NCBI GenBank assembly: GCA_021234155.1
Contig: JAJEKV010000059.1
Coordinates: forward strand, 4,276,571-4,340,570
Origin: Isoetes taiwanensis
Taxonomy: Eukaryota; Streptophyta; Lycopodiopsida; Isoetales; Isoetaceae
Direction: 5' to 3'
DNA: 64,000 nucleotides
Below the pieces are notes generated by a model. The model made no database searches, was not told the origin of the DNA, and worked only from the letters and a program-made list of their open reading frames with translations. The translations under genes and the position numbers were made by a program. Shown here in pieces: positions 1 through 64,000 of this stretch (positions are counted from its first letter, which is position 1; each line of letters begins with the position of its first letter).

Positions 1-1042
1 ACAATGAAACTAGAGGCACTTATACAATCAAAAATCGCATCGATCCGAGACATCGGATCGCCATTCTAGAATGGGACGAGCATGCATGTCGTGCATGCAT
101 GCGGGCTGCGCATGCCCGTTTTGGTTGGGAGTTCGCTATTTCAGCGTGTTTACAAGATCCACATCTCATGGGCGCTTCCTCTTCTCTCAGCAGTACCTTA
201 TTCTCTTTGAATTGTTTCCGGTGCGGGGAGGGGCTTCTTCTGCCTGGTTTAACCAATTTGGCGTTTCTTTCTTGCTATCCTTTTAGGCCTTTGGCCTCGT
301 CCCGTGACCTTCGGCCCCTCGATCCTAGTTTGTAAGGAAGTTCTCTGGTAGTCGGGCGGTTTGTTGGTTTCTTGCGAGTCCCATTCTAGAATCGCATCGA
401 TCCGAGACATCGGATCGCCATTCTAGAATGGGACGAGCATGCATGTCGTGCATGCATGCGGGCGGCGCATGCCCGTTTTGGTTGGGAGTTCGCTATTTCA
501 GGCGCGTTTCTGCATCCACATCTCATCGGCGCTTCCTCTTCTCTCAGCAGTACCTTATTCTCTTTGAACCCACCCTCCCCCCCTTCTTTGTTTATTGTAT
601 TTTGCACAAGTTTCTGTTTATCATGTTTTTCTTCCACCCCCTGGGTGATGCTTTTTTTCCACCCCCTGGGTGATGCTATTCTCTGGTATGTTTATGTTGT
701 CTCGTTTGTTGTGTTGGTGATGTGCAGGTACAGGTTGGCGAGCGGCATCTGTTTCGACTTCTCCATGCGGGGGTTTTTGGGAGCGATTCTATGCCTTTAC
801 GTTTGTCTAAGCCCTTGCGAAGGCTTATCACTAGGGTTTTTCCTCGAAAACCCGAAAGGGCGGGGTTTTTTAATCCCGGTGATAAGCTTTCGGCAGGTAC
901 ATCAGCCACTCATCTATTAGCATTGTATTTTTTTTGGGGTCCAAATGATATAATTGGATTTTCCCTTTATTTTTCGTGGGCAGTTCGCATGTGTGCGGCT
1001 ACCCACTGTCCACCATTGGTTTCTTGCGAGTCCCATTCTAGA
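1..1042 (+). repeat. Dispersed repeat, two ~356-bp subunits plus a tail related to a LINE 3' end
   Basis: A block beginning with catcgatccgagacatcgg starts near 37 and recurs near 393, so the left part is a tandem pair with a period of about 356 bp. Each subunit contains the palindrome TCCCATTCTAGAATGGGA or part of it, and alternating gcatgc/atgcat runs. The tail at 820-880 holds a hairpin (aaaaccc gaaa ggg cggggtttt type). The same organisation recurs in direct orientation at 55784-56791. The hairpin also recurs inside the 3' region of the minus-strand LINE near 48380-48420. It may therefore be a truncated LINE 3' region or a SINE with a LINE tail. No coding sense was found; the short frames are shadows. 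Confidence 0.6.
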
Positions 1043-1059
1043 AATGATAATAAGATATT

Positions 1060-1235
1060 TCAATCTGTCACGGGAGGTGGCTCTTCCCAGTCCACAGGAC
1101 TCTCATCCCCCTTAGGCTCTGTCTCTTGCGAGGCCACAACACCAGAGACGCCTGCTTCTGATTCCAATGCTAATGGTACAGGCGGTTTCTCGGGCACAGG
1201 CAACACAGGCTCCAGGTCCACAAACTCCACCTCCT
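1060..1235 (-). pseudogene. C-terminal end of the methyltransferase frame, severed by the retroelement
   Basis: If the LTR element and one catct copy are removed, the minus-strand frame of the exon at 4231-4734 continues without a stop through this segment for about 58 codons and ends at a TGA (1060-1062). The tail is rich in Glu, Pro and Val (for example LEPVLPVPEKPP). The plus-strand Ser/Thr-rich frame over the same bases is its shadow. The repeat ending at 1042 starts 18 bp further on, so it lies close to the original gene end. Confidence 0.75.
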
Positions 1236-1240
1236 CATCT

Positions 1241-1595
1241 TGTTAGTTTGAGTTCTTGGCGTGCACCTTGCAGCAGCAGTCTATGACCGCCGGATGCTAC
1301 AAGGCTGCCATGCTCATGATCACAAAACAAGAACAAGACAAACAAATATGAACAAAGAATGAGGGAAACGTGGCCAAGTGAGGCTCTCCAAATTTGAGAT
1401 AAACCTGCGTACAAATGAAGAGGCTCCGGTCTAATATAGTGTAGACCGCAAATCTGAGCCGTACATCTAACTAAATCTAATCCCTACACTTATGTTAACC
1501 TAATCATGCCAAGTGTCAGTCTGCCACCACTGACACCTAACATGTGCATGCACCTAACATGTGCATGCACAATGTTAACCACTAGGTGGTTAACA
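1241..1595 (-). repeat. 3' LTR of the non-autonomous retroelement
   Basis: It runs TG to CA with 5-bp target duplication catct directly outside (1236-1240). Its right edge is a 23-bp perfect palindrome (1573-1595; arms TGTTAACCAC/GTGGTTAACA). A 16-bp tandem duplication (cacctaacatgtgcat type) lies just before it. The sequence is identical to 3871-4225 by eye. Confidence 0.93.
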
Positions 1596-1596
1596 C

Positions 1597-1612
1597 TGCC
1601 TCCCCCTAAAAG
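1597..1612 (-). other. Polypurine tract of the LTR element
   Basis: On the minus strand this reads CTTTTAGGGGGAGGCA, a purine run immediately upstream of the 3' LTR. Its position opposite the primer-binding site completes the expected LTR layout. Confidence 0.7.
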
Positions 1613-3849
1613 TTTTTAGCACGAAAACATGTACAGACTTTTATAAGACAAGTCTGACAATTACAACATGGTGCCAAAAATGAAGGGTGAAAATAATGGT
1701 AATGGTTGGGTTGTGTCGCCGAAAAATATCTTCGTGAATGCGTCGATGACGAATAAGATCCGAATGAATGTCGATGGAGAACATGGATCATAGGAACTTT
1801 GGGCCAAAAAAACATGAAGACCATCCCCTTATATAATGGGTAAGTCTATTTTAACAAATATGGCCCAAAATGTCACTTAAAAACAATTAGGGGTCTTCAA
1901 AAATGTAAACACCAAGAAAGCTTTCCCCGTGATCAGCCATAGAAGAGCGTGGCTATGCGTGATGATAGCTTGTGCAGAGCGTGGATCTTGGGCTAAAAGC
2001 ATGGCCATAAGCATGGGCGTGAGCGTGGGAGCATAAAAGCGTGGCTGGAGCGTGGACTTGGCATGGGCGTGCGTGAGATTGAGGAAGGTGACAAGAGCGT
2101 GGCTTTTGCGTGACAAAGCGTGGGTTGGCGTGGGTTTATTGTTACTAAGCATGGCCCGTGAAAGCAAAAAGGCATGAAGCGCTGGATCGTGGATCGTGGG
2201 GCGTGGACCGTGGGAAGAAAACTGGAGCGTAAGCGTGGGCGTGGAGCGTGGGCGTGGGGCCCCTTAGCGTGACGCCTTAAATCCCGTGAGTTGAACGTGA
2301 GCAGGGTTGACCCACGGCGTCACCCGTGATCGGCCTGCATAATGAGGGCTGAGACCCTAAAAAGTTCGAACCCTAAAATGGTTTTGCGGCGGCTAGGCAT
2401 GGCGGTGAAGCTCTCCGGGCTGCCGAGATATACTGCTGTTGCTATTTCCAGAAAATAGGGTGTCGAATGAAGCTTAATATTTGCCTTGAAATGTGCATGC
2501 TAAAGAGAGATCTGCAGAAGGGGGATTCTGATATGGTGCCGAAATTGAATCTGAAAGGGATTTGATCTGGAATAGCAGAGAATAGTTACTATATTTGCAT
2601 GTTTCTGCAGGATAGACGGCCGGATGTTGACAATGGGAAGGATGATTTGATGTTTTTCCTGCAGAGCGAACCTGGTGCTTGCTTGCTGATTTGAATAGAT
2701 AGGCATTTGTTGCATAGTAGGAATAAACAGATGATAATGAAAAATGTGCTGCAGGGTTTCATGCAAGTCTCAAATAGAGCGGCAGGGCAGAAATCTGAAT
2801 GCTTTGCTTGTAAGGCGTGACTTGATCTGCTCCAAAGATTCTCGATAAATTCTGCTAACCCAGTGTATCGGATGCAGGTACAGATATGGATTCGTTGCTG
2901 GTGAAGAAGAGATGGGGGCGAGCCGCAGAGCTGGCCCTTGTAAAGAATTCAAGAAGGCATACGAAGTTGAGGCCGAAATATAACTCCCCAAGATGATGAT
3001 GCTTTATTGAAAAAATCATCGTTTGCTTCTCTCGTGATGTGCAGACTGAAGGTATGCCAGAGGCGAATTCCTGAGATGCGGGAATGATATCTGGAAGTCC
3101 TGAAATGCTTGATGCAGGTACTAATAGATGCTGGAGAAGACATGCTGCATACAACGTGAAGAACAACTCTGATGCTACGAGGTAAAGAACAACTCTGATG
3201 CTTGCTGGTTTGAATATGCAGGGACGAGTTTTTTTTTGCAGATGAACGACACAAAGAACCAAATAACTCTCCCTTGAGAGATCTGTTCTGATAATGGAGT
3301 GTGAACCATAAGGGAGGGCTAGCCAAAGTGCTGGCCCTCTGCCAAATAATTTAAAAAAGAAAGCTTCGTGAAAAGCACTAGATTACTGATATGCCCATCA
3401 TGGGATGTGGTACAGAATGATTTTTTTTTTGTTTTTTTGGTTGTGCAAAGTGCACAAACTGGCAGATAAACAGAGATAGCAGAAAAAGAACAAGAAGGAT
3501 AATCATTTTTTTGATAGTTTTGCAGCAGATAGAAGATAACACGTGATTTTCCTGATATGTTTGGCAGAAAAGGAGTGCTGTCACCACTCCAAAGACCCTT
3601 GACTGTAATACTGAGCTTGCTGCACCATAAAAAAACAGAGTTTTGAAAACTTCATAACTAGACTAATTGCAAAGGAAAGGATTTGACAAAGGGGCCTCCA
3701 GCCGGACCATTTCAACAATTGGTTGGGCCAAATAAGGGAGTGGAAAGGGTTGAGAGTAATATACAAGGAGTATTCAAGAACTGATGATGATGATGAGAGC
3801 AGCAAGAACAACAGCAAGACAGCAAGGCTGAAGAAAGTGATCACGAGCG
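1613..3849 (-). other. Interior of the LTR element, no recognisable protein
   Basis: A degenerate gcgtgg/gtgggcgtg motif is scattered through 1920-2340, giving a strongly G/T-skewed stretch on the plus strand. A short direct repeat (gaacaactctgatgct) occurs near 3160 and 3187. I see no gag-pol motif in any frame. Confidence 0.5.
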
Positions 3850-3870
3850 AACCCGGCATAACGGCGCCAG
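3850..3870 (-). other. Primer-binding site of the LTR element
   Basis: Read on the minus strand directly after the LTR (one base gap) is TGGCGCCGTTATGCCGGG. It begins with TGG, as expected for a sequence complementary to a tRNA 3' CCA end, and resembles the TGGCGCCGTTGCCGGGG-type sites common in plant LTR elements. It sets the element orientation. Confidence 0.8.
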
Positions 3871-4225
3871 TGTTAGTTTGAGTTCTTGGCGTGCACCTTG
3901 CAGCAGCAGTCTATGACCGCCGGATGCTACAAGGCTGCCATGCTCATGATCACAAAACAAGAACAAGACAAACAAATATGAACAAAGAATGAGGGAAACG
4001 TGGCCAAGTGAGGCTCTCCAAATTTGAGATAAACCTGCGTACAAATGAAGAGGCTCCGGTCTAATATAGTGTAGACCGCAAATCTGAGCCGTACATCTAA
4101 CTAAATCTAATCCCTACACTTATGTTAACCTAATCATGCCAAGTGTCAGTCTGCCACCACTGACACCTAACATGTGCATGCACCTAACATGTGCATGCAC
4201 AATGTTAACCACTAGGTGGTTAACA
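3871..4225 (-). repeat. 5' LTR of the non-autonomous retroelement
   Basis: It is identical to 1241-1595 and bounded outside by catct at 4226-4230. As read on the minus strand it starts with the 23-bp palindrome and ends in ...CTAACA next to the primer-binding site. Confidence 0.93.
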
Positions 4226-4230
4226 CATCT

Positions 4231-4734
4231 TTTCTCCCCGTAATTGGAGGCTGGATTTCTGTATAAGTGCCTTTAACATCGCCAGCACCATTCTTTGCTC
4301 CCAGTTCCTCATTTTCATCAGGAAAGGATTCACAGGAGCTTATCCTGGTCCTGATGAAACTTATTTTATCTGGGTCTATATCGACAGAGACAACATTGCG
4401 CCCCTGCTTAAGGGCGCAAATTGCTGTGGTGCCTGTTCCAGAAAAGGCATCCAAAATCCAGTCTCCCGGGCGAGAAAACCACTGTATTAAATTATTAATT
4501 AGCCGTTGTGGCTTCTGATAATGGGACACCACAGCGCCTTGTCTCTGTGGGTCTCTTAACTTTTGCAAAACAGCCGGGAAATGAAAAGCATTGCAGGGAG
4601 GAGTCTTCTTATTCTGCGTATTGAAATGAGCCATGGTTTTTTTGGTGTCCGCGCTGTAAAAATCTATATGGAAATGCTCAAAACAGCTTACTAAGCGCGG
4701 ACCACCACCATGTCCCTTGACGTTCATCTTTAGC
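4231..4734 (-). pseudogene. Methyltransferase exon with target-recognition region and AdoMet-binding motifs X and I
   Basis: The exon follows an acceptor (ttggcag, 4735-4741). It contains a Gly-rich segment (GHGGGPRLVSCFEHF), then YQKPQRLINNLIQWFSRPGD and DAFSGTGTT followed by VVSVDIDP. This is the C-terminal half of beta-class N6-adenine/N4-cytosine methyltransferases: the QKP..L..LI element precedes the FxGxG-type AdoMet loop, and the acidic D-x-D that follows binds the AdoMet ribose. The frame runs directly into the LTR at 4225. The natural continuation lies at 1235-1060. Confidence 0.85.
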
Positions 4735-4796
4735 CTGCCAAACAATGCAACAATTAAAAATTAGTAGATAGAAAACAATGAAAATAAGTTAGCCCA

Positions 4797-5035
4797 GTGG
4801 TGTGGCGGTATAAGTTTATACCATGGTTGCCTTGCTGTATAAATTTATACCACGGTACCATGCCGTATAAATTTATACGAAGGTTGCCTTGCTATATAAA
4901 TTTATACCACGGTACCATGCCGTATAAATTTATACGAAGGTTGCCTTGCTGTATAAAGTTATACCACCGTTGCTCCAGCTGTATAAATTTAAACCTTAAG
5001 GCAACTGTGGTATAACTTTATACCATGGAGTTACA
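4797..5035. repeat. Palindrome array 1 (TATAAATTTATA), in an intron
   Basis: Eight copies or variants of GGTATAAATTTATACC lie about 25-30 bp apart (near 4807, 4838, 4862, 4893, 4921, 4951, 4980, 5010). Four or five match the 12-bp core exactly and the rest differ by one or two bases. The array occupies the intron between the exons at 4231-4734 and 5068-5510. Confidence 0.85.
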
Positions 5036-5067
5036 GTAAAAAGAAAAGCAACGAATTTAAAGCTTAC

Positions 5068-5510
5068 CAAACTCAGTTTTTGAAGCCGGCGTTACAGACC
5101 GCTCCCATGTAAGCACCGACATCGTCTACAGGTCGGAATGAAAAATGATAACCCTCCAGTTTGTAGATATCGTGACTTCCTTTAAACCGTCCAAAAAAGC
5201 ACGGACTTGCACGTGCGTGAAAGCCTCGTCGTCGAAGGCGCTATCTTTAATTTTAAAGCCATAAGGAATATCTGCAATGCACAATGTAAAATTTTGCTTG
5301 TCCAAAAGAGTCCCCAGCCTGGTGCAATCACCCTGAACGACCCTGTACAAGCAGTCCTGACCAAAAGTTGTAAATCTCTCATAGCTAGTGTCAAAACTGC
5401 TAGTGCCGACTTCTTTTCCCTGTTCAATGGCCTTCAGTCTCTGCCTCTCCTCTTTGGCCCTACGAACCAGGTTTAAAAATAGCCCTTTCTTCTTGTTCTG
5501 TAAGAAAACA
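5068..5510 (-). pseudogene. Methyltransferase exon with catalytic motif IV (DIPYG)
   Basis: It starts after an acceptor (ttcttacag). A basic N-terminal segment with NLVRRAKEERQRLK leads to VVQGDCTRLGTLLDKQNFTL and the catalytic loop IADIPYG, then a helix and the strand NWRVIIFHSD. In beta-class enzymes this is motif IV and the following strand. The usual motif is (D/N/S)PP(Y/F); here the first Pro is Ile. The frame meets a TAG at 5126-5128. The other minus-strand frame then reads DDVGAYMGAVCNAGFKN, which fits the family better, so a single-base loss near 5128 is likely. The exon ends at a GTAAGC donor (5062-5067). Confidence 0.8.
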
Positions 5511-5574
5511 ATGAGACAAAGGCACGAAGACATAACATATTTTTACGCAAAACTTACCCAAAAACCGGGTTAAT

Positions 5575-5719
5575 TAAGCTGTTCTCTCGATTATACTATC
5601 TGTGGTACAAGTTGGGTAAAGAAGCTTGCACTCCTCCCAGTCTTCTAGGTTTAGTTGCTTCATTAACTCGGCCTGGCTGGTGACAATGTCTTTCTGACTG
5701 CACAGGTAAAAATGTTGTA
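5575..5719 (-). pseudogene. Short linker exon of the methyltransferase gene, frame ends in a stop
   Basis: After acceptor tgtgcag, the phase left by the preceding exon gives TQKDIVTSQAELMKQLNLED, continuing to IIERTA and then an in-frame TAA near 5577. A donor (GTAAGT) lies near 5555, but no reading phase passes both the stop and the next acceptor cleanly. Either a one-base error lies here or this splice is not the real one. Confidence 0.5.
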
Positions 5720-5766
5720 AGACAAAGTAAGGGAAAGAAGAACACGGCATAGCAAATGAGGCTTAC

Positions 5767-6002
5767 GTCTTAGCTTCCTTAGCCATTTCGTCTAGAGTGA
5801 ATTCCTTGGCCACAACTTTCTCTAAGAGTCGCACAAAAATTTCTTTGCTTTTTAGACCCTGTAGCTGCGTCCAGTGTACAATGCTCATATTTTTTTGTTT
5901 TGCTTCACCACTTTTTTTTGGTTTTTTTCCTGCGGAGCTAGCTTGTTCTTTAAGCTCGCCATCCTCAAACATACAAAAAATTCTTTCTTGAAGATCCCAC
6001 AC
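5767..6002 (-). pseudogene. Linker exon between the ParB-like and methyltransferase parts
   Basis: The acceptor ttaacag (6003-6009) and donor GTAAGC (5761-5766) give about 78 codons in phase with the exon at 6385-7344. The product begins VWDLQERIFCMFEDGELK, is Lys-rich in the middle (AGKKPKKSGEAKQK) and ends in a predicted helical stretch (RLLEKVVAKEFTLDEMAKEAK). No family recognised; a flexible connector is plausible. Confidence 0.6.
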
Positions 6003-6049
6003 CTGTTAATGGTCAATGTCAAGTAGTTTAGTGTTGATTACAGTCTAAT

Positions 6050-6315
6050 TGCGCACCGTGACTAGGCACGGTATAAATTTATACCAAAACAGGGCTCGGT
6101 ATAAATTTATACCGTATACCGCACCTGGTCGCGGTATAGACCAGGCGCGGTATAAATTTATACCGGGACCTGGGCGCGGTATAAATTTATACCACGACCA
6201 GGCACGGTATAAATTTATACCGTGCCTAGGCGCGATATAAATTTATACCGTGACCTGAACCTGTGTCAATTTTAACATGGTGCGGGCTTCCATTGTTCGT
6301 ATAAATTTATAAAAC
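6050..6315. repeat. Palindrome array 2 (TATAAATTTATA), in an intron
   Basis: Seven copies occur (near 6069, 6099, 6150, 6179, 6207, 6234, 6299), most of them the full GGTATAAATTTATACC form. They are separated by short GC-rich spacers of the type ggcgcggt/gaccaggcgcgg. The array fills the intron between the exons at 5767-6002 and 6385-7344. Confidence 0.88.
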
Positions 6316-6384
6316 TCGAGGCTAATAAACACTTCAAACCACGCTAAACAAACTAAGAAAGACTAAATTAAAATTTTTACTTAC

Positions 6385-7344
6385 TCGTCCATCTCGGAAA
6401 GCAAGCTGGAAGTAATTGTCGTACTGTTTTACAGCCATTATAGGCTTCTTATCTGAATCATAACTGAGGCAGCATTCTGTCACACAGGCTTCTCGAAGCT
6501 CTTGGAGTTTGTTCTTTTGTTTTTTAAAGTCTTCTCCATGCGTTTGTTTGAACTCCACGTACTCTCGGTGCATAAAGCGGATCTTGTCTATCAGGCTCAT
6601 TTTTAATCTGAAGTCATTGTCTAGATTGTGACTTACGGCAATGACTTTTGCTTCTTCGTCTGTTAGCCCCACGTAGATATGTGCTTCCATGCTCTTCCAG
6701 ACTTCATTACGGGTTTCTTCTTTTGATAGTTCCTTTCTTGCTTTATAACTATGTGTGCCTCCAAGAACATAATAAGTGTAATCTTCGAAGTCGGCCTTTC
6801 TGTAATCTTTAAGTTGGGTGACCTGACTTCTGTCTACCATCACAACTAGTGGCGACACATGCGCATGAGGATTTCTTCTCATTCTTTGCTTAAGAATAGC
6901 CACATGTGCCGCGTACAACTTCCTTACCTGAAGCAGTCTGACCCCATCTTCATTTTTTGGTGGTCTCTTAATCGTGCTCAGCGTCAAAGAAATGGTTTGT
7001 TTAAGGAGTTTGGTCTCATTAACCCTCTTTAAAATTGCACTTGACTTATCTGAGGGCCGCACAACAATATCTGCTCCAGGAGCCTTTTGAAGCGCTTCTG
7101 CTGACTCCTCTATAGTCAAGGCCTTTGTGGTTCTTGACTTTTTTTTGGTAGGAGGCTGTGTATCTACTACCAATGCTTGCCTCTTACCCTTCCCCCTTAT
7201 CACCACCTCTTCCTCCTCTTCTTCTTCTTTTTCAACCTCTTCATCTTCCTTCTCCACATCTTCCTTAGCACGGGGGTACCAAAAACCTTTTGTCAAAACC
7301 TTTTCGTCACATAGTGTCACTGAGGACAAAATGCCAACTATGTC
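6385..7344 (-). pseudogene. Main exon with acidic region and ParB-like domain, intact frame
   Basis: This is a 320-codon exon bounded by acceptor ttacag (7345-7350) and donor GTAAGT (6379-6384), open throughout. An acidic run (Glu/Asp, about residues 28-46 of the exon) and a basic nuclear-signal-like stretch (PPTKKKSRTTK) come first. The ParB-like part follows: SPLVVMVDRSQV, then YYVLGGTHSYKARKEL (the G-x-H-R/S-x-x-A box of ParB/Srx folds), then VGLTDEEAKVIAVSHNLDND and a helical region (LIDKIRFMHREYVEF). In bacteria and phages such domains are often fused to, or adjacent to, DNA methylases. The short flanking intron at 7345-7414 contains one palindrome. Confidence 0.75.
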
Positions 7345-7414
7345 CTGTAATGTAGGATAAATTAGGAAGCTGACGGTATAAATTTATACGGTAAAGCAAC
7401 GAAGACCAACTTAC
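7345..7414. repeat. Single TATAAATTTATA palindrome in a 70-bp intron
   Basis: The small intron between the donor GTAAGT (7409-7414) and acceptor ttacag (7345-7350) carries one copy, ggtataaatttatacg, near 7376. Even this minimal intron keeps the motif. Confidence 0.75.
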
Positions 7415-7537
7415 ATAGCCATGCTTGTAATTGTCTGCAATGTAATCGTGGACGTCTTTAGGTTTGCACATGCTTATGCGCAGCATTGTACTGTTTAAAA
7501 TGTAAACAACGTCCCCGTCGTCATTTAGACAGTTCAT
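7415..7537 (-). pseudogene. Exon beginning MNCLNDDGDVVY, joined in phase to the ParB exon
   Basis: This 41-codon frame ends at donor GTAAGT and splices in phase 0 to the exon at 7344. Its ATG overlaps the TAA that closes the upstream frame, giving TAATG at 7535-7539. Removing a TA dinucleotide (gatata to gata) would fuse the two frames as ...DEIMNCLNDD..., so this looks like a small slip within one exon rather than a separate start. Confidence 0.55.
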
Positions 7538-7538
7538 T

Positions 7539-7778
7539 ATATCTCATCTTCATTTTCTGTAGCAGTGAGGCTTGTCATTTCGCCAGCGAGGTAATAATCA
7601 TCAACCTTGAACTTTCCCCTCCCTGACTGATAACACAAATACAGGTATGCCTCAGTGGGATAGCGCTCTCTCGCTCCCCTGTGTACGTACCATGTTTGAC
7701 CTTTCAGTTCATAGGTATTTATCTTTGGTGTTGGTGGCTGTAATGGTTGGCCTTTGTGTTTGATAATAATCTTCTTGA
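7539..7778 (-). pseudogene. Upstream exon of unknown fold
   Basis: After acceptor tttcag (7779-7784) one frame is open for about 78 codons (KKIIIKHKGQPLQ ... INTYELKGQTWYVHRG ... GRGKFKVDDYYLAGEM) and ends in TAA at 7537-7539. The length and composition look coding (Tyr/Gly-rich, alternating hydrophobic, perhaps a small beta barrel). I do not recognise a family. Its phase does not match the putative first exon ATGGCCAC at 8393-8400, so a linking exon or an error is missing. Confidence 0.5.
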
Positions 7779-7789
7779 CTGAAACGGCA

Positions 7790-8392
7790 AAAAAAACACA
7801 TTTTCACATCAGAAAAATAGTTTTTTTAGACTATCTTAAACACTTTAACTGTAATAAAAGTGGCCTAAAGAACCTCAAATTCGTGCTGTTTTAACCCTTT
7901 TTCCATGTAAAATGGCCTTAAAACACAACACTATTATTCAACTAGTATGGTTTTGGATTTTGCTTTAGCCACACCACACCCTTTAGAAAATATAAACCTT
8001 GTCGGTTGTCCGCTCGTATAAATTTATACCAAAAGTGTTTACGAACTGTTTGTTTTAACGACTATGGTCTCCCTCTGTTTAAATTTATCTGAGAGAGGGT
8101 TCTCAAGAACAAGTATAAATTTATACCGCTGGTGCTCGGAAGCAGATAAATTTATACCGGATTAGAATATTCTTGATATAAATTTATACGCTCCGAGCAT
8201 GAGCGGTATAAATTTATACCGTTGCATATACCGCAAGTGTTCTGCAACGGTATAAATTTATACCGTCTGAGCACCAGCGGTATAAATTTATACCGTTGCA
8301 GAACCCTCTCAGTTTAAATTTACACAGAGGGACCTTAGGCTCAACAGACTAAAAGAGATGCGGAACTAAAAAAGTACGCATTAGAGACTTAC
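7790..8392. other. Intron or leader of the minus-strand gene with palindromes and a large inverted repeat
   Basis: No exon recognised. At least eight palindrome copies lie at 8015-8325. An imperfect inverted repeat spans about 8066-8334: the sequence gtctccctctgtttaaattt on the left returns as its complement near 8315-8334, with palindromes, a ctggtgctc motif and gttctgcaac motifs mirrored between. Confidence 0.7.
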
Positions 8393-8770
8393 GTGGCCAT
8401 GACCGTATGGATTCGCTTATAGCTGTTCGGCAGAGCAAATTAGGGGGAGTATATAAGGCGCAGGCGAGCGGCTTCGACTCCGAACAGCGTATGGAGAAAA
8501 TAGAACGACCGGCGCCGAGCTTAAGTACCTCTGCTCAGAGCCTTTTCGTATAGCGGTTCTCCATAAATTCTCCTATACGAATATCTGTAAGTTTTCGTAT
8601 AAATTTATACCTTTTGCGTTCACCGTTGCCCTTCTCTGTATAAATTTATACCATCTCTTTATACCACCTCTGTAAATTTTTTTACCATATTTGTATAAAT
8701 TTATACCAACTCTGTATAAATTTATACCAAGTGTCGTTCCTGCTTCTGTGTCGTATAAATTTATACCGTC
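8066..8770. repeat. Palindrome array 3, intergenic and upstream of both divergent genes
   Basis: Copies of GGTATAAATTTATACC occur near 8113, 8143 (partial), 8175, 8205, 8251, 8281, 8600, 8638, 8692, 8715 and 8753, plus degenerate forms near 8077 and 8318. Array density rises up to about 20 bp before the ATG of the plus-strand gene (8789) and then stops. Exons contain none. Confidence 0.88.
8449..8457. promoter_or_regulatory. TATA box in the divergent promoter
   Basis: The sequence gagTATATAAGg (8450-8456) is a good plus-strand TATA box. Its complement is ttatata, about 50 bp upstream of a minus-strand ATGGCCAC (8400-8393) followed by GTAAGT. It lies between two genes that point away from each other, so it may serve either; which strand uses it is inference. 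Confidence 0.45.
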
Positions 8771-9290
8771 TCACGCTACTTGCTGATTATGGCTAGAGAG
8801 AAAAGAGCTGCAGAGCCTCCATCTCCTGTTCGCAGGCTTCCTCCTCCGATGGTTTTCACACCTCCTCGAATGTCCCCAGGTAGTAGCCTCGAAACTTCCG
8901 CCTCCGATATTCAAAGCCCCGGTTGGGGGTTTACTCGCCACCCCCACCACCACCACCACATCGGCTTCCACCACGATTCGGTTCACTCCACCACAGCCTG
9001 CTCCTGAACGTCGTTTGCCCCCACCAATGCATTTTACTCCACCACAGCCTTCAGAGCTCAGACTCCCTCTTCCAGTTCATTTTATTTCGTCTCCCATAGT
9101 CCAGCGTAGACCGCTTCCCCGAAGGCAAATCACACCAACTCCATCCATTTCGCTAGTTGATACTACAATAAGTAGAAGCAGTCAGTGCCAAGCAACTCCT
9201 GTATTCTACGACACTTCAGGAGCTGGTTAACTACGTCACCAACCTTGACTACTTTTTCCTAGAGAGAGGGCTAGCAGCTCCCCCCAAGAC

Positions 9291-10119
9291 TTGCCCACAC
9301 CAAACCTCTCAGCATCTACTAGTACACCATCTGTTGCTCCCGTGTCAGACGAAGAAACACCTCATGTTGATCTCTTAGACGAGGACCTACCAAAGCAACA
9401 AGACTCTATGTTCGAATTCAAAGCTCCTGCAAGTAAAAACCTTAAGCGAAACTTACACAAGAAAGCATGTACATCCCAAAGAAGAAAGAAACTTATGGAC
9501 GAGGCTCACTTGAGGGCAACACATACAAAGCACTGTTGTTCTCAGCGTTATTTGCTTAAGATTGGACTAAAGGAATTGAGGTTGATTCGTGATAGTTACA
9601 GTTCAATGACTCTGCTAGACCAAAGGGGCTACTTGGCCTTCAATATTACGCCAGATTATGGTGAAAGGTTTACTTATACAGCTGGTGGCCACACCGTCTG
9701 TCAAGCAGCCTTTCAATTGATTCATGCTTTAGGCAGCAGACGACTTGACCGCCTGAAGAAAAGGCTTGACAAGAATCCAGGCATTAATGACTACTGCCAT
9801 TCAGGAAGTATATCCAAAATTCATGCCCTTCAATGTGTTTCCTGGATGGAAGGTTTCTTTAAGGAGTCTTGCGAGAAACTCCCTAACAGCCCGATGTACC
9901 ACTTGAGTGACAACTTCACGAAACGTGAAGTCTACAACAATTATAAGGACATGTGTGTTGAGGCTGGAGAACACCATGTATGCTACTCTTACTTCACTGT
10001 GCTCTGGAAAAAAGAGTTTTCTCGCATGTCCATTCCTAGAAAGCACCGGATGTCTGTTTGTGCTACATGCTCTGAATTAAAAGCTCAGAGACAAAATGCA
10101 AAGACACTTCACACTAAAA
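9291..10119 (+). pseudogene. Transposase-like gene, central exon
   Basis: Open from near 9260 to the donor at 10120. It carries an acidic/Pro lead, a basic stretch (KRNLHKKACTSQRRKK) and a helical domain ending in the CxxC pair. The 74-bp intron that follows keeps the protein in frame to an exon reading ALKEKLNKHREQQSLERRKL, a Lys/Glu-rich coiled-coil-like segment. Confidence 0.55.
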
Positions 10120-10334
10120 GTAAGCTTCCACAACGTGTTCTTGCTTAGTTCTACTTGATAGTAGGTTCTTTTTTGAAGATACTTTCATTTCAGATGCATT
10201 GAAAGAGAAACTGAACAAGCACAGAGAACAACAATCTTTGGAAAGGAGAAAATTGACAAAACATAGGAAGAAAGCACTGGAACAACCACTCAACTACATA
10301 CTAGAAGAAGACCACCCTACCACATTTTGTCAAT

Positions 10335-10775
10335 GTGCCTAAGGATGCTCCTGAAGAAGATTTCATACACCTACATGTTGTTGGTGCTATGGTATTTAAT
10401 GGGAAACTATCTTGCAAGGCATTTTTGAACTATCCAAACATTCATGCTGATCCAAATCTCACTATCACAATATTGAATAAGCTTCTTTCCAATCTAGAAC
10501 ATATACCACCGGTTCTATATCTTCAGCTAGACAACACGACAAGAGAAAATAAGAATCAGGCATTGTTTGCTTACTGTGCTATGCTAGTTGAGAAACAAAT
10601 CTTCAAGAAGGTGAAGATTGGTCTCCTGCTTGTTGGTCATACACACGATCAAATTGATCAGATGTTCAGTAGGTTCTCTAAACATCTTGCTCAAAAAAAA
10701 GCTCTCAGCTTACCAGCAATGATTGAGGTTATCCAAGATTCCTACAATCCTCGAGTTATTAGAAGAAACTTATGA
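10335..10775 (+). pseudogene. Transposase-like catalytic core
   Basis: A 146-residue frame with HLHVVGAMVFNGKLSCKAFL, LQLDN (residues 63-67), ENKN (71-74) and VGHTHDQIDQMFSRF (100-114). The Asp of LQLDN and the Asp of GHTHDQIDQ are the likely metal-binding residues of an RNase H-type fold. The upstream frame (to 10341) shifts by one near 10328, so this core is separated from the preceding exon by a slip. Confidence 0.65.
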
Positions 10776-11885
10776 TTTCAAGGAATGGATTTTTCGGAGA
10801 GATCAATTAGGCCACTGTGCTATTGAGCCCTTGAGAAACATTACATTTCAGCATTAGATCAAATTCTCACTTGTAGATGGCAAGGCTATCTTACAAGGAA
10901 AGAAATATGCCACATCCTTGCCGTGGCAGCCAGCAACTGGTATTCAATTAATTCGCACCATCCCCAATACTAGTTCTATGCTCTCTGCAGAGCAAATGCC
11001 TCTAAAAAGCTTGAAAGAAATCACAATGAGTAAAAAGGAGGGAAGAGCATTTGACTCAAACAAATCATTGGATTATATTGAGACAAGTATTCAGTCATGC
11101 TCTAACCACTTTGGGGAGGCAGATGCTTTATGGTGGCCTCAGCTCGGCAACGTGACATGTTACAAGCTTCATTACAAGGTCGAAGACCAGTTATATTCAA
11201 CTGGCCATCTAGGCAAACTCTCCCTATGCAAATTGAGAATCAAGAAGAACATGTAGAGCTAATGGCTAGCTCAGATGAAGATGATAGAGTCATGTACACC
11301 GCCCCGGACCATACGGCACAACAAGTTGCTTTCGGGTATCCTGGTTCGATCCTCTGAGATTCGAAAAGGAATGCTCATAGCTGTCGGTGATAATGATGAA
11401 TCTGGGAAGCCATTACGGCTAGCTAGAGTCTTGGAGGTAACAAGAGAGGATGGAATTCCCACTCAATTAAAAAGTGCACTTGGATGAGAACAAATGTTGC
11501 CAATGCTTTCAGTGGGAGTTATACTTTGGAGATGGTAAAAACAGGAGTGGGAAAGAGAGCAAAGTCCAAAGCAAACACTGATGTCATAGATATAGCTGAA
11601 GTAAAGGTTCTTGCATATGACTTTGTTCTGACTGTTGCTAATAAGTTACGTATGGTCACTCAAACTTTAATAAGGTCGGCATGTGGATTAGACAAACAAC
11701 CTAGAAAGGTGACCAAAAAAGATGATGATGAAGACTCACTTGTAGACAGTGAGGAAGAAGATCGTTCGAGTACACCCAGTTCTGAGAGTGAAGGTGAGGA
11801 TGAAGGCTCAAGTGATCAAGGATTGAATGAGTCTGAGGATGCCATGCATCCTAATATTGCTGCAAAATGTAAGTTTGTCCGATGA

Positions 11886-12324
11886 CACGAACATGTACAG
11901 AACAGAAACTGCAGGTGATGAGGTTTTGTCAAAATGTCCTATATTTTTGACAATTTTGTTCATAATTTTGTAAAATTTTCACAAGCTTTGAATATATCAC
12001 TTGTTTGTCACTCTAGTACCCTTGCTATTCTTTCTTATTGCCCATTTTTTGCTACACTTTATATAAGTACCTATTTTTTGTTCTAAACTAGGAGGATGAA
12101 AATAGCTATTTAAAATTTTTGCATAGAAGTTATGTTCAATCAACCCCTCAAAAAGGGTACCTAAATTAGCTAAATTGTCACACCTGTCATGAAAAAACCT
12201 TAAAAATGGACTTTTTAAGGGAATTTTAGGGGATCTTTCAAAGATTCCTTTTGAAGTGCGTTTGGAGCAAATAAGTGTGTTTCAATTTAAACTTTGTTCT
12301 TAGCCACATTCTGCAATAGTCATA
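11886..12324. other. Unassigned AT-rich stretch, 3' flank of the transposase-like gene
   Basis: No gene seen. Contains runs such as tttttgacaattttgttcataattttgtaaaatttt. I found no terminal inverted repeat that would mark the right end of the divergent unit. Confidence 0.4.
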
Positions 12325-12690
12325 CTTTGCCTTTAATCGGAACTATGGAATAGAGTGATGCTACAGGACCAGACATCTGCAATATGTAGAACTGGTCATT
12401 TGCGTTGACAAAAAAAACTAACTTCTTGGAATGAAAATATCCAGAAGATTCACACATACCTTACCGTCATACTCCTCTTTAGATAACACTTCTGGTGCTA
12501 TGCATGCTGGTGTCCCAACTGTTGATTTTAAACATCGCCCATCAAAGAATATACATGCAAAGTAGGAAGCTGCTTACCTTTGAATAACCAAAGTCACAAA
12601 TTTTTAACTGGTGAGCAATGCTTCCATCTAGCAATACGTCTTTCAGCTTAAAATCCCGATGACAAATCTTTTGCAGGATCAGAGCTTAAA
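12325..12690 (-). pseudogene. SnRK2-type protein kinase fragment with introns
   Basis: Three short exons encode consecutive kinase motifs: [15 protein letters not shown] through [10 protein letters not shown] (12578-12683, donor GTAAGC), STVGTPACIAPEVL through EEYDGK (12460-12535, donor GTATGT), and DVWSCSITL (12340-12377, after attgcag). These are the catalytic loop, DFG, activation segment/APE and subdomain IX. The wording matches plant SnRK2 kinases ([51 protein letters not shown]). Substitutions at conserved sites (Leu-to-Phe after HRD, Glu-Asn to Lys-Asp) and the loss of the rest of the kinase argue for a decayed fragment. Introns are retained, so it came by DNA duplication or transposon capture, not by retrocopying. 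Confidence 0.8.
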
Positions 12691-12699
12691 TATAAGCAT

Positions 12700-13130
12700 T
12701 CTCCATTGAGACCACGTTGAATCAAGAATGTCATGCCACAACAGGATGATACAGATGGTTATTACTTCATCACATTTATGGCTTTGCCACTGCTGCAATT
12801 TCTACATCAGATGCCAGTTCTCGATAACTCAAAAGTGCATCAATTTGTTGGGGTTTTTCTCACGCTAACAAAGATGCAACAAATCGTGATGGCTTATCTT
12901 TGCTTTCTATTCACCAAAATGATCTACAGGCCCGACTTTTAAGGCCTCACTGGATTCAGCAAGAGATGTTGTAGCAACAGTCAACTATGTTCCTGTTACA
13001 AAAGCTAAAGCTTTCGCCATAGCCATGTCCAAGCCATAAGCAGCAGTTGATCCACCTCCACGGCTACAGTAGGCATCAGAACGGGCGGCCCACGCTGCTC
13101 TTGGAAAAAAAACTTAAAGCAAGTTAAAAC
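12700..13130. other. Unassigned stretch next to the SnRK2 fragment
   Basis: A plus frame (12733-12942) is not recognised. On the minus strand 12945-13085 reads like coding sequence (RGGGSTAAYGLDMAMAKALA) but I cannot assign it; it may be another captured fragment. Confidence 0.3.
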
Positions 13131-13139
13131 CTAACATCT

Positions 13140-13359
13140 ACGCTGTCCGATTTGATTGAACGATTTTAGCCGTCCGATTTAGGCGTGGTCCATTACTTGC
13201 ACTAAAACATTATAATATAGGATTATTACAAAAGCATATGATGTCCATTCTTGCCAATGTCAACATGCACTGTTGTTAAAGTTGTACATAGATGTTAAAT
13301 GCCGAGTAGAAATACATGCCATGACATTAGCCCGGCATTGCTGGGCACATGTTTACTAG
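13140..13359 (+). mobile_element. Helitron-like 3' end (hairpin plus CTAG)
   Basis: A GC-rich hairpin (GCCCGGCATTGCTGGGC, 13330-13346) is followed after 9 bp by CTAG and a T (13356-13360). This is the classic Helitron 3' terminus. The ~210 bp before it match 43290-43508 in direct orientation. The 5' end was not found, so the start is approximate. Similarity between the two loci continues for about 80 bp past CTAG, which needs explanation. Confidence 0.55.
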
Positions 13360-13659
13360 TCTATTTACTTAAAAAGTTTTTGGGCGGTGGGCTCACGGAG
13401 TGACGCCGGAAAAAGCGTGAGTTTCTGGCTAAAGCATGAGTTTTGGGAAATAAAAAATTTTCCGGCAGACATTTCGTGCATTTGCCTGTTCGTCCGTTTC
13501 TTTTTGCATCCTCCGCTCTTCTCTTCGAAACGGCAAGGGCGGCTCTGTGTGATGATTGAACTTGCACTAATATGTGCCAATTTCATTACAACTAGATTTA
13601 AGTTTTCTAAGTTTATAGGAAAGGAAAGCCAGCAAGGAAGCAACCGTATTTTTAAATTT

Positions 13660-14250
13660 TAGGATTTTGTTGCGGATTTTGCAGTGAGGAGGAGTTGGTG
13701 AAGCAGGCAGGTTTGAAACATATCAGAGACATGAGTGCTTGAGACATAGAGTGCTTGAAACATATATTTCCTTAACTCTTGCATTTTGCAGGTTTGGGAT
13801 CATTCATTTGAAGTAAAAGGAGTCGCGGAAGCATTTATCTGTGCAGCCCTCAAACCCATGCACCTAAAATCCTGTGCATTTATCTGTTTATACAGAGGTG
13901 TGTTTTACTGTGGCAAATCTTAGTGTTTTGCTGTGGCAAATCTGCCAGTTTCTGCACATGCTAAATGTCTCTCTGTATTTAACTCTTCGGCAATATCAAT
14001 AAATCCTTTCAAGAAATACTTCTTCTCGTGTCTTAATTGGCTATGGCAACTCTTAGTTCTATTTGCAGTTGTTGAAGCAGGAGTCGCTGAAGAATAGGAA
14101 TCGGTGAAGCGAAGGATTAAGTTACAATCTTGGGCATGGGCTTGATCAAAAGACAATATTACAAGCTGGAAAGACTATGTCGACAGCTATTCAATTGCAG
14201 AATGAGCCAGAGGCGGGCAAAAAGTGAGACAAAGGAGGCAGACGTTGATT
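13660..14250. other. Unassigned, no gene seen
   Basis: Short near-duplicate phrases occur (tgtggcaaatct twice near 13910-13940; caugagtgcttgaga-type repeats near 13730-13760, written here as DNA catgagtgcttgaga). No coding pattern is convincing. Confidence 0.3.
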
Positions 14251-14253
14251 TGA

Positions 14254-14400
14254 ATAACGCCCTGGCCCGAGGGCGTTATCGAAAAAAAAATTTGAGGGCC
14301 ATGGCCAAAATGGCGAGGGTGTGCGCAGCACACCCGAGCCATTTTGGCCATGGCCCAATTTTTTTTTTGAGGTAACGCTGAGGGGCGGCGTTATCGCTAT
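14254..14400. mobile_element. Small foldback/MITE-like element
   Basis: Almost the whole stretch is an inverted repeat. The inner arms gggccatggccaaaatggc (14297-14315) and its complement (about 14338-14357) enclose gagggtgtgc/gcacacccg. The outer arms are an A-run and T-run, and ataacgcc...ggcgttat. It folds into one long hairpin of about 145 nt. No target duplication is clear. Confidence 0.65.
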
Positions 14401-16068
14401 TAATTAACTGGTTCGAGGGTTTTCAACGCCTGCTCGCAAAGCTCACCCTACGCCCTATTCTAGTCCTCTTTCGTTGTAGATGTTAATCTGGTAACGCAAA
14501 TCCATTTCTCTTATGTTTTTTTTTCTTCAGATCCGGCATTCCGGCAATATGCTTCGGCAGGCCCCATTCCGGTGAGTATGACTGTCAAAAAAGTGATGCA
14601 TGAATCTGCCACAAGGTTTTTCTGCAGAGATCTAGAAATTCCAGGTATTCGGATTCATAGAGCTTCTGCAGAGGTTCAGAGATTCACAGGTTTTCGCTCC
14701 AGAGATTCCGAGCTATAAAGCTCCAGAATTGCTTCAGAGCTTGCAAATATTGCGAGCTATGGTGGAGCTTTGTTAAAGCAGCTTCACCGGGAAAGGGTTT
14801 TCCCTGTAATGTATCTTCCCCTGCAAGGAGCTTTTTCTGCCTTTCCTCTCTTTTTCTGGGTTTATGCCTTACAGAGCCATCGACCTTCTCTAGAGCTTTG
14901 CTGGAACAGAGCAAAAAGAAAGCCCTAGGATGTTATGCCATTTTGAACCGATTATCCAAGGGTGTTACAAGAAATCTGCCTAAATTTTGAGACACGGACT
15001 CGTTATTAGGTAACAAATTGGTAACACCCCTAATGAAGCCAACGGTCCAGATTAAATCTGACCGTGTAAACCCGAGAACCGGGGCGTTAAGGTCGGCTTT
15101 TGATGGCACATTTGAAAATATAAAAAAGCCTAATGTTAGAATGCTGGTGTTTTATAGCAACTGAGTTTCAATATTTGGCAACTAAATTGTTGCACAAACC
15201 GGGCAGCTTTTATCGTCTGTACTGGATCCTAGCATTACGAGAGCGCAGAGCAGAAGAGCGCTTTTTTCTTTCAAGAGGTCGTTTTAGGACGATAGAAGGT
15301 CTGGATGGTGGGTAACGCATCCCCACCTCCTCCTTACATCGTTGTTTTAGGCTAAGAAATAGCAAACCGTAGGAGCAAATTGGCTGACGAAGCTGCTCAT
15401 CCATCGCCACAACAGTTTAGAAGAATCAACAAATTCAAAGCAGCAAAGATTATGTTTCTTATAGCAATGGGCTGGAGCTTCAGGTAAATTTTTTGTAGCC
15501 CACATTTTCATCTCTTATCTTCTGGATATGAACTTGACCGATTGCAGCTTTTTGGTACCTGAAAGTGATATTTTCGCTGGGTTTTCCTTTTCAAACAGTA
15601 TTTTTTTCCGGTGGGCGAGCAACAAGGCCATCGTTACACTGGGTATGGCAGTGGATTCTGCAGAGATGGGTTGGACTTTGATCGAGATACTTCATGGTTT
15701 ATGATTCATGGAGGTATAAGCATTTGGCCTGAACGCAAAGGTGTATTTCTAAGCTATTTATGGACTTCTTACATGCCCTTAAGATATTTTGTGAACTTTA
15801 TACAAGAGGTTGAACTTAAGTGGCATTTTCATACAGCTATGCTTGAACTTGAAGATGAACATTTGTGTTTTGTTTTGAAGCAGCTTTGTTTGTACAGGTT
15901 ACTCTCTTCTATAACATACTTGTGGAGCAACAGAGATTCGTGGAAGGTTCTTATTAAGATGCTTAACCCAACAAACTGAAGATGGATTTCTACGTGTGTT
16001 GCAAATTAGAAACCGCCCGATCTTTGGCCTTGGTATATTGCTTTCATCCATGGCTGAACATGTACACA
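14401..16068. other. Mostly unassigned flank of the Mutator-like element
   Basis: A plus frame at 15611-15979 (122 codons, Trp/Phe-rich) and others here match no family I know. This is the pre-insertion left flank; its continuation after the Mutator-like element is at 24621 onward. Confidence 0.35.
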
Positions 16069-16077
16069 TAGAAACTA
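16069..16077. repeat. Target-site duplication, left (tagaaacta)
   Basis: Nine bases identical to 24621-24629, directly outside the terminal inverted repeats. Confidence 0.92.
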
Positions 16078-16360
16078 GGACCCCCGTATTTGGAGTCCGG
16101 GATCCGGTCTTTCTGGACAGATTTGACTCGGTCTTTCCGGACTCCGTGATCAACCCACGACATGCCCATCGTAACGCGATGGGAGCCATCACCCGGCCAT
16201 GCCATTCCCGATGCATCCGATGCCATTCGGGCATGCATCTGAACTCGCGCGGTTCAACCGGCGCGAAGAGCAAAACCAGGTCCGCTGCCACGGTACTTCA
16301 TTCGCACAAGTGTGGCGGTCCGTGGTACTGCGGGCGTGCATTCAAGAGGGAACGACTTTT
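16078..16360. repeat. Left terminal inverted repeat of the MULE
   Basis: GC-rich, with many gcatgc/catgcc blocks. It contains gacatgcccatcg, gatgccattcgggcatgc and cgcacaagtgtggcgg, each found reversed in 24310-24620. Confidence 0.88.
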
Positions 16361-16502
16361 GAAGCGGACGTGAGGTGGTATTTCGGCCAAGCGGCAACGG
16401 AATTGGCAATGGTTGGATTAAGTGGCCAATTTCCTCGAATTTTTGACGCTCCTTTCATTCCGACCCATTGAAGCGCCAATTGATTTGAGCAGCAGCGGCA
16501 AT

Positions 16503-16538
16503 ATGGAGGCAGAGGAGGACGACCCGAAGTTGGACCAG
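16503..16538 (+). CDS. Possible first exon of the MULE transposase
   Basis: ATG opens a 12-codon frame, MEAEEDDPKLDQ, that ends at a consensus donor CAG|GTAAGT. Position just inside the left TIR suits a leader exon. Two near-identical intron 3' ends (cttcttctttgtag near 17060 and 17193) follow, from a local ~120-bp tandem duplication. The link to the next exon is inference. Confidence 0.35.
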
Positions 16539-17193
16539 GTAAGTTATTGTGATAGAGCAGCAAGATTGATAGAGCGGGCACTTATTCGTGGGAGCATTTT
16601 TTGAGTCTTTAGGTATGTTTTGCATTTGTGATTTTAAGCTTTTGATGCTCCCAGTTCAAGATCCCGCCCACAGTGCTTTTCTAGTTTGCAATTGCAGTGG
16701 GAGATCGAGCATCATTCCTGTGTAGCGAAATCCACCACTCCACACCAATCTGTTCCTGTTCATGTCAAACAGGGTTGAGGATTTCGTGGAAGGGGAGCAA
16801 AATTTGCCAGGATGCAATACCACATTCCGGAAGCGTGGATCTCGGGGGAGAGAAGAGGGATCAGCCAAGAAAAAAGTTGACCAGCATGCACACTTGAAAT
16901 TAACCAAGTAAGCCATTTCTTGTCCGATTGTCTGCTTTGGTTTGATTGTTTGAGATACACAAGTTAAGTTAGTTAGTAAGGAAGTCAGTTTCAGGTAGTT
17001 TGGCCCTACTTTTCCTTGCTTATGTTAATAATTAAAGTGGTCTTCTTCTTCTTTGTAGCTTCTTGTCTTCTTTGGTTTGATTATTTGAGATACACAAGTT
17101 AAGTTTGCTAGTGAAGAAATCAGTTTCAGTTAGTTTGGCCCTACTTTTCCTTGCTTATTGTTAATAATTAAAGTAGTGTTCTTCTTCTTTGTA

Positions 17194-19365
17194 GCTCTTG
17201 GTGCAGCTATGGCCCCGAGGATTATCGTGGCGCTTTTCGTGATATCAAAGATAAAACATCCCGAGCTGCAATTGCTGAAGCTAAGAGGAAGGATCCTTCC
17301 TACTCAAAGAGGTGTAGAGGACCGAGTATTAGACGAGGTTGCAGGTGCCATTTTCAGGTCAAACAGTTGTATTTGAAGCCCGAGATATGTAAGATTACAT
17401 TCTATGAGATGAGACATATTGACAGTAAAGGCATGGTCTCCGCCATGGAATGGAGGATCCGCAATGCTTTAGAACAAGGCATGATGTAGCTCCATGGTTA
17501 TCAAAGGGTAAGAAGACTTGGGCATACCAACGGTTGATCCATAACCACACTCCCCCGGGAAGTCTATCGTCAACACCAGGAGCAATGGTCCTTAAAGCAT
17601 AAGATGCATCCCAATGCTCCCAAGAATAGAGATGAATTCCTGGCTATGGATGATCTGTATAACTTGTCCCGCAAGGTCGCTGCTGACACATGGATGCTAC
17701 ACAAGGATGTGGCCACAAGTGTGAGGATGTGGGTTGACTTACACCGGGAGGATGTGTTCTTGTATCGGGGAGGGTGTTCCTTTTATTTTGGGCATCATCA
17801 CCCCCCTTTCAAATGAAGATATTGTTGGAACATGGAAGGGGAATCTTGTAGCCATGGACTCAACCTTCAAGACCAATGATCATTGTTACGACTTGTATAC
17901 CACCGCTAGTATATGACACACATGGAAATGGTGTCCCCTGTTGTTTGGGTTCTAACCTCTAGTGCCACCTGGGAAGACATCCACCCTTGGCTGATGGCAA
18001 TGAAGAACCAGTATACATAGAGAGGACCCATCATGGGAATCTTCATGTTTCATTGTGGATGATGCACAGGCTGAGATAAATGCCTTGAAGGACGTGTGGC
18101 CTACAACCAATATTCAGTTGTGTATCTGGCATGTGAGAAGAAGCTGGATGAAGATGCTCTTGAAGCGTGTCAAGAATAAGAAGGTGAGAGGGGAAAAGTT
18201 TAGGGACCTCGGGCATATTATGTATGGCACTAGTGTGGAATGTGATCCAAGAAGGACGGCTGATTATGTGGAGGCTTGTCGTAAGGAGGCATTGAGAAAA
18301 CTGGATGAATTCAAGGAAAAGTACAAGGTGTGGAAAAGGGTTTGGACCAATAACATCACACATTGGATAATTGCGACAAGGATGTATCCTCACGCCAACC
18401 AGGAGACAAATGCTGGCATAGAGTCTTACCATGGCAACATGAAGAGAAGATTAGGGGTCTCTAAGTATGCTTTGAGAGGAAGGCGAATTGATTGGCTGAT
18501 TTACATGTTGACAAACATATTACAAACCCACATGTCATATAACAGGTTCATGAAGGACGAGGGTTTTAAAACCAACAAGAGACAGGAACACATAGTTGAG
18601 GCAGCCATTATAGGTGCAAGAGACATTCCTGATGAAGCTGTTAGGTGGCTGAATTTCAAGGAAGGCAGGGCCGAGGTGTGGAGTCAGAACATGGATACTT
18701 GGGATGATAACAGGGAGGCATTGCCTTATTTAGTGGATGTGGCACATGAGCATTGGTCCACTTGTGATTGTCCATGGGGTATGGAAGGGAATATGTGCAA
18801 GCACCAAGTTAAGGTAATCCGAATGATGGCCAAGTACAACGAGGAAGATATTTTAAGGTTTTGTGGAACACTACATGGATCTCAGGCTGGCGGGTTGTCG
18901 AACTTAAGGCGCTTTGCCGAAGCATATGATGATATCTTGCCTTCTTCAGAAGAAGGGCCATGCAATGGTCTTGCACTTGACGAAGAAATTATGGACCCAA
19001 GCATTGCTGGTTGTTTGAGTCAAAACCCAAAGGTTAAGGTACTAGCGAGCATAGATGACACAATGCATGCTATAAAGGAGACCATAGCTATGAGGCCCCA
19101 ACTATTGACAGAAGCTAGGTTCCTTTTGGCTGAACTTAGCAACAAGTTGGCAAGGCTAAGTGATAGCAAAACTAACAACACCAAGGCCCCTGATCTAGCC
19201 ATGGTTGAAGACTTTAGTGGGAATACCATTGTTAGGCCAATCCCTTTTGTGGAGAGCCGTAAGAAGAGGAAGAAGGCTAGTGCACTTAGTGTTTTCGCGA
19301 AGGAATGCGAAAACCACATTACAAAATGTGAAGGTATTGCATTTATTCCCATAGATACTTTTTGA
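17194..19365 (+). pseudogene. MULE transposase (DDE with SWIM zinc finger)
   Basis: Catalyses excision and insertion of the element in the nucleus. After the acceptor at 17193 the text reads CHFQVKQLYLKPEI..ITFYEMRHIDSKG, a MULE N-terminal domain. The three acidic residues are visible: VAMDSTFKTND (near 17855, first Asp), VDDAQAEINAL (18055, second) and NAGIESYHG (Glu123 of the final frame). A SWIM zinc finger follows (C237-x-C239...C248-x-H250; CDCPWGMEGNMCKH). The last 436 codons (18055-19365) are open. Upstream there are stops or shifts near 17488, 17815, 17915 and 17955-18020, although the neighbouring frames still read as the same protein (LTSSATWEDIHPWLMAMK). Either a recently dead gene or several base-call errors. 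Confidence 0.85.
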
Positions 19366-19689
19366 AACGATTCATATTCTTATCTCTCAAATTCATGTCA
19401 TGCCATTCTAGGTACAAATGGATGCACTGCAGAAGCGCCACATTAATGTCATCAATGTTTGGACTATTAGGTGATGATGCCATGTTGCTTTTAGGTGAAA
19501 GGGTGACACAGATCTGCTATCAATATATTTCTGAATGTTATGGTATCCTGTTTTGCATACATACTCTAATCCATGGTCGTTTATAGGCCTCATAATCCTT
19601 TATTTGCCTTATAATACTTGGTGACTTCATATTTCCGGCTTTATTTTGGCCCATGTTCATGTGTTATTTTTTTGGCTTCAGAGCAATAT

Positions 19690-20535
19690 CGTAATCTAAT
19701 ATGGTATTTCTGATCTTGTTCCTTTGTATTTCGGACAAAATTTTGGTATTTCCGGGTCATATTCATGGTATTTCGCCCAACACCTTGGTCTTTCCGCCAA
19801 CACAATGGTATTTCCGCCAACACCATGGTCTTTCCGCCAACACCATGGTATTTCGCCAACATTCGGTATTCCGCCAACACCATGGTATTTCGGCGGATGC
19901 CTTGGTATTTCCGCCAACACCATGGTATTTCGGCCAATACCCGTATTTTCGGCCGGATACTTTGGTATTTTTCGGCCGGATACCATGGTATTTTCGGCCA
20001 ATACCTTGGTATTTACGGCCGGATACCATGGTATTTCCGCCAACACCTTGGTATTTCGGCTAGATACTTTGGTATTTCCGCCCAAACCCCGCTACTATTT
20101 CTAGCCAATACCTTGGTTTTATGAAATACCACGGTATACGGCCCGGATACCATGGTATTTCCGCCAATGCCTTGGTATTTCGGCTAGTACCTTGGTATTT
20201 CCGCCAATACCTTGGTATTTCGGCAGTTTGGTATTTCGGCCAAATACCTTGGTATTTACGGCCAATACCTTGGTATTTCTTGCCAAAACACGCTACTATT
20301 TCCGGCCAATACCTTGGTTTTTATGAAATACCACGGTATTTTCGGCCGATACCATGGTATTTCGGCCAATACCTTGGTATTTCGGCCAATACCTTGGTAT
20401 TTCGCGGCGGTTGGTATTTCGGCCAATACCTTGGTATTTCGGCCGATTTGGTATTTCGGCCAAATACCTTGGTATTTACGGCGAAATGTTTATTACTCGG
20501 AACAATTGCAATTAAAGCCATGGTATTTCGGTAGC
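19690..20535. repeat. Subterminal-type repeat array A (CCATGGTATTTCCGCCAA)
   Basis: About forty units of 18-22 bp, consensus CCATGGTATTTC(C/G)GCCAA(T/C)A with c(c/t)TGGTATTTC variants, all in one orientation. The fully symmetric form is AAATACCATGGTATTT. They lie between the transposase stop and the 3' end of the Ulp1 gene. Frames through them (GISANTMVF repeats) are not genes. Confidence 0.9.
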
Positions 20536-23343
20536 ACATCCATACATAAGCATGGTTCTTTTGTTCGGAACCTGCAATGTGAAATAGAAGGCCATCTTCT
20601 GACGCGCAAAATCTCTATTTTTGCCAATCGCCACAACAAATGTGAAAAAATCGCCGCCACAATCTTTTGCCAAAATCTGCGCTTCAAGAAACAATTCTTT
20701 GAAAAAGAGTTCAAATAGATGTTCAAAAACTAAACAAGCAGCGAGATCTCTTTCACATTTCAGAATCAAAGTTGAAAATTTCAAATGGTCTTTGGTGGTT
20801 TTGCACGTATCCACGACCTCATGTAGCTTGCCCAGCATCATACTGAAAGTGCACCTGCAGTTTGCAACATCCACCTTTCCAAACCAATCAGGGGTCACCT
20901 GCATAGTGAAGCGTACTTAGCATAAACAATGAATAGAGTGAACTCTATAAAATCATACAATACATGGTTTTTACCTGAACAGGCCGAATTTGCAGATCAT
21001 TTAGAATAAAGTCCCTAATGAAACACCGTGTATATACAAGAGTATACACTCTACAATCTGAACCATTTTCTTGCTCAGGACAACGCATTTCCACAGGTTG
21101 GATGTCAACCCATTCTGGGGCAGGGGTGTCCCAAATTTGATGGACCTCTTTCATCAACCTGGAGACATGTCGAACTATCTAATTTCAGAATTATATAACT
21201 ACAGAATTGGGTACATAGTGATAGAAATAGCAACGGGATTCATACTCGCATATTTCACGTGATATCTCAGCAGAATGCCAATTCCTGAGGGAGTCAAAAT
21301 GCAGCAAAGTGGGATGTGGAGCTCCAAGAGTCCGGCAGACTTCCCAATCGGCACAATAAACATATAGGCTCCAATGATGGCTGCAATTAATCAATCAGAA
21401 TTTACTACTTATAAACATATCATAAATTATGAATAGCCAAAGTCTTTGGAAAGGATAACCTTCTACAAACAGGCAGCCAATAGAAGAGGGGTGGCTCTCG
21501 GGGTTTGGCAGGAATCAGCTTCCTCCAGATGGACTTAACCTTCTTCATGTACAGGTCCACAATGGCCGGGTGGAAGAAGACATGAGATCTTCTCCTCGAG
21601 ACCGGTATCGTATGAGAGACAACCCTGTAAGATTTATGAATTCAGTGCAAGAATGAAATAAATGAGAAAGAGTGACACTTACATGAGATACGCTCCCACG
21701 CATTGCTCATTCAGCCAAGATTGTCCCATCTTCTCAGGAATATCCGTACCAGGATGCTCGAATGAGAAGGCCTCACCTTGATCTATCACAAATTCACCTT
21801 TTGGATCCGAGACCGTAGGCCAAAGTGCGCTCCTCAAATGGACAGGCCATTGTGCATTGTAGGCGAGAATTGGAGCAGATTTGGTGCTCTTCCTCTTCTT
21901 TTTTTGGTTAGCCCATTCCAAAGTGATGAGGTCATCCAAGTGCATAAAAAAATCAAAAGAAAGAAGGAAGTCATCTGTCATGGTCACCACTGTTCTCCTG
22001 ATTACCTCGGGATCACCAATACCTCTGTCATCTTCCAATACCAAGTATGTGGATATCTGGTGCACGGGTGATGAAGCAGCACCCACTTCTTCAGATGAGA
22101 GAAATTCAGAACCGATCCTCAACTTTGTTTTTTGAGGTGCTTTGAAAGTCATACCAGCAGCTATAGATTTGCTTAGCTGAGTAACCGGTGTGGAAGGGGA
22201 TCCATGCCCGCTGCTGCTCCACTCAAATCTGCCACAGTGAAGTAACTTCGTCTGCAATCCCTCCTTGCATACCTCTAAATTACCCAAAGCTTCTCGGTCC
22301 ACCCAATCTTTTCTATCCACCTCATCCAGGCCATAATTCTGTGCAATGTATCTCTCATACTGTGCAATTTTTTGTTCTTTCATTCTCTCCCACTCCAGCT
22401 TCCTCCGAGCAACATAATCCTCGGCATATTGCACCAAAGTTTTCTCCTTCTCCTCACCATCTGGAATGTTCTCCAGCATAGCCCGACCACAACCCAAAGC
22501 TAGTTCCCGACATCTCTTCAAAAATCTGTACAGATTCACCTTGTACTTGTATTCCGGATCCAAGGCATTCCTCAAGAAGTATTGCTGCATGTCCCGACCT
22601 TCCCTTCTCTTTTGCTTCACTACAGGAAGCCTTTTTCTACCCTTTGGAGCGCCTTCTACAATAACGTCCCATTCATGCACCTTAAGAAGGTGCTCCTGCA
22701 GCCTCTGCTTTTTTACAGATGACCATACACAACCATGAAACAAACAAATATGCTTTGCCTTCTTCCTACTGTAGTAATACCTGCGTTCCCAAGCTGCCTC
22801 GTCGATCTCCGAGTCCTCATCTGAGTAGGCTGCTACCACTTCAGAAGGCATGGGTTTCCCCCGAACTGGGCTGACCCTCTCTGCCCGCTTCACTTTCTTG
22901 ATCACTCTCAATGAGCTCGGATGCAAAGGAGTTATCTGTTTTTCCTCCTTTGCCTTTGCCTTGGCTTTCAGAGCCCGAGCCCGGGCTGCTTCCATCATCT
23001 CCTGCTCCTCTGGGAACAAATGCTCTTCATTGCCCTCATTCTCTTCTACAACATAATCCGGATCACTATCCTCCGGATCTGCCTCTTCTTCCTCACTTTC
23101 CACTTCCATTCCTTTTGACCAATCTGCTTCATCCCCTTCCTCTGCGGAGATTTCCCCTGACGAATAGAAGTAGGATGAGCTCCCACTATCATCCTCACTC
23201 CCATTTTCTGGCCCTTGGGCACCTGCTGCACCTGCTGTACCTGCTGTGCCGGAACCGCCATAGCGCACCTGCTGTGCCTGCTGTGCCGGAACTGCCATGG
23301 CGCCTGCTCTACCGGAACCCGAAGCCGCCATAGCGCACACCAA
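20512..23343 (-). CDS. C2H2 zinc finger plus Ulp1-like (C48) cysteine protease carried by the MULE
   Basis: Predicted SUMO-type protease. Exon 1 (21683-23343) has an Ala/Gln/Gly-rich start, an acidic stretch (residues 48-115), a C2H2 finger (C200-x4-C205-x12-H218-x4-H223) and a helical middle. It ends at GTAAGT and joins in phase to the exon at 21624 (VVSHTIPVSRRRSHVFFHPA...). Later exons give the protease core: HHWSLYV (catalytic His, starting 21380), HFDSL (Asp), then PEQENGSDCRVYTL (Gln and Cys, about 20980-21157), and a last exon from 20904 to the stop at 20512. All four catalytic positions are present. It is convergent with the transposase and flanked by arrays A and B. Start chosen at the first Met of the open frame; the next Met is four codons on. 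Confidence 0.8.
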
Positions 23344-23589
23344 TGTCGCCGGAATCGATCCACACTAGCGCACAGCAATAGAACCCTGTTTTTTCGAAAG
23401 AGCTACAACAGCCCTGTTTTTTTGAAAGAGTGCTCTGGTACAACAGTTAGGTGTTTTTGGGCAGGACAACTATTGTCAGATCATTAGATACGCCCCAATT
23501 TAAAAATCAGATGATGATAGTTCTGACAGGCCAGATGACAGAAATTGACATATACCAGAATGTTTGAGAATATCATAAATAAAGCTTTC

Positions 23590-24090
23590 ACGGCCCTGAA
23601 ATACCATGGTATAAGGCCAGAAATACCATTGGTATATGGCCAGAGATACCATGATATATGGCCTGAAATACCATGGTGTGTTCCTAGTAATAACATATTC
23701 AATTGCATGGTCTATGTCTGGAAATACCTTGGTCTATGTCTGGAAATACCATGGTCTATGTCTAGAAATACCATGGTACCATGGCAAGAAATACCATGGT
23801 CTATGGCAAGAAATACCATGGGCTATGTATGTCTGGAAATACCATGGTACCATGGCAAGAAATACCAAGGCAAGAAATACAATGGTCTATGGCAAGAAAT
23901 ACCATGGTCTATGTCTGGAAATACCATGGTCTATGTCTGGAAATACCATGGTCTATGGCAAGAAATACCATGGTACCATGGCAAGAAATACCATGGTCTA
24001 TGGCAAGAAATACCATGGGCTATGTATGTCTGGAAATACCATGGTGCCATGGCAAGAAATACCATAGCAAGAAATACAATGGTCTAGTCA
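23590..24090. repeat. Subterminal-type repeat array B (GAAATACCATGGTCTATGGCAA)
   Basis: About twenty units of 22-24 bp built on GAAATACCATGG. This is the reverse complement of the core in array A, so the two arrays mirror each other around the Ulp1 gene. A larger ~190-bp unit also repeats (gggctatgtatgtctgg at 23819 and 24017). Confidence 0.9.
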
Positions 24091-24309
24091 AAGTTTTATA
24101 GTTCTATTGATGTAAAACATTTTATGTTGTCACAGCCTTAGGACTATGTACATTTTTAGGTGGCAATAGTTGTATTGCTCTAAAACAACTTATGTTGTGT
24201 TAACCTCAGTGGTCATCGCCAGAAATACCATGTTATTCATGGACAGAAATACCATGTCACTCGGGCAAGAAATACCATGTTACCCATGGCGGAAAAACCA
24301 TGGCCAGTT

Positions 24310-24620
24310 CGTTCCCGCCCGCCCACCTCACGTCCGTTCAAAGCGTGGCCCTCTTGAATGCGCCCGCGGTACCACGGACCCGCCACACTTGTGAGAATGA
24401 AGTACCGAGGCAGCAGACCACTGGTTTGCTCATGCGGCGGTTGAACCGCAGTTCGGATGCATGCCCGAATGGCATCGGGTGCATGCGGGAATGGCATGGC
24501 CCGGTTGATGGCTCCCATCGGCGTTCGATGGGCATGGCGTGGCTGATCACGGGGAGTCGAAATACCGAAGTCAAATCTGTCCGGGAAAGACCCGGATCCG
24601 GACTCCAAATCACGGGGTCC
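24310..24620. repeat. Right terminal inverted repeat of the MULE
   Basis: Inverse of 16078-16360, ending ...ACGGGGTCC. Present again as partial copies at 29400-29724 and 34510-34831 within the tandem triplication. Confidence 0.88.
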
Positions 24621-24629
24621 TAGAAACTA
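24621..24629. repeat. Target-site duplication, right (tagaaacta)
   Basis: Nine bases identical to 16069-16077. The same bases follow the MULE-end fragments in the two downstream tandem copies (near 29725 and 34832). Confidence 0.92.
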
Positions 24630-27600
24630 TTGGTGAAACCACAGTAACATCTATTGTATGTCCGCTTCTTTCAATGTGAGTGACATGACCCATTTATTTC
24701 ATTTCAGTTTTTTAGGTATTTGAGCTTATTTGAGCTTGATTGAAGCATGGGGATTTGGTCTAAAAGACACTAGAAAAGCGGAATTTGATTGCTTGCTTGC
24801 GATTGGTGTAGTCGAGATAGCAAGATTAGCAAGCGGGCTAGAGCTTCAATGGCACGGACCTTCGGATAAAGCTGGTTTTTTTCTACAATATTCTCCATTT
24901 TTGCGAGGAGCAATGAGGCGAAAGGGACTGGATTCTTGCTTCTACACAACTCTGAATTTTGCCTCAAGTTTTTGCGGATTAGATCTAGGTTTACGCGGAT
25001 AGGTCTTTTAGCTATTTGGAAGATTCAAAGCCGATTCTTTAGCCGGATCATTTTACGATTTGGGGAAAACACGAGTGTTCTTTAGTTTAACAAACTAGAT
25101 TTTTTAGAGAGATACCATGGTAGAGAGAGATTTTGAGCACGGGTTTCTATATTATATCATAAAAACAAATAAACCAATTGGTTTATGCTTTGTCTCAAAG
25201 CTTAGATTCTGTGCTTATTTCTAAACGTTGTTTTGTGGACTTCTTGAACACAAGGCACGCAGCAACACAAGGCATACTTCAACCAATTCATTTCTTAGGT
25301 TAAATTTTATTTCTCTATTTTCCATTTATATTGTATGCTATTAGCCGTATCCTTATCGGCGGATGAGCATGATGTTTTGATATGCTAATTTGTTTGTTTA
25401 CACGTTGGTATATTTTCGAGCCTCTAATTGCAGATCTTTTGGCACTTTATATGTATGCCTTTTACATTGCCTACGAACATTAATATCTCATAACATATTG
25501 GCCTTTTATATTGCCTGAACATGGTATTTGCTTAGGACCTATCAAGTAGAGATTGGAAATAATCAAAGATGAACTCTATAGCTTGGGTGCTTGACACACA
25601 GGAAATTGGCATCCACAATGTAAGAACTATGTTGTATTTAGAATGGCATATGTTGCGCTTGAAATGGAATAGATTGCAGTGTTCATATGATTGGGGATAT
25701 TTTTACAATTTGATTTATGTTTGAAGCTATAGAAGTGTTAACCAATTCAAAATTTAGATGAGAACACCCCATGTCTTCTTCTTGCGAGTTCCTTGGAGTT
25801 CCTTGTAAAAGCTGTGTTTATTCTGAAGTTGAAGTGCCAAAGTATTTACTTTCATTCTGGTGTTTATGCCCATCCATTTGAGTTCCTTTGTGATTTAATA
25901 ATGCAAATATTGGTTGAGAATTATGCAAATATGGTGATCTTGTGTTTAGGAAATCTTAACATAATCCACTTGCGGAGATGTTTGATGTTTAAATATATGG
26001 CAAGTGCAAAGCACAGGATTTAACAAGATGGCATTTTTTAAATATATGGCTACATTGTTCTAGGCATGAGCACCTATAGAGATGTAACATAACATCCCTA
26101 CACAATTCTTTAGGCCTCAAAGGGGCCAAAAAAATTTAAAAATAATAGAAACTATTACATCCAACGCTTTTAAATTAAAAAACCCTCTATACAATTGTGA
26201 AAAAAAAAATCATAACATAAACCATTAGCCATCACACTTATAATTAAATTCCCCCTGAAAACCCCCTTTGGTTTGAGTGCATATTCACACGGGGGGTGAC
26301 GTAGGGCATCGTAAAAAACAAAATCCAAGCATCCAAAATGGTATTATGCCAAATGTTCCAAGCATTGTAAAAAACTAATAGTAAGTTTGAATCCAAGCAT
26401 CCAAAATGGTATTATGCCAAATGTTCCAAGCATTGTAAAAAACTAATAGTAAGTTTGAAATATTCTGTAATTATAAGAACTATGAATTAGAAACTATTGT
26501 GTAATATAATATGTAGAAGTGCAACAAATAATGTTTTTTCACAATGCATATAAGAACAACAAATTAGAAACTTTAGAACATAGGTGTTGCTTTTCTCAAA
26601 TTTTGGCATTTGGTCATAACCCTATGCTTAAGCAAGGCGATGGAGATGCAATTGTGGAAGCAAGCCATGAAGGTGCAACTGTGAAAATGGACTACATTAC
26701 ATGGATCCAACCCTCGAGCAATCTAAAATTGTCAATGTCCAAATGAGACAGAGATTAATTGTTGGGTTGATGTGATCTTAGGTAAGATTTTGAAAATGTT
26801 AGTCTATATGTGTTGTTCACCTAAGCCCCATGGTTAAAAGTTGCACAACAGACCTGGAGGTATGCCTTGTACCTTCATGAAGTTTAATCATCGTATTGTT
26901 GAGCTTAGAATGTTGTAGCAGCTGCGAAATTAGAGAGATCAGGAAAATTGGGCTTATAGTTCATCCTCGTTGTGAGAGCAATCAGCAGCTCTGAATATCA
27001 TAAAATGATCATCAGTAATAACACACAAAGATGTTATAAAAACCTACAAATTTTACTATAGACAACCAAGCATTATCAGATATGAGCAAAATGGCAAGAG
27101 GAGTAGAAGGCAGGCGCAGAAATGCTTGAGGAACCCGTTGAGTTTTTGCCTACAGTTGTGCTCCAAAACTGCTCTAAAAACCGGTGAAAAAATTCTAGAG
27201 TTTGGATGGATCGTTGAAAAACCATCCAAAGCTGTAATCCTGCACAAATTTGATTGGTTTCTTCAGGCGTTTCTCTTCTTAATCGAACATGGAGCTGCTG
27301 TGGGCTCAAAAAAGCAATATTGAATGAAAATAGAAAAGTTCTACAAAAAAAGGAATAAATCTGACTGTCCACATTAATTTTGGGCTAGTTATGACTTGCG
27401 GCTATTATAGATAACTTTATGGAATCTCCCTAAGTTAGCATCTATGGAAACATCCCCAGGCTTCAAAGGAAAGTTGGGGAGGTTTCCATAGAAGAAAATG
27501 GGGGAGGTTTCCAGTCCTTGGGAGTCTAACCCAAATCAGGCGAATATAATTTGATCGGATCGTGATGGTATAAGAGAGGCATTTTAACAAATGCAAAAAA

Positions 27601-28553
27601 TAGAGGGGCACTTTGAAAATTATAAAAAAATAAAAAGCATTTTCACATTTTGATAAACCTGCATCCAATCCAATGGCCGAGTTGTGCCGAGGTAAACGGC
27701 CTAGATTTCAATCCAGACCCTCTCATCCTATTGGTTGGGGTTAATGGGCCAGTTTGTGCTTGCTTAGGGTGAAATCACACCACGCCCGTCCAAAATTAAA
27801 TACTTAGAGCCATGTAAGAACTTCAGTGAAAAGATCGCCATTCTTTCTATGCAGTAACCTAAGAAGCTTAAGACTAGAAATCGTTAGTGGTTTGTCAACC
27901 TTACAAGTACACCTTGAGTGAAAAAGATCGCCATGGTTTCTATGCAGTAATTGAAATGCTTTAGACTAGTAACTTCAAATGCTTTAAACTAGATAACGTT
28001 ACTAGTTTATAAATGATAACAATGGGCGTAATGTGTTACAAAACCATGCGCATTTAGGAAAAACGCTGTTACATCTAAGTTTGATAAACATAACAGTGCT
28101 TAAGATAATAACCGATACTAGTTTATAAATGATAACAATAGGCGTAATGGGTTACAAAACCACGGACATTTAGGAAAAAAAGAATTACATCTAAGTTTGA
28201 TAAACATAACAGTGCTTAAGACAATAACCGAAACACTTTGACCGATTAAATACTGTTGCTTTATTATACTAAGGGAAAAAAATAAAGAAACCTTATTTTC
28301 GGACGGGCCTCATCACACTATAGCATGCCTAAATTCAAAAAGTCATCTCCACGCAATCCTCCACGCAATCAGATGTAAATTGGCGGCAACGGGCTTCTTG
28401 TGGGCTTCTTCTGAATGCTCACGAATAGAGATTTTGCTTCAGAGATGATCTCAACACAGGTAATTTCTTTCTCCTTGCAATTTATAAGTTTTAAGCCATT
28501 TTATCTTCTTGCATCATCCAAATCCAATTTACCTGATTAGACATCACTTCTAG
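24630..28553. other. Flank inside tandem copy 1, mostly unassigned
   Basis: A plus frame at 24730-25002 and short frames elsewhere match nothing I know. 26094-26300 is a repeat that recurs inverted at 40983-41148. The same content is present in copies 2 and 3. Confidence 0.4.
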
Positions 28554-29030
28554 ATGGAGCAAGGCATATGCAATCCACATTCTCCAAATGAGATACAAGT
28601 TTCGAGATTATCAGAAGACACTGGTGGAGGTAGTAGAGCTGAAGTAATTATGAAAATGGGAAGGTTTTTTTTATTGCTGCTTCAAATGAAACAATTATGT
28701 GTTAGTGACGATTCCTACCAATTGTATGTGAGGGCTATAGCTTGGTTGAGAGCAGTAATGACTCTTTTCTCATCATTTGGTTCATCCATTACTAGAGCAA
28801 ACACTCCAAGGTGGTTTTGGATGTATGACAGAGGCATTGGATTGGATCAGGTGCTACTGCAGACCTATACTGATTTAGATTTCAAAAAGAGGTTGCGAAT
28901 CTCTAAAGCAACATTCCAGTACTTATGCCACGAGTTAGGGCCGCTAATGGTAAGACAAGATACCAAGTTCAGGACAACCTTAAAAGGGGGCATGGAATGC
29001 AAACGTTTGCATTGCATCTACATAGATTAA
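28554..29030 (+). pseudogene. PIF/Harbinger transposase N-terminal part, copy 1
   Basis: A 158-codon frame with PRWFWMYDRG, then LDFKKRLRISKATFQYLCHE, LGPLMVRQDTKFRTTL. This matches the N-terminal helical region of HARBI1/DDE_Tnp_4 transposases (typically RISKATFxYLCxELxP...RxDTxFR). The usual continuation (RVAIALxxLA...) and the whole DDE domain are absent. A short preceding exon could end at the gta of cacaggtaatttc (28456). Compare full-length proteins near 400 residues. It is a truncated, dead copy. Confidence 0.72.
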
Positions 29031-29315
29031 GTTACATTATCTTCTCATTATGGTCTGTATGACTTTGATTTTTGTGGACTACTATAAAAGCTTTTTTTTC
29101 TATGAATATAGGAAGATCAGCTGGATAGAACGAAGCATTTGCTTTGTCACCAATGCGCAATCTCTGTCACAAATGTTTTTATGGGAACGTGTCTTTGTAA
29201 TAACATATTCTTGGATGGAAGTTGTACTATAAGAAAAAGCCATTATAGCAAATTGATAATGTTAACCATTCCTTTATATTATTGTGATCCTTAAAGCATT
29301 TGGACAATTGCCACA

Positions 29316-32300
29316 CGCCAGAAATACCATGTTATTCATGGACAGAAATACCATGTCACTCCAGGCAAGAAATACCATGTTACCCATGGCCAGAAAAACC
29401 ATGGCCAGTTCCGTTCCCGCCCGCCCACCTCACGTCCGTTCAAACGTGGCCCTCTTGAATGCACCTGCCCGCAGGTACCACGGACCTGCCACACTTGTGA
29501 GAATGAAGTACCAGGGCAGCAGACCCTGGTTTGCTCATGCGCGGTTGAACCGCGCAGTTCAGATGCATGCCCGAATGGCATCGGGTGCATGCGGGAATGG
29601 CATGGCCCAGTTGATGGCTCCCATCGCGTTCTGATGGGCATGGCGTGGCTGATCACGGGAGTCCAGAAATACCGAGTCAAATCTGTCCGGAAAGACCGGA
29701 TCCCGGACTCCAAATACGGGGGTCCTAGAAACTATTGGTGAAACCCTGTAACATCTATTGTATGTCTGCTTCTTTCAATGTGAGTGACATGACCCATTTA
29801 TTTCATTTCCAGTTTTTAGGTATTTGAGCTTATTTGAGCTTGACGAAGCATGGGGATTTGGTCTAAAAGACACTAGAAAAACGGAATTTGATTGCTTGCT
29901 TGCGATTGGTGTAGTCGAGATAGCAAGATTAGCAACGGGCTAGAGCTTCAATGGCCTGGACCTTCAGATAAACTGGTTTTTGTTACAGTATTCTCCATTT
30001 TTGCAGGAACAGCGAGGCCGAAAGGGACCTGGATTCTTGCTTCTACACAACTCTGAATTTTGCCTCAAGTTTTGCCGGATTAGATCTAGGTTTCTGCCAG
30101 ATAGGTCTTTTAGCTATTTGGAAGATTCAAGCCGATTCTTTAGCCGGATCTGTTTCTGATTTGGGGAAACACAGTGTTCTTTAGTTTAACAAACTAGATT
30201 TTTTAGAGAGATACCATGGTAGGGAGAGATTTTGAGCCTGGGTTTCTATATTATATGCGCAAAGCAAATAAACCAATTGGTTTATGCTTTGTCTCAAAGC
30301 TTAGATTCTGTACTTATTTCTAAACGTTGTTTTGTGGACTTCTTGAACACAAGGCACGCAGCAACCCCAATCATACTTCAACCAATTCATTTCTTAGGTT
30401 AAATTTTATTTCTCTATTTTCCATTTATATTGTATGCTATTAGCTTCGTATCCTTATCTGGCAGATGAGCATGATGTTTTTGATATGCTAATTTGTTTGT
30501 TTACACGTTGGTATATTTTCGAGCCTCTAATTGTGCAGATCTTTTGGCACTTTATATGTATGCCTTTTACATTGCCTACGAACATTAATATCTCATAACA
30601 TATTGGCCTTTTATATTGCCTGAACATGGTATTTGCTTAGGACCTATCAAGTAGAGATTGGAAATAATCAAAGATGAACTCTATAGCTTGGGTGCTTGAC
30701 ACACAGGAAATTGGCATCCACAATGTAAGAACTATGTTGTATTTAGAATGGCATATGTTAGCTTTGAAATGGAATAGATTGCAGTGTTCATATGATTGGG
30801 GATATTTTTACAATTTGATTTATGTTTGAAGCTATAGAAGTGTTAACCAATTCAAAATTTAGATGAGAACACCCCATGTCTTCTTCTTGCGAGTTCCTTG
30901 GAGTTCCTTGTAAAAGCTGTGTTTATTCTGAAGTTGAAGTGCCAAAGTATTTACTTTCATTCTGGTGTTTATGCCCATCCATTTGAGTTCCTTTGTGATT
31001 TAATAACACCTCGTGCAATGCAAATATTGGTTGAGAATTATGCAAATATGGTGATCTTGTGTTTAGGAAATCTTAACATAATCCACTTGCGGAGATGTTT
31101 GATGTTTAAATATATGGCAAGTGCAAAAGCGAGGATTTAACAAGATGGCATTTTTAAATATATGGCTACATTGTTCTAGGCATGAGCACCTATAGAGATG
31201 TAACATAACATCCCTACACAATTCTTTAGGCCTCAAAGGGGCCAAAAAAATTTAAAAATAATAGAAACTATTACATCCAACGCTTTTAAATTAAAAAACC
31301 CTCTATACAATTGTGAAAAAAAAAATCATAACATAAACCATTAGCCATCACACTTATAATTAAATTCCCCCTGAAAACCCCCTTTGGTTTGAGTGCATAT
31401 TCACACGGGGGGTGACGTAGGGCATCGTAAAAAACAAAATCCAAGCATCCAAAATGGTATTATGCCAAATGTTCCAAGCATTGTAAAAAACTAATAGTAA
31501 GTTTGAATCCAAGCATCCAAAATGGTATTATGCCAAATGTTCCAAGCATTGTAAAAAACTAATAGTAAGTTTGAAATATTCTGTAATTATAAGAACTATG
31601 AATTAGAAACTATTGTGTAATATAATATGTAGAAGTGCAACAAATAATGTTTTTTCACAATGCATATAAGAACAACAAATTAGAAACTTTAGAACATAGG
31701 TGTTGCTTTTCTCAAATTTTGGCATTTGGTCATAACCCTATGCTTAAGCAAGGCGATGGAGTTGCAATTGTGGAAGCAAGCCATGAAGGTGCAACTGTGA
31801 AAATGGACTACATTACATGGATCCAACCCTCGAGCAATCTAAAATTGTCAATGTCCAAATGAGACAGAGATTAATTGTTGGGTTGATGTGATCTTAGGTA
31901 AGATTTTGAAAATGTTAGTCTATATGTGTTGTTCACCTAAGCCCCATGGTTAAAAGTTGCACAACAGACCTGGAGGTATGCCTTGTACCTTCATGAAGTT
32001 TAATCATCGTATTGTTGAGCTTAGAATGTTGTAGCAGCTGCGAAATTAGAGAGATCAGGAAAATTGGGCTTATAGTTCATCCTCGTTGTGAGAGCAATCA
32101 GCAGCTCTGAATATCATAAAATGATCATCAGTAATAACACACAAAGATGTTATAAAAACCTACAAATTTTCCTATAGACAACCAAGCATTATCAGATATG
32201 AGCAAAATGGCAAGAGGAGTAGAAGGCAAAGTGAGAAATGCTTGAGGAACCCGTTGAGTTTTTGCCTCTGGTTGTGCTCAAAACTGCTCTAAAACCCAGG

Positions 32301-34428
32301 TGAAAAAATTCTAGAGTTTGGATGGATCGTTGAAAACCATCCAAAGCTGTAATCCTGCACAAATTTGATTGGTTTCTTCAGTTTCTCTTCTTAATCGAAC
32401 ATGGAGCTGCTTTGGGCTCAAAAAGCAATATTGAATGAAAATAGAAAAGTTCTACAAAAAAGGAATAAATCATTTGTCCACATTAATTTTGGGCTAGTTA
32501 TGACTTTATGGCTATTATAGATAACTTTATGGAATCTCCTAAGTTAGCATCTATGGAAACATCCTGGGCTTCAAAGGAAAGTTGGGGAGGTTTCCATAGA
32601 AGAAAATGGGGGAGGTTTCCAGTCCTTGGGAGTCTAACCCAAATCAGGCGAATATAATTTGATCGGATCGTGATGGTATAAGAGAGGCATTTTAACAAAT
32701 GCAAAAAATAGAGGGGCACTTTGAAAATTATAAAAAAATAAAAAGCATTTTCACATTTTGATAAACCTGCATCCAATCCAATGGCCGAGTTGTGCCGAGG
32801 TAAACGGCCTAGATTTCAATCCAGACCCTCTCATCCTATTGGTTGGGGTTAATGGGCCAGTTTGTGCTTGCTTAGGGTGAAATCACACCACGCCCGTCCA
32901 AAATTAAATACTTAGAGCCATGTAAGAACTTCAGTGCAAAGATCGCCATTCTTTCTATGCAGTAACCTAAGAAGCTTAAGACTAGAAATCGTTAGTGGTT
33001 TGTCAACCTTACAAGTACACCTTGAGTGAAAAAGATCGCCATGGTTTCTATGCAGTAATTGAAATGCTTTAGACTAGTAACTTCAAATGCTTTAAACTAG
33101 ATAACGTTACTAGTTTATAAATGATAACAATGGGCGTAATGTGTTACAAAACCATGCGCATTTAGGAAAAACACTGTTACATCTAAGTTTGATAAACATA
33201 ACAGTGCTTAAGATAATAACCGATACTAGTTTATAAATGATAACAATAGGCGTAATGGGTTACAAAACCACGGACATTTAGGAAAAAAAGAATTACATCT
33301 AAGTTTGATAAACATAACAGTGCTTAAGACAATAACCGAAACACTTTGACCGATTAAATACTGTTGCTTTATTATACTAGGAAGGGAAAAGCATAAGAAA
33401 CCTTATTTTTTGGACGGGCCTCATCACACTATAGCATGCCTAAATTCAAAAAGTCATCTCCACGCAATCCTCCACGCAATCGGATGTAAATTGGCTGCAG
33501 CGGGGCTTCTTGTGGGCTTCTTCCGAATGCTCACGAATAGAGATTTTGCTTCGAGGAGATGATCTCAACAGGTAATTTCTTTCTCCTTGCAATTTATAAG
33601 TTTTAAGCCATTTTATCTTCTTGCATCATCCAAATCCAATTTACCGATTAGACATCACTTCTAGATGGAGCAAGGCATATGCAATCCACATTCTCCAAAT
33701 GAGATACAAGTTTGAGATTATCAAGAACACCGGTGGAGGTAGTAGAGCTGAAGTAATTATGAAAATGGGAAGGTTTTTATTATTGCTTCAAATGAAACAA
33801 TTATGTGTTAGTGACGATTCCTACCAATTGTATGTGAGGGCTATAGCTTGGTTGAGTGCAAGAATGACTCTTTTCTCATCATTTGGTTCATCCATTACTA
33901 GAGCAAACACTCCAAGGTGGTTTTGGATGTATGATGCAGAGGCATTGGATTGGATCGGGTGCTCTACTTGAGACCTATATGATTTAGATTTCAAAAAAAG
34001 AGGTTGCGAATCTCTAAAGCAACATTCCGATTACTTATGCCACGAGTTAGGGCGCTAATGGTAAGACAAGATACCAAGTTAGGGACAACCTTAAAGGGGG
34101 CATGGAATGCAAAACGTTTGCATTGCATCTACATAGATTAAGTTACATTATCTTCTCATTATGGTGCGTATGACTTTGATTTTTGTGGACTACTATAAAA
34201 GCTTTTTTTTTCTATGAATATAGGAAGATCATTTGGATAGAAGCGAAGCATTTGCTTTGTCACCAATCGCATAATCTCGTCACAAATGTTTTTATGGGAA
34301 CGTGTCTTTGTAATAACATATTCTTGGATGGAAGTTGTACTATAAGAAAAAGCCATTATAGCAAATTGATAATGTTAACCATTCCTTTATATTATTGTGA
34401 TCCTTAAAGCATTTGGACAATTGCCACA
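29316..34428. repeat. Tandem segment copy 2 (5.1 kb)
   Basis: Head-to-tail copy of 24217-29315. AT-rich parts are almost identical; differences gather at CAG/CTG/CCGG positions. It keeps the MULE right end without the rest of the element. Confidence 0.93.
33665..34140 (+). pseudogene. PIF/Harbinger transposase N-terminal part, copy 2
   Basis: Equivalent of 28554-29030 in the second tandem unit. The frame is shifted near 33710 (gtttgagatt versus gtttcgagatt) and stops at 33971, with the remaining sequence present in other frames. Confidence 0.68.
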
Positions 34429-37400
34429 CGCCGGAAATACCATGTTATTCATGGACGAAATACCATGTCACTCGGGCAAGAAATACCATGTTACCCATGG
34501 CGGAAAAACCATGGCGGTTCCGTTCCCATAGCCCACCTCACGTCCGTTCAAACGTGGCCCTCTTGAATGCACACGCCCGCAGTACCACGGACCGCCACAC
34601 TTGTGAGAATGAAGTACCGAGGCAAAGCAGACACCGGTTTGCTCATGGCGCGGTTGAACCGCTGCTAGATTCAGATGCATGCCCGAATGGCACGGGTGCA
34701 TGCGGAATGGCATGGCCCAGTTGATGGCTCCCATCGCGTTCGATGGGCATGGCGTGGCTGATCACGGGAGTCCGAAATACTGAAGTCAAATCTGTCCTAG
34801 GAAGACCGGATCCGGACTCCAAATACGGGGGTCCTAGAAACTATTGGTGAAACCACAGTAACATCTATTGTATGTCCGCTTCTTTCAATGTGAGTGACAT
34901 GATCCATTTATTTCATTTCAGTTTTTAGGTATTTGAGCTTATTTGAGCTTTGAAGCATGGGGATTTGGTCTAAAAGACACTAGAAAAACGGAATTTGATT
35001 GCTTGCTTGCGATTGGTGTAGTCGAGATAGCAAGATTAGCAACGGGCTAGAGCTTCAATGGCCTGGACCTTCAGATAAACTGGTTTTTGTTACAGTATTC
35101 TCCATTTTTGCAGGAACAGCGAGGCCGAAAGGGACCTGGATTCTTGCTTCTACACAACTCTGAATTTTGCCTCAAGTTTTGCCGGATTAGATCTAGGTTT
35201 CTGCCAGATAGGTCTTTTAGCTATTTGGAAGATTCAAGCCGATTCTTTAGCCGGATCTGTTTCTGATTTGGGGAAACACAGTGTTCTTTAGTTTAACAAA
35301 CTAGATTTTTTAGAGAGATACCATGGTAGAGAGAGATTTTGAGCCTGGGTTTCTATATTATATGCGCAAAGCAAATAAACCAATTGGTTTATGCTTTGTC
35401 TCAAAGCTTAGATTCTGTACTTATTTCTAAACGTTGTTTTGTGGACTTCTTGAACACAAGGCACGCAGCAACACAAGGCATACTTCAACCAATTCATTTC
35501 TTAGGTTAAATTTTATTTCTCTATTTTCCATTTATATTGTATGCTATTAGCTTCGTATCCTTATCTGGCAGATGAGCATGATGTTTTTGATATGCTAATT
35601 TGTTTGTTTACACGTTGGTATATTTTCGAGCCTCTAATTGTGCAGATCTTTTGGCACTTTATATGTATGCCTTTTACATTGCCTACGAACATTAATATCT
35701 CATAACATATTGGCCTTTTATATTGCCTGAACATGGTATTTGACCTATCAAGTAGAGATTGGAAATAATCAAAGATGAACTCTATAGCTTGGGTGCTTGA
35801 CACACAGGAAATTGGCATCCACAATGTAAGAACTATGTTGTATTTAGAATGGCATATGTTGCGCTTGAAATGGAATAGATTGCAGTGTTCATATGATTGG
35901 GGATATTTTTACAATTTGATTTATGTTTGAAGCTATAGAAGTGTTAACCAATTCAAAATTTAGATGAGAACACCCCATGTCTTCTTCTTGCGAGTTCCTT
36001 GGAGTTCCTTGTAAAAGCTGTGTTTATTCTGAAGTTGAAGTGCCAAAGTATTTACTTTCATTCTGGTGTTTATGCCCATCCATTTGAGTTCCTTTGTGAT
36101 TTAATAACACCTCGTGCAATGCAAATATTGGTTGAGAATTATGCAAATATGGTGATCTTGTGTTTAGGAAATCTTAACATAATCCACTTGCGGAGATGTT
36201 TGATGTTTAAATATATGGCAAGTGCAAAGCACAGGATTTAACAAGATGGCATTTTTTAAATATATGGCTACATTGTTCTAGGCATGAGCACCTATAGAGA
36301 TGTAACATAACATCCCTACACAATTCTTTAGGCCTCAAAGGGGCCAAAAAAATTTAAAAATAATAGAAACTATTACATCCAACGCTTTTAAATTAAAAAA
36401 CCCTCTATACAATTGTGAAAAAAAAAATCATAACATAAACCATTAGCCATCACACTTATAATTAAATTCCCCTGAAAACCCCCTTTGGTTTGAGTGCATA
36501 TTCACACGGGGGGTGACGTAGGGCATCGTAAAAAACAAAATCCAAGCATCCAAAATGGTATTATGCCAAATGTTCCAAGCATTGTAAAAAACTAATAGTA
36601 AGTTTGAATCCAAGCATCCAAAATGGTATTATGCCAAATGTTCCAAGCATTGTAAAAAACTAATAGTAAGTTTGAAATATTCTGTAATTATAAGAACTAT
36701 GAATTAGAAACTATTGTGTAATATAATATGTAGAAGTGCAACAAATAATGTTTTTTCACAATGCATATAAGAACAACAAATTAGAAACTTTAGAACATAG
36801 GTGTTGCTTTTCTCAAATTTTGGCATTTGGTCATAACCCTATGCTTAAGCAAGGCGATGGAGTTGCAATTGTGGAAGTGCAACTGTGAAAATGGACTACA
36901 TTACATGGATCCAACCCTCGAGCAATCTAAAATTGTCAATGTCCAAATGAGACAGAGATTAATTGTTGGGTTGATGTGATCTTAGGTAAGATTTTGAAAA
37001 TGTTAGTCTATATGTGTTGTTCACCTAAGCCCCATGGTTAAAAGTTGCACAACAGACCTGGAGGTATGCCTTGTACCTTCATGAAGTTTAATCATCGCAT
37101 TGTTGAGCTTAGAATGTTGTAGCAGCTGCGAAATTAGAGAGATCAGGAAAATTGGGCTTATAGTTCATCCTCGTTGTAGAGAGCAATCGTGACTCGAATA
37201 TCATAAAATGATCATCAGTAATAACACACAAAGATGTTATAAAAACCTACAAATTTTCCTATAGACAACCAAGCATTATCAGATATGAGCAAAATGGCAA
37301 GAGGAGTAGAAGGCAGGCGCAGAAATGCTTGAGGAACCCGTTGAGTTTTTGCCTACAGTTGTGCTCCAAAACTGCTCTAAAAACCGGTGAAAAAATTCTA

Positions 37401-39516
37401 GAGTTTGGATGGATCGTTGAAAAACCATCCAAAGCTGTAATCCTGCACAAATTTGATTGGTTTCTTCAGGCGTTTCTCTTCTTAATCGAACATGGAGCTG
37501 TGGGCTCAAAAAGCAATATTGAATGAAAATAGAAAAGTTCTACAAAAAGGAATAAATCATTTGTCCACATTAATTTTGGGCTAGTTATGACTTGCGGCTA
37601 TTATAGATAACTTTATGGAATCTCCCTAAGTTAGCATCTATGGAAACATCCCGGGCTTCAAAGGAAAGTTGGGGAGGTTTCCATAGAAAAAAATGGGGAG
37701 GTTTCAGGTCCTTGGGAGTCTAACCCAAATGGTAGAATATAATTTGATCGGATCGTGATGGTATAAGAGAGGCATTTTAACAAATGCAAAAATAGAGGGC
37801 ACTTTGAAAATTATAAAAAATAAAAAGCATTTTCACATTTTGATAAACACGCATCCAATCCAATGGCCGAGTTGTGCGAGGTAAACGCCTAGATTTCAAT
37901 CCGGACCCTCTCATCCTATTGGTTGGGGTTAATGGGCGGTTTTGTGCTTGCTTAGGGTGAAATCACACCACGCCCGCCCAAAATTAAATACTTAGAGCCA
38001 TGTAAGAACTTCGTGAAAAAGATCGCCATTGTTTCTATGCATTAACCTAAGAAGCTTAAGACTAGAAATCGTTAGTGGTTTGTCAACCTTACAAGTACAC
38101 CTTGAGTGAAAAAGATCGCCATGGTTTCTATGCAGTAATTGAAATGCTTTAGACTAGTAACTTCAAATGCTTTAAACTAGATAACGTTACTAGTTTATAA
38201 ATGATAACAATGGGCGTAATGTGTTACAAAACCATGCATTTAGGAAAAACTCTTGTTACATCTAAGTTTGATAAACATAATGATTGCTTAAGATAATAAC
38301 CGATACTAGTTTATAAATGATAACAATAGGAAGTAATGGGTTACAAAACCACGGACATTTAGGAAAAAAAGAATTACATCTAAGTTTGATAAACATAACA
38401 GTGCTTAAGACAATAACCGAAACACTTTGACCGATTAAATACTGTTGCTTTATTATACTAGGGCGGGGAAAAACGCAAGAAACCTTATTTTCGGACGGGC
38501 CTCATCACACTATAGCATGCCTAAATTCAAAAAGTCATCTCCACGCAATCCTCCACGCAATCAGATGTAAATTGGCGGCAACGGGCTTCTTGTGGGCTTC
38601 TTCTGAATGCTCACGAATAGAGATTTTGCTTCAGAGATGATCTCAACACAGGTAATTTCTTTCTCCTTGCAATTTATAAGTTTTAAGCCATTTTATCTTC
38701 TTGCATCATCCAAATCCAATTTACCTGATTAGACATCACTTCTAGATGGAGCAAGGCATATGCAATCCACATTCTCCAAATGAGATACAAGTTTCGAGAT
38801 TATCAGAAGACACTGGTGGAGGTAGTAGAGCTGAAGTAATTATGAAAATGGGAAGGTTTTTTTTTTTTTTGCTTCAAATGAAACAATTATGTATTAGTGA
38901 CGATTCCTACCAATTGTATGTGAGGGCTATAGCTTGGTTGAGAGCGAAGAATGACTCTTTTCTCATCATTTGGTTCATCCATTACTAGAGCAAACACTCC
39001 AAGGTGGTTTTGGATGTATATGAGAGGCATTGGATTGGATCGGGTGCTACTCTCGCCGGACCTATCTTGATTTAGATTTCAAAAAGAGGTTGCGAATCTC
39101 TAAAGCAACATTCCGAAGATTTATGCCACGAGTTAGGGCCGCTAATGGTAAGACAAGATACCAAGTTCAGGACAACCTTAAAAGGGGGCATGGAATGCAA
39201 ACGTTTGCATTGCATCTACATAGATTAAGTTACATTATCTTCTCATTATGGTCTGTATGACTTTGATTTTTGTGGACTACTATAAAAGCTTTTTTTTCTA
39301 TGAATATAGGAAGATCAGCTGGATAGAACGAAGCATTTGCTTTGTCACCAATGCGCAATCTCTGTCACAAATGTTTTTATGGGAACGTGTCTTTGTAATA
39401 ACATATTCTTGGATGGAAGTTGTACTATAAGAAAAAGCCATTATAGCAAATTGATAATGTTAACCATTCCTTTATATTATTGTGATCCTTAAAGCATTTG
39501 GACAATTGCCACACGC
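34429..39516. repeat. Tandem segment copy 3 (5.1 kb)
   Basis: The last copy. It leaves the repeat at ccacacgc, then unique sequence (atgtatgctac). The three-base overlap cgc between that flank and the MULE sequence at the start of each unit marks the duplication junction. A 17-bp stretch (catgaaggt..., about 36877) is missing relative to copies 1 and 2. Confidence 0.93.
38746..39225 (+). pseudogene. PIF/Harbinger transposase N-terminal part, copy 3
   Basis: Equivalent in the third unit. It is split into two frames (38746-38988 and 39030-39260) by small indels near 38945 and 39020. The second frame shows DLDFKKRLRISKATF and then DNLKRGHGMQTFALHLHRLS. Confidence 0.68.
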
Positions 39517-42500
39517 ATGTATGCTACTTTTCTAATGTATACATATGTGCCTTTCTCTTTAAAGCTCGAATAAGTAATGTTCTAAGACATTATGTAAATG
39601 AGTGTTAGAGAGCAAATCATTGATAAGACAAGTTTATATTTGTTTGTACAATTTTTCTTCTAAGAAATGTCAAGTATCGACTTTACAACTTGATTTTTTT
39701 TTCCATGTATTATAGCGTTTAGTTCAAATTTTATTCCCTACCATTGATCTGGCGGATATTCCCGGTATTGTGCCAGATCAATGGCCATTAGAATTTTGAC
39801 CACAAATTAAAAAGCCACTTCCTATGGTGCAAATCGAACATATGGTTCGAAACTTCATTTCGATATACACATCACATAAAGCCATGGCTCAGAACTACAT
39901 AGATTTACAGCCAAAGAAGCATGGTTCATACAACTGCATCTCTGCTGTAACCCTGTTGCAGTAGCGAAATGAGGGATTTGAACCCACGAATTCCCACTCC
40001 CCTAAACTACGGAATCGGTCTGCAGAACATGAAACCGGTCTGCCAACAACACTCCTGCAAATTCCGCTCTTCAAGTCACCACGGCGGTCTGCTTCAACAG
40101 ATAATCAGCCCAGACCGCCCATCCCTCAGTATGTGCTGCTGCCGCTTCATTGCATGAGGAATTTGTGCCCTTTTCTGTACAAGCAGAACTTAGGCTACAA
40201 CAAATTGCATGTGTACCAGGGGAGAAATCAGTTCGTCTCCAACAGGCCGATGCTACTGCCGCTCCACTTTCTGCACACTCCGGCCTGTCTGCCTACATGC
40301 CCTGCGCCCCTCCTCCGCTGCCCTTGCCAAAAAAAGAAGGCAGCATGCCTTCTTATCCACGCCCTAAAAAAAAGGCGCCAATGTTTTTCCCTACTCCTCT
40401 TAACCTTTCCAAAGAGCCTTTGCAAAAAAAGAATTGCCAACCCAAAATAGTAATAACCATCCAAGCTCCTCTCACATGGCAAATTATACCATTTTCAATA
40501 CAATACTATACAGAAATCATAGGCCAAACCACTGCCTGAAAACCCTCCACAACCCCAAAACGAAAATAGCATACTATATGGCAAGCATGATGCAATTTTG
40601 CAGTTGTATACAATATGACTGAGGTATGCTCTATAGTGGATTTAATATTTTGCTACGTTAATTATCCCTACTTATCCCAACTTATGCTTGACAAAGTTAA
40701 ACTACTTCTATGATATATTCGTAGCATGCCCGCTTATAGACTTAAGCTTATCGTTACCTTACCTTAGATTATATCTATTTTTTCAAGCCTGCTTCTAAGG
40801 GTGACATTTTGAGCATAAGTTTTAGACCTATCAGACTTAATCTACACCGTACCTAAAGTTCCTCGTTTGTGGGGTATGGATGTACAAGAATTGCTATACT
40901 GTATAACAAGATTTGCAAGATACTATAAAATTTCAAGCAATATACTATATGATGTTGATTTTATACGTGCAAAACATAATTATAAGGGCGTGTGAATAAG
41001 CACCCAAACAAAAAGGGGTTTAAGGGGGAATTTAATTGTAAGGCGTGCAATGTAATGGTTTTTATTATAGGTTAAAAAATTTTTTTGCCCCTTCGGGGCT
41101 ACTTAATGTTAATAGTAATTATATGTTGGTAAACATTTGGGGGATGTTAGAGTGATAAAAAAACGAGAGATTAAAGTCGAAAAGTATCTTTATTTAGTGC
41201 ATTTTCAATGCAAAGTTTGAATCTTGCTTTGCAATTGAAATTGTCATTTCGGTGTGTGGCTCGTTACAAAATACAAGTAGAAAACAATGTGTTAAAGTAA
41301 AAAAAGAATGCAAGTAAACTTAATGAATATTCCTAGAGAAGAGCTATCTGCAACACAACTCAAAAAGATGAACATAAAGAAGAAAGAAAAGAAGATTGTT
41401 AAACCGCTATTTTCATGCAGCTAGACTGAAAGAAAGGTTATATTATCTTCATTGTTTAAAAATAATAATTCACTAGAGATCATGTGTAAGCCACAACTGC
41501 TGCATCAACCAGGACATGAGCTCGTTGAGGATTAAGTCCTACATTTATCGAATTGAATTGTTCTTCTCCATTTCATACCATACTGGCTTAACTGGATCAG
41601 CTCATTAAAAAAGCACATCATTTCAATACAACAGCATTTCAATGCAAGCCACAGTAGGCATCCTTAAGTCACCAAGTATAACATCATATGTGTTGCAGTA
41701 AGATGAGGTAAAATTAGTGAGCATTTGAAAGAAGGAATTCAGTGTGCTAGCAGTACCACATGTAATATCTACACCAGAATAGTAGGGATATCAAAAGTAA
41801 TATCTATACCAGAAGAAGTTTGAGTGCACTCGTAGTTTGAGAGATGTGATGGAACTGATATACTACATGTCTGCCGCCACCGCAACTACATTAAAAATCA
41901 GAATACAATAGATCAAATACTAGTAGAGTATGGCAGAAAGAAAGATTAATGCATTAACATGTACAATCCTGTGAAATATCTTATTGAAAATAATATGCGA
42001 ATGGTTCATTCAAGTATCAAAGAGCACTTTAACAGATGATTTGGCAGAATACTTGATATCTCCGGAATGTCGCTAGATGTATTCACTGCTGAAAACAAAG
42101 TGCGAAGAGCAAGGACAACGAAGAAAAACTGAGATACATTAAAACCTTTCAAGTTCCTATCCACTCACACTGTCAAGGTAAATTAGGTAAATCTAGCGTC
42201 AGGGGAGTTAAGGCTATGAAGGATGCAAAAGCAGAAAGACTAGACCAGTGGGCATTGGAAAATAAATTGGTCTAGTTACTGACTTACATTACTACTACGC
42301 CATAGTCATAGCTTTGAGGCTGCTGCTATTAAGGTGAAGAGGTGGGAGTACAAGGGATGCAGTCTGCACAAAAACAGGGGGGAGCCCACATGGCCATATG
42401 GTAAACAGGGTCTGTCCTGTCTGCTAAACTGCGCCCCTGCATCGCCCCGGCCTCTGCATCTGCCCTTGCCCCTACATAACACAGCCATTCATGCATGCAA

Positions 42501-43189
42501 CCCTAATTTTTGCCATAGAATAATCTGCATCTTGGGCATACCAGAAAAAAAAGCTTGACCTGAAAGATAAGGAGATTTTGCAGCCTCACATCAAGATCCG
42601 TTTCAAATAAATGTGCAAGCGCAGTCTAAAACTTTGCAAACTCAACTGAGACCAAGCTTTGAGATGAGGACGTGGTATGTCTTAGATTGTTGCACGCGAA
42701 TAGATTCAGGTCGACTTTGTAAAAAGTCTCACAATTCCAACAAGCAAACGGGAGATCTGGACTTACAGGCCTTCTGGGAAATAGTCGAGGACCTGGATCT
42801 AAGCTAATAAGTGAAGCGCCAGAGCCGGAGATCCTGTGTTGTCCCCCGCTTAACAAAATGGCAGGGCCAACCGGAAGCACTTACAGCAGGCAAGAGTTTT
42901 TGCTGTCTGACTTACTGCCGTCGCGGTCCATGTGAACACTACTGATTGATCTGATCAGTCTCGCAGTCCCGGCTCTGTACTCCGTCAGCTGCCGAATACC
43001 CCACAACAGCCATCCCCCACAATCTAATCTCACAAGCTCCGGAGAAGAAGGCGAGGGCTTCCGAAGAATAAGCAGCATCTTCCTCTAAAATAACCCTAAA
43101 ATAACCCTAGAGTGAAATAAATTAGAGTTAATAAAAAAAATAGAGGGGGGTAAACCATTGATGATAGGGAATTTAGACAATAAAATATG
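39517..43189. other. Largely unassigned stretch
   Basis: A 13-bp perfect hairpin stem (CCATTGATCTGGC...GCCAGATCAATGG) lies at about 39741-39785. 40983-41148 is the inverted relative of the tandem-segment repeat at 26094-26300. On the minus strand a 65-codon frame starts at 43078 (RQLTEYRAGTARLIRSISSV) with an internal candidate donor GTAAGT. It could be the first exon of a host gene but nothing supports the rest. Confidence 0.35.
40983..41148 (-). repeat. Inverted relative of the 26.1-kb repeat
   Basis: Contains gtgtgaataagcaccc, aaaggggtttaagggggaatttaattgtaa and ccccttcggggc. These mirror 26094-26300 (ccccctgaaaacccccttt, aattaaattccccc, cctcaaaggggcc). Both start or end with aacatccc/gggatgtt, so it is probably a small non-autonomous element. 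Confidence 0.55.
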
Positions 43190-43289
43190 GGGTGCACTCT
43201 AGACATACTGATTAGTATGCCTCGTGCAATACGCCCATGAAATCAATTAAAAACCATGTCAAAAAGCATATAAAATCACAAAAAAAAAC

Positions 43290-43508
43290 CCTGTTATAAT
43301 GCTAGATATTCTTGACTGAAATCTATAAACACAAAGTTAATACTTTAATGGTACTGGCATTACACAAGAATAATTACAAAAGCAAATAATGTCCATTTTT
43401 GCCAATATCAAGATACATTGTTGTCGATGTTGCACATATAGACATTAAAGGCCAGTAAAAACATATGCCAAGACATTAGCCCGACAACGCCGGGCATATG
43501 TTTACTAG
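43290..43508 (+). mobile_element. Helitron-like 3' end, second copy
   Basis: Hairpin GCCCGACAACGCCGGGC (43479-43495), then 9 bp, then CTAG and T (43505-43509). Directly repeated relative of 13140-13359. A tentative 5' end could be near 43198 (tctagacatactgattag, followed by cctcgtgcaa as in many plant Helitrons), but the A before it is missing. Confidence 0.55.
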
Positions 43509-43859
43509 TCTACTTACTTAAAATGTTTTTACCATCATTGCTCACGCCGGTGTCCGCATTTTTTCGGCGTGAGTTTTAGCACAAAATCGTGAGTTTTGGA
43601 CTACTTTTTTTTGTTTCCTAACAGATAGAACCAAACTCCTAACAGGTAGAACCAAACTCCTCCTTCCTTCTCTTTGCATTTTTCAGGAGATTTTCCAGTT
43701 TTGCAGACGGTTTCTGATCGGTTTCCACTGGCAGCAAAACTTCTTTGTTTCTTTGCTTGTACAAAATCCAGGATATTTGTGTTGGATTTGGCTCGATTTT
43801 ATGCACAATCGATTCACTTTTCGTGTGTCCTTTTTTTAACAGAGATGGAAGTTGTCTGT

Positions 43860-44520
43860 AGCAATTAATGACATGATTTCTGGCTCTGAACTGTCTCTAT
43901 ATCTTCTCCATTTCGATGGAGGGCAAAATGGGCTTATCAGAGGAGTAAAATTTGCTTTTCCAGGGCAGCAAATCAGGTTCTGGCCCTTTAGGAACCTTCC
44001 TTTTTTGTAAGTTCGTTGTCATTCATATTTTGTTATTTGGTGTTCTTAGACCTTTTTCATCTCTGATTTTGTCATTCTACAGAAAGCTGTGGATAAAAGA
44101 TATTTGATGTACTGTTAAAAAATCTGTGCACTAAATCATGTATTTTAAAACAAGCATGTTCTTTGGTTATGCTTTGCATGGTGGATAAATGCTGTTTGTC
44201 GTTTATTTCTTTGGGAATGAATGATTATTTTATAAATGGAATGGCCATTCTTATGGATTGTTGTGGTCATCCAACAATCTGAAAGTTACTTGGAGCATGC
44301 ATGAAATTCTTATCGTGCATCCATGAAAGCCCCTTTCTTGCATTTCATTAGGAACAAAGCAAATCACTTGGCAGTTTGTACTTTGTCCCAAAGTTCAGCT
44401 TATATGCTTATGTATGGATATTTTTTGGTGCAGACTTCCTGCAGTAAAAACTTTGAACATCAAAAGGAAAAGCTTTCTGCCTGCTGATTCTATCAGGTAA
44501 CTACATTGTAAGCAAAAAAT
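43860..44520 (+). other. Candidate pair of host or captured exons
   Basis: From ATG at about 43875 a frame reads ISGSELSLYLLHFDGGQNGL...FAFPGQQIRFWPFRNLPFF and ends at a consensus donor (gtaagttcg, near 44007). A second candidate exon, 44436-44497 (after tttggtgcag, before gtaactac), reads LPAVKTLNIKRKSFLPADSI. Composition and splice sites look real; the family is unknown. The position just after a Helitron-like end would fit captured exons. Confidence 0.35.
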
Positions 44521-46268
44521 ATTTTTTATGGATGAATCTGTCGTTTTGTTTATTATTGCCTTTTCTCAGTTCATCCCCAACCACGAGCTCCCGTTTGCTT
44601 AATGAACCACATAATTCATCTTGATCTTTAGTTAAGGATTTGTGCATAATTTGTCATTCATTTTCAAGGATGTGAATTCTAGAATCTATCTAGAATTCTA
44701 CATAGTGATTGTGAAGTAGGATAAGCCAGCTAATCCAGTAGCTCAATTATGTATAATCAGAATCGCTTTTAGTTTGCTTTCTCATAACATTTTTTTTTTG
44801 CAATCGCCTAACGAAGTCTTCTTATAATGCAGACAAATTTTGAGGTTCCTTTAGAGGATATTAGTGCCTGCTCTGCAATGTAGCTTGGGGAGCTATAAAT
44901 TTTATATAGACATGAGTAAGGTACCTTTTTAATAATAGGCCACACTTATTTCAAATGTGTTCATCTTTCCCTCATTTAAGTAGTTACATCTTAATCAAAG
45001 GTTGTGTTGGAGTCTATCTTGCCATAGATCTTCATTTCTACTTTAAAAAGGGAGTTTATTTTGTGTACAATAGATCTCCAGCACCTCTGCAGCCTTCCTA
45101 GGCTTCTATGTCATTTTCTGAAAGATATTTCAATGGAACTACCTATATGCACCTCTGCAAGAGTATGATCCTTCAGGGCTTATTCTCTCTATGAAAGGAT
45201 TTGGTGTTGTAAATGTTAACCATGTCAAACATATCCAGGGAAGTGCATATGGGCACAATTTAGGTCACTTCTGAAAAGCATGGCCATCCTCTTCAATCCA
45301 TACTCTGCTCGAGCTCTCGATGTTAGATGTTGTGATGGCAAATGCCTTGCACTTTGTAAAACTACTCTCATTCTTAACTTCTAGAATAACATTGTTGGCA
45401 TAAAGTAACAGTGTTAATATCTTTAGTGGTTCTAGGGGCGTGCCATATTTATAGCTTTGATATAACAATCTCTAGTTGCTACCTACTCTACATAATCTAC
45501 ACAATTGGTATTAGAACATTGTTATTAATTTATCAGGGGCCATCTATATCCTCATTTTGAGGTCCCATTAGAGCACATAGATTTGTCAGTATCCTTTTTG
45601 GCACTAGATCATAAGAGATGATTTATTGAAATGTACATGATCTGGATAGATTGAGAATCTGTTGCGGAATTGTGATGTTTGCAGACTAGCATATATTATG
45701 GGGTCATACCATGTGGGAGAAAAAATGAAATTTTAATTCTAAGAAGTAAATTATTAATGTATGGCATGCTTTGGCTAGAAGGTCCACTAATTTTGGTATG
45801 AGTTTATGACATGGGTACAAGGTCCTTATTTAAGGCTTTTATATGCTGCCAATGAAGTTTGCATCTAAAAGAATCAATAACATATGTGCAGGGCCAACAA
45901 GGGATAAAGGTCGTGGTGCTGATTATGCAAGGAATCCTTAATACAATCTTTTAACAGAGGTAACAAAGCAAGATTTATCGATTACTAAAACAAGAGAATA
46001 ATGCATGAATATATCATTGTGCTTGCCCTTTGTATTAGCAATGCTACCGCATGTTCTAGATTGACTGTTTGGCTTGACGGAAGAGGATGATTGTGCCACA
46101 GTTTGCATGCAGTTGAGATTTTAAAATAGTCTTTGGCATCTTTGCAATACACTGCATTTGCAGCTATGATATTGGAATATAGTCAATGTTTCATGCAAAT
46201 TGTCAAAGTTCTTGCTGGATGAGTTTGATTATCTGTCTCTCATTTTAAGGATCAATTTGATCCTGTTA
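44521..46268. other. Unassigned, no gene seen
   Basis: AT-rich sequence without convincing coding pattern or repeat ends. Confidence 0.3.
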
Positions 46269-47103
46269 GGGTCATTTCCCACTCGCCATTAAGTTAAGTT
46301 AGCTTAACTACTTGGTTATCTCTTAACCTAACTAGAAAAAATTTCTAGTTTTCCATTGAGGTGGTTAAATTAGAACTAACTTAATGAAGTATGAAAATTT
46401 GCATTCCCATCATGCCCAATAAGTTATAATTAAAAACTAAAATAAAGCTTGAGTTGATGATTCACACTAGCAGTTAAAGTGCTAAGTTAGGTTAGCATTA
46501 ATTATGCTTGTTTCACAATGCCACTTAAGAATTTATGTTAAGTTAAAGAGAGTTTTGTTGGCAAAAACAAAATGCCAACTACCAACGATGCACACTAGAA
46601 ACACACCTAAGGCTAACACAAATGTAGTGCTAGACTTTCCAACTAATTTGTTAGAAACAAGGGGTCCATTCATAGTGAAAACCCAGACCAATTACTGAAA
46701 GAGATATAAAACAGATATAACTGTACACAGAATATTATGAAAATGCATATTCCTAGATGTTGAAAGAGGCAAATAGAAAAATGCATTTTCATATAAAACA
46801 TACATAACCTAACTATATTGTTACAACCTTCTCACTTAAATGTTAGGTTAAGTTAGAACTTAACTTAGTTAAGTGTACCTCTCCTAGGTCACTTAACTTC
46901 TAGTTTAAAATAAGGGGTCCAGTTAAAGTTTTAATTAAACTTAACTTAACTATTGTCAATATGAAAGTGACCTTGTTAAGTTAACCATGGTTAAAATTTA
47001 ACCAAATCCTAACTTAACTGGTAGAAAAGCAAGTGCTAGTTGAAAGCAAGTTTCTTTTGTTTGCCACATTTAACCTAACTTAACTGCCAGTGGGAATTGA
47101 CCC
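46269..47103. mobile_element. Tourist-like (PIF/Harbinger) non-autonomous element
   Basis: Terminal inverted repeats of about 30 bp: left GGGTCATTTCCCACTCGCCA, right (reversed) GGGTCAATTCCCACTGGCAG, then ttaagttaggtta. The ends are flanked by a TTA duplication (46266-46268 and 47104-47106), the target preference of PIF/Harbinger. Interior copies of taacttaact/agttaagtta run in both directions. No coding capacity. Confidence 0.82.
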
Positions 47104-47106
47104 TTA

Positions 47107-47930
47107 ATGCCAATATGTACAGAGGTTGCTAGACTCTTAACAAGAGGTGAATTATAAATCGGCATTTGATATTACCTGATGTGTCATTCTGAAGGGCAAG
47201 TATGCGGACCTGGAAATCCAGGTCCTGAAACTGATGCCAACATGCTCTGAGGTGTTCAAATCTATTCATGGCATTTTGAGAATAAACAATCCACGATGTC
47301 TTTAACGTTGTTTCTATAAACCAAAAGCTCTGCAATATATTCTGTAAACCAAAAGCTCTGCAATATACTTTCTATCCGGACAGCTGAAAATCCTTTCTTC
47401 TGGAAGATTGAGATATGATGGTTATGTGCATTGTATAATGAGAATCAACATTTTTTTGTATGCTGGAAACATGTGAGTTATATACAAATTATTATTTCTG
47501 AAAAATCACTCCTATGCATGCATGTTCCTGTTGTATTACAGAGAGCAATTCATTGGAAACATGTGAGTTATATATAAATTAGTACATCTGAAGAATCAAT
47601 GATATGCATGCATATTTTCTGTTGTATTATAGAGAAAATATCTTCATGCATTTTAAAACACGTATATGATCAATATGATTTTTAACCAAGCATTGTGGAG
47701 ATACATGGAGATAATCTGGCTGAAGCCTGAGCTGTTGTTCAGGTTGTAAATACCTACAATCAATGATCAAACAGTGTTATGGTCAATGCTTTTGAAACCT
47801 TTGCTACAATGTTTTACATGGTTGTAAATGCTAGAAATGAAATAAAAGAAGTGACATAACCATTGCATTAATTCACTAGTGAAATAAATTCTCTAGTCTG
47901 CATATTCGACTACACATATTATACTGAGTA

Positions 47931-47980
<50 letters not shown>

Positions 47981-48254
47981 ATGACTATGCCTATTCTATG
48001 TGATAGAAAATTTCTAGTTATCATTTTGAGTTCTGAACTTCCCTCATAGTTCAAAATCACATGCTGTAATGGCATTTATGGTATGAGCCACTATCCCAAC
48101 GTATGCATTTATTTTTAAGAAAGAGAGATCCACTTTTTCCTTATTAAAGTTGCATGATACATGCATGTTTGCCACTTGTTGACCATTTCTTTTGGATGCA
48201 TTTCTAAGTTCATGGAATTCCAATGGGGTTAATTCCACACAATTGCATATGGAA
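47107..48254. other. Unassigned, with a long poly-T run
   Basis: An unbroken T-run of about 43 bases (47934-47976) stands alone. Two near-identical phrases (ggaaacatgtgagttatat at 47464 and 47555; taaaccaaaagctctgcaatat at 47315 and 47344) show local duplications. No gene seen. Confidence 0.4.
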
Positions 48255-48299
48255 GAATAGAATAGAATAGAATAGAATAGAATAGAATAGAATAGAATA
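48255..48299 (-). repeat. (GAATA)9 tail of the LINE
   Basis: Nine uninterrupted copies of gaata on the plus strand. They abut the 3' end of the minus-strand LINE at 48300, so I read them as the retrotransposition tail rather than an independent microsatellite. Confidence 0.75.
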
Positions 48300-48553
48300 G
48301 ATTTTTAGCGTCCACGGAGACCAACTGGCCTATGGGACCCAAACAAAAAAGAGAGCAGCACGCGTATTACTGACAGAATTAAAAAACCCCCGCCCCGAAG
48401 GGTTTTCGAGGAAAAACCTTAGCGATAATAGGTTTCTTTGGCATCTTCATACAATTGTGTAGGACGAGTTCAATACCGTCGGGAGGACACAACTAAGCCT
48501 GCATCCATAACCTCACGGAGGTATGACCCCAACAAACCCATCGACGCCAGTAT

Positions 48554-49475
48554 TCAATAACTCATGCAGCGGTTGGCCGGCACGAGTAATCGAACATATC
48601 GCTCTCGATAGGGGCAAATCTTTGGGCGAATCTGGAGGGCATGACATTCATCCTCAATGAAATACGGTGGCGACCGGGCAAAGCCTTTGCTCTCATGCTT
48701 CCCGAGCCCAATGCCCTGTCTCAATACGGAGGCGATGTGCACCCGTGCGAATGAAAGCTATAAGCCTGCACTTCTTCATGGGCAACTGGGTGTACAAGTA
48801 CTGGTGTGGGCCTCTCGTGAGCCTGGGATTGACTTGCTGCTGATAGTATGCCAGCTTGACATGCATCAGAGCATCTGCATCCCAGAGCTTGCGAAGGAAG
48901 GTAGCATCTAGGTACAACTTAAGTGCCTTGTGGTCTTTCTTTGTCCTGACATGTACGCATCTGTTTGCCTGTACACCCCAGCGTGAGAACCACTGAGCTT
49001 GCTTGTCCTTCCAGTAGGCTTTGAGGCGTTGAGGACCCATTGCCATGGCCAAAGCAAGATTGGGCAAACGTGTATCACTCATAACGACCACCTTCTGGAA
49101 GTAAATGATATGGCATTCCAATGCAGCTGTAGAAAACCTGTCTCCTGGAGTAGAAAACCTGTCTCCTGGAGTAGGATCTGGTATGGAACTGTGGACTTCA
49201 CCCCAAGGGCTCGTGTCAAGAAGGCTTTCTGCACCTGCTTGAGGTCATTCCAGGTGTTGAGGGATATCACCGGACCCCACACTTCTGCCCCATATAAAAG
49301 GACCGACTCGACCAATGCCCGAAACAAGTGTGATTGGTGGCCTCAGGCATATAACTCTGCCTTGTGGCTGTTGTTCTGCATGGCATATAGTGCTTTCCAT
49401 CCTGCCGTGACCCGCAACCTGATGGCAGCATCCCAATTGGTGGTAGTGGAGAACTCAATCCCCAAGTACTTGTAG
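48554..49475 (-). pseudogene. LINE C-terminal region
   Basis: LFRALVESVLLYGAEVWGPV and the following NTWNDLKQVQKAFLTRALGV form the usual region after the RT. Later IEDECHALQI..CPYRERY is the C-terminal Cys/His knuckle (pattern EDExHxLxxCPxYxxxR). A 17-bp phrase (agtagaaaacctgtctcctgg) is tandemly duplicated at 49132 and 49153. Confidence 0.7.
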
Positions 49476-49562
49476 GTCGGTGCCACCTCTACATCCTGTC
49501 CCTGGTAAGTGAATGAGGGAAGCCTTGGCTGACGGGATGATGAAACTAACGGCACCCTAGTT

Positions 49563-50756
49563 TTGGCCAAGTTAAACGCATGCTTGGATGAATCGGCAAA
49601 AAGTGTCAAGAGCATCCGGTGGCGTTGCATGTCCTCACGGAGTATAGGCGAGGAGGTTGACATCGTCGGCATATATGAGTTGCCGGATTGTGTGATGCAT
49701 GAGATGGGCGCCCGCACCTCCATGCTCGAGAGCCAATCTTCCGGTGGTCAATGTACATGCCAAAGAGTGTGGGGAGAGGGGGCAACCTTGACGCACTCAA
49801 TACTCACGATTACCGGCTGTCGGCGATGTGATACGGTCGAGCATGCCTCGTATAGCCTATACAGCGCGCATTACGCAAGTCAAGGGGAGTCCCCGGTACC
49901 GATGATGTCCCATAACTTGTCCCCGGGCGCTGCGTCAAAAGCTTTTGCGAAATCCCGCGAAACAACAAAGACAGGTTTTGTCGGTGATTTCTGCTATCCT
50001 CAATCAATGTGTGCAGAGTGAAGATATGATCAATGGTGGAATGCCCGGGCGAAAACACGCCGTGGTGAGAGCTTGCACATCCGCCTCCTCGCCCATATTG
50101 TCGACCTACGCTCAAGGATGCCGATAGCGGTTTTGCAAAGAGAGAGCTGAACATAATAGTACGATAGTTGGCCGGACATTGAGGGTCCCCTGCCTTGTAT
50201 ATGGGCACAACTCTACTAGTGGTCCACTGTGGAGGGAAGCCTTCTTGCAATGCTTTGTTGAATAAGCGCCCGTCTTGACGAGCACCGATGGAGGCCCGAC
50301 CCATTTGAAGTTCCACCGCATGCCATCTAAATCTGTTGCCTTCCCATTAGCTAGACGTTGTAGGCCCATGATGACATCCCCCTCTGTGATGACCAGAGCC
50401 ATGCCTATCTGTGGAGGGACTGGTGTCCGGCCCCCGAGCGGGTCGTAAAGCTGTTGCAAGTATTGTACCCATTGCTCGGAGGTGATGTTCCCTGTGGGTT
50501 GTGCAGTTTTGCTCAAGACCCTTCTCCAGGATGCCTTGGGGTGCCGATCCAAGAGACCAAACATCTGTTGCTGATGCTCTGCGACGTATGTGGCTTTCTT
50601 GTTCTTGAGGAAGGAGCGGTATTGACTGATGGCCTGTGGGCGGGAGGTGGGATCAGTGACTTGCCGGAGTGTGCACTTGAGCTCCCGATACTCATCATCG
50701 AACCACCTGTTGCGGGGGAATGCGTGGTCTGCCGTGAGTGGCCTCTCCCAAAGCAT
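49563..50756 (-). pseudogene. LINE reverse transcriptase domain
   Basis: Motifs on the minus strand: LANGKATDLDGMRWNF (upstream block), FPPQWTTSRVVPIYKAGDP with CPANYRTIMFSS (motifs 1-2), GHSTIDHIFTLHTLIEDS (motif 3), a damaged AKAFD block (A), a PLSPTLFGMYID-like block (B, near 49770), and LIYADDVNLLAYTP (C, 49637-49680), where the YADD catalytic pair is intact. LREDMQRH and FNLAKTRV follow. Several shifts break the frame. Confidence 0.82.
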
Positions 50757-51149
50757 CTCTCCACCGTCGGCAGACGAGTCGATTCAGCTGCATTTTGTTG
50801 AAGTGTGGGGAGTTGCAGCGGTCCTGCCAGGTCACGCTCAAGCAGCTGGGCATAGGTCGTTGCACGGCGGTAGACCAGGCGCAGCTCGGGCACCTATGGT
50901 GTTGAGACAATAGATGCACGGGAAGCTTGCCAATGAAGATGCACAAACAGTGGCTGGTGGTCTGAGTCCACTTCCTCGTCCCGAGTGTCTGTTCCAATGG
51001 AAAAATGAGTAACCAGGTGCAGATCCTATTCCTCAACCAGCAGATAATCCACCACACTGGACCCGCCCCCTTGGTTCTCCTGTCTACAAGTGCAGCAGCT
51101 AGAAGATGGCCATTGTGCCAACCCATTATAAATAACCAGGACAAAGATA

Positions 51150-51888
51150 CTATCCAGTGAGCAACAACCGCCGCCATAGCCGAGAAATCTGGTTGTCGTC
51201 TGACACCCTTGACCAAGCCACCTCTGCGGGGTTCAACTGCAAGACGTCCTCTGCCAGGGGTTCAAATTTTGGGACCTGCTCGGCTCCTGTGCGTGCATTG
51301 AAGTCGCCAAGCAACATAACCTTACCCAACTGTTTGTGCTGCTGGATATCATCATATAGATCAACATAAGGCTCCAATCTATCCACATTCGAATGAGTGT
51401 TATAAAAGTTGGTCTCGGCATGTGGAAAGTAGCATGCTGCTATGAAGAGAATGCTTCCACTTGTCATCTTTGCCCCGCACCCACAAGTATCGATTGTTAC
51501 ATGCGATTTTTGTGCGCCGAGATGAATGCTCAAAAGGTTGCACGATAGTAGCAGGCAACCCCGCCATGCCCTCGCTTGCCTGTGCACTCATTGAACACCG
51601 AAAAATGCAGATAGCCCGGGAGGTTCGGCTGTATGTGCCCTGCATGTTCCCATGTTTCCATGAGGAAAATGAGATCCATATCTGGTGCAATAGAGTTGAG
51701 ACTCTCCCCTTTACGCCAAGGGAAGCCCGAAGCAGTTCAAGATACCATCCGGAGGCACAGTTCCTATTTGTTGGCATTCGATGTAGGCGTTCGATGCTCT
51801 GTTTCGGGTGCGGGGGAGTAGTGTGTGGCGTCCGGGCGGCGATTTGCGAGGTGTGAGCAGCTTGAAGCCCGGGGGCGAGGAGGTGCAA
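51150..51888 (-). pseudogene. LINE APE endonuclease domain
   Basis: Nicks the target DNA to prime reverse transcription. In one frame 51600-51680 reads DLIFLMETWEHAGHI (catalytic Glu) and GHGGVACYYR. Downstream, in another frame, SILFIAACYFP and VMLLGDFNARTG (51285-51320; Asp-Asn of the GDFN motif) follow. The order and spacing fit APE-type endonucleases. At least two frame changes separate them. Confidence 0.78.
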
Positions 51889-52117
51889 TAGGAATGCGGT
51901 GGCGTAGCAAAGAGTGGCGGCGGCGGCGCATTGCGTCGGTGACCTCGGCGGTAGCCCGGCCTAAAAATCGCGAAGCTTGCCACCGGACCCGAGCTGCGGC
52001 ACCCCCTCGGCGACGGGCGTCCACGACTTGAGCGGTAGCTTTGCGGCGGGACTCTGTTGCATCGAGGTAAGATCGATTGACATACGGTAGTCCCCTTCAA
52101 TTGCCTACTCGACGGCC

Positions 52118-53183
52118 TTAAAATTGCCTCCACGACTTTTCGCATATGCGCCGCCCGCGTGAAGGCGACAATGCGCGGGCGTCCCCATCTGTGCGTTGAG
52201 CCCCAAGGCGGCTTGCTCGAACAATGTGCACTACAATGTCATTCTGAAATGCCATGCGAGATAGGATCTGATCCTGGATGCGCTTGGTGAGATCCTCTCC
52301 TGCCTCCTCCGAGAGTCCACGTACCACCACATTGTGATGCCGCGTGACCCGCTCCTCTTTGCTCGAGTTGCGGGGCAACATTAGTCGCCCCGGCCAGGTC
52401 GTGTGGGCTATTCCGCGGCAAAAGGCGGTGTGGTGTGCGAGATGGAGCAGGTGGTGTCTGTCTGCCCGTTTGGCGGCTGGTGGGCTGTGGAACATGTGTG
52501 CTTGTCTTCTGGCCCCAGGTTGCGGCCTCTGCTGCCTGGAGTCAGGAGTCTATCTCCTGTTGAAATCTCTGCTGCTTGGCCAACTCACTCGTGCACTGCC
52601 TTAATTGTTCATGGACCTCGGCATGGAGGCCCCTGCCTTGCTGGATAATGGTTGCTCGGAGCTCCTGTATCTCATGTGCCTGTGTCTCGGCTCTACCCTG
52701 TAGGGTTCTTAGCTCTGCCTGGCTGGCTTCAAAGGCGACCCGGACGTTGCGTATTATAGTGGCAGACCCTTCAGCTTCTGACTTGAGGCGGGAGATAGTT
52801 GCCGCTGCATCCTGCTCAACATCCCGCTTGTCCCTTGCCATAGTCTCTGTGGTGGTGATGAGGGAATCCACGCGAGCTCGCAAGTCAGCAAGGCCTTGCT
52901 TATCCTGTTGCCTCTCAAAGTATGCCAAGCGAAGCCCGTCTTCTAACTGCTGCACGCGGGTCCCCATCTCTGCAATCCGTTGCCTTTCCGCTGCCAACTG
53001 TCTTTTGAGTACGTGGGACGTCGAGGATTGTATCTCTGCTGCCAGTTCTGCAATCCGGGTTTTGTTGCTCTCAATCTGTTCCTCCATTTGTTTCATGGCC
53101 ACTCGTCTGCGCCGGTGTCGTGTCACAGGTGATAATATCTCACATATATACCTAAATGTAACCCTAATATTTAGGGTTCCCAA
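52118..53183 (-). pseudogene. LINE ORF1-like protein (coiled coil plus RRM-like domain)
   Basis: The frame at 53183-52542 is a long heptad-type coiled coil (EEQIESNKTRIAELAAEIQS, LRLAYFERQQDKQGLADLRA) ending in RFQQEIDS and a stop. It is followed, after a shift, by 52495-52118, where HHNVVVRGLSEEAGEDLTKR and later VRASRLG resemble the RNA-binding domain of L1-type ORF1p. Such proteins trimerise through the coil and bind the LINE RNA. It lies directly upstream of the endonuclease. Confidence 0.6.
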
Positions 53184-53190
53184 ATTTCTT

Positions 53191-55783
53191 CAAAGCGGCT
53201 TCCTAATACAGTGCCGCCATATTCTGTTATCTTCTATTCCCCACAGAAGCATTCGGCTGTGGCCCGCTCCAAGCAGCATTGAGATCCTTATCTGTTAGAA
53301 GACTGAGCTCTTAATCTGTCCTCTTCTTATTTTTGCAAGCATAAGCACTACATGCATATCTCTCGTTTATGCAAACCGAACTCTGGCAAAATGAACACCT
53401 TATGCTTCTAGCAATAGGAATATTTTCAAGTGTGTACAAGCTGGTAGCACCTGTGTGGAACGAAGCCATGGAAGCATCCCGAACACATTCCGAACACATT
53501 CATGTAATATAGACACTGAATATGTATTCATATCTTAGATAGCAAGAAGTGCAATATTTGGTTGAACAACAAGTTTTTTCCACACATATACATCTGCTTC
53601 TCAAAAATAGGCGATAAGTAAGCAACCTGAGGTTTGCTTTATTCTTTCTTCCTAATTTATTCTCGATTGTTTGTTTTTCAATACTTATGTACAACAGATT
53701 GAACTCATATTTAGAGTTCTTGGATTGGTTATTTGTATCTTCATTCCATATCAATAATCTGGTCTCTTATTAAATGGAAGAGATAAGTTGATGCTTGCAT
53801 TTGATCTGTTCTCAACTGTTAGTGATAAATTGATCCTTGAATCTCAATAATCTGAAAGAGATAAGCTGATGCTTGCACTTTAACAAAAGGTTTGAATGCA
53901 TGACTAGTTCATTAGAACTAGCATTTGTATTTCCTTCCATATTTCAGGTTTTCTAACTAACAGGGCAAAAGGTTACAAAGGCTGATCGGCTATAAACTGA
54001 GAGGCTACCTTTTGGCCCTTCAATCATTACCATTTTATATGCTAATTTTTTTATGATTGGCTACAGGTACCGGACCTCTCCTGCTTTTGTTGCTGTTTTG
54101 TGTTTGTTAGTTGGAGTACTGAAAATGGAAGTGGAGATAAGCTTTTACAACATACGGTCTGCTAATTTTCTACTGTGTGAAGAACCGTCTCCATAAATCA
54201 TGACATTAAGTTACTCTTCAAAACTTGTAAAGGTTTAAACAGGTTGGGTATGCTCTACTCTAGTGAAGACATTTTCATATGGTCTCTGTACATTCAAGCC
54301 ATAGTTTAATCTTGCTGGAAAGGCTTTCTTCATTGCCATTTCTTAGTTTGCAGCATTACTTGTAGCTGCTCTTAAATATTTTCCTCTCAAACATTATGTA
54401 AATTTTGTCCATACATTACTGGATTTATGAGAATGCCTTCTATTATATAATCGGTGTAATAAATCATATGGCAATGACATACTGATTGGTTGCTGCTAAA
54501 ATAAGTTACAAATTATTTTTCTTCTTGCAATGATTATTCCCTTGCATGTGCAATAGGGCAGAGTTAATAGGGCAGAGTTCTGAAGCAGATTATGCTATAT
54601 GTCTACTTGCAGTTTTTTGCACAATAGTGTTAAAAACAAGATGCCATATATGGCAAGAAATATAGAGGAACATAGATTTTTCTTTGAATAGTGCTCTATC
54701 AAGTGGTTTCTTTTGTCATGGATGGCATGGTATATGGTCAGGTTTACTTCTACACATTACTATCAAGGTTTATCTGTTGTATGCTGCACCAGAAATCATA
54801 ACGGACTGTGAAAACAATGTTGCAGCATAGATGCCTATAATTTCTGAGCTTTATGGTACAAAGTCCAATTTGAATATGAATATTGCATAGATGTTGTCTC
54901 TGAAGTAATAAATAGGCTTGCATAATATTTCATGCATATTTCTGCCAAATTGTCATCTACCTGCCTGCAAGACCACTTGTCCCTCCTTGTCTTGCATTCT
55001 TTGGCATTAGCCCTGCCTCACTTCTGGTTGATAAATGCATAATAAATCTGGTTTTTCAATTAAGGCAGGGTTTGACATCTGTTTTTTCCTTGCCTTGCCT
55101 AGTCTGATAGGTGTATATGCCTTTTTTAAAAAAAAAAAAACTGATAAGCATTATGAAGGACCACATTTGTGGCTTTACAATTTTGAATAGAATCATTGAA
55201 AGAAAGTAAGGATCACAAAACATACTTGACTCTAAAGATCTAGGCCTTAGAGCTGGTAAGACGTGTTTCGGTTGTGAAAAGGTCGTACAAGTTGGCATAG
55301 GTTTGCAATTGTTCTAAATAAAATAGGCTTTAAGACTATTGTGACTATTGTTTCTTTTATGAAAAACATGTACAAAGATAAATAAGGCCTGAGGATGCCG
55401 GTGTTTGCAATTGACCATGAAAAAACTTGGGTTTGAGACTAAAGGATCACAAGTACCAGATTATAACTTGGGTTGTAGTTTGGATTGATATTACTGCCAA
55501 GGGATTGACCGAGGCAGATGTCTAGTCTAGCGAATGCTAGTTCAGGCTGGGTTTTTTTTTAACACTTCAATTCCTTGGTATAACCAGGGTTGCTTGTGTC
55601 CTTTAGTCTCTTCCTGTTCAATATAAGTCATAACATATGAATGTAGGTTGCTCACTACTGCTTGTTGTATTCCAGGATGAGCACAAATGTATAGAAGAGA
55701 TGGATTGTGAGGCCATCCATCCCACATGGAACAGATAAAAAACATATTGGGGTAGAAACCATATTGAGCGGCATCAAAAATCC
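53191..55783. other. Unassigned AT-rich stretch
   Basis: No gene or repeat ends recognised in 2.6 kb. A short direct repeat, ggcagagttaatagggcagagtt, lies near 54560. It may be intronic or intergenic DNA. Confidence 0.3.
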
Positions 55784-56791
55784 CATCGATCCGAGACATC
55801 GGATCGCCATTCTAGAATGGGACGAGCATGCATGTTCTGCATGCATGCGGGCGGCGCATGCCCGTTCTGGTTGGGAGTTCGTTATTTTAGGCGGCGTTTA
55901 CGCCCGACTTCTCATCGGTAGCTTCCTCTTCTCTCTCAGCATTACCTTATTCTCTTTGAATTGTTTCGAGGCGGGGGAGGGGCTTCTTCTGCTGGTTTAG
56001 CCAATTTGCGTTTCTTTCATCTTTGTCCTTTCGGCCTTTAGCCTTCATCCCTGTGACCTTCGGGCCCTCGATCCTAGTTTGTCAAGGAATTCCTTTGGTA
56101 TTGGGCGGTTTGTTGGTTTCATGCAGTCCCATTCTAGAATCCCATCGATCCGAGACATCGGATCGCCATTCTAGAATGGGGACGAGCATGCATGTTTTGC
56201 ATGCATGCGGCGGCGCATGCCCGTTTCGGGTTGGGAGTTCGTTATTTTAGGCGCGTTTACGCCCGACTTCTCATCGGTGGCTTCCTCTTCTCTCTCGTGA
56301 TACCTTATTCTCTTTGAACCCACCCCCTTCTTTGTTATTGTATTTTTATCGCGTGGCACGCGGCGTAATCACCCCTCCACTCTGGGAGGTTTGTTTTGTC
56401 TTGTTGTTTTGTTGGTGATGTGCGTGTACAACGGGTTAGCGGCGGCATCTGTTTTCGACTTTTCCATTCGTGGGTTTGGGGGCGATTTTTATGCCTTACG
56501 TTTGTCAAAGCCCCCTTGCGAAGGCTTATCACTAGGTTTTTCCTCGAAAACCCGAAAGGGCGGGGTTTTTTAATCCCGGTGATAAGCTTTCGGCAGGTAC
56601 ACTAGCCCAGTCTCTATTAGCATTGTATTTTGTTGGGGTCCAAATGATATAATTGGATTTTTCCTTTATTTTGTTATGGGTAGTTCGCATGTGTGCGGCT
56701 ACCCACTATCCACCATTGTAGAAAATCTGCTGAGATGAATGAGAAGCAAGTCTAAGTCGGGCGGTTTGTTGGTTTCATGCGAGTCCCATTC
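55784..56791 (+). repeat. Second copy of the 1-1042 dispersed repeat
   Basis: Same order as 1-1042: two subunits starting catcgatccgagacatcgg (55784 and 56143, period 359), the hairpin tail near 56530-56590 (tcctcgaaaacccgaaaggg), and the end gcgagtcccattc at 56780-56792. The orientation is the same as the copy at the window start. Confidence 0.75.
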
Positions 56792-57448
56792 AAAAATCTT
56801 GATATACATGAAGATATACATGAAAGGGGTGCTCTTAGACTTGGTGAGTGTTCTATTGTTGCAAAATTTAGTGACATTGATGATTCACAAACATATCTGC
56901 CACTCGGCTTTAAACCATATCTGCCATTTGGCTTATAAACAAAAATGCCATATTTATGGCTTTTAGACCAGAGCCAATCATTCCATTAGCTTTGATGGTT
57001 TATACATTACACTTGGAGCATTATTATTGAAGAAAGGTATTCAGTACACTTAAAGCAATGGGTTTCGAGGAGCAAGTCCTCAAACAACAGAGCAGCAGTT
57101 ACAACTAAAAGGTATGTGCATACACATGCGTTTTTATCTTCAAGTTGGGCCTGTAAAAATAGGGTAGGGTCTGACCTCTGCTGTAATGATAGGGGTCAGC
57201 CCGCCCTTAGCTTACAGCTTCTAATTCTAAATGGTCAGCCCCATCCTATGGTTGGAGGAAGGATTTTTTTGGGTTGCCCCTAGGGGGGCAAACCCTTGTT
57301 TATGTGGGCTTTTGGCATATCCTAGGTATATGCTAGAATATCCCTAGGATATGCTGGTGACTGCTAAAAACTTATGATTGGCTGTAAATGCTAGGTCACT
57401 TCTGTTGATGGGCAGCCGCTCTCGAAACCTGGTAACTGGAGAGGTCTC
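56792..57448. other. Unassigned
   Basis: A short inverted repeat (gcccctaggggggc, 57275) and repeated phrases atatgccatttggc/catatctgccac near 56890-56930. No gene seen. Confidence 0.3.
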
Positions 57449-58370
57449 TTGGGCAGATGGCAAGTATCCGAATGCAGATCGAGAGATAGGGTGATAGAAA
57501 TCAGGGCTTATTTATTCCGATGTGTTTATATTCCAGATAGTGATAGATCATCATGGCAAGAGCTTGTAGAAGTCCTGAGTCCATTATTGACTAGCGAAGT
57601 TAGAAGGGTTAATGCATCAAATCGTCAGCTGACTCTTGTTGGTGAATCATTTGGTGCTTGTTTGGCGTTACGCTTAGTACAAGCGATTCCACCAGATATT
57701 GTTTCTCGGCTTGTCTTGGTACAAACATATCAGGAACTCGAGTGATTCCTTTTTATATACAATACTAGTATTTTGGCATACCTTGATTGGTTATGCCATT
57801 TTCTCTTTTCACAACTGTATCCTTAGAAACGTTTTACAACAGATCAACTCAGCTACCAACTTCCTCAAAAGCAATTTTATAGCAAGCTTTGGTGGTCTAA
57901 CAGGGCTCTTGGGGGTATTTCCACTGCCATTGTATGATATTGCAAAGGTGATGGCCAATTTGCTCCAAATTTGAGGGGACTTACTTAAGTTTTGCTCATT
58001 AGGTTTATGGAAAGTGATGAATTTTGTTTGACACAGAAGATATTGCTGCCAATCATGGTGAAACAAGATCGTGTTTCCAATTCTGCAAATGAGGCTTTCC
58101 TGTCTTGTCTCACCGACATTTTTCGCAGAGTGTCTTTGCATGGCGCCACACTACTCAATGACAATTCTAATATCACGGATAAGGACCTCCGGAAATTCAT
58201 GTGCCAACATTGATTGTATGTTTTCTAGTCCTTGTTTGCATTTATTTCCAAAGTTATATTGAATATGTACTCGCAACATGCAGATAGCTTCAGCTAAGGA
58301 TAGATTGTTGTTGTCAATTGAGGAAGGTGCCAGATTGCAAGGTCTACTTCCCAACAAACAAACGCATTAT
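57449..58370 (+). pseudogene. Phytyl-ester-synthase-like hydrolase/acyltransferase fragment
   Basis: Exon-like pieces in order: RCVYIPDSDRSSWQELVEVL, then LTLVGESFGACLALRLVQAI (57449-57745; nucleophile Ser in GESFG, residue 67), then SFGGLTGLLGVFPLPLYDIA (57822-57950, donor-like GTGATG), KILLPIMVKQDRVSNSA (58039-58150) and IASAKDRLLLSIEEGARLQG (after acceptor at 58283). These follow the order of plant PES1/PES2-type proteins, which esterify phytol and diacylglycerol in plastoglobules. The N-terminal transit region and the C-terminal acyltransferase half are missing, and frames between pieces break. A decayed or captured fragment. Confidence 0.7.
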
Positions 58371-60150
58371 TACGCCAAGCGGGTTCCCATTTATAGCAAC
58401 ATAAATTAAACATAGTGAGGCTCATTACAACATGCGGCTTATCTGGTGTTGGTTGTTGTTTTAGTGGGCACACTCCTCTTATGGAGGAATCAAGTGGATC
58501 TTGGGAGCATAATGAAGACCTATGGTTTTTTGATTCCAATGATGCTCCTTCATGGCCAACTCATATTGTTGCGGCATAATGTCATGGATGAGATTGGGTG
58601 ATTTACGGACCATGGCGGTAGGTAAGGAGATGGTGACCTATAGATTATGTTTTAAACCTATAGATAACACAATTATAAAATTATTTCAATCCCGGATCTT
58701 AACGTCACCTTTTTCGTCGGTGGGGTTGATAATCTACCTAATCCGCGATGAAGGTTTACTTCTCTTTTTTTATTCGCATCTCTATTGCTAAACATGCCCC
58801 GCGCATGTGGTAAGCTTTTTGTGGTCGATCTATTTCCTTATAGAAAGCTTTCTCTTGCCCGGGGTAGAAGACCAATCTCGTTTGTTGGCAATCCGCGGTA
58901 CATTTGGTATATACGATACATTTGTGATATTCTATGAGGTTGCCCCTTATTATCCCTATATAGATCAACAATTTTCATGGCAATGCAATCGACTCTCTTA
59001 TAGTTGTTTCTTCGTGGCTTCCCTTGCAGGAGCCCTTGCTCATCCACGGTCATTGGATCACACCAGGTTGGCTCTATTTTTGAAAGGTAAATCGGGATGA
59101 ATTTGAAACGAACACGAAAAAGTTTACCACTTCCATTTCCGATGATAGTTTTGTGTGATACTCTTCTTGGTGTTGGGGTTGCTCCTGTTGCCGAGGTTGC
59201 TCTCTCCTGCTGGAGTGGAGCGATTCGTCCAGAAGAGCTTGAGTGGCCAAGTTAAATTCGTCGGCCTAGGTCGGGGGCCTCACGAATTTGCTTTGTCGCC
59301 ACCATCGTGAGTGCTTCAGCGTTAAGGTGCAATTTGGAGCCTCCAACCTTCCTAGCTACTTGTTTGGTCCTCCTAACAACTTAGCTTCCCTGATGGTGGC
59401 CTCTTCGAGCGATCTTGCCTCTATCTTCGCGGCTCCTTTGGGTCGATCTCGTCGGCTGTTCGTTCGGTGGACACTCTTATGGCAGCTTCGGAGATTAGCT
59501 TATAATTCGCTTTACAAGGGTAAGGGAGAGGTTCAAGCTACCATTTGGAAACTTCTAGGGAGTAGAGGCGCTTTTATAGGTTTAATAGCTACTTTTTCTT
59601 AAGAGTAAATTTTATTATAACTATAAGTTATTATTAATTAAGGTACTTTCCCTAATCACTTAACTATTTCTCAAAATTTCCTAATTCCTTTTTTGGGCCA
59701 AGTAGTGGTCATTTCACGCCATTTTCTTTCAACCTTTCTTTTGAGCGATTTCTCGCTCAATTTTTCGCTTGAAAGGTGCAGTTCATGAACAACTTGAGCT
59801 CAAATTTACTAGAGGGTTCCTTTGACTATCTTAATTCTACCACTTAGACTATACTTAATCTAATTGAGGAAGCCCTACTAATGGGAAAAAATTTCTCCAC
59901 ATTTTGGCGGGGTTCAGGAGTTATAGGCCATTCACATAGCAGAGCTAGTCACCTGTGGGGATATGGTGGAGTGCTGTCTTGGTGGCCAGGCATTTGCTCT
60001 AATGCCATTTGTGGCGGCTCCCTGCTAAACACTATCACGGCTTCGGCCAGGTACACTTTCGGCGAGGAAATGCCCCACATCCGGCTCAAGCGGTATACGG
60101 GCCCTAGATGCCTCACAGGGCTGATGACCCTAGGGTGGGAGGGACCACCA
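58371..60150. other. Unassigned, scattered short frames
   Basis: Frames at 58552-58791, 58807-59100 and 59288-59602 look partly coding (SNLPSYLFGPPNNLASLMVA) but are not recognised. TTTTCGCTTGAAAGG/ctttcttttgagcg near 59735-59775 forms a small inverted repeat. Confidence 0.3.
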
Positions 60151-60902
60151 GTGTCTTAGTAGCGCCCTTCCCCTATGGGCTCCTATAACAGCGGAAGCGA
60201 TAAACATGTCAGAACTAGCATCAACAATACAAATACTACCTCGAAGGGTAGTCCATCACATATCCACAAGTGCAAGGATGATAATCATAAACAGTAAAAC
60301 ATGAGAGCTCCTACACGTGGCTCCGACACATAAGGAGGATGACTGACTGGATAGGCCTCAAGATAGAAGCAGACCGAGTCATAACAATGGTGGGGCTGGC
60401 ATAAGACAATGGCTAGGATTGACCACTCCATCCGCCCCTCCCGTGCATACTTTGCGGTGGGCTAGATCAGGCTCGGCATGACTCTAACCTTGGGATCACG
60501 TAATCCCATGGTATCACCCATCGGGACTACTCCAGGTTGCATCTCCACGGTCCGGCCGAGGTAGGAAGGGTTGCATCTCCCCTTCCGGGGTCTAGAGGCT
60601 CCATGGGCGGCTAGAGAATCGTGGCGACACACGATTCGTGAACCGATGAACCCCCAAAACAAGAGCCAAGCCGACACTTGCAGCTCTTGAGAGGCGGGGG
60701 CAACACCTTCGCCCGGGGAGGTGTGGGACCCATGCCCGCCCCCCGAAGTGACCGACCATAAGCCTAGCCCACTATGGGATCCCCGTAGCCCCCGCTCGGC
60801 GGGGATCCTCCCTCCATCTTGCCTCTAGCCCCGTTGTGTAGTGCTGAGTCACATCATAGCCTCCATAGTCCGGTGGGTTCCTATGCACAGGCCGCAACTA
60901 AT

Positions 60903-61131
60903 AGGAACAAACATGATCAACCAACATCACATAGCATCATAACATGATAATCATCATAAGAACATCTTAACCTAATCATACATATCTAACTTTACGAGTT
61001 AGGGTTCCCAACACAAGAGGAACAAACATGATCAACCAACATCACATAGCATCATAACATGATAATCATCATAAGAACATCTTAACCTAATCATACATAT
61101 CTAACTTACAGTTAGGGTTCCTTGATTAGGG
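60903..61131. repeat. Tandem duplication, ~117-bp unit, two copies
   Basis: The phrase gaacaaacatgatcaaccaa ... cttaacctaatcatacatat is repeated almost exactly, followed each time by gttagggttcc. Confidence 0.85.
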
Positions 61132-61638
61132 TTCAAGATGTTGAATGAGTTCTAGGATGGCTATACTCTAGATACGAAATACTAACCCATCCGAGTGCTA
61201 ACTTCCAGATGGACTACTAAGAGCACTACTCCACATACCTGCTCTAGAGCACTCCCTCCCAATCCTGGCGTCTCCATGATCTTCAAGGTGTTCGAGGTAG
61301 CTCCCACTCCTGCTGATGCGCTCACGCCAGGGGGCACGCCACGCTATCTTTGTGCCTGTGAGACGGTTCTAAAGCGGAGTTTCGAGCGCCAAGAAGGTTC
61401 CAATTTGTTGGAGCGAGAAAAGAGGCCTAGGGTTAGGGTTTAGGCCTTTATAGGTTAGGGTTCACATGTTATGCCACGTGGCTCCAATAGGGTAAGTCCG
61501 TGTGGCGGGTGCCCAATAGGTTAAGGCCACGTGGAAAATGGTCTTAACCTAAGGTTGGCTAAGTTATATGAATAACTTAGTCATGCCCCCTAGGGCCATA
61601 ATCTATGGTATACAAGGCTATGAAGATAGACTTGTATA

Positions 61639-61691
61639 GTGACGGGTCCAGGAATATACGTATTCATAGCGTATATTCCCCTGGAACGTCA
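61639..61691. other. Strong hairpin
   Basis: Arms gtgacgggtccaggaatata and its near-complement tatattcccctggaacgtcac enclose cgtattcatagcg. About 22 bp per arm with few mismatches. Confidence 0.8.
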
Positions 61692-62315
61692 CAAAATCCC
61701 AGATAATCGTTTAACTCGCCCTCAAGTGTAAGACCAAGGGAACTTTCAAAGCAAGAAAAATCAGATCAGAAAACTAATTGTCAGCAGAATGTAAGAGTGA
61801 AAACATCAGAAGATCTAACTGATAATCACAAACACTGCTAACTTGTACATGAGCATAATTTTAGAATAGAAAGGTAAATGTACTGCTCATAACAGTTCAG
61901 AATTTATGGATAACAAAAGGAAAGGAGATGCTCATAAAAGTTCAGAATTTATGGATAACAAAATAGAAGGAGATGAGATGTGATGTAATTGTTTGGACTG
62001 TCACCAAAATGCCATAATAACAGTAACAATTCACAAGTGAATCAACCAACAAGCGAAATCAAAGTTCAGATTTTTCACAAAATACCAGGGATGTGTCATA
62101 GCCATCATAGAAGTCTTCAATCTTCAAGCAATTGCAGCACACAGGCATCTTCACCACATAAATGTAGCTTCCTCCAAGGTTTCGGTAGAGCAATATCCTC
62201 CAAAATATGGCCTTGTGAAGGAAACCCTCTGTGCAAAGACTACCTGGATCCAAAACAGCCGCATCACTTCTTCTGTAGCCGATCAGATGGGGAAAATGCA
62301 TGCCTCTTGTCTCTT

Positions 62316-62640
62316 CACTACAAGAGGATGAGGGTTTGGCGTCAAAAAAATCGTCAGACAAATTAGATGGCTATGTCCTAACGAATATTCTGACGACTAT
62401 CCTGACGATTAAATTCCTGACGATTCCTGAAATTAAACGTCACCACTATCATCAGAGAAATCGTCAGAGCAATCGTCAGACATATGCGTCAGGTTTAGCA
62501 TCAAACTTTTCGTCAGAAAAAATGTCAGAGCCTGCATCAGACAAAACGTCAGACAAAACATCAGAAAAAACGTCAGAACAAATGTCAGATTTTTTTTTAT
62601 TATTTTTTTTTTTATTTTTTTTTTTTAAATCATAACAATT
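62316..62640 (+). mobile_element. Left end of a CACTA (En/Spm) element
   Basis: Starts CACTACAAGAGG, the signature CACTA terminal sequence. It is followed at once by a dense run of subterminal boxes (tgacg/cgtca with cgtcagaaaaa and cctgacgatt forms) from 62350 to 62590 in both orientations. CACTA elements carry such boxes, bound by the TnpA-type protein. The matching TCTTGTAGTG end is not in the window, so the element either extends past 64000 or is truncated. Confidence 0.78.
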
Positions 62641-64000
62641 GATCCAAAAGTCTGTTTTGAATGAAATTCGTTGCATTGGAAAGCCCTCTTATAGATCTCT
62701 TCCATGGTGTATGATTGAATCGAGTTTGATTAAGTTATCTGGTTGAAAAGCATAACCTTCTGGCTGGCTTTAATTATAGTTTGCTTGGTGTTGTCTCTAT
62801 TGGAAAACGTCTCTGGATTAGTTATCTAGTAATTAATGTTTTGGTTTTATGAACCATATGGATGGTCCCCTTAACCTTTGAATCGATAGATGAGTTGACT
62901 ACTCATTCTAAACCTTCCTCCCATTTAATTGCTTTGTACAAGCTTTGTTTGGAAGTCACTATGTTGAAGTTTGAAAGACCCCTTGTCATGGTATCTCAAG
63001 TTTTAGTATCACTTTGCTCCTTCTATTTCCATTCCCTATTCATTCTTGAACTTGCCCCTTGCTACATATGCCAATCTACTAGTGTGCCCCGTGTTTGAAT
63101 GCATCTGTATACCCCTTATTTGCTTTTGAGGTATACTTGGCTATGCCTCTACTAATTTGTAGGACCTTTTGAATCTCAAAGGCTTACAAGGCACAAAGGA
63201 TTCCCATCTTTAGAGAGACACCCTTTACTTACAAGGCACAAAGGATTCCCATCTTTAAAGAGACACCCTTTAGATCATGAAAATTCCTGCTTATATAGAG
63301 GCAAGAAAGCACTTACCTTGATATTTCTACGACCTATATATGGTCAACTAATTCGAAGTTTGGAAGTCACTATGTTGAAGTTTATAAGGCCCCTTGTCAT
63401 GATATCTCAAATTTTAGCATCACTTTGCTTCTTTTATTTTCATTCCCTATTCATTCTTGAACTTGCCTCTTGCTCATACCATAATCCCATAGCCATTATT
63501 TTCATCCCTACACCATTAAATATGACCACGCAACATTAAATATGAACTAGCATATTAAATTGGACATCTTTGGCTAGGGATGCAACTGGAATTTGTTTTT
63601 AGAACACTAGAAGATTGCTTTAGGGATTTTTTCTAGAATTAACATTAGGTCTACGATGATTGATTGAAAGCACAAGCTAAGGGCCGCTGCAATAAGAGCA
63701 GCAGAATAAACGAGTATGAAAAACAAAGGCTCAGTGGCACATATAGACATGCCCCATGAACAGTGAGTAAAATATGAGGATGGCATTTCAATTTTAACAT
63801 GCTAGACCATGTAATCTCAACGCGGCTTTGTCCGGACCTTGTAAACATGACTATGCATCTAAAGTGGGATCTAATGTGGCATAATCTAAAGTGGGCGCTA
63901 ACAATAATAAGCAGAATCGATAGGACTGTGATACATGGACTCACCCTCCAATAAAAGCATAGTTTTTGAATTTTTGAATTTTTGTAATAACAAAGGGACC
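62641..64000. other. Unassigned right flank with local duplications
   Basis: A ~115-bp phrase (gaagtcactatgttgaagtt ... cattcttgaacttgcc) occurs at 62945-63065 and 63362-63475. A ~53-bp unit (ttacaaggcacaaaggattc) is tandem at 63183 and 63229. No gene recognised; it may be interior of the CACTA element. Confidence 0.45.

Follow-up and report, generated by a model that had tools for sequence, protein, structure and literature searches.

The best-known case of sequence-specific anti-silencing is that of the VANDAL transposons of Arabidopsis. Their protein VANC is reported to bind short motifs, particular to each family, that form tandem arrays in non-coding DNA and also in introns (PMC5735166). 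DNA-modifying enzymes are also described from TET/JBP-carrying fungal transposons, which bear a dioxygenase (PMC12730594), and from bdelloids, whose N4CMT is a host gene with a chromodomain and an SPPY motif that silences transposons (PMC8885841). We analysed a window of 64,000 nucleotides of the Isoetes taiwanensis genome (contig JAJEKV010000059.1), where a sequence-only reading had proposed a plant mobile element that marks or binds its own palindromes through a captured ParB/methyltransferase. In line with a plant source, the genome gave 28 matches to the plant-specific LOB family (PF03195), against matches in 0 of 14 control genomes; LOB was the one family used for this check. As with VANC, related copies of this element hold family-specific motif arrays in non-coding sequence.

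Element boundaries and insertions

The unit is a DNA transposon present at many loci in the genome, with terminal inverted repeats of ~30 bp and 4-bp TSDs in all nine copies in which both ends were read (ATAG, AAGG, ATTT, AGAA, TTGG, TCTT, TCTA, TCAT, and CTTA, the last being that of the window copy). These features bear out the proposed mobile element, which is larger than the 1060-11885 first assigned to it. On the left, 423 bases of the transposon fall outside the window (locus L025), where its end (AACAAGGTTTAAAATGAAACGCAC...) adjoins TSD CTTA; the left part continues at 1-35. The right terminal inverted repeat (12269-12298) ends in AAACTTTGTT, followed by CTTA. Nor is 1060-11885 a single unit, as 1241-4225 is a later, foreign LTR-retrotransposon insertion with identical LTRs (1241-1595 and 3871-4225) and the TSD CATCT. 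A further foreign repeat of ~1 kb was later inserted at approximately 36-1043; copy C1054 has the flanks without it. Any superfamily name, e.g. Sola, would be tentative.

Gene pair

The plus-strand gene, with several exons at approximately 8789-11900, encodes a DUF7869 protein (PF25273 at 10305-10775(+), E=7e-47 in Pfam) that is presumed to be the transposase of the element. Alignment of three families (F1, that of the window, and the sister families F2 and F3) showed LQLDN/VQLDN and GHTHDQID conserved across the rows, and VIDG[MI] likewise wherever a row is in frame at that point. Its dN/dS was 0.03-0.16 among the window, L007, and L008 copies, with the L006 and L028 rows, which were on a wrong strand or frame, set aside. 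The gene lies divergent to the minus-strand ParB-like/methyltransferase gene, and the co-occurrence elsewhere that the sequence-only reading had offered as a check was found: among the matches listed, 38 of 116 ParB-exon places were within 10 kb of one of 125 DUF7869 places (0.18 expected at random), 36 of the 38 in divergent orientation. This count used 116/121 ParB matches, leaving out five second pieces, and 125/151 DUF7869 matches, the rest being mostly F2-like.

The minus-strand gene begins with one or more N-terminal exons in open frames (7410-7790, ends approximate), followed by the open exon with the ParB-like region and its weak ParB matches (GGTHSYKA ... SHNLDNDFR, 6385-7344) and a small exon with a similar frame in F2b (5763-6005, ends approximate). 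The next exon holds motif IV (ADIPYG) in an open frame (5098-5490, ends approximate; dN/dS 0.05 for the window copy vs two others) and precedes that with motif I (DAFSGTGTT, 4226-4740, exon end approximate). A C-terminal coding part at 1060-1240(-) aligned in 7/8 other copies, and in six of these seven it directly adjoins the sequence matched at window position 4226. All five motifs first read from the sequence (GGTHSYKA, DIPYG, DAFSGTGTT, LQLDN, and GHTHDQIDQ) sit in open frames where they had been placed.

Pfam N6_N4_Mtase (PF01555) matched 4212-4760(-) above its cut-off (E=2.3e-15), and PDB matches of the motif I exon were to MboIIA (1g60, E=7.2e-10), RsrI, and CcrM. Motif IV before motif I is the order of beta-class methyltransferases. 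With both features of the class found, the gene is predicted to encode a permuted beta-class N6/N4 DNA methyltransferase, for which a 6mA mark seems somewhat likelier than 4mC. F1 and F2, at 45-50% identity to each other, both retain the catalytic motifs. The gene is under strong purifying selection: stop-free frames gave dN/dS of 0.02-0.07 in five F1 pairs for the methyltransferase exons, with 0.34 in a sixth, young pair, and of 0.02-0.12 in ten F1 pairs for the ParB core, where dS was saturated in 7/8 F2 pairs computed and in all F1-F2 pairs.

ParB-like region

The GGTHSYKA region is probably a ParB-like box, with profile evidence on both sides. The ParB family TIGR03764 matched 4/5 members, the best at 5.8e-5, below the curated cut-off, and the window member without a match; it was also the top-scoring ParB family for the F2 GGxH region. 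A PHROG ParB match reached 0.0026, hardly above noise, as unrelated families reached 0.005-0.007 in the same searches, and hhalign gave a probability of 66, with no ParB match passing a curated cut-off. The profile searches returned no ParB match for the F3 protein. The initial identification as ParB thus keeps its weak profile matches, but the top PDB matches of the region were DHFR-thymidylate synthases at 0.05, with sulfiredoxin only at 1.8, its top Pfam match was an unrelated protein, and the AF2 single-sequence model used as a fold check had a pLDDT of 38.7, too low to be informative. In phage tblastn searches, the F1 exon matched six Bacteroides phages, each in a hypothetical protein (E 0.1-0.9), and the F2 region one phage (E=10). 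Capture from bacteria, as first proposed, is conjectural. The ParB-like profile on viral contigs and GTDB genomes gave 487 and 125 pattern-matching stretches with none confirmed, in a pattern-seeded search that reaches fairly close relatives only.

If the ParB-like part clustered or segregated copies, the system would resemble plasmid partition, and the ParB-like matches are indeed to proteins of plasmids and conjugative elements, while 16-bp palindromes are comparable to parS in size. We consider this reading very improbable, however, given that none of the ten frames scanned matched a ParA-like partner and that there was no sign of a replicating form. The box also has none of the arginines typical of CTP-binding ParB, and its residues are probably unlike those of a CTPase ParB.

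Palindromes in the window copy

The window contained 28 matches to GGTATAAATTTATACC (<=3 mismatches), all within 4807-8767, slightly more than the two dozen or so first estimated and well above shuffled sequence (mean 0.35, maximum 3). Sixteen were in introns of the methyltransferase gene, with eight at 4807-5024, seven at 6070-6313, and one at 7375-7390, and the other twelve were between the divergent genes at 8015-8767. Their placement within the first gene therefore holds for introns but not for exons, since none fell in the eight approximate exon intervals tested, and none was inside the DUF7869 gene of this copy. The isolated intron site was moderately better kept than its surroundings: its 14-bp core was invariant in 9/9 aligned copies, with 14/14 columns invariant vs 37/60 around it.

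The cluster of twelve between both genes would suit palindromes that are only operators or promoter elements autoregulating the divergent pair, with no role in methylation. This is improbable in our judgement, as 16/28 window sites are intronic and five copies that lack the genes hold 10-13 palindromes.

Palindromes by family

Both sister families have this gene pair but carry different palindromes, which is a new finding. The shared form is [G/C]TATNNN-NNNATA[G/C] (hyphen at the centre), with a core of AAA, TCC, or GCG according to family. We typed palindromes by family at <=2 mismatches over 14 bp and give counts as F1/F2/F3-type. Nine F1 copies held 250/0/0, 18 F2 loci 5/148/0, and five F3 loci 0/0/45; the five F1-type palindromes in the F2 set belong to L036, where they are on the far side of a nested F1 terminal repeat. 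Sorting of additional loci had placed five in F3 and L060 in F2, and the one degraded locus, L061, had none of the three palindromes (0/0/0). Each family's copies thus hold their own type, a tie between family and palindrome tighter than a single stretch could reveal. Genome-wide, the F1 palindrome occurred 13,337 times vs 57 in the reversed control and the F2 palindrome 7,433 vs 9 (both <=1 mismatch), and the F3 palindrome 1,551 vs 0 (exact). When we looked for additional paired palindromes with the pattern GTATS, which does not cover F3, there was 1 place vs 15 in the control and so no excess.

Palindrome spacing was regular, at 28-32 in 126/193 cases for F1 and 42 in 34/76 for F2. Helical phasing of the spacing was best near 10.5 for F2, and F1 had no sharp peak, so we draw no conclusion from it. 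At F2 palindrome centres, 42/53 non-CG dinucleotides were TG or CA, a signature of decaying methylated CpG. F2 copies were therefore not under permanent protection, which weighs against the anti-silencing reading below.

Gene-less derivatives

Five short F1 derivatives without the gene pair, picked from paired terminal repeats at the recurring lengths of 2.2 and 4.8 kb, had both ends and TSDs and kept 10-13 palindromes each (57/0/0 by type). This retention is likewise a new finding. Together with the family-specific types, it indicates that the arrays act in cis and within their own family, and that they are presumably read in trans.

The reader in trans could be the DUF7869 transposase, with the palindromes as its binding sites (a transposition enhancer) and the methyltransferase in an unrelated role. 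Non-autonomous copies would need such sites, which the five sampled keep, and DUF7869 also differs among families. Because palindrome type tracks the DUF7869 gene too, co-variation alone cannot identify the reading protein. We nonetheless find the transposase reading unlikely: the arrays are internal, with ~470 bp between them and the left end (C922, C1018, and C1036) and ~3.6 kb between them and the right end (C922); the window palindromes lie in methyltransferase introns and the promoter region with none in the DUF7869 gene; and F1 and F2 each have a left-end hairpin-like repeat, separate from the palindromes, that would suit the transposase.

Alternatively, the protein could mark copies for repression, as copy-number self-limitation or competition. 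Bdelloid N4CMT, a bacterial amino-methyltransferase, is described as placing a silencing 4mC mark on transposons (PMC8885841). Non-autonomous copies might be expected to lose such a target, yet the five sampled retain their arrays, and we rate repression as quite unlikely, if a little less so than autoregulation.

Proposed function

Arrays and gene suggest a self-recognition system, possibly for escape from plant silencing. The explanation that we favour, at roughly even chances, is that the palindromes are read by the ParB-like/methyltransferase protein which the element itself encodes, and that this protein marks the family for VANC/VANDAL-like anti-silencing. The ParB-like region and the permuted beta-class amino-methyltransferase would form an adapter and enzyme encoded beside the DUF7869 transposase. 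This protein would recognise its own family's arrays in the introns and divergent promoter region and place an amino-methyl mark there, separating its own copies from all other DNA. Marked copies would stay open for expression and transposition, as VANC does for VANDAL, and non-autonomous copies would keep their arrays through their need for the protein in trans. We infer all three steps, binding by the methyltransferase protein, palindrome methylation, and anti-silencing, from sequence.

A more tentative extension, possible but less likely than the anti-silencing reading itself, is a code like restriction-modification without the nuclease. The family's amino-methyl mark on its own palindrome would mean 'self, do not silence', specificity would evolve chiefly via the three core base pairs in each half-site, and the same code would be shown by non-autonomous parasites.

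Because a single genome combines three families, each with its own palindrome, with thousands of sites and with gene-less copies in which the palindromes persist, a code linking protein and motif would be directly testable. If true, the proposal would mean an independent origin of anti-silencing systems, built around a DNA amino-methyltransferase. The element is also a good subject for studying whether 6mA or 4mC has a function in land plants.

Comparison with known systems

The open-access literature, which takes in few subscription papers or Repbase reports, yielded no description of a eukaryotic transposon of such make, in agreement with the sequence-only reading, and no papers on DUF7869. 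A close likeness is to VANDAL/VANC, which the available text of PMC5735166 and PMC10398659 describes as an element-borne accessory gene with arrays of short family-specific motifs in introns and upstream regions that differ between related families. In the same text, VANC21 has the 9-bp motif YAGTATTAY, which is non-palindromic, unlike the sites here, and VANC is not called a methyltransferase. VANDAL is also another class of transposon, and the likeness is one of function, by description, with the link between protein and motif putative in our element.

TIGR03764 proteins of conjugative elements are the nearest ParB family, from which the protein here differs in its score far below the curated cut-off, its divergent box, its fusion with a methyltransferase gene, and its place on a transposon. 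The TET/JBP elements are likewise DNA transposons with a DNA-modifying enzyme, a dioxygenase there and a predicted amino-methyltransferase here, and the comparison given in PMC12730594 has no palindromes at the TET/JBP block ends. N4CMT is likewise a bacterial-type permuted beta-class N6/N4 methyltransferase in a eukaryote, as presented in the consulted part of PMC8885841, whereas the Isoetes enzyme is element-borne and has a D[I/L]PYG motif and a probable ParB-like region.

Element structure and genomic copies

We defined the bounds of the element's own family (F1) by aligning the window with eight further copies, six of which shared a common right end at window 12298-12301. The left end, AACAAGGTTTAAAATGAAACGCACTTATTT, was present in copies C1018, C1036, and C922 and is the inverse of the right end; the remaining copies of the eight were shortened or broken on their left side. 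TSDs in these three copies were ATAG, AAGG, and ATTT, respectively, and C922 was ~8.6 kb long (2814 to 11416 in its retrieved stretch). The window copy extends 423 bases beyond the window's left edge, and its TSD is CTTA. A terminal inverse match of ~30 bp and 4-bp TSDs thus bear out the mobile element proposed in the sequence-only reading. Genome-wide, the terminal repeat (≤3 mismatches) was found 1,095 and 1,111 times per strand (control 0). Hairpin-like left-end repeats, one each for F1 (C922 left end) and the sister family F2 (L028:3438-3485), had the forms AAACGCACTT...AAGTGCGTTT and AAACGGGAGTG...CACTCCCGTTT and are a candidate transposase site.

The window element carries nested insertions. 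An LTR retrotransposon at 1241-4225, with identical LTRs (1241-1595 and 3871-4225) and TSD CATCT, is recent and interrupts the methyltransferase gene. Between its LTRs we noticed no coding frame of any great length. The second insertion is a 1-kb repeat in the element's left part; in it, across 25-568 and 1016-1043, a 187 bp repeat occurs twice, with CCATTCTAGAATGG. Right of the element are a plus-strand Mutator-like transposase frame at 18004-19365 (PF10551 MULE, E=5.1e-07; SWIM weak) and, at 19740-20000, a stretch of short, degenerate ccatggtatttccgccaacac-type repeats.

Gene pairing and selection

Protein motifs claimed earlier were recovered, with GGTHSYKA, DIPYG, and DAFSGTGTT in minus-strand frames and LQLDN and GHTHDQIDQ in a plus-strand frame. 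The window frames matched N6_N4_Mtase (E=2.3e-15) and DUF7869 (E=7e-47), both above Pfam cut-offs. LOB (PF03195), which we take to be a plant-specific family, had 28 matches in the genome and 0 across 14 control genomes.

The ParB-like exon had at least 121 genome matches (some copies split in two) and DUF7869 at least 151, lower bounds because 116 and 150 candidates were scored. The predicted co-occurrence of both genes elsewhere held within this genome: 38 of 116 ParB-exon places had a DUF7869 place within 10 kb, among the 125 DUF7869 places in the matches listed, versus a random expectation of 0.18, and 36 of these 38 pairs were divergent. The remaining 78 were without DUF7869 within 10 kb among the matches listed. 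The two genes belong together.

Under purifying selection, the methyltransferase gene has stayed functional during the family's spread. ParB core dN/dS was 0.02-0.12 at dS from 0.07 to 0.88 (ten pairs of stop-free frames, five F1 copies), five of six F1 pairs gave 0.02-0.07 for the methyltransferase exons and the sixth, a young one, 0.34, and DUF7869 had 0.03-0.16 (three pairs). Between F1 and F2 dS was saturated; ADIPYG/ADLPYG and DAFSG[ST]GTT were common to both at 45-50% identity.

Protein affinities

Its motifs place the methyltransferase part among the permuted beta-class enzymes, with MboIIA, RsrI, and CcrM as closest PDB matches. Following the distinction between N6-adenine type DPPY and N4-cytosine type SPPY in the part of PMC8885841 consulted, the D[I/L]PY motif is closer to DPPY. 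A bacterial origin is likely by kind; scans of viral contigs and GTDB genomes, which reach only fairly close relatives, found no donor.

The GGTHSYKA region is probably ParB-like. TIGR03764 matched 4/5 members (best 5.8e-5), the window member being the one without a match, and was weaker on whole F2 exons; PHROG ParB matched the window region at 0.0026. In a plasmid tblastn with the F2 region, 11/11 records were named ParB family protein (E 0.1-5, probably few lineages), and hhalign paired GGTH/GGNT and DNDFR/ENEVR (probability 66, E 5.6e-5, single comparison). Against this, an NCBIfam search of the window exon gave no match, nor did the same profile searches give a ParB match for the protein of the second sister family, F3, with unrelated families there reaching 0.005-0.007. 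The region's best Pfam and PDB matches were unrelated proteins, and its AF2 model was uninformative.

Family-specific palindrome arrays

All 28 window matches to GGTATAAATTTATACC (≤3 mismatches) lay within 4807-8767, against a shuffle mean of 0.35, confirming the palindromes reported near and inside the minus-strand gene. F2 has the same divergent gene pair, a ParB core 57-58% identical, and the palindrome TGTATTCCGGAATACA. F3, detected through a DUF7869 family search, has CTATGCGCGCATAG, found alongside the gene pair in L055, with DUF7869 in L056 (closest ParB-like match ~4 kb further left), and next to ParB-like matches in three further stretches. Genome-wide counts versus the reversed pattern were 13,337 and 57 (F1, ≤1 mismatch), 7,433 and 9 (F2, ≤1 mismatch), and 1,551 and 0 (F3, exact).

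The arrays are family-specific. We typed sites over 14 bp, allowing ≤2 mismatches, across copies and array-bearing loci, leaving out L001-L008; F2 loci were picked for identity spread, and later loci came from the DUF7869 family search and a subsequent search. F1/F2/F3-type counts were 250/0/0 in nine F1 copies, 57/0/0 in five non-autonomous F1 copies, 5/148/0 in 18 F2 loci, 0/0/45 in five F3 loci, and 0/0/0 in L061, a relative with stops. The five F1-type sites among F2 loci were all in L036, past a nested F1 terminal repeat. Among 128 possible exact [GC]TATNNN palindromes, a single type made up 175/175 in F1, 59/64 in F2 (the other 5 being the L036 sites), and 19/20 in F3.

Conservation and decay of the sites

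The palindrome arrays appear to act in cis. Five short derivatives chosen from terminal-repeat pairs (L045-L049; 2.2 to 4.8 kb, both terminal repeats, matching 4-bp TSDs) had little in common with autonomous C922 beyond the ends and arrays; L048 additionally retains 111 bases close to the methyltransferase end, and more of its right end is preserved (650 bases). The longest frame between stops in these five had 165 residues, yet each carried 10-13 palindromes. At an isolated site in a methyltransferase-gene intron (7375..7390), the 14-bp core was invariant in 9/9 F1 copies versus 37/60 columns in the aligned flanks; elsewhere in that alignment invariant runs reached at most 9.

Centres of 134 F2 palindromes (L026-L028, L030-L044) were CG in 81, TG in 22, CA in 20, and other in 11. 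TG or CA thus made up 42/53 non-CG centres, the pattern of methylated-CpG decay, which argues that the host probably methylated F2 sites in at least some copies in the past.

Proposed role and comparison with known systems

Gene-less copies retain these family-specific, non-coding arrays, so something the family supplies presumably reads them in trans. The main rival reading is that the palindromes serve transposase binding. Of the two, the stronger candidate reader is the product of the methyltransferase gene: the window arrays occupy that gene's introns and promoter region, and the protein has a plausible DNA-reading part. As such a reader, the protein would bind its own palindromes, would methylate, and, by analogy with VANC, may protect the elements from silencing.

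No description of a eukaryotic transposon with DUF7869, a ParB-like/methyltransferase gene, and palindromes was found in the open-access literature searched. We regard the element as a putative case, built from new protein parts, of a kind of system already known: sequence-specific epigenetic self-recognition carried by a transposon. DIRS elements with a Dam-like domain exist.

In the portions of PMC5735166 and PMC10398659 consulted, VANC of VANDAL is described with family-specific motifs in non-coding tandem repeats, introns and upstream regions included, which shows that an array design of this sort can serve anti-silencing. Both systems have family-specific motif arrays outside coding sequence.
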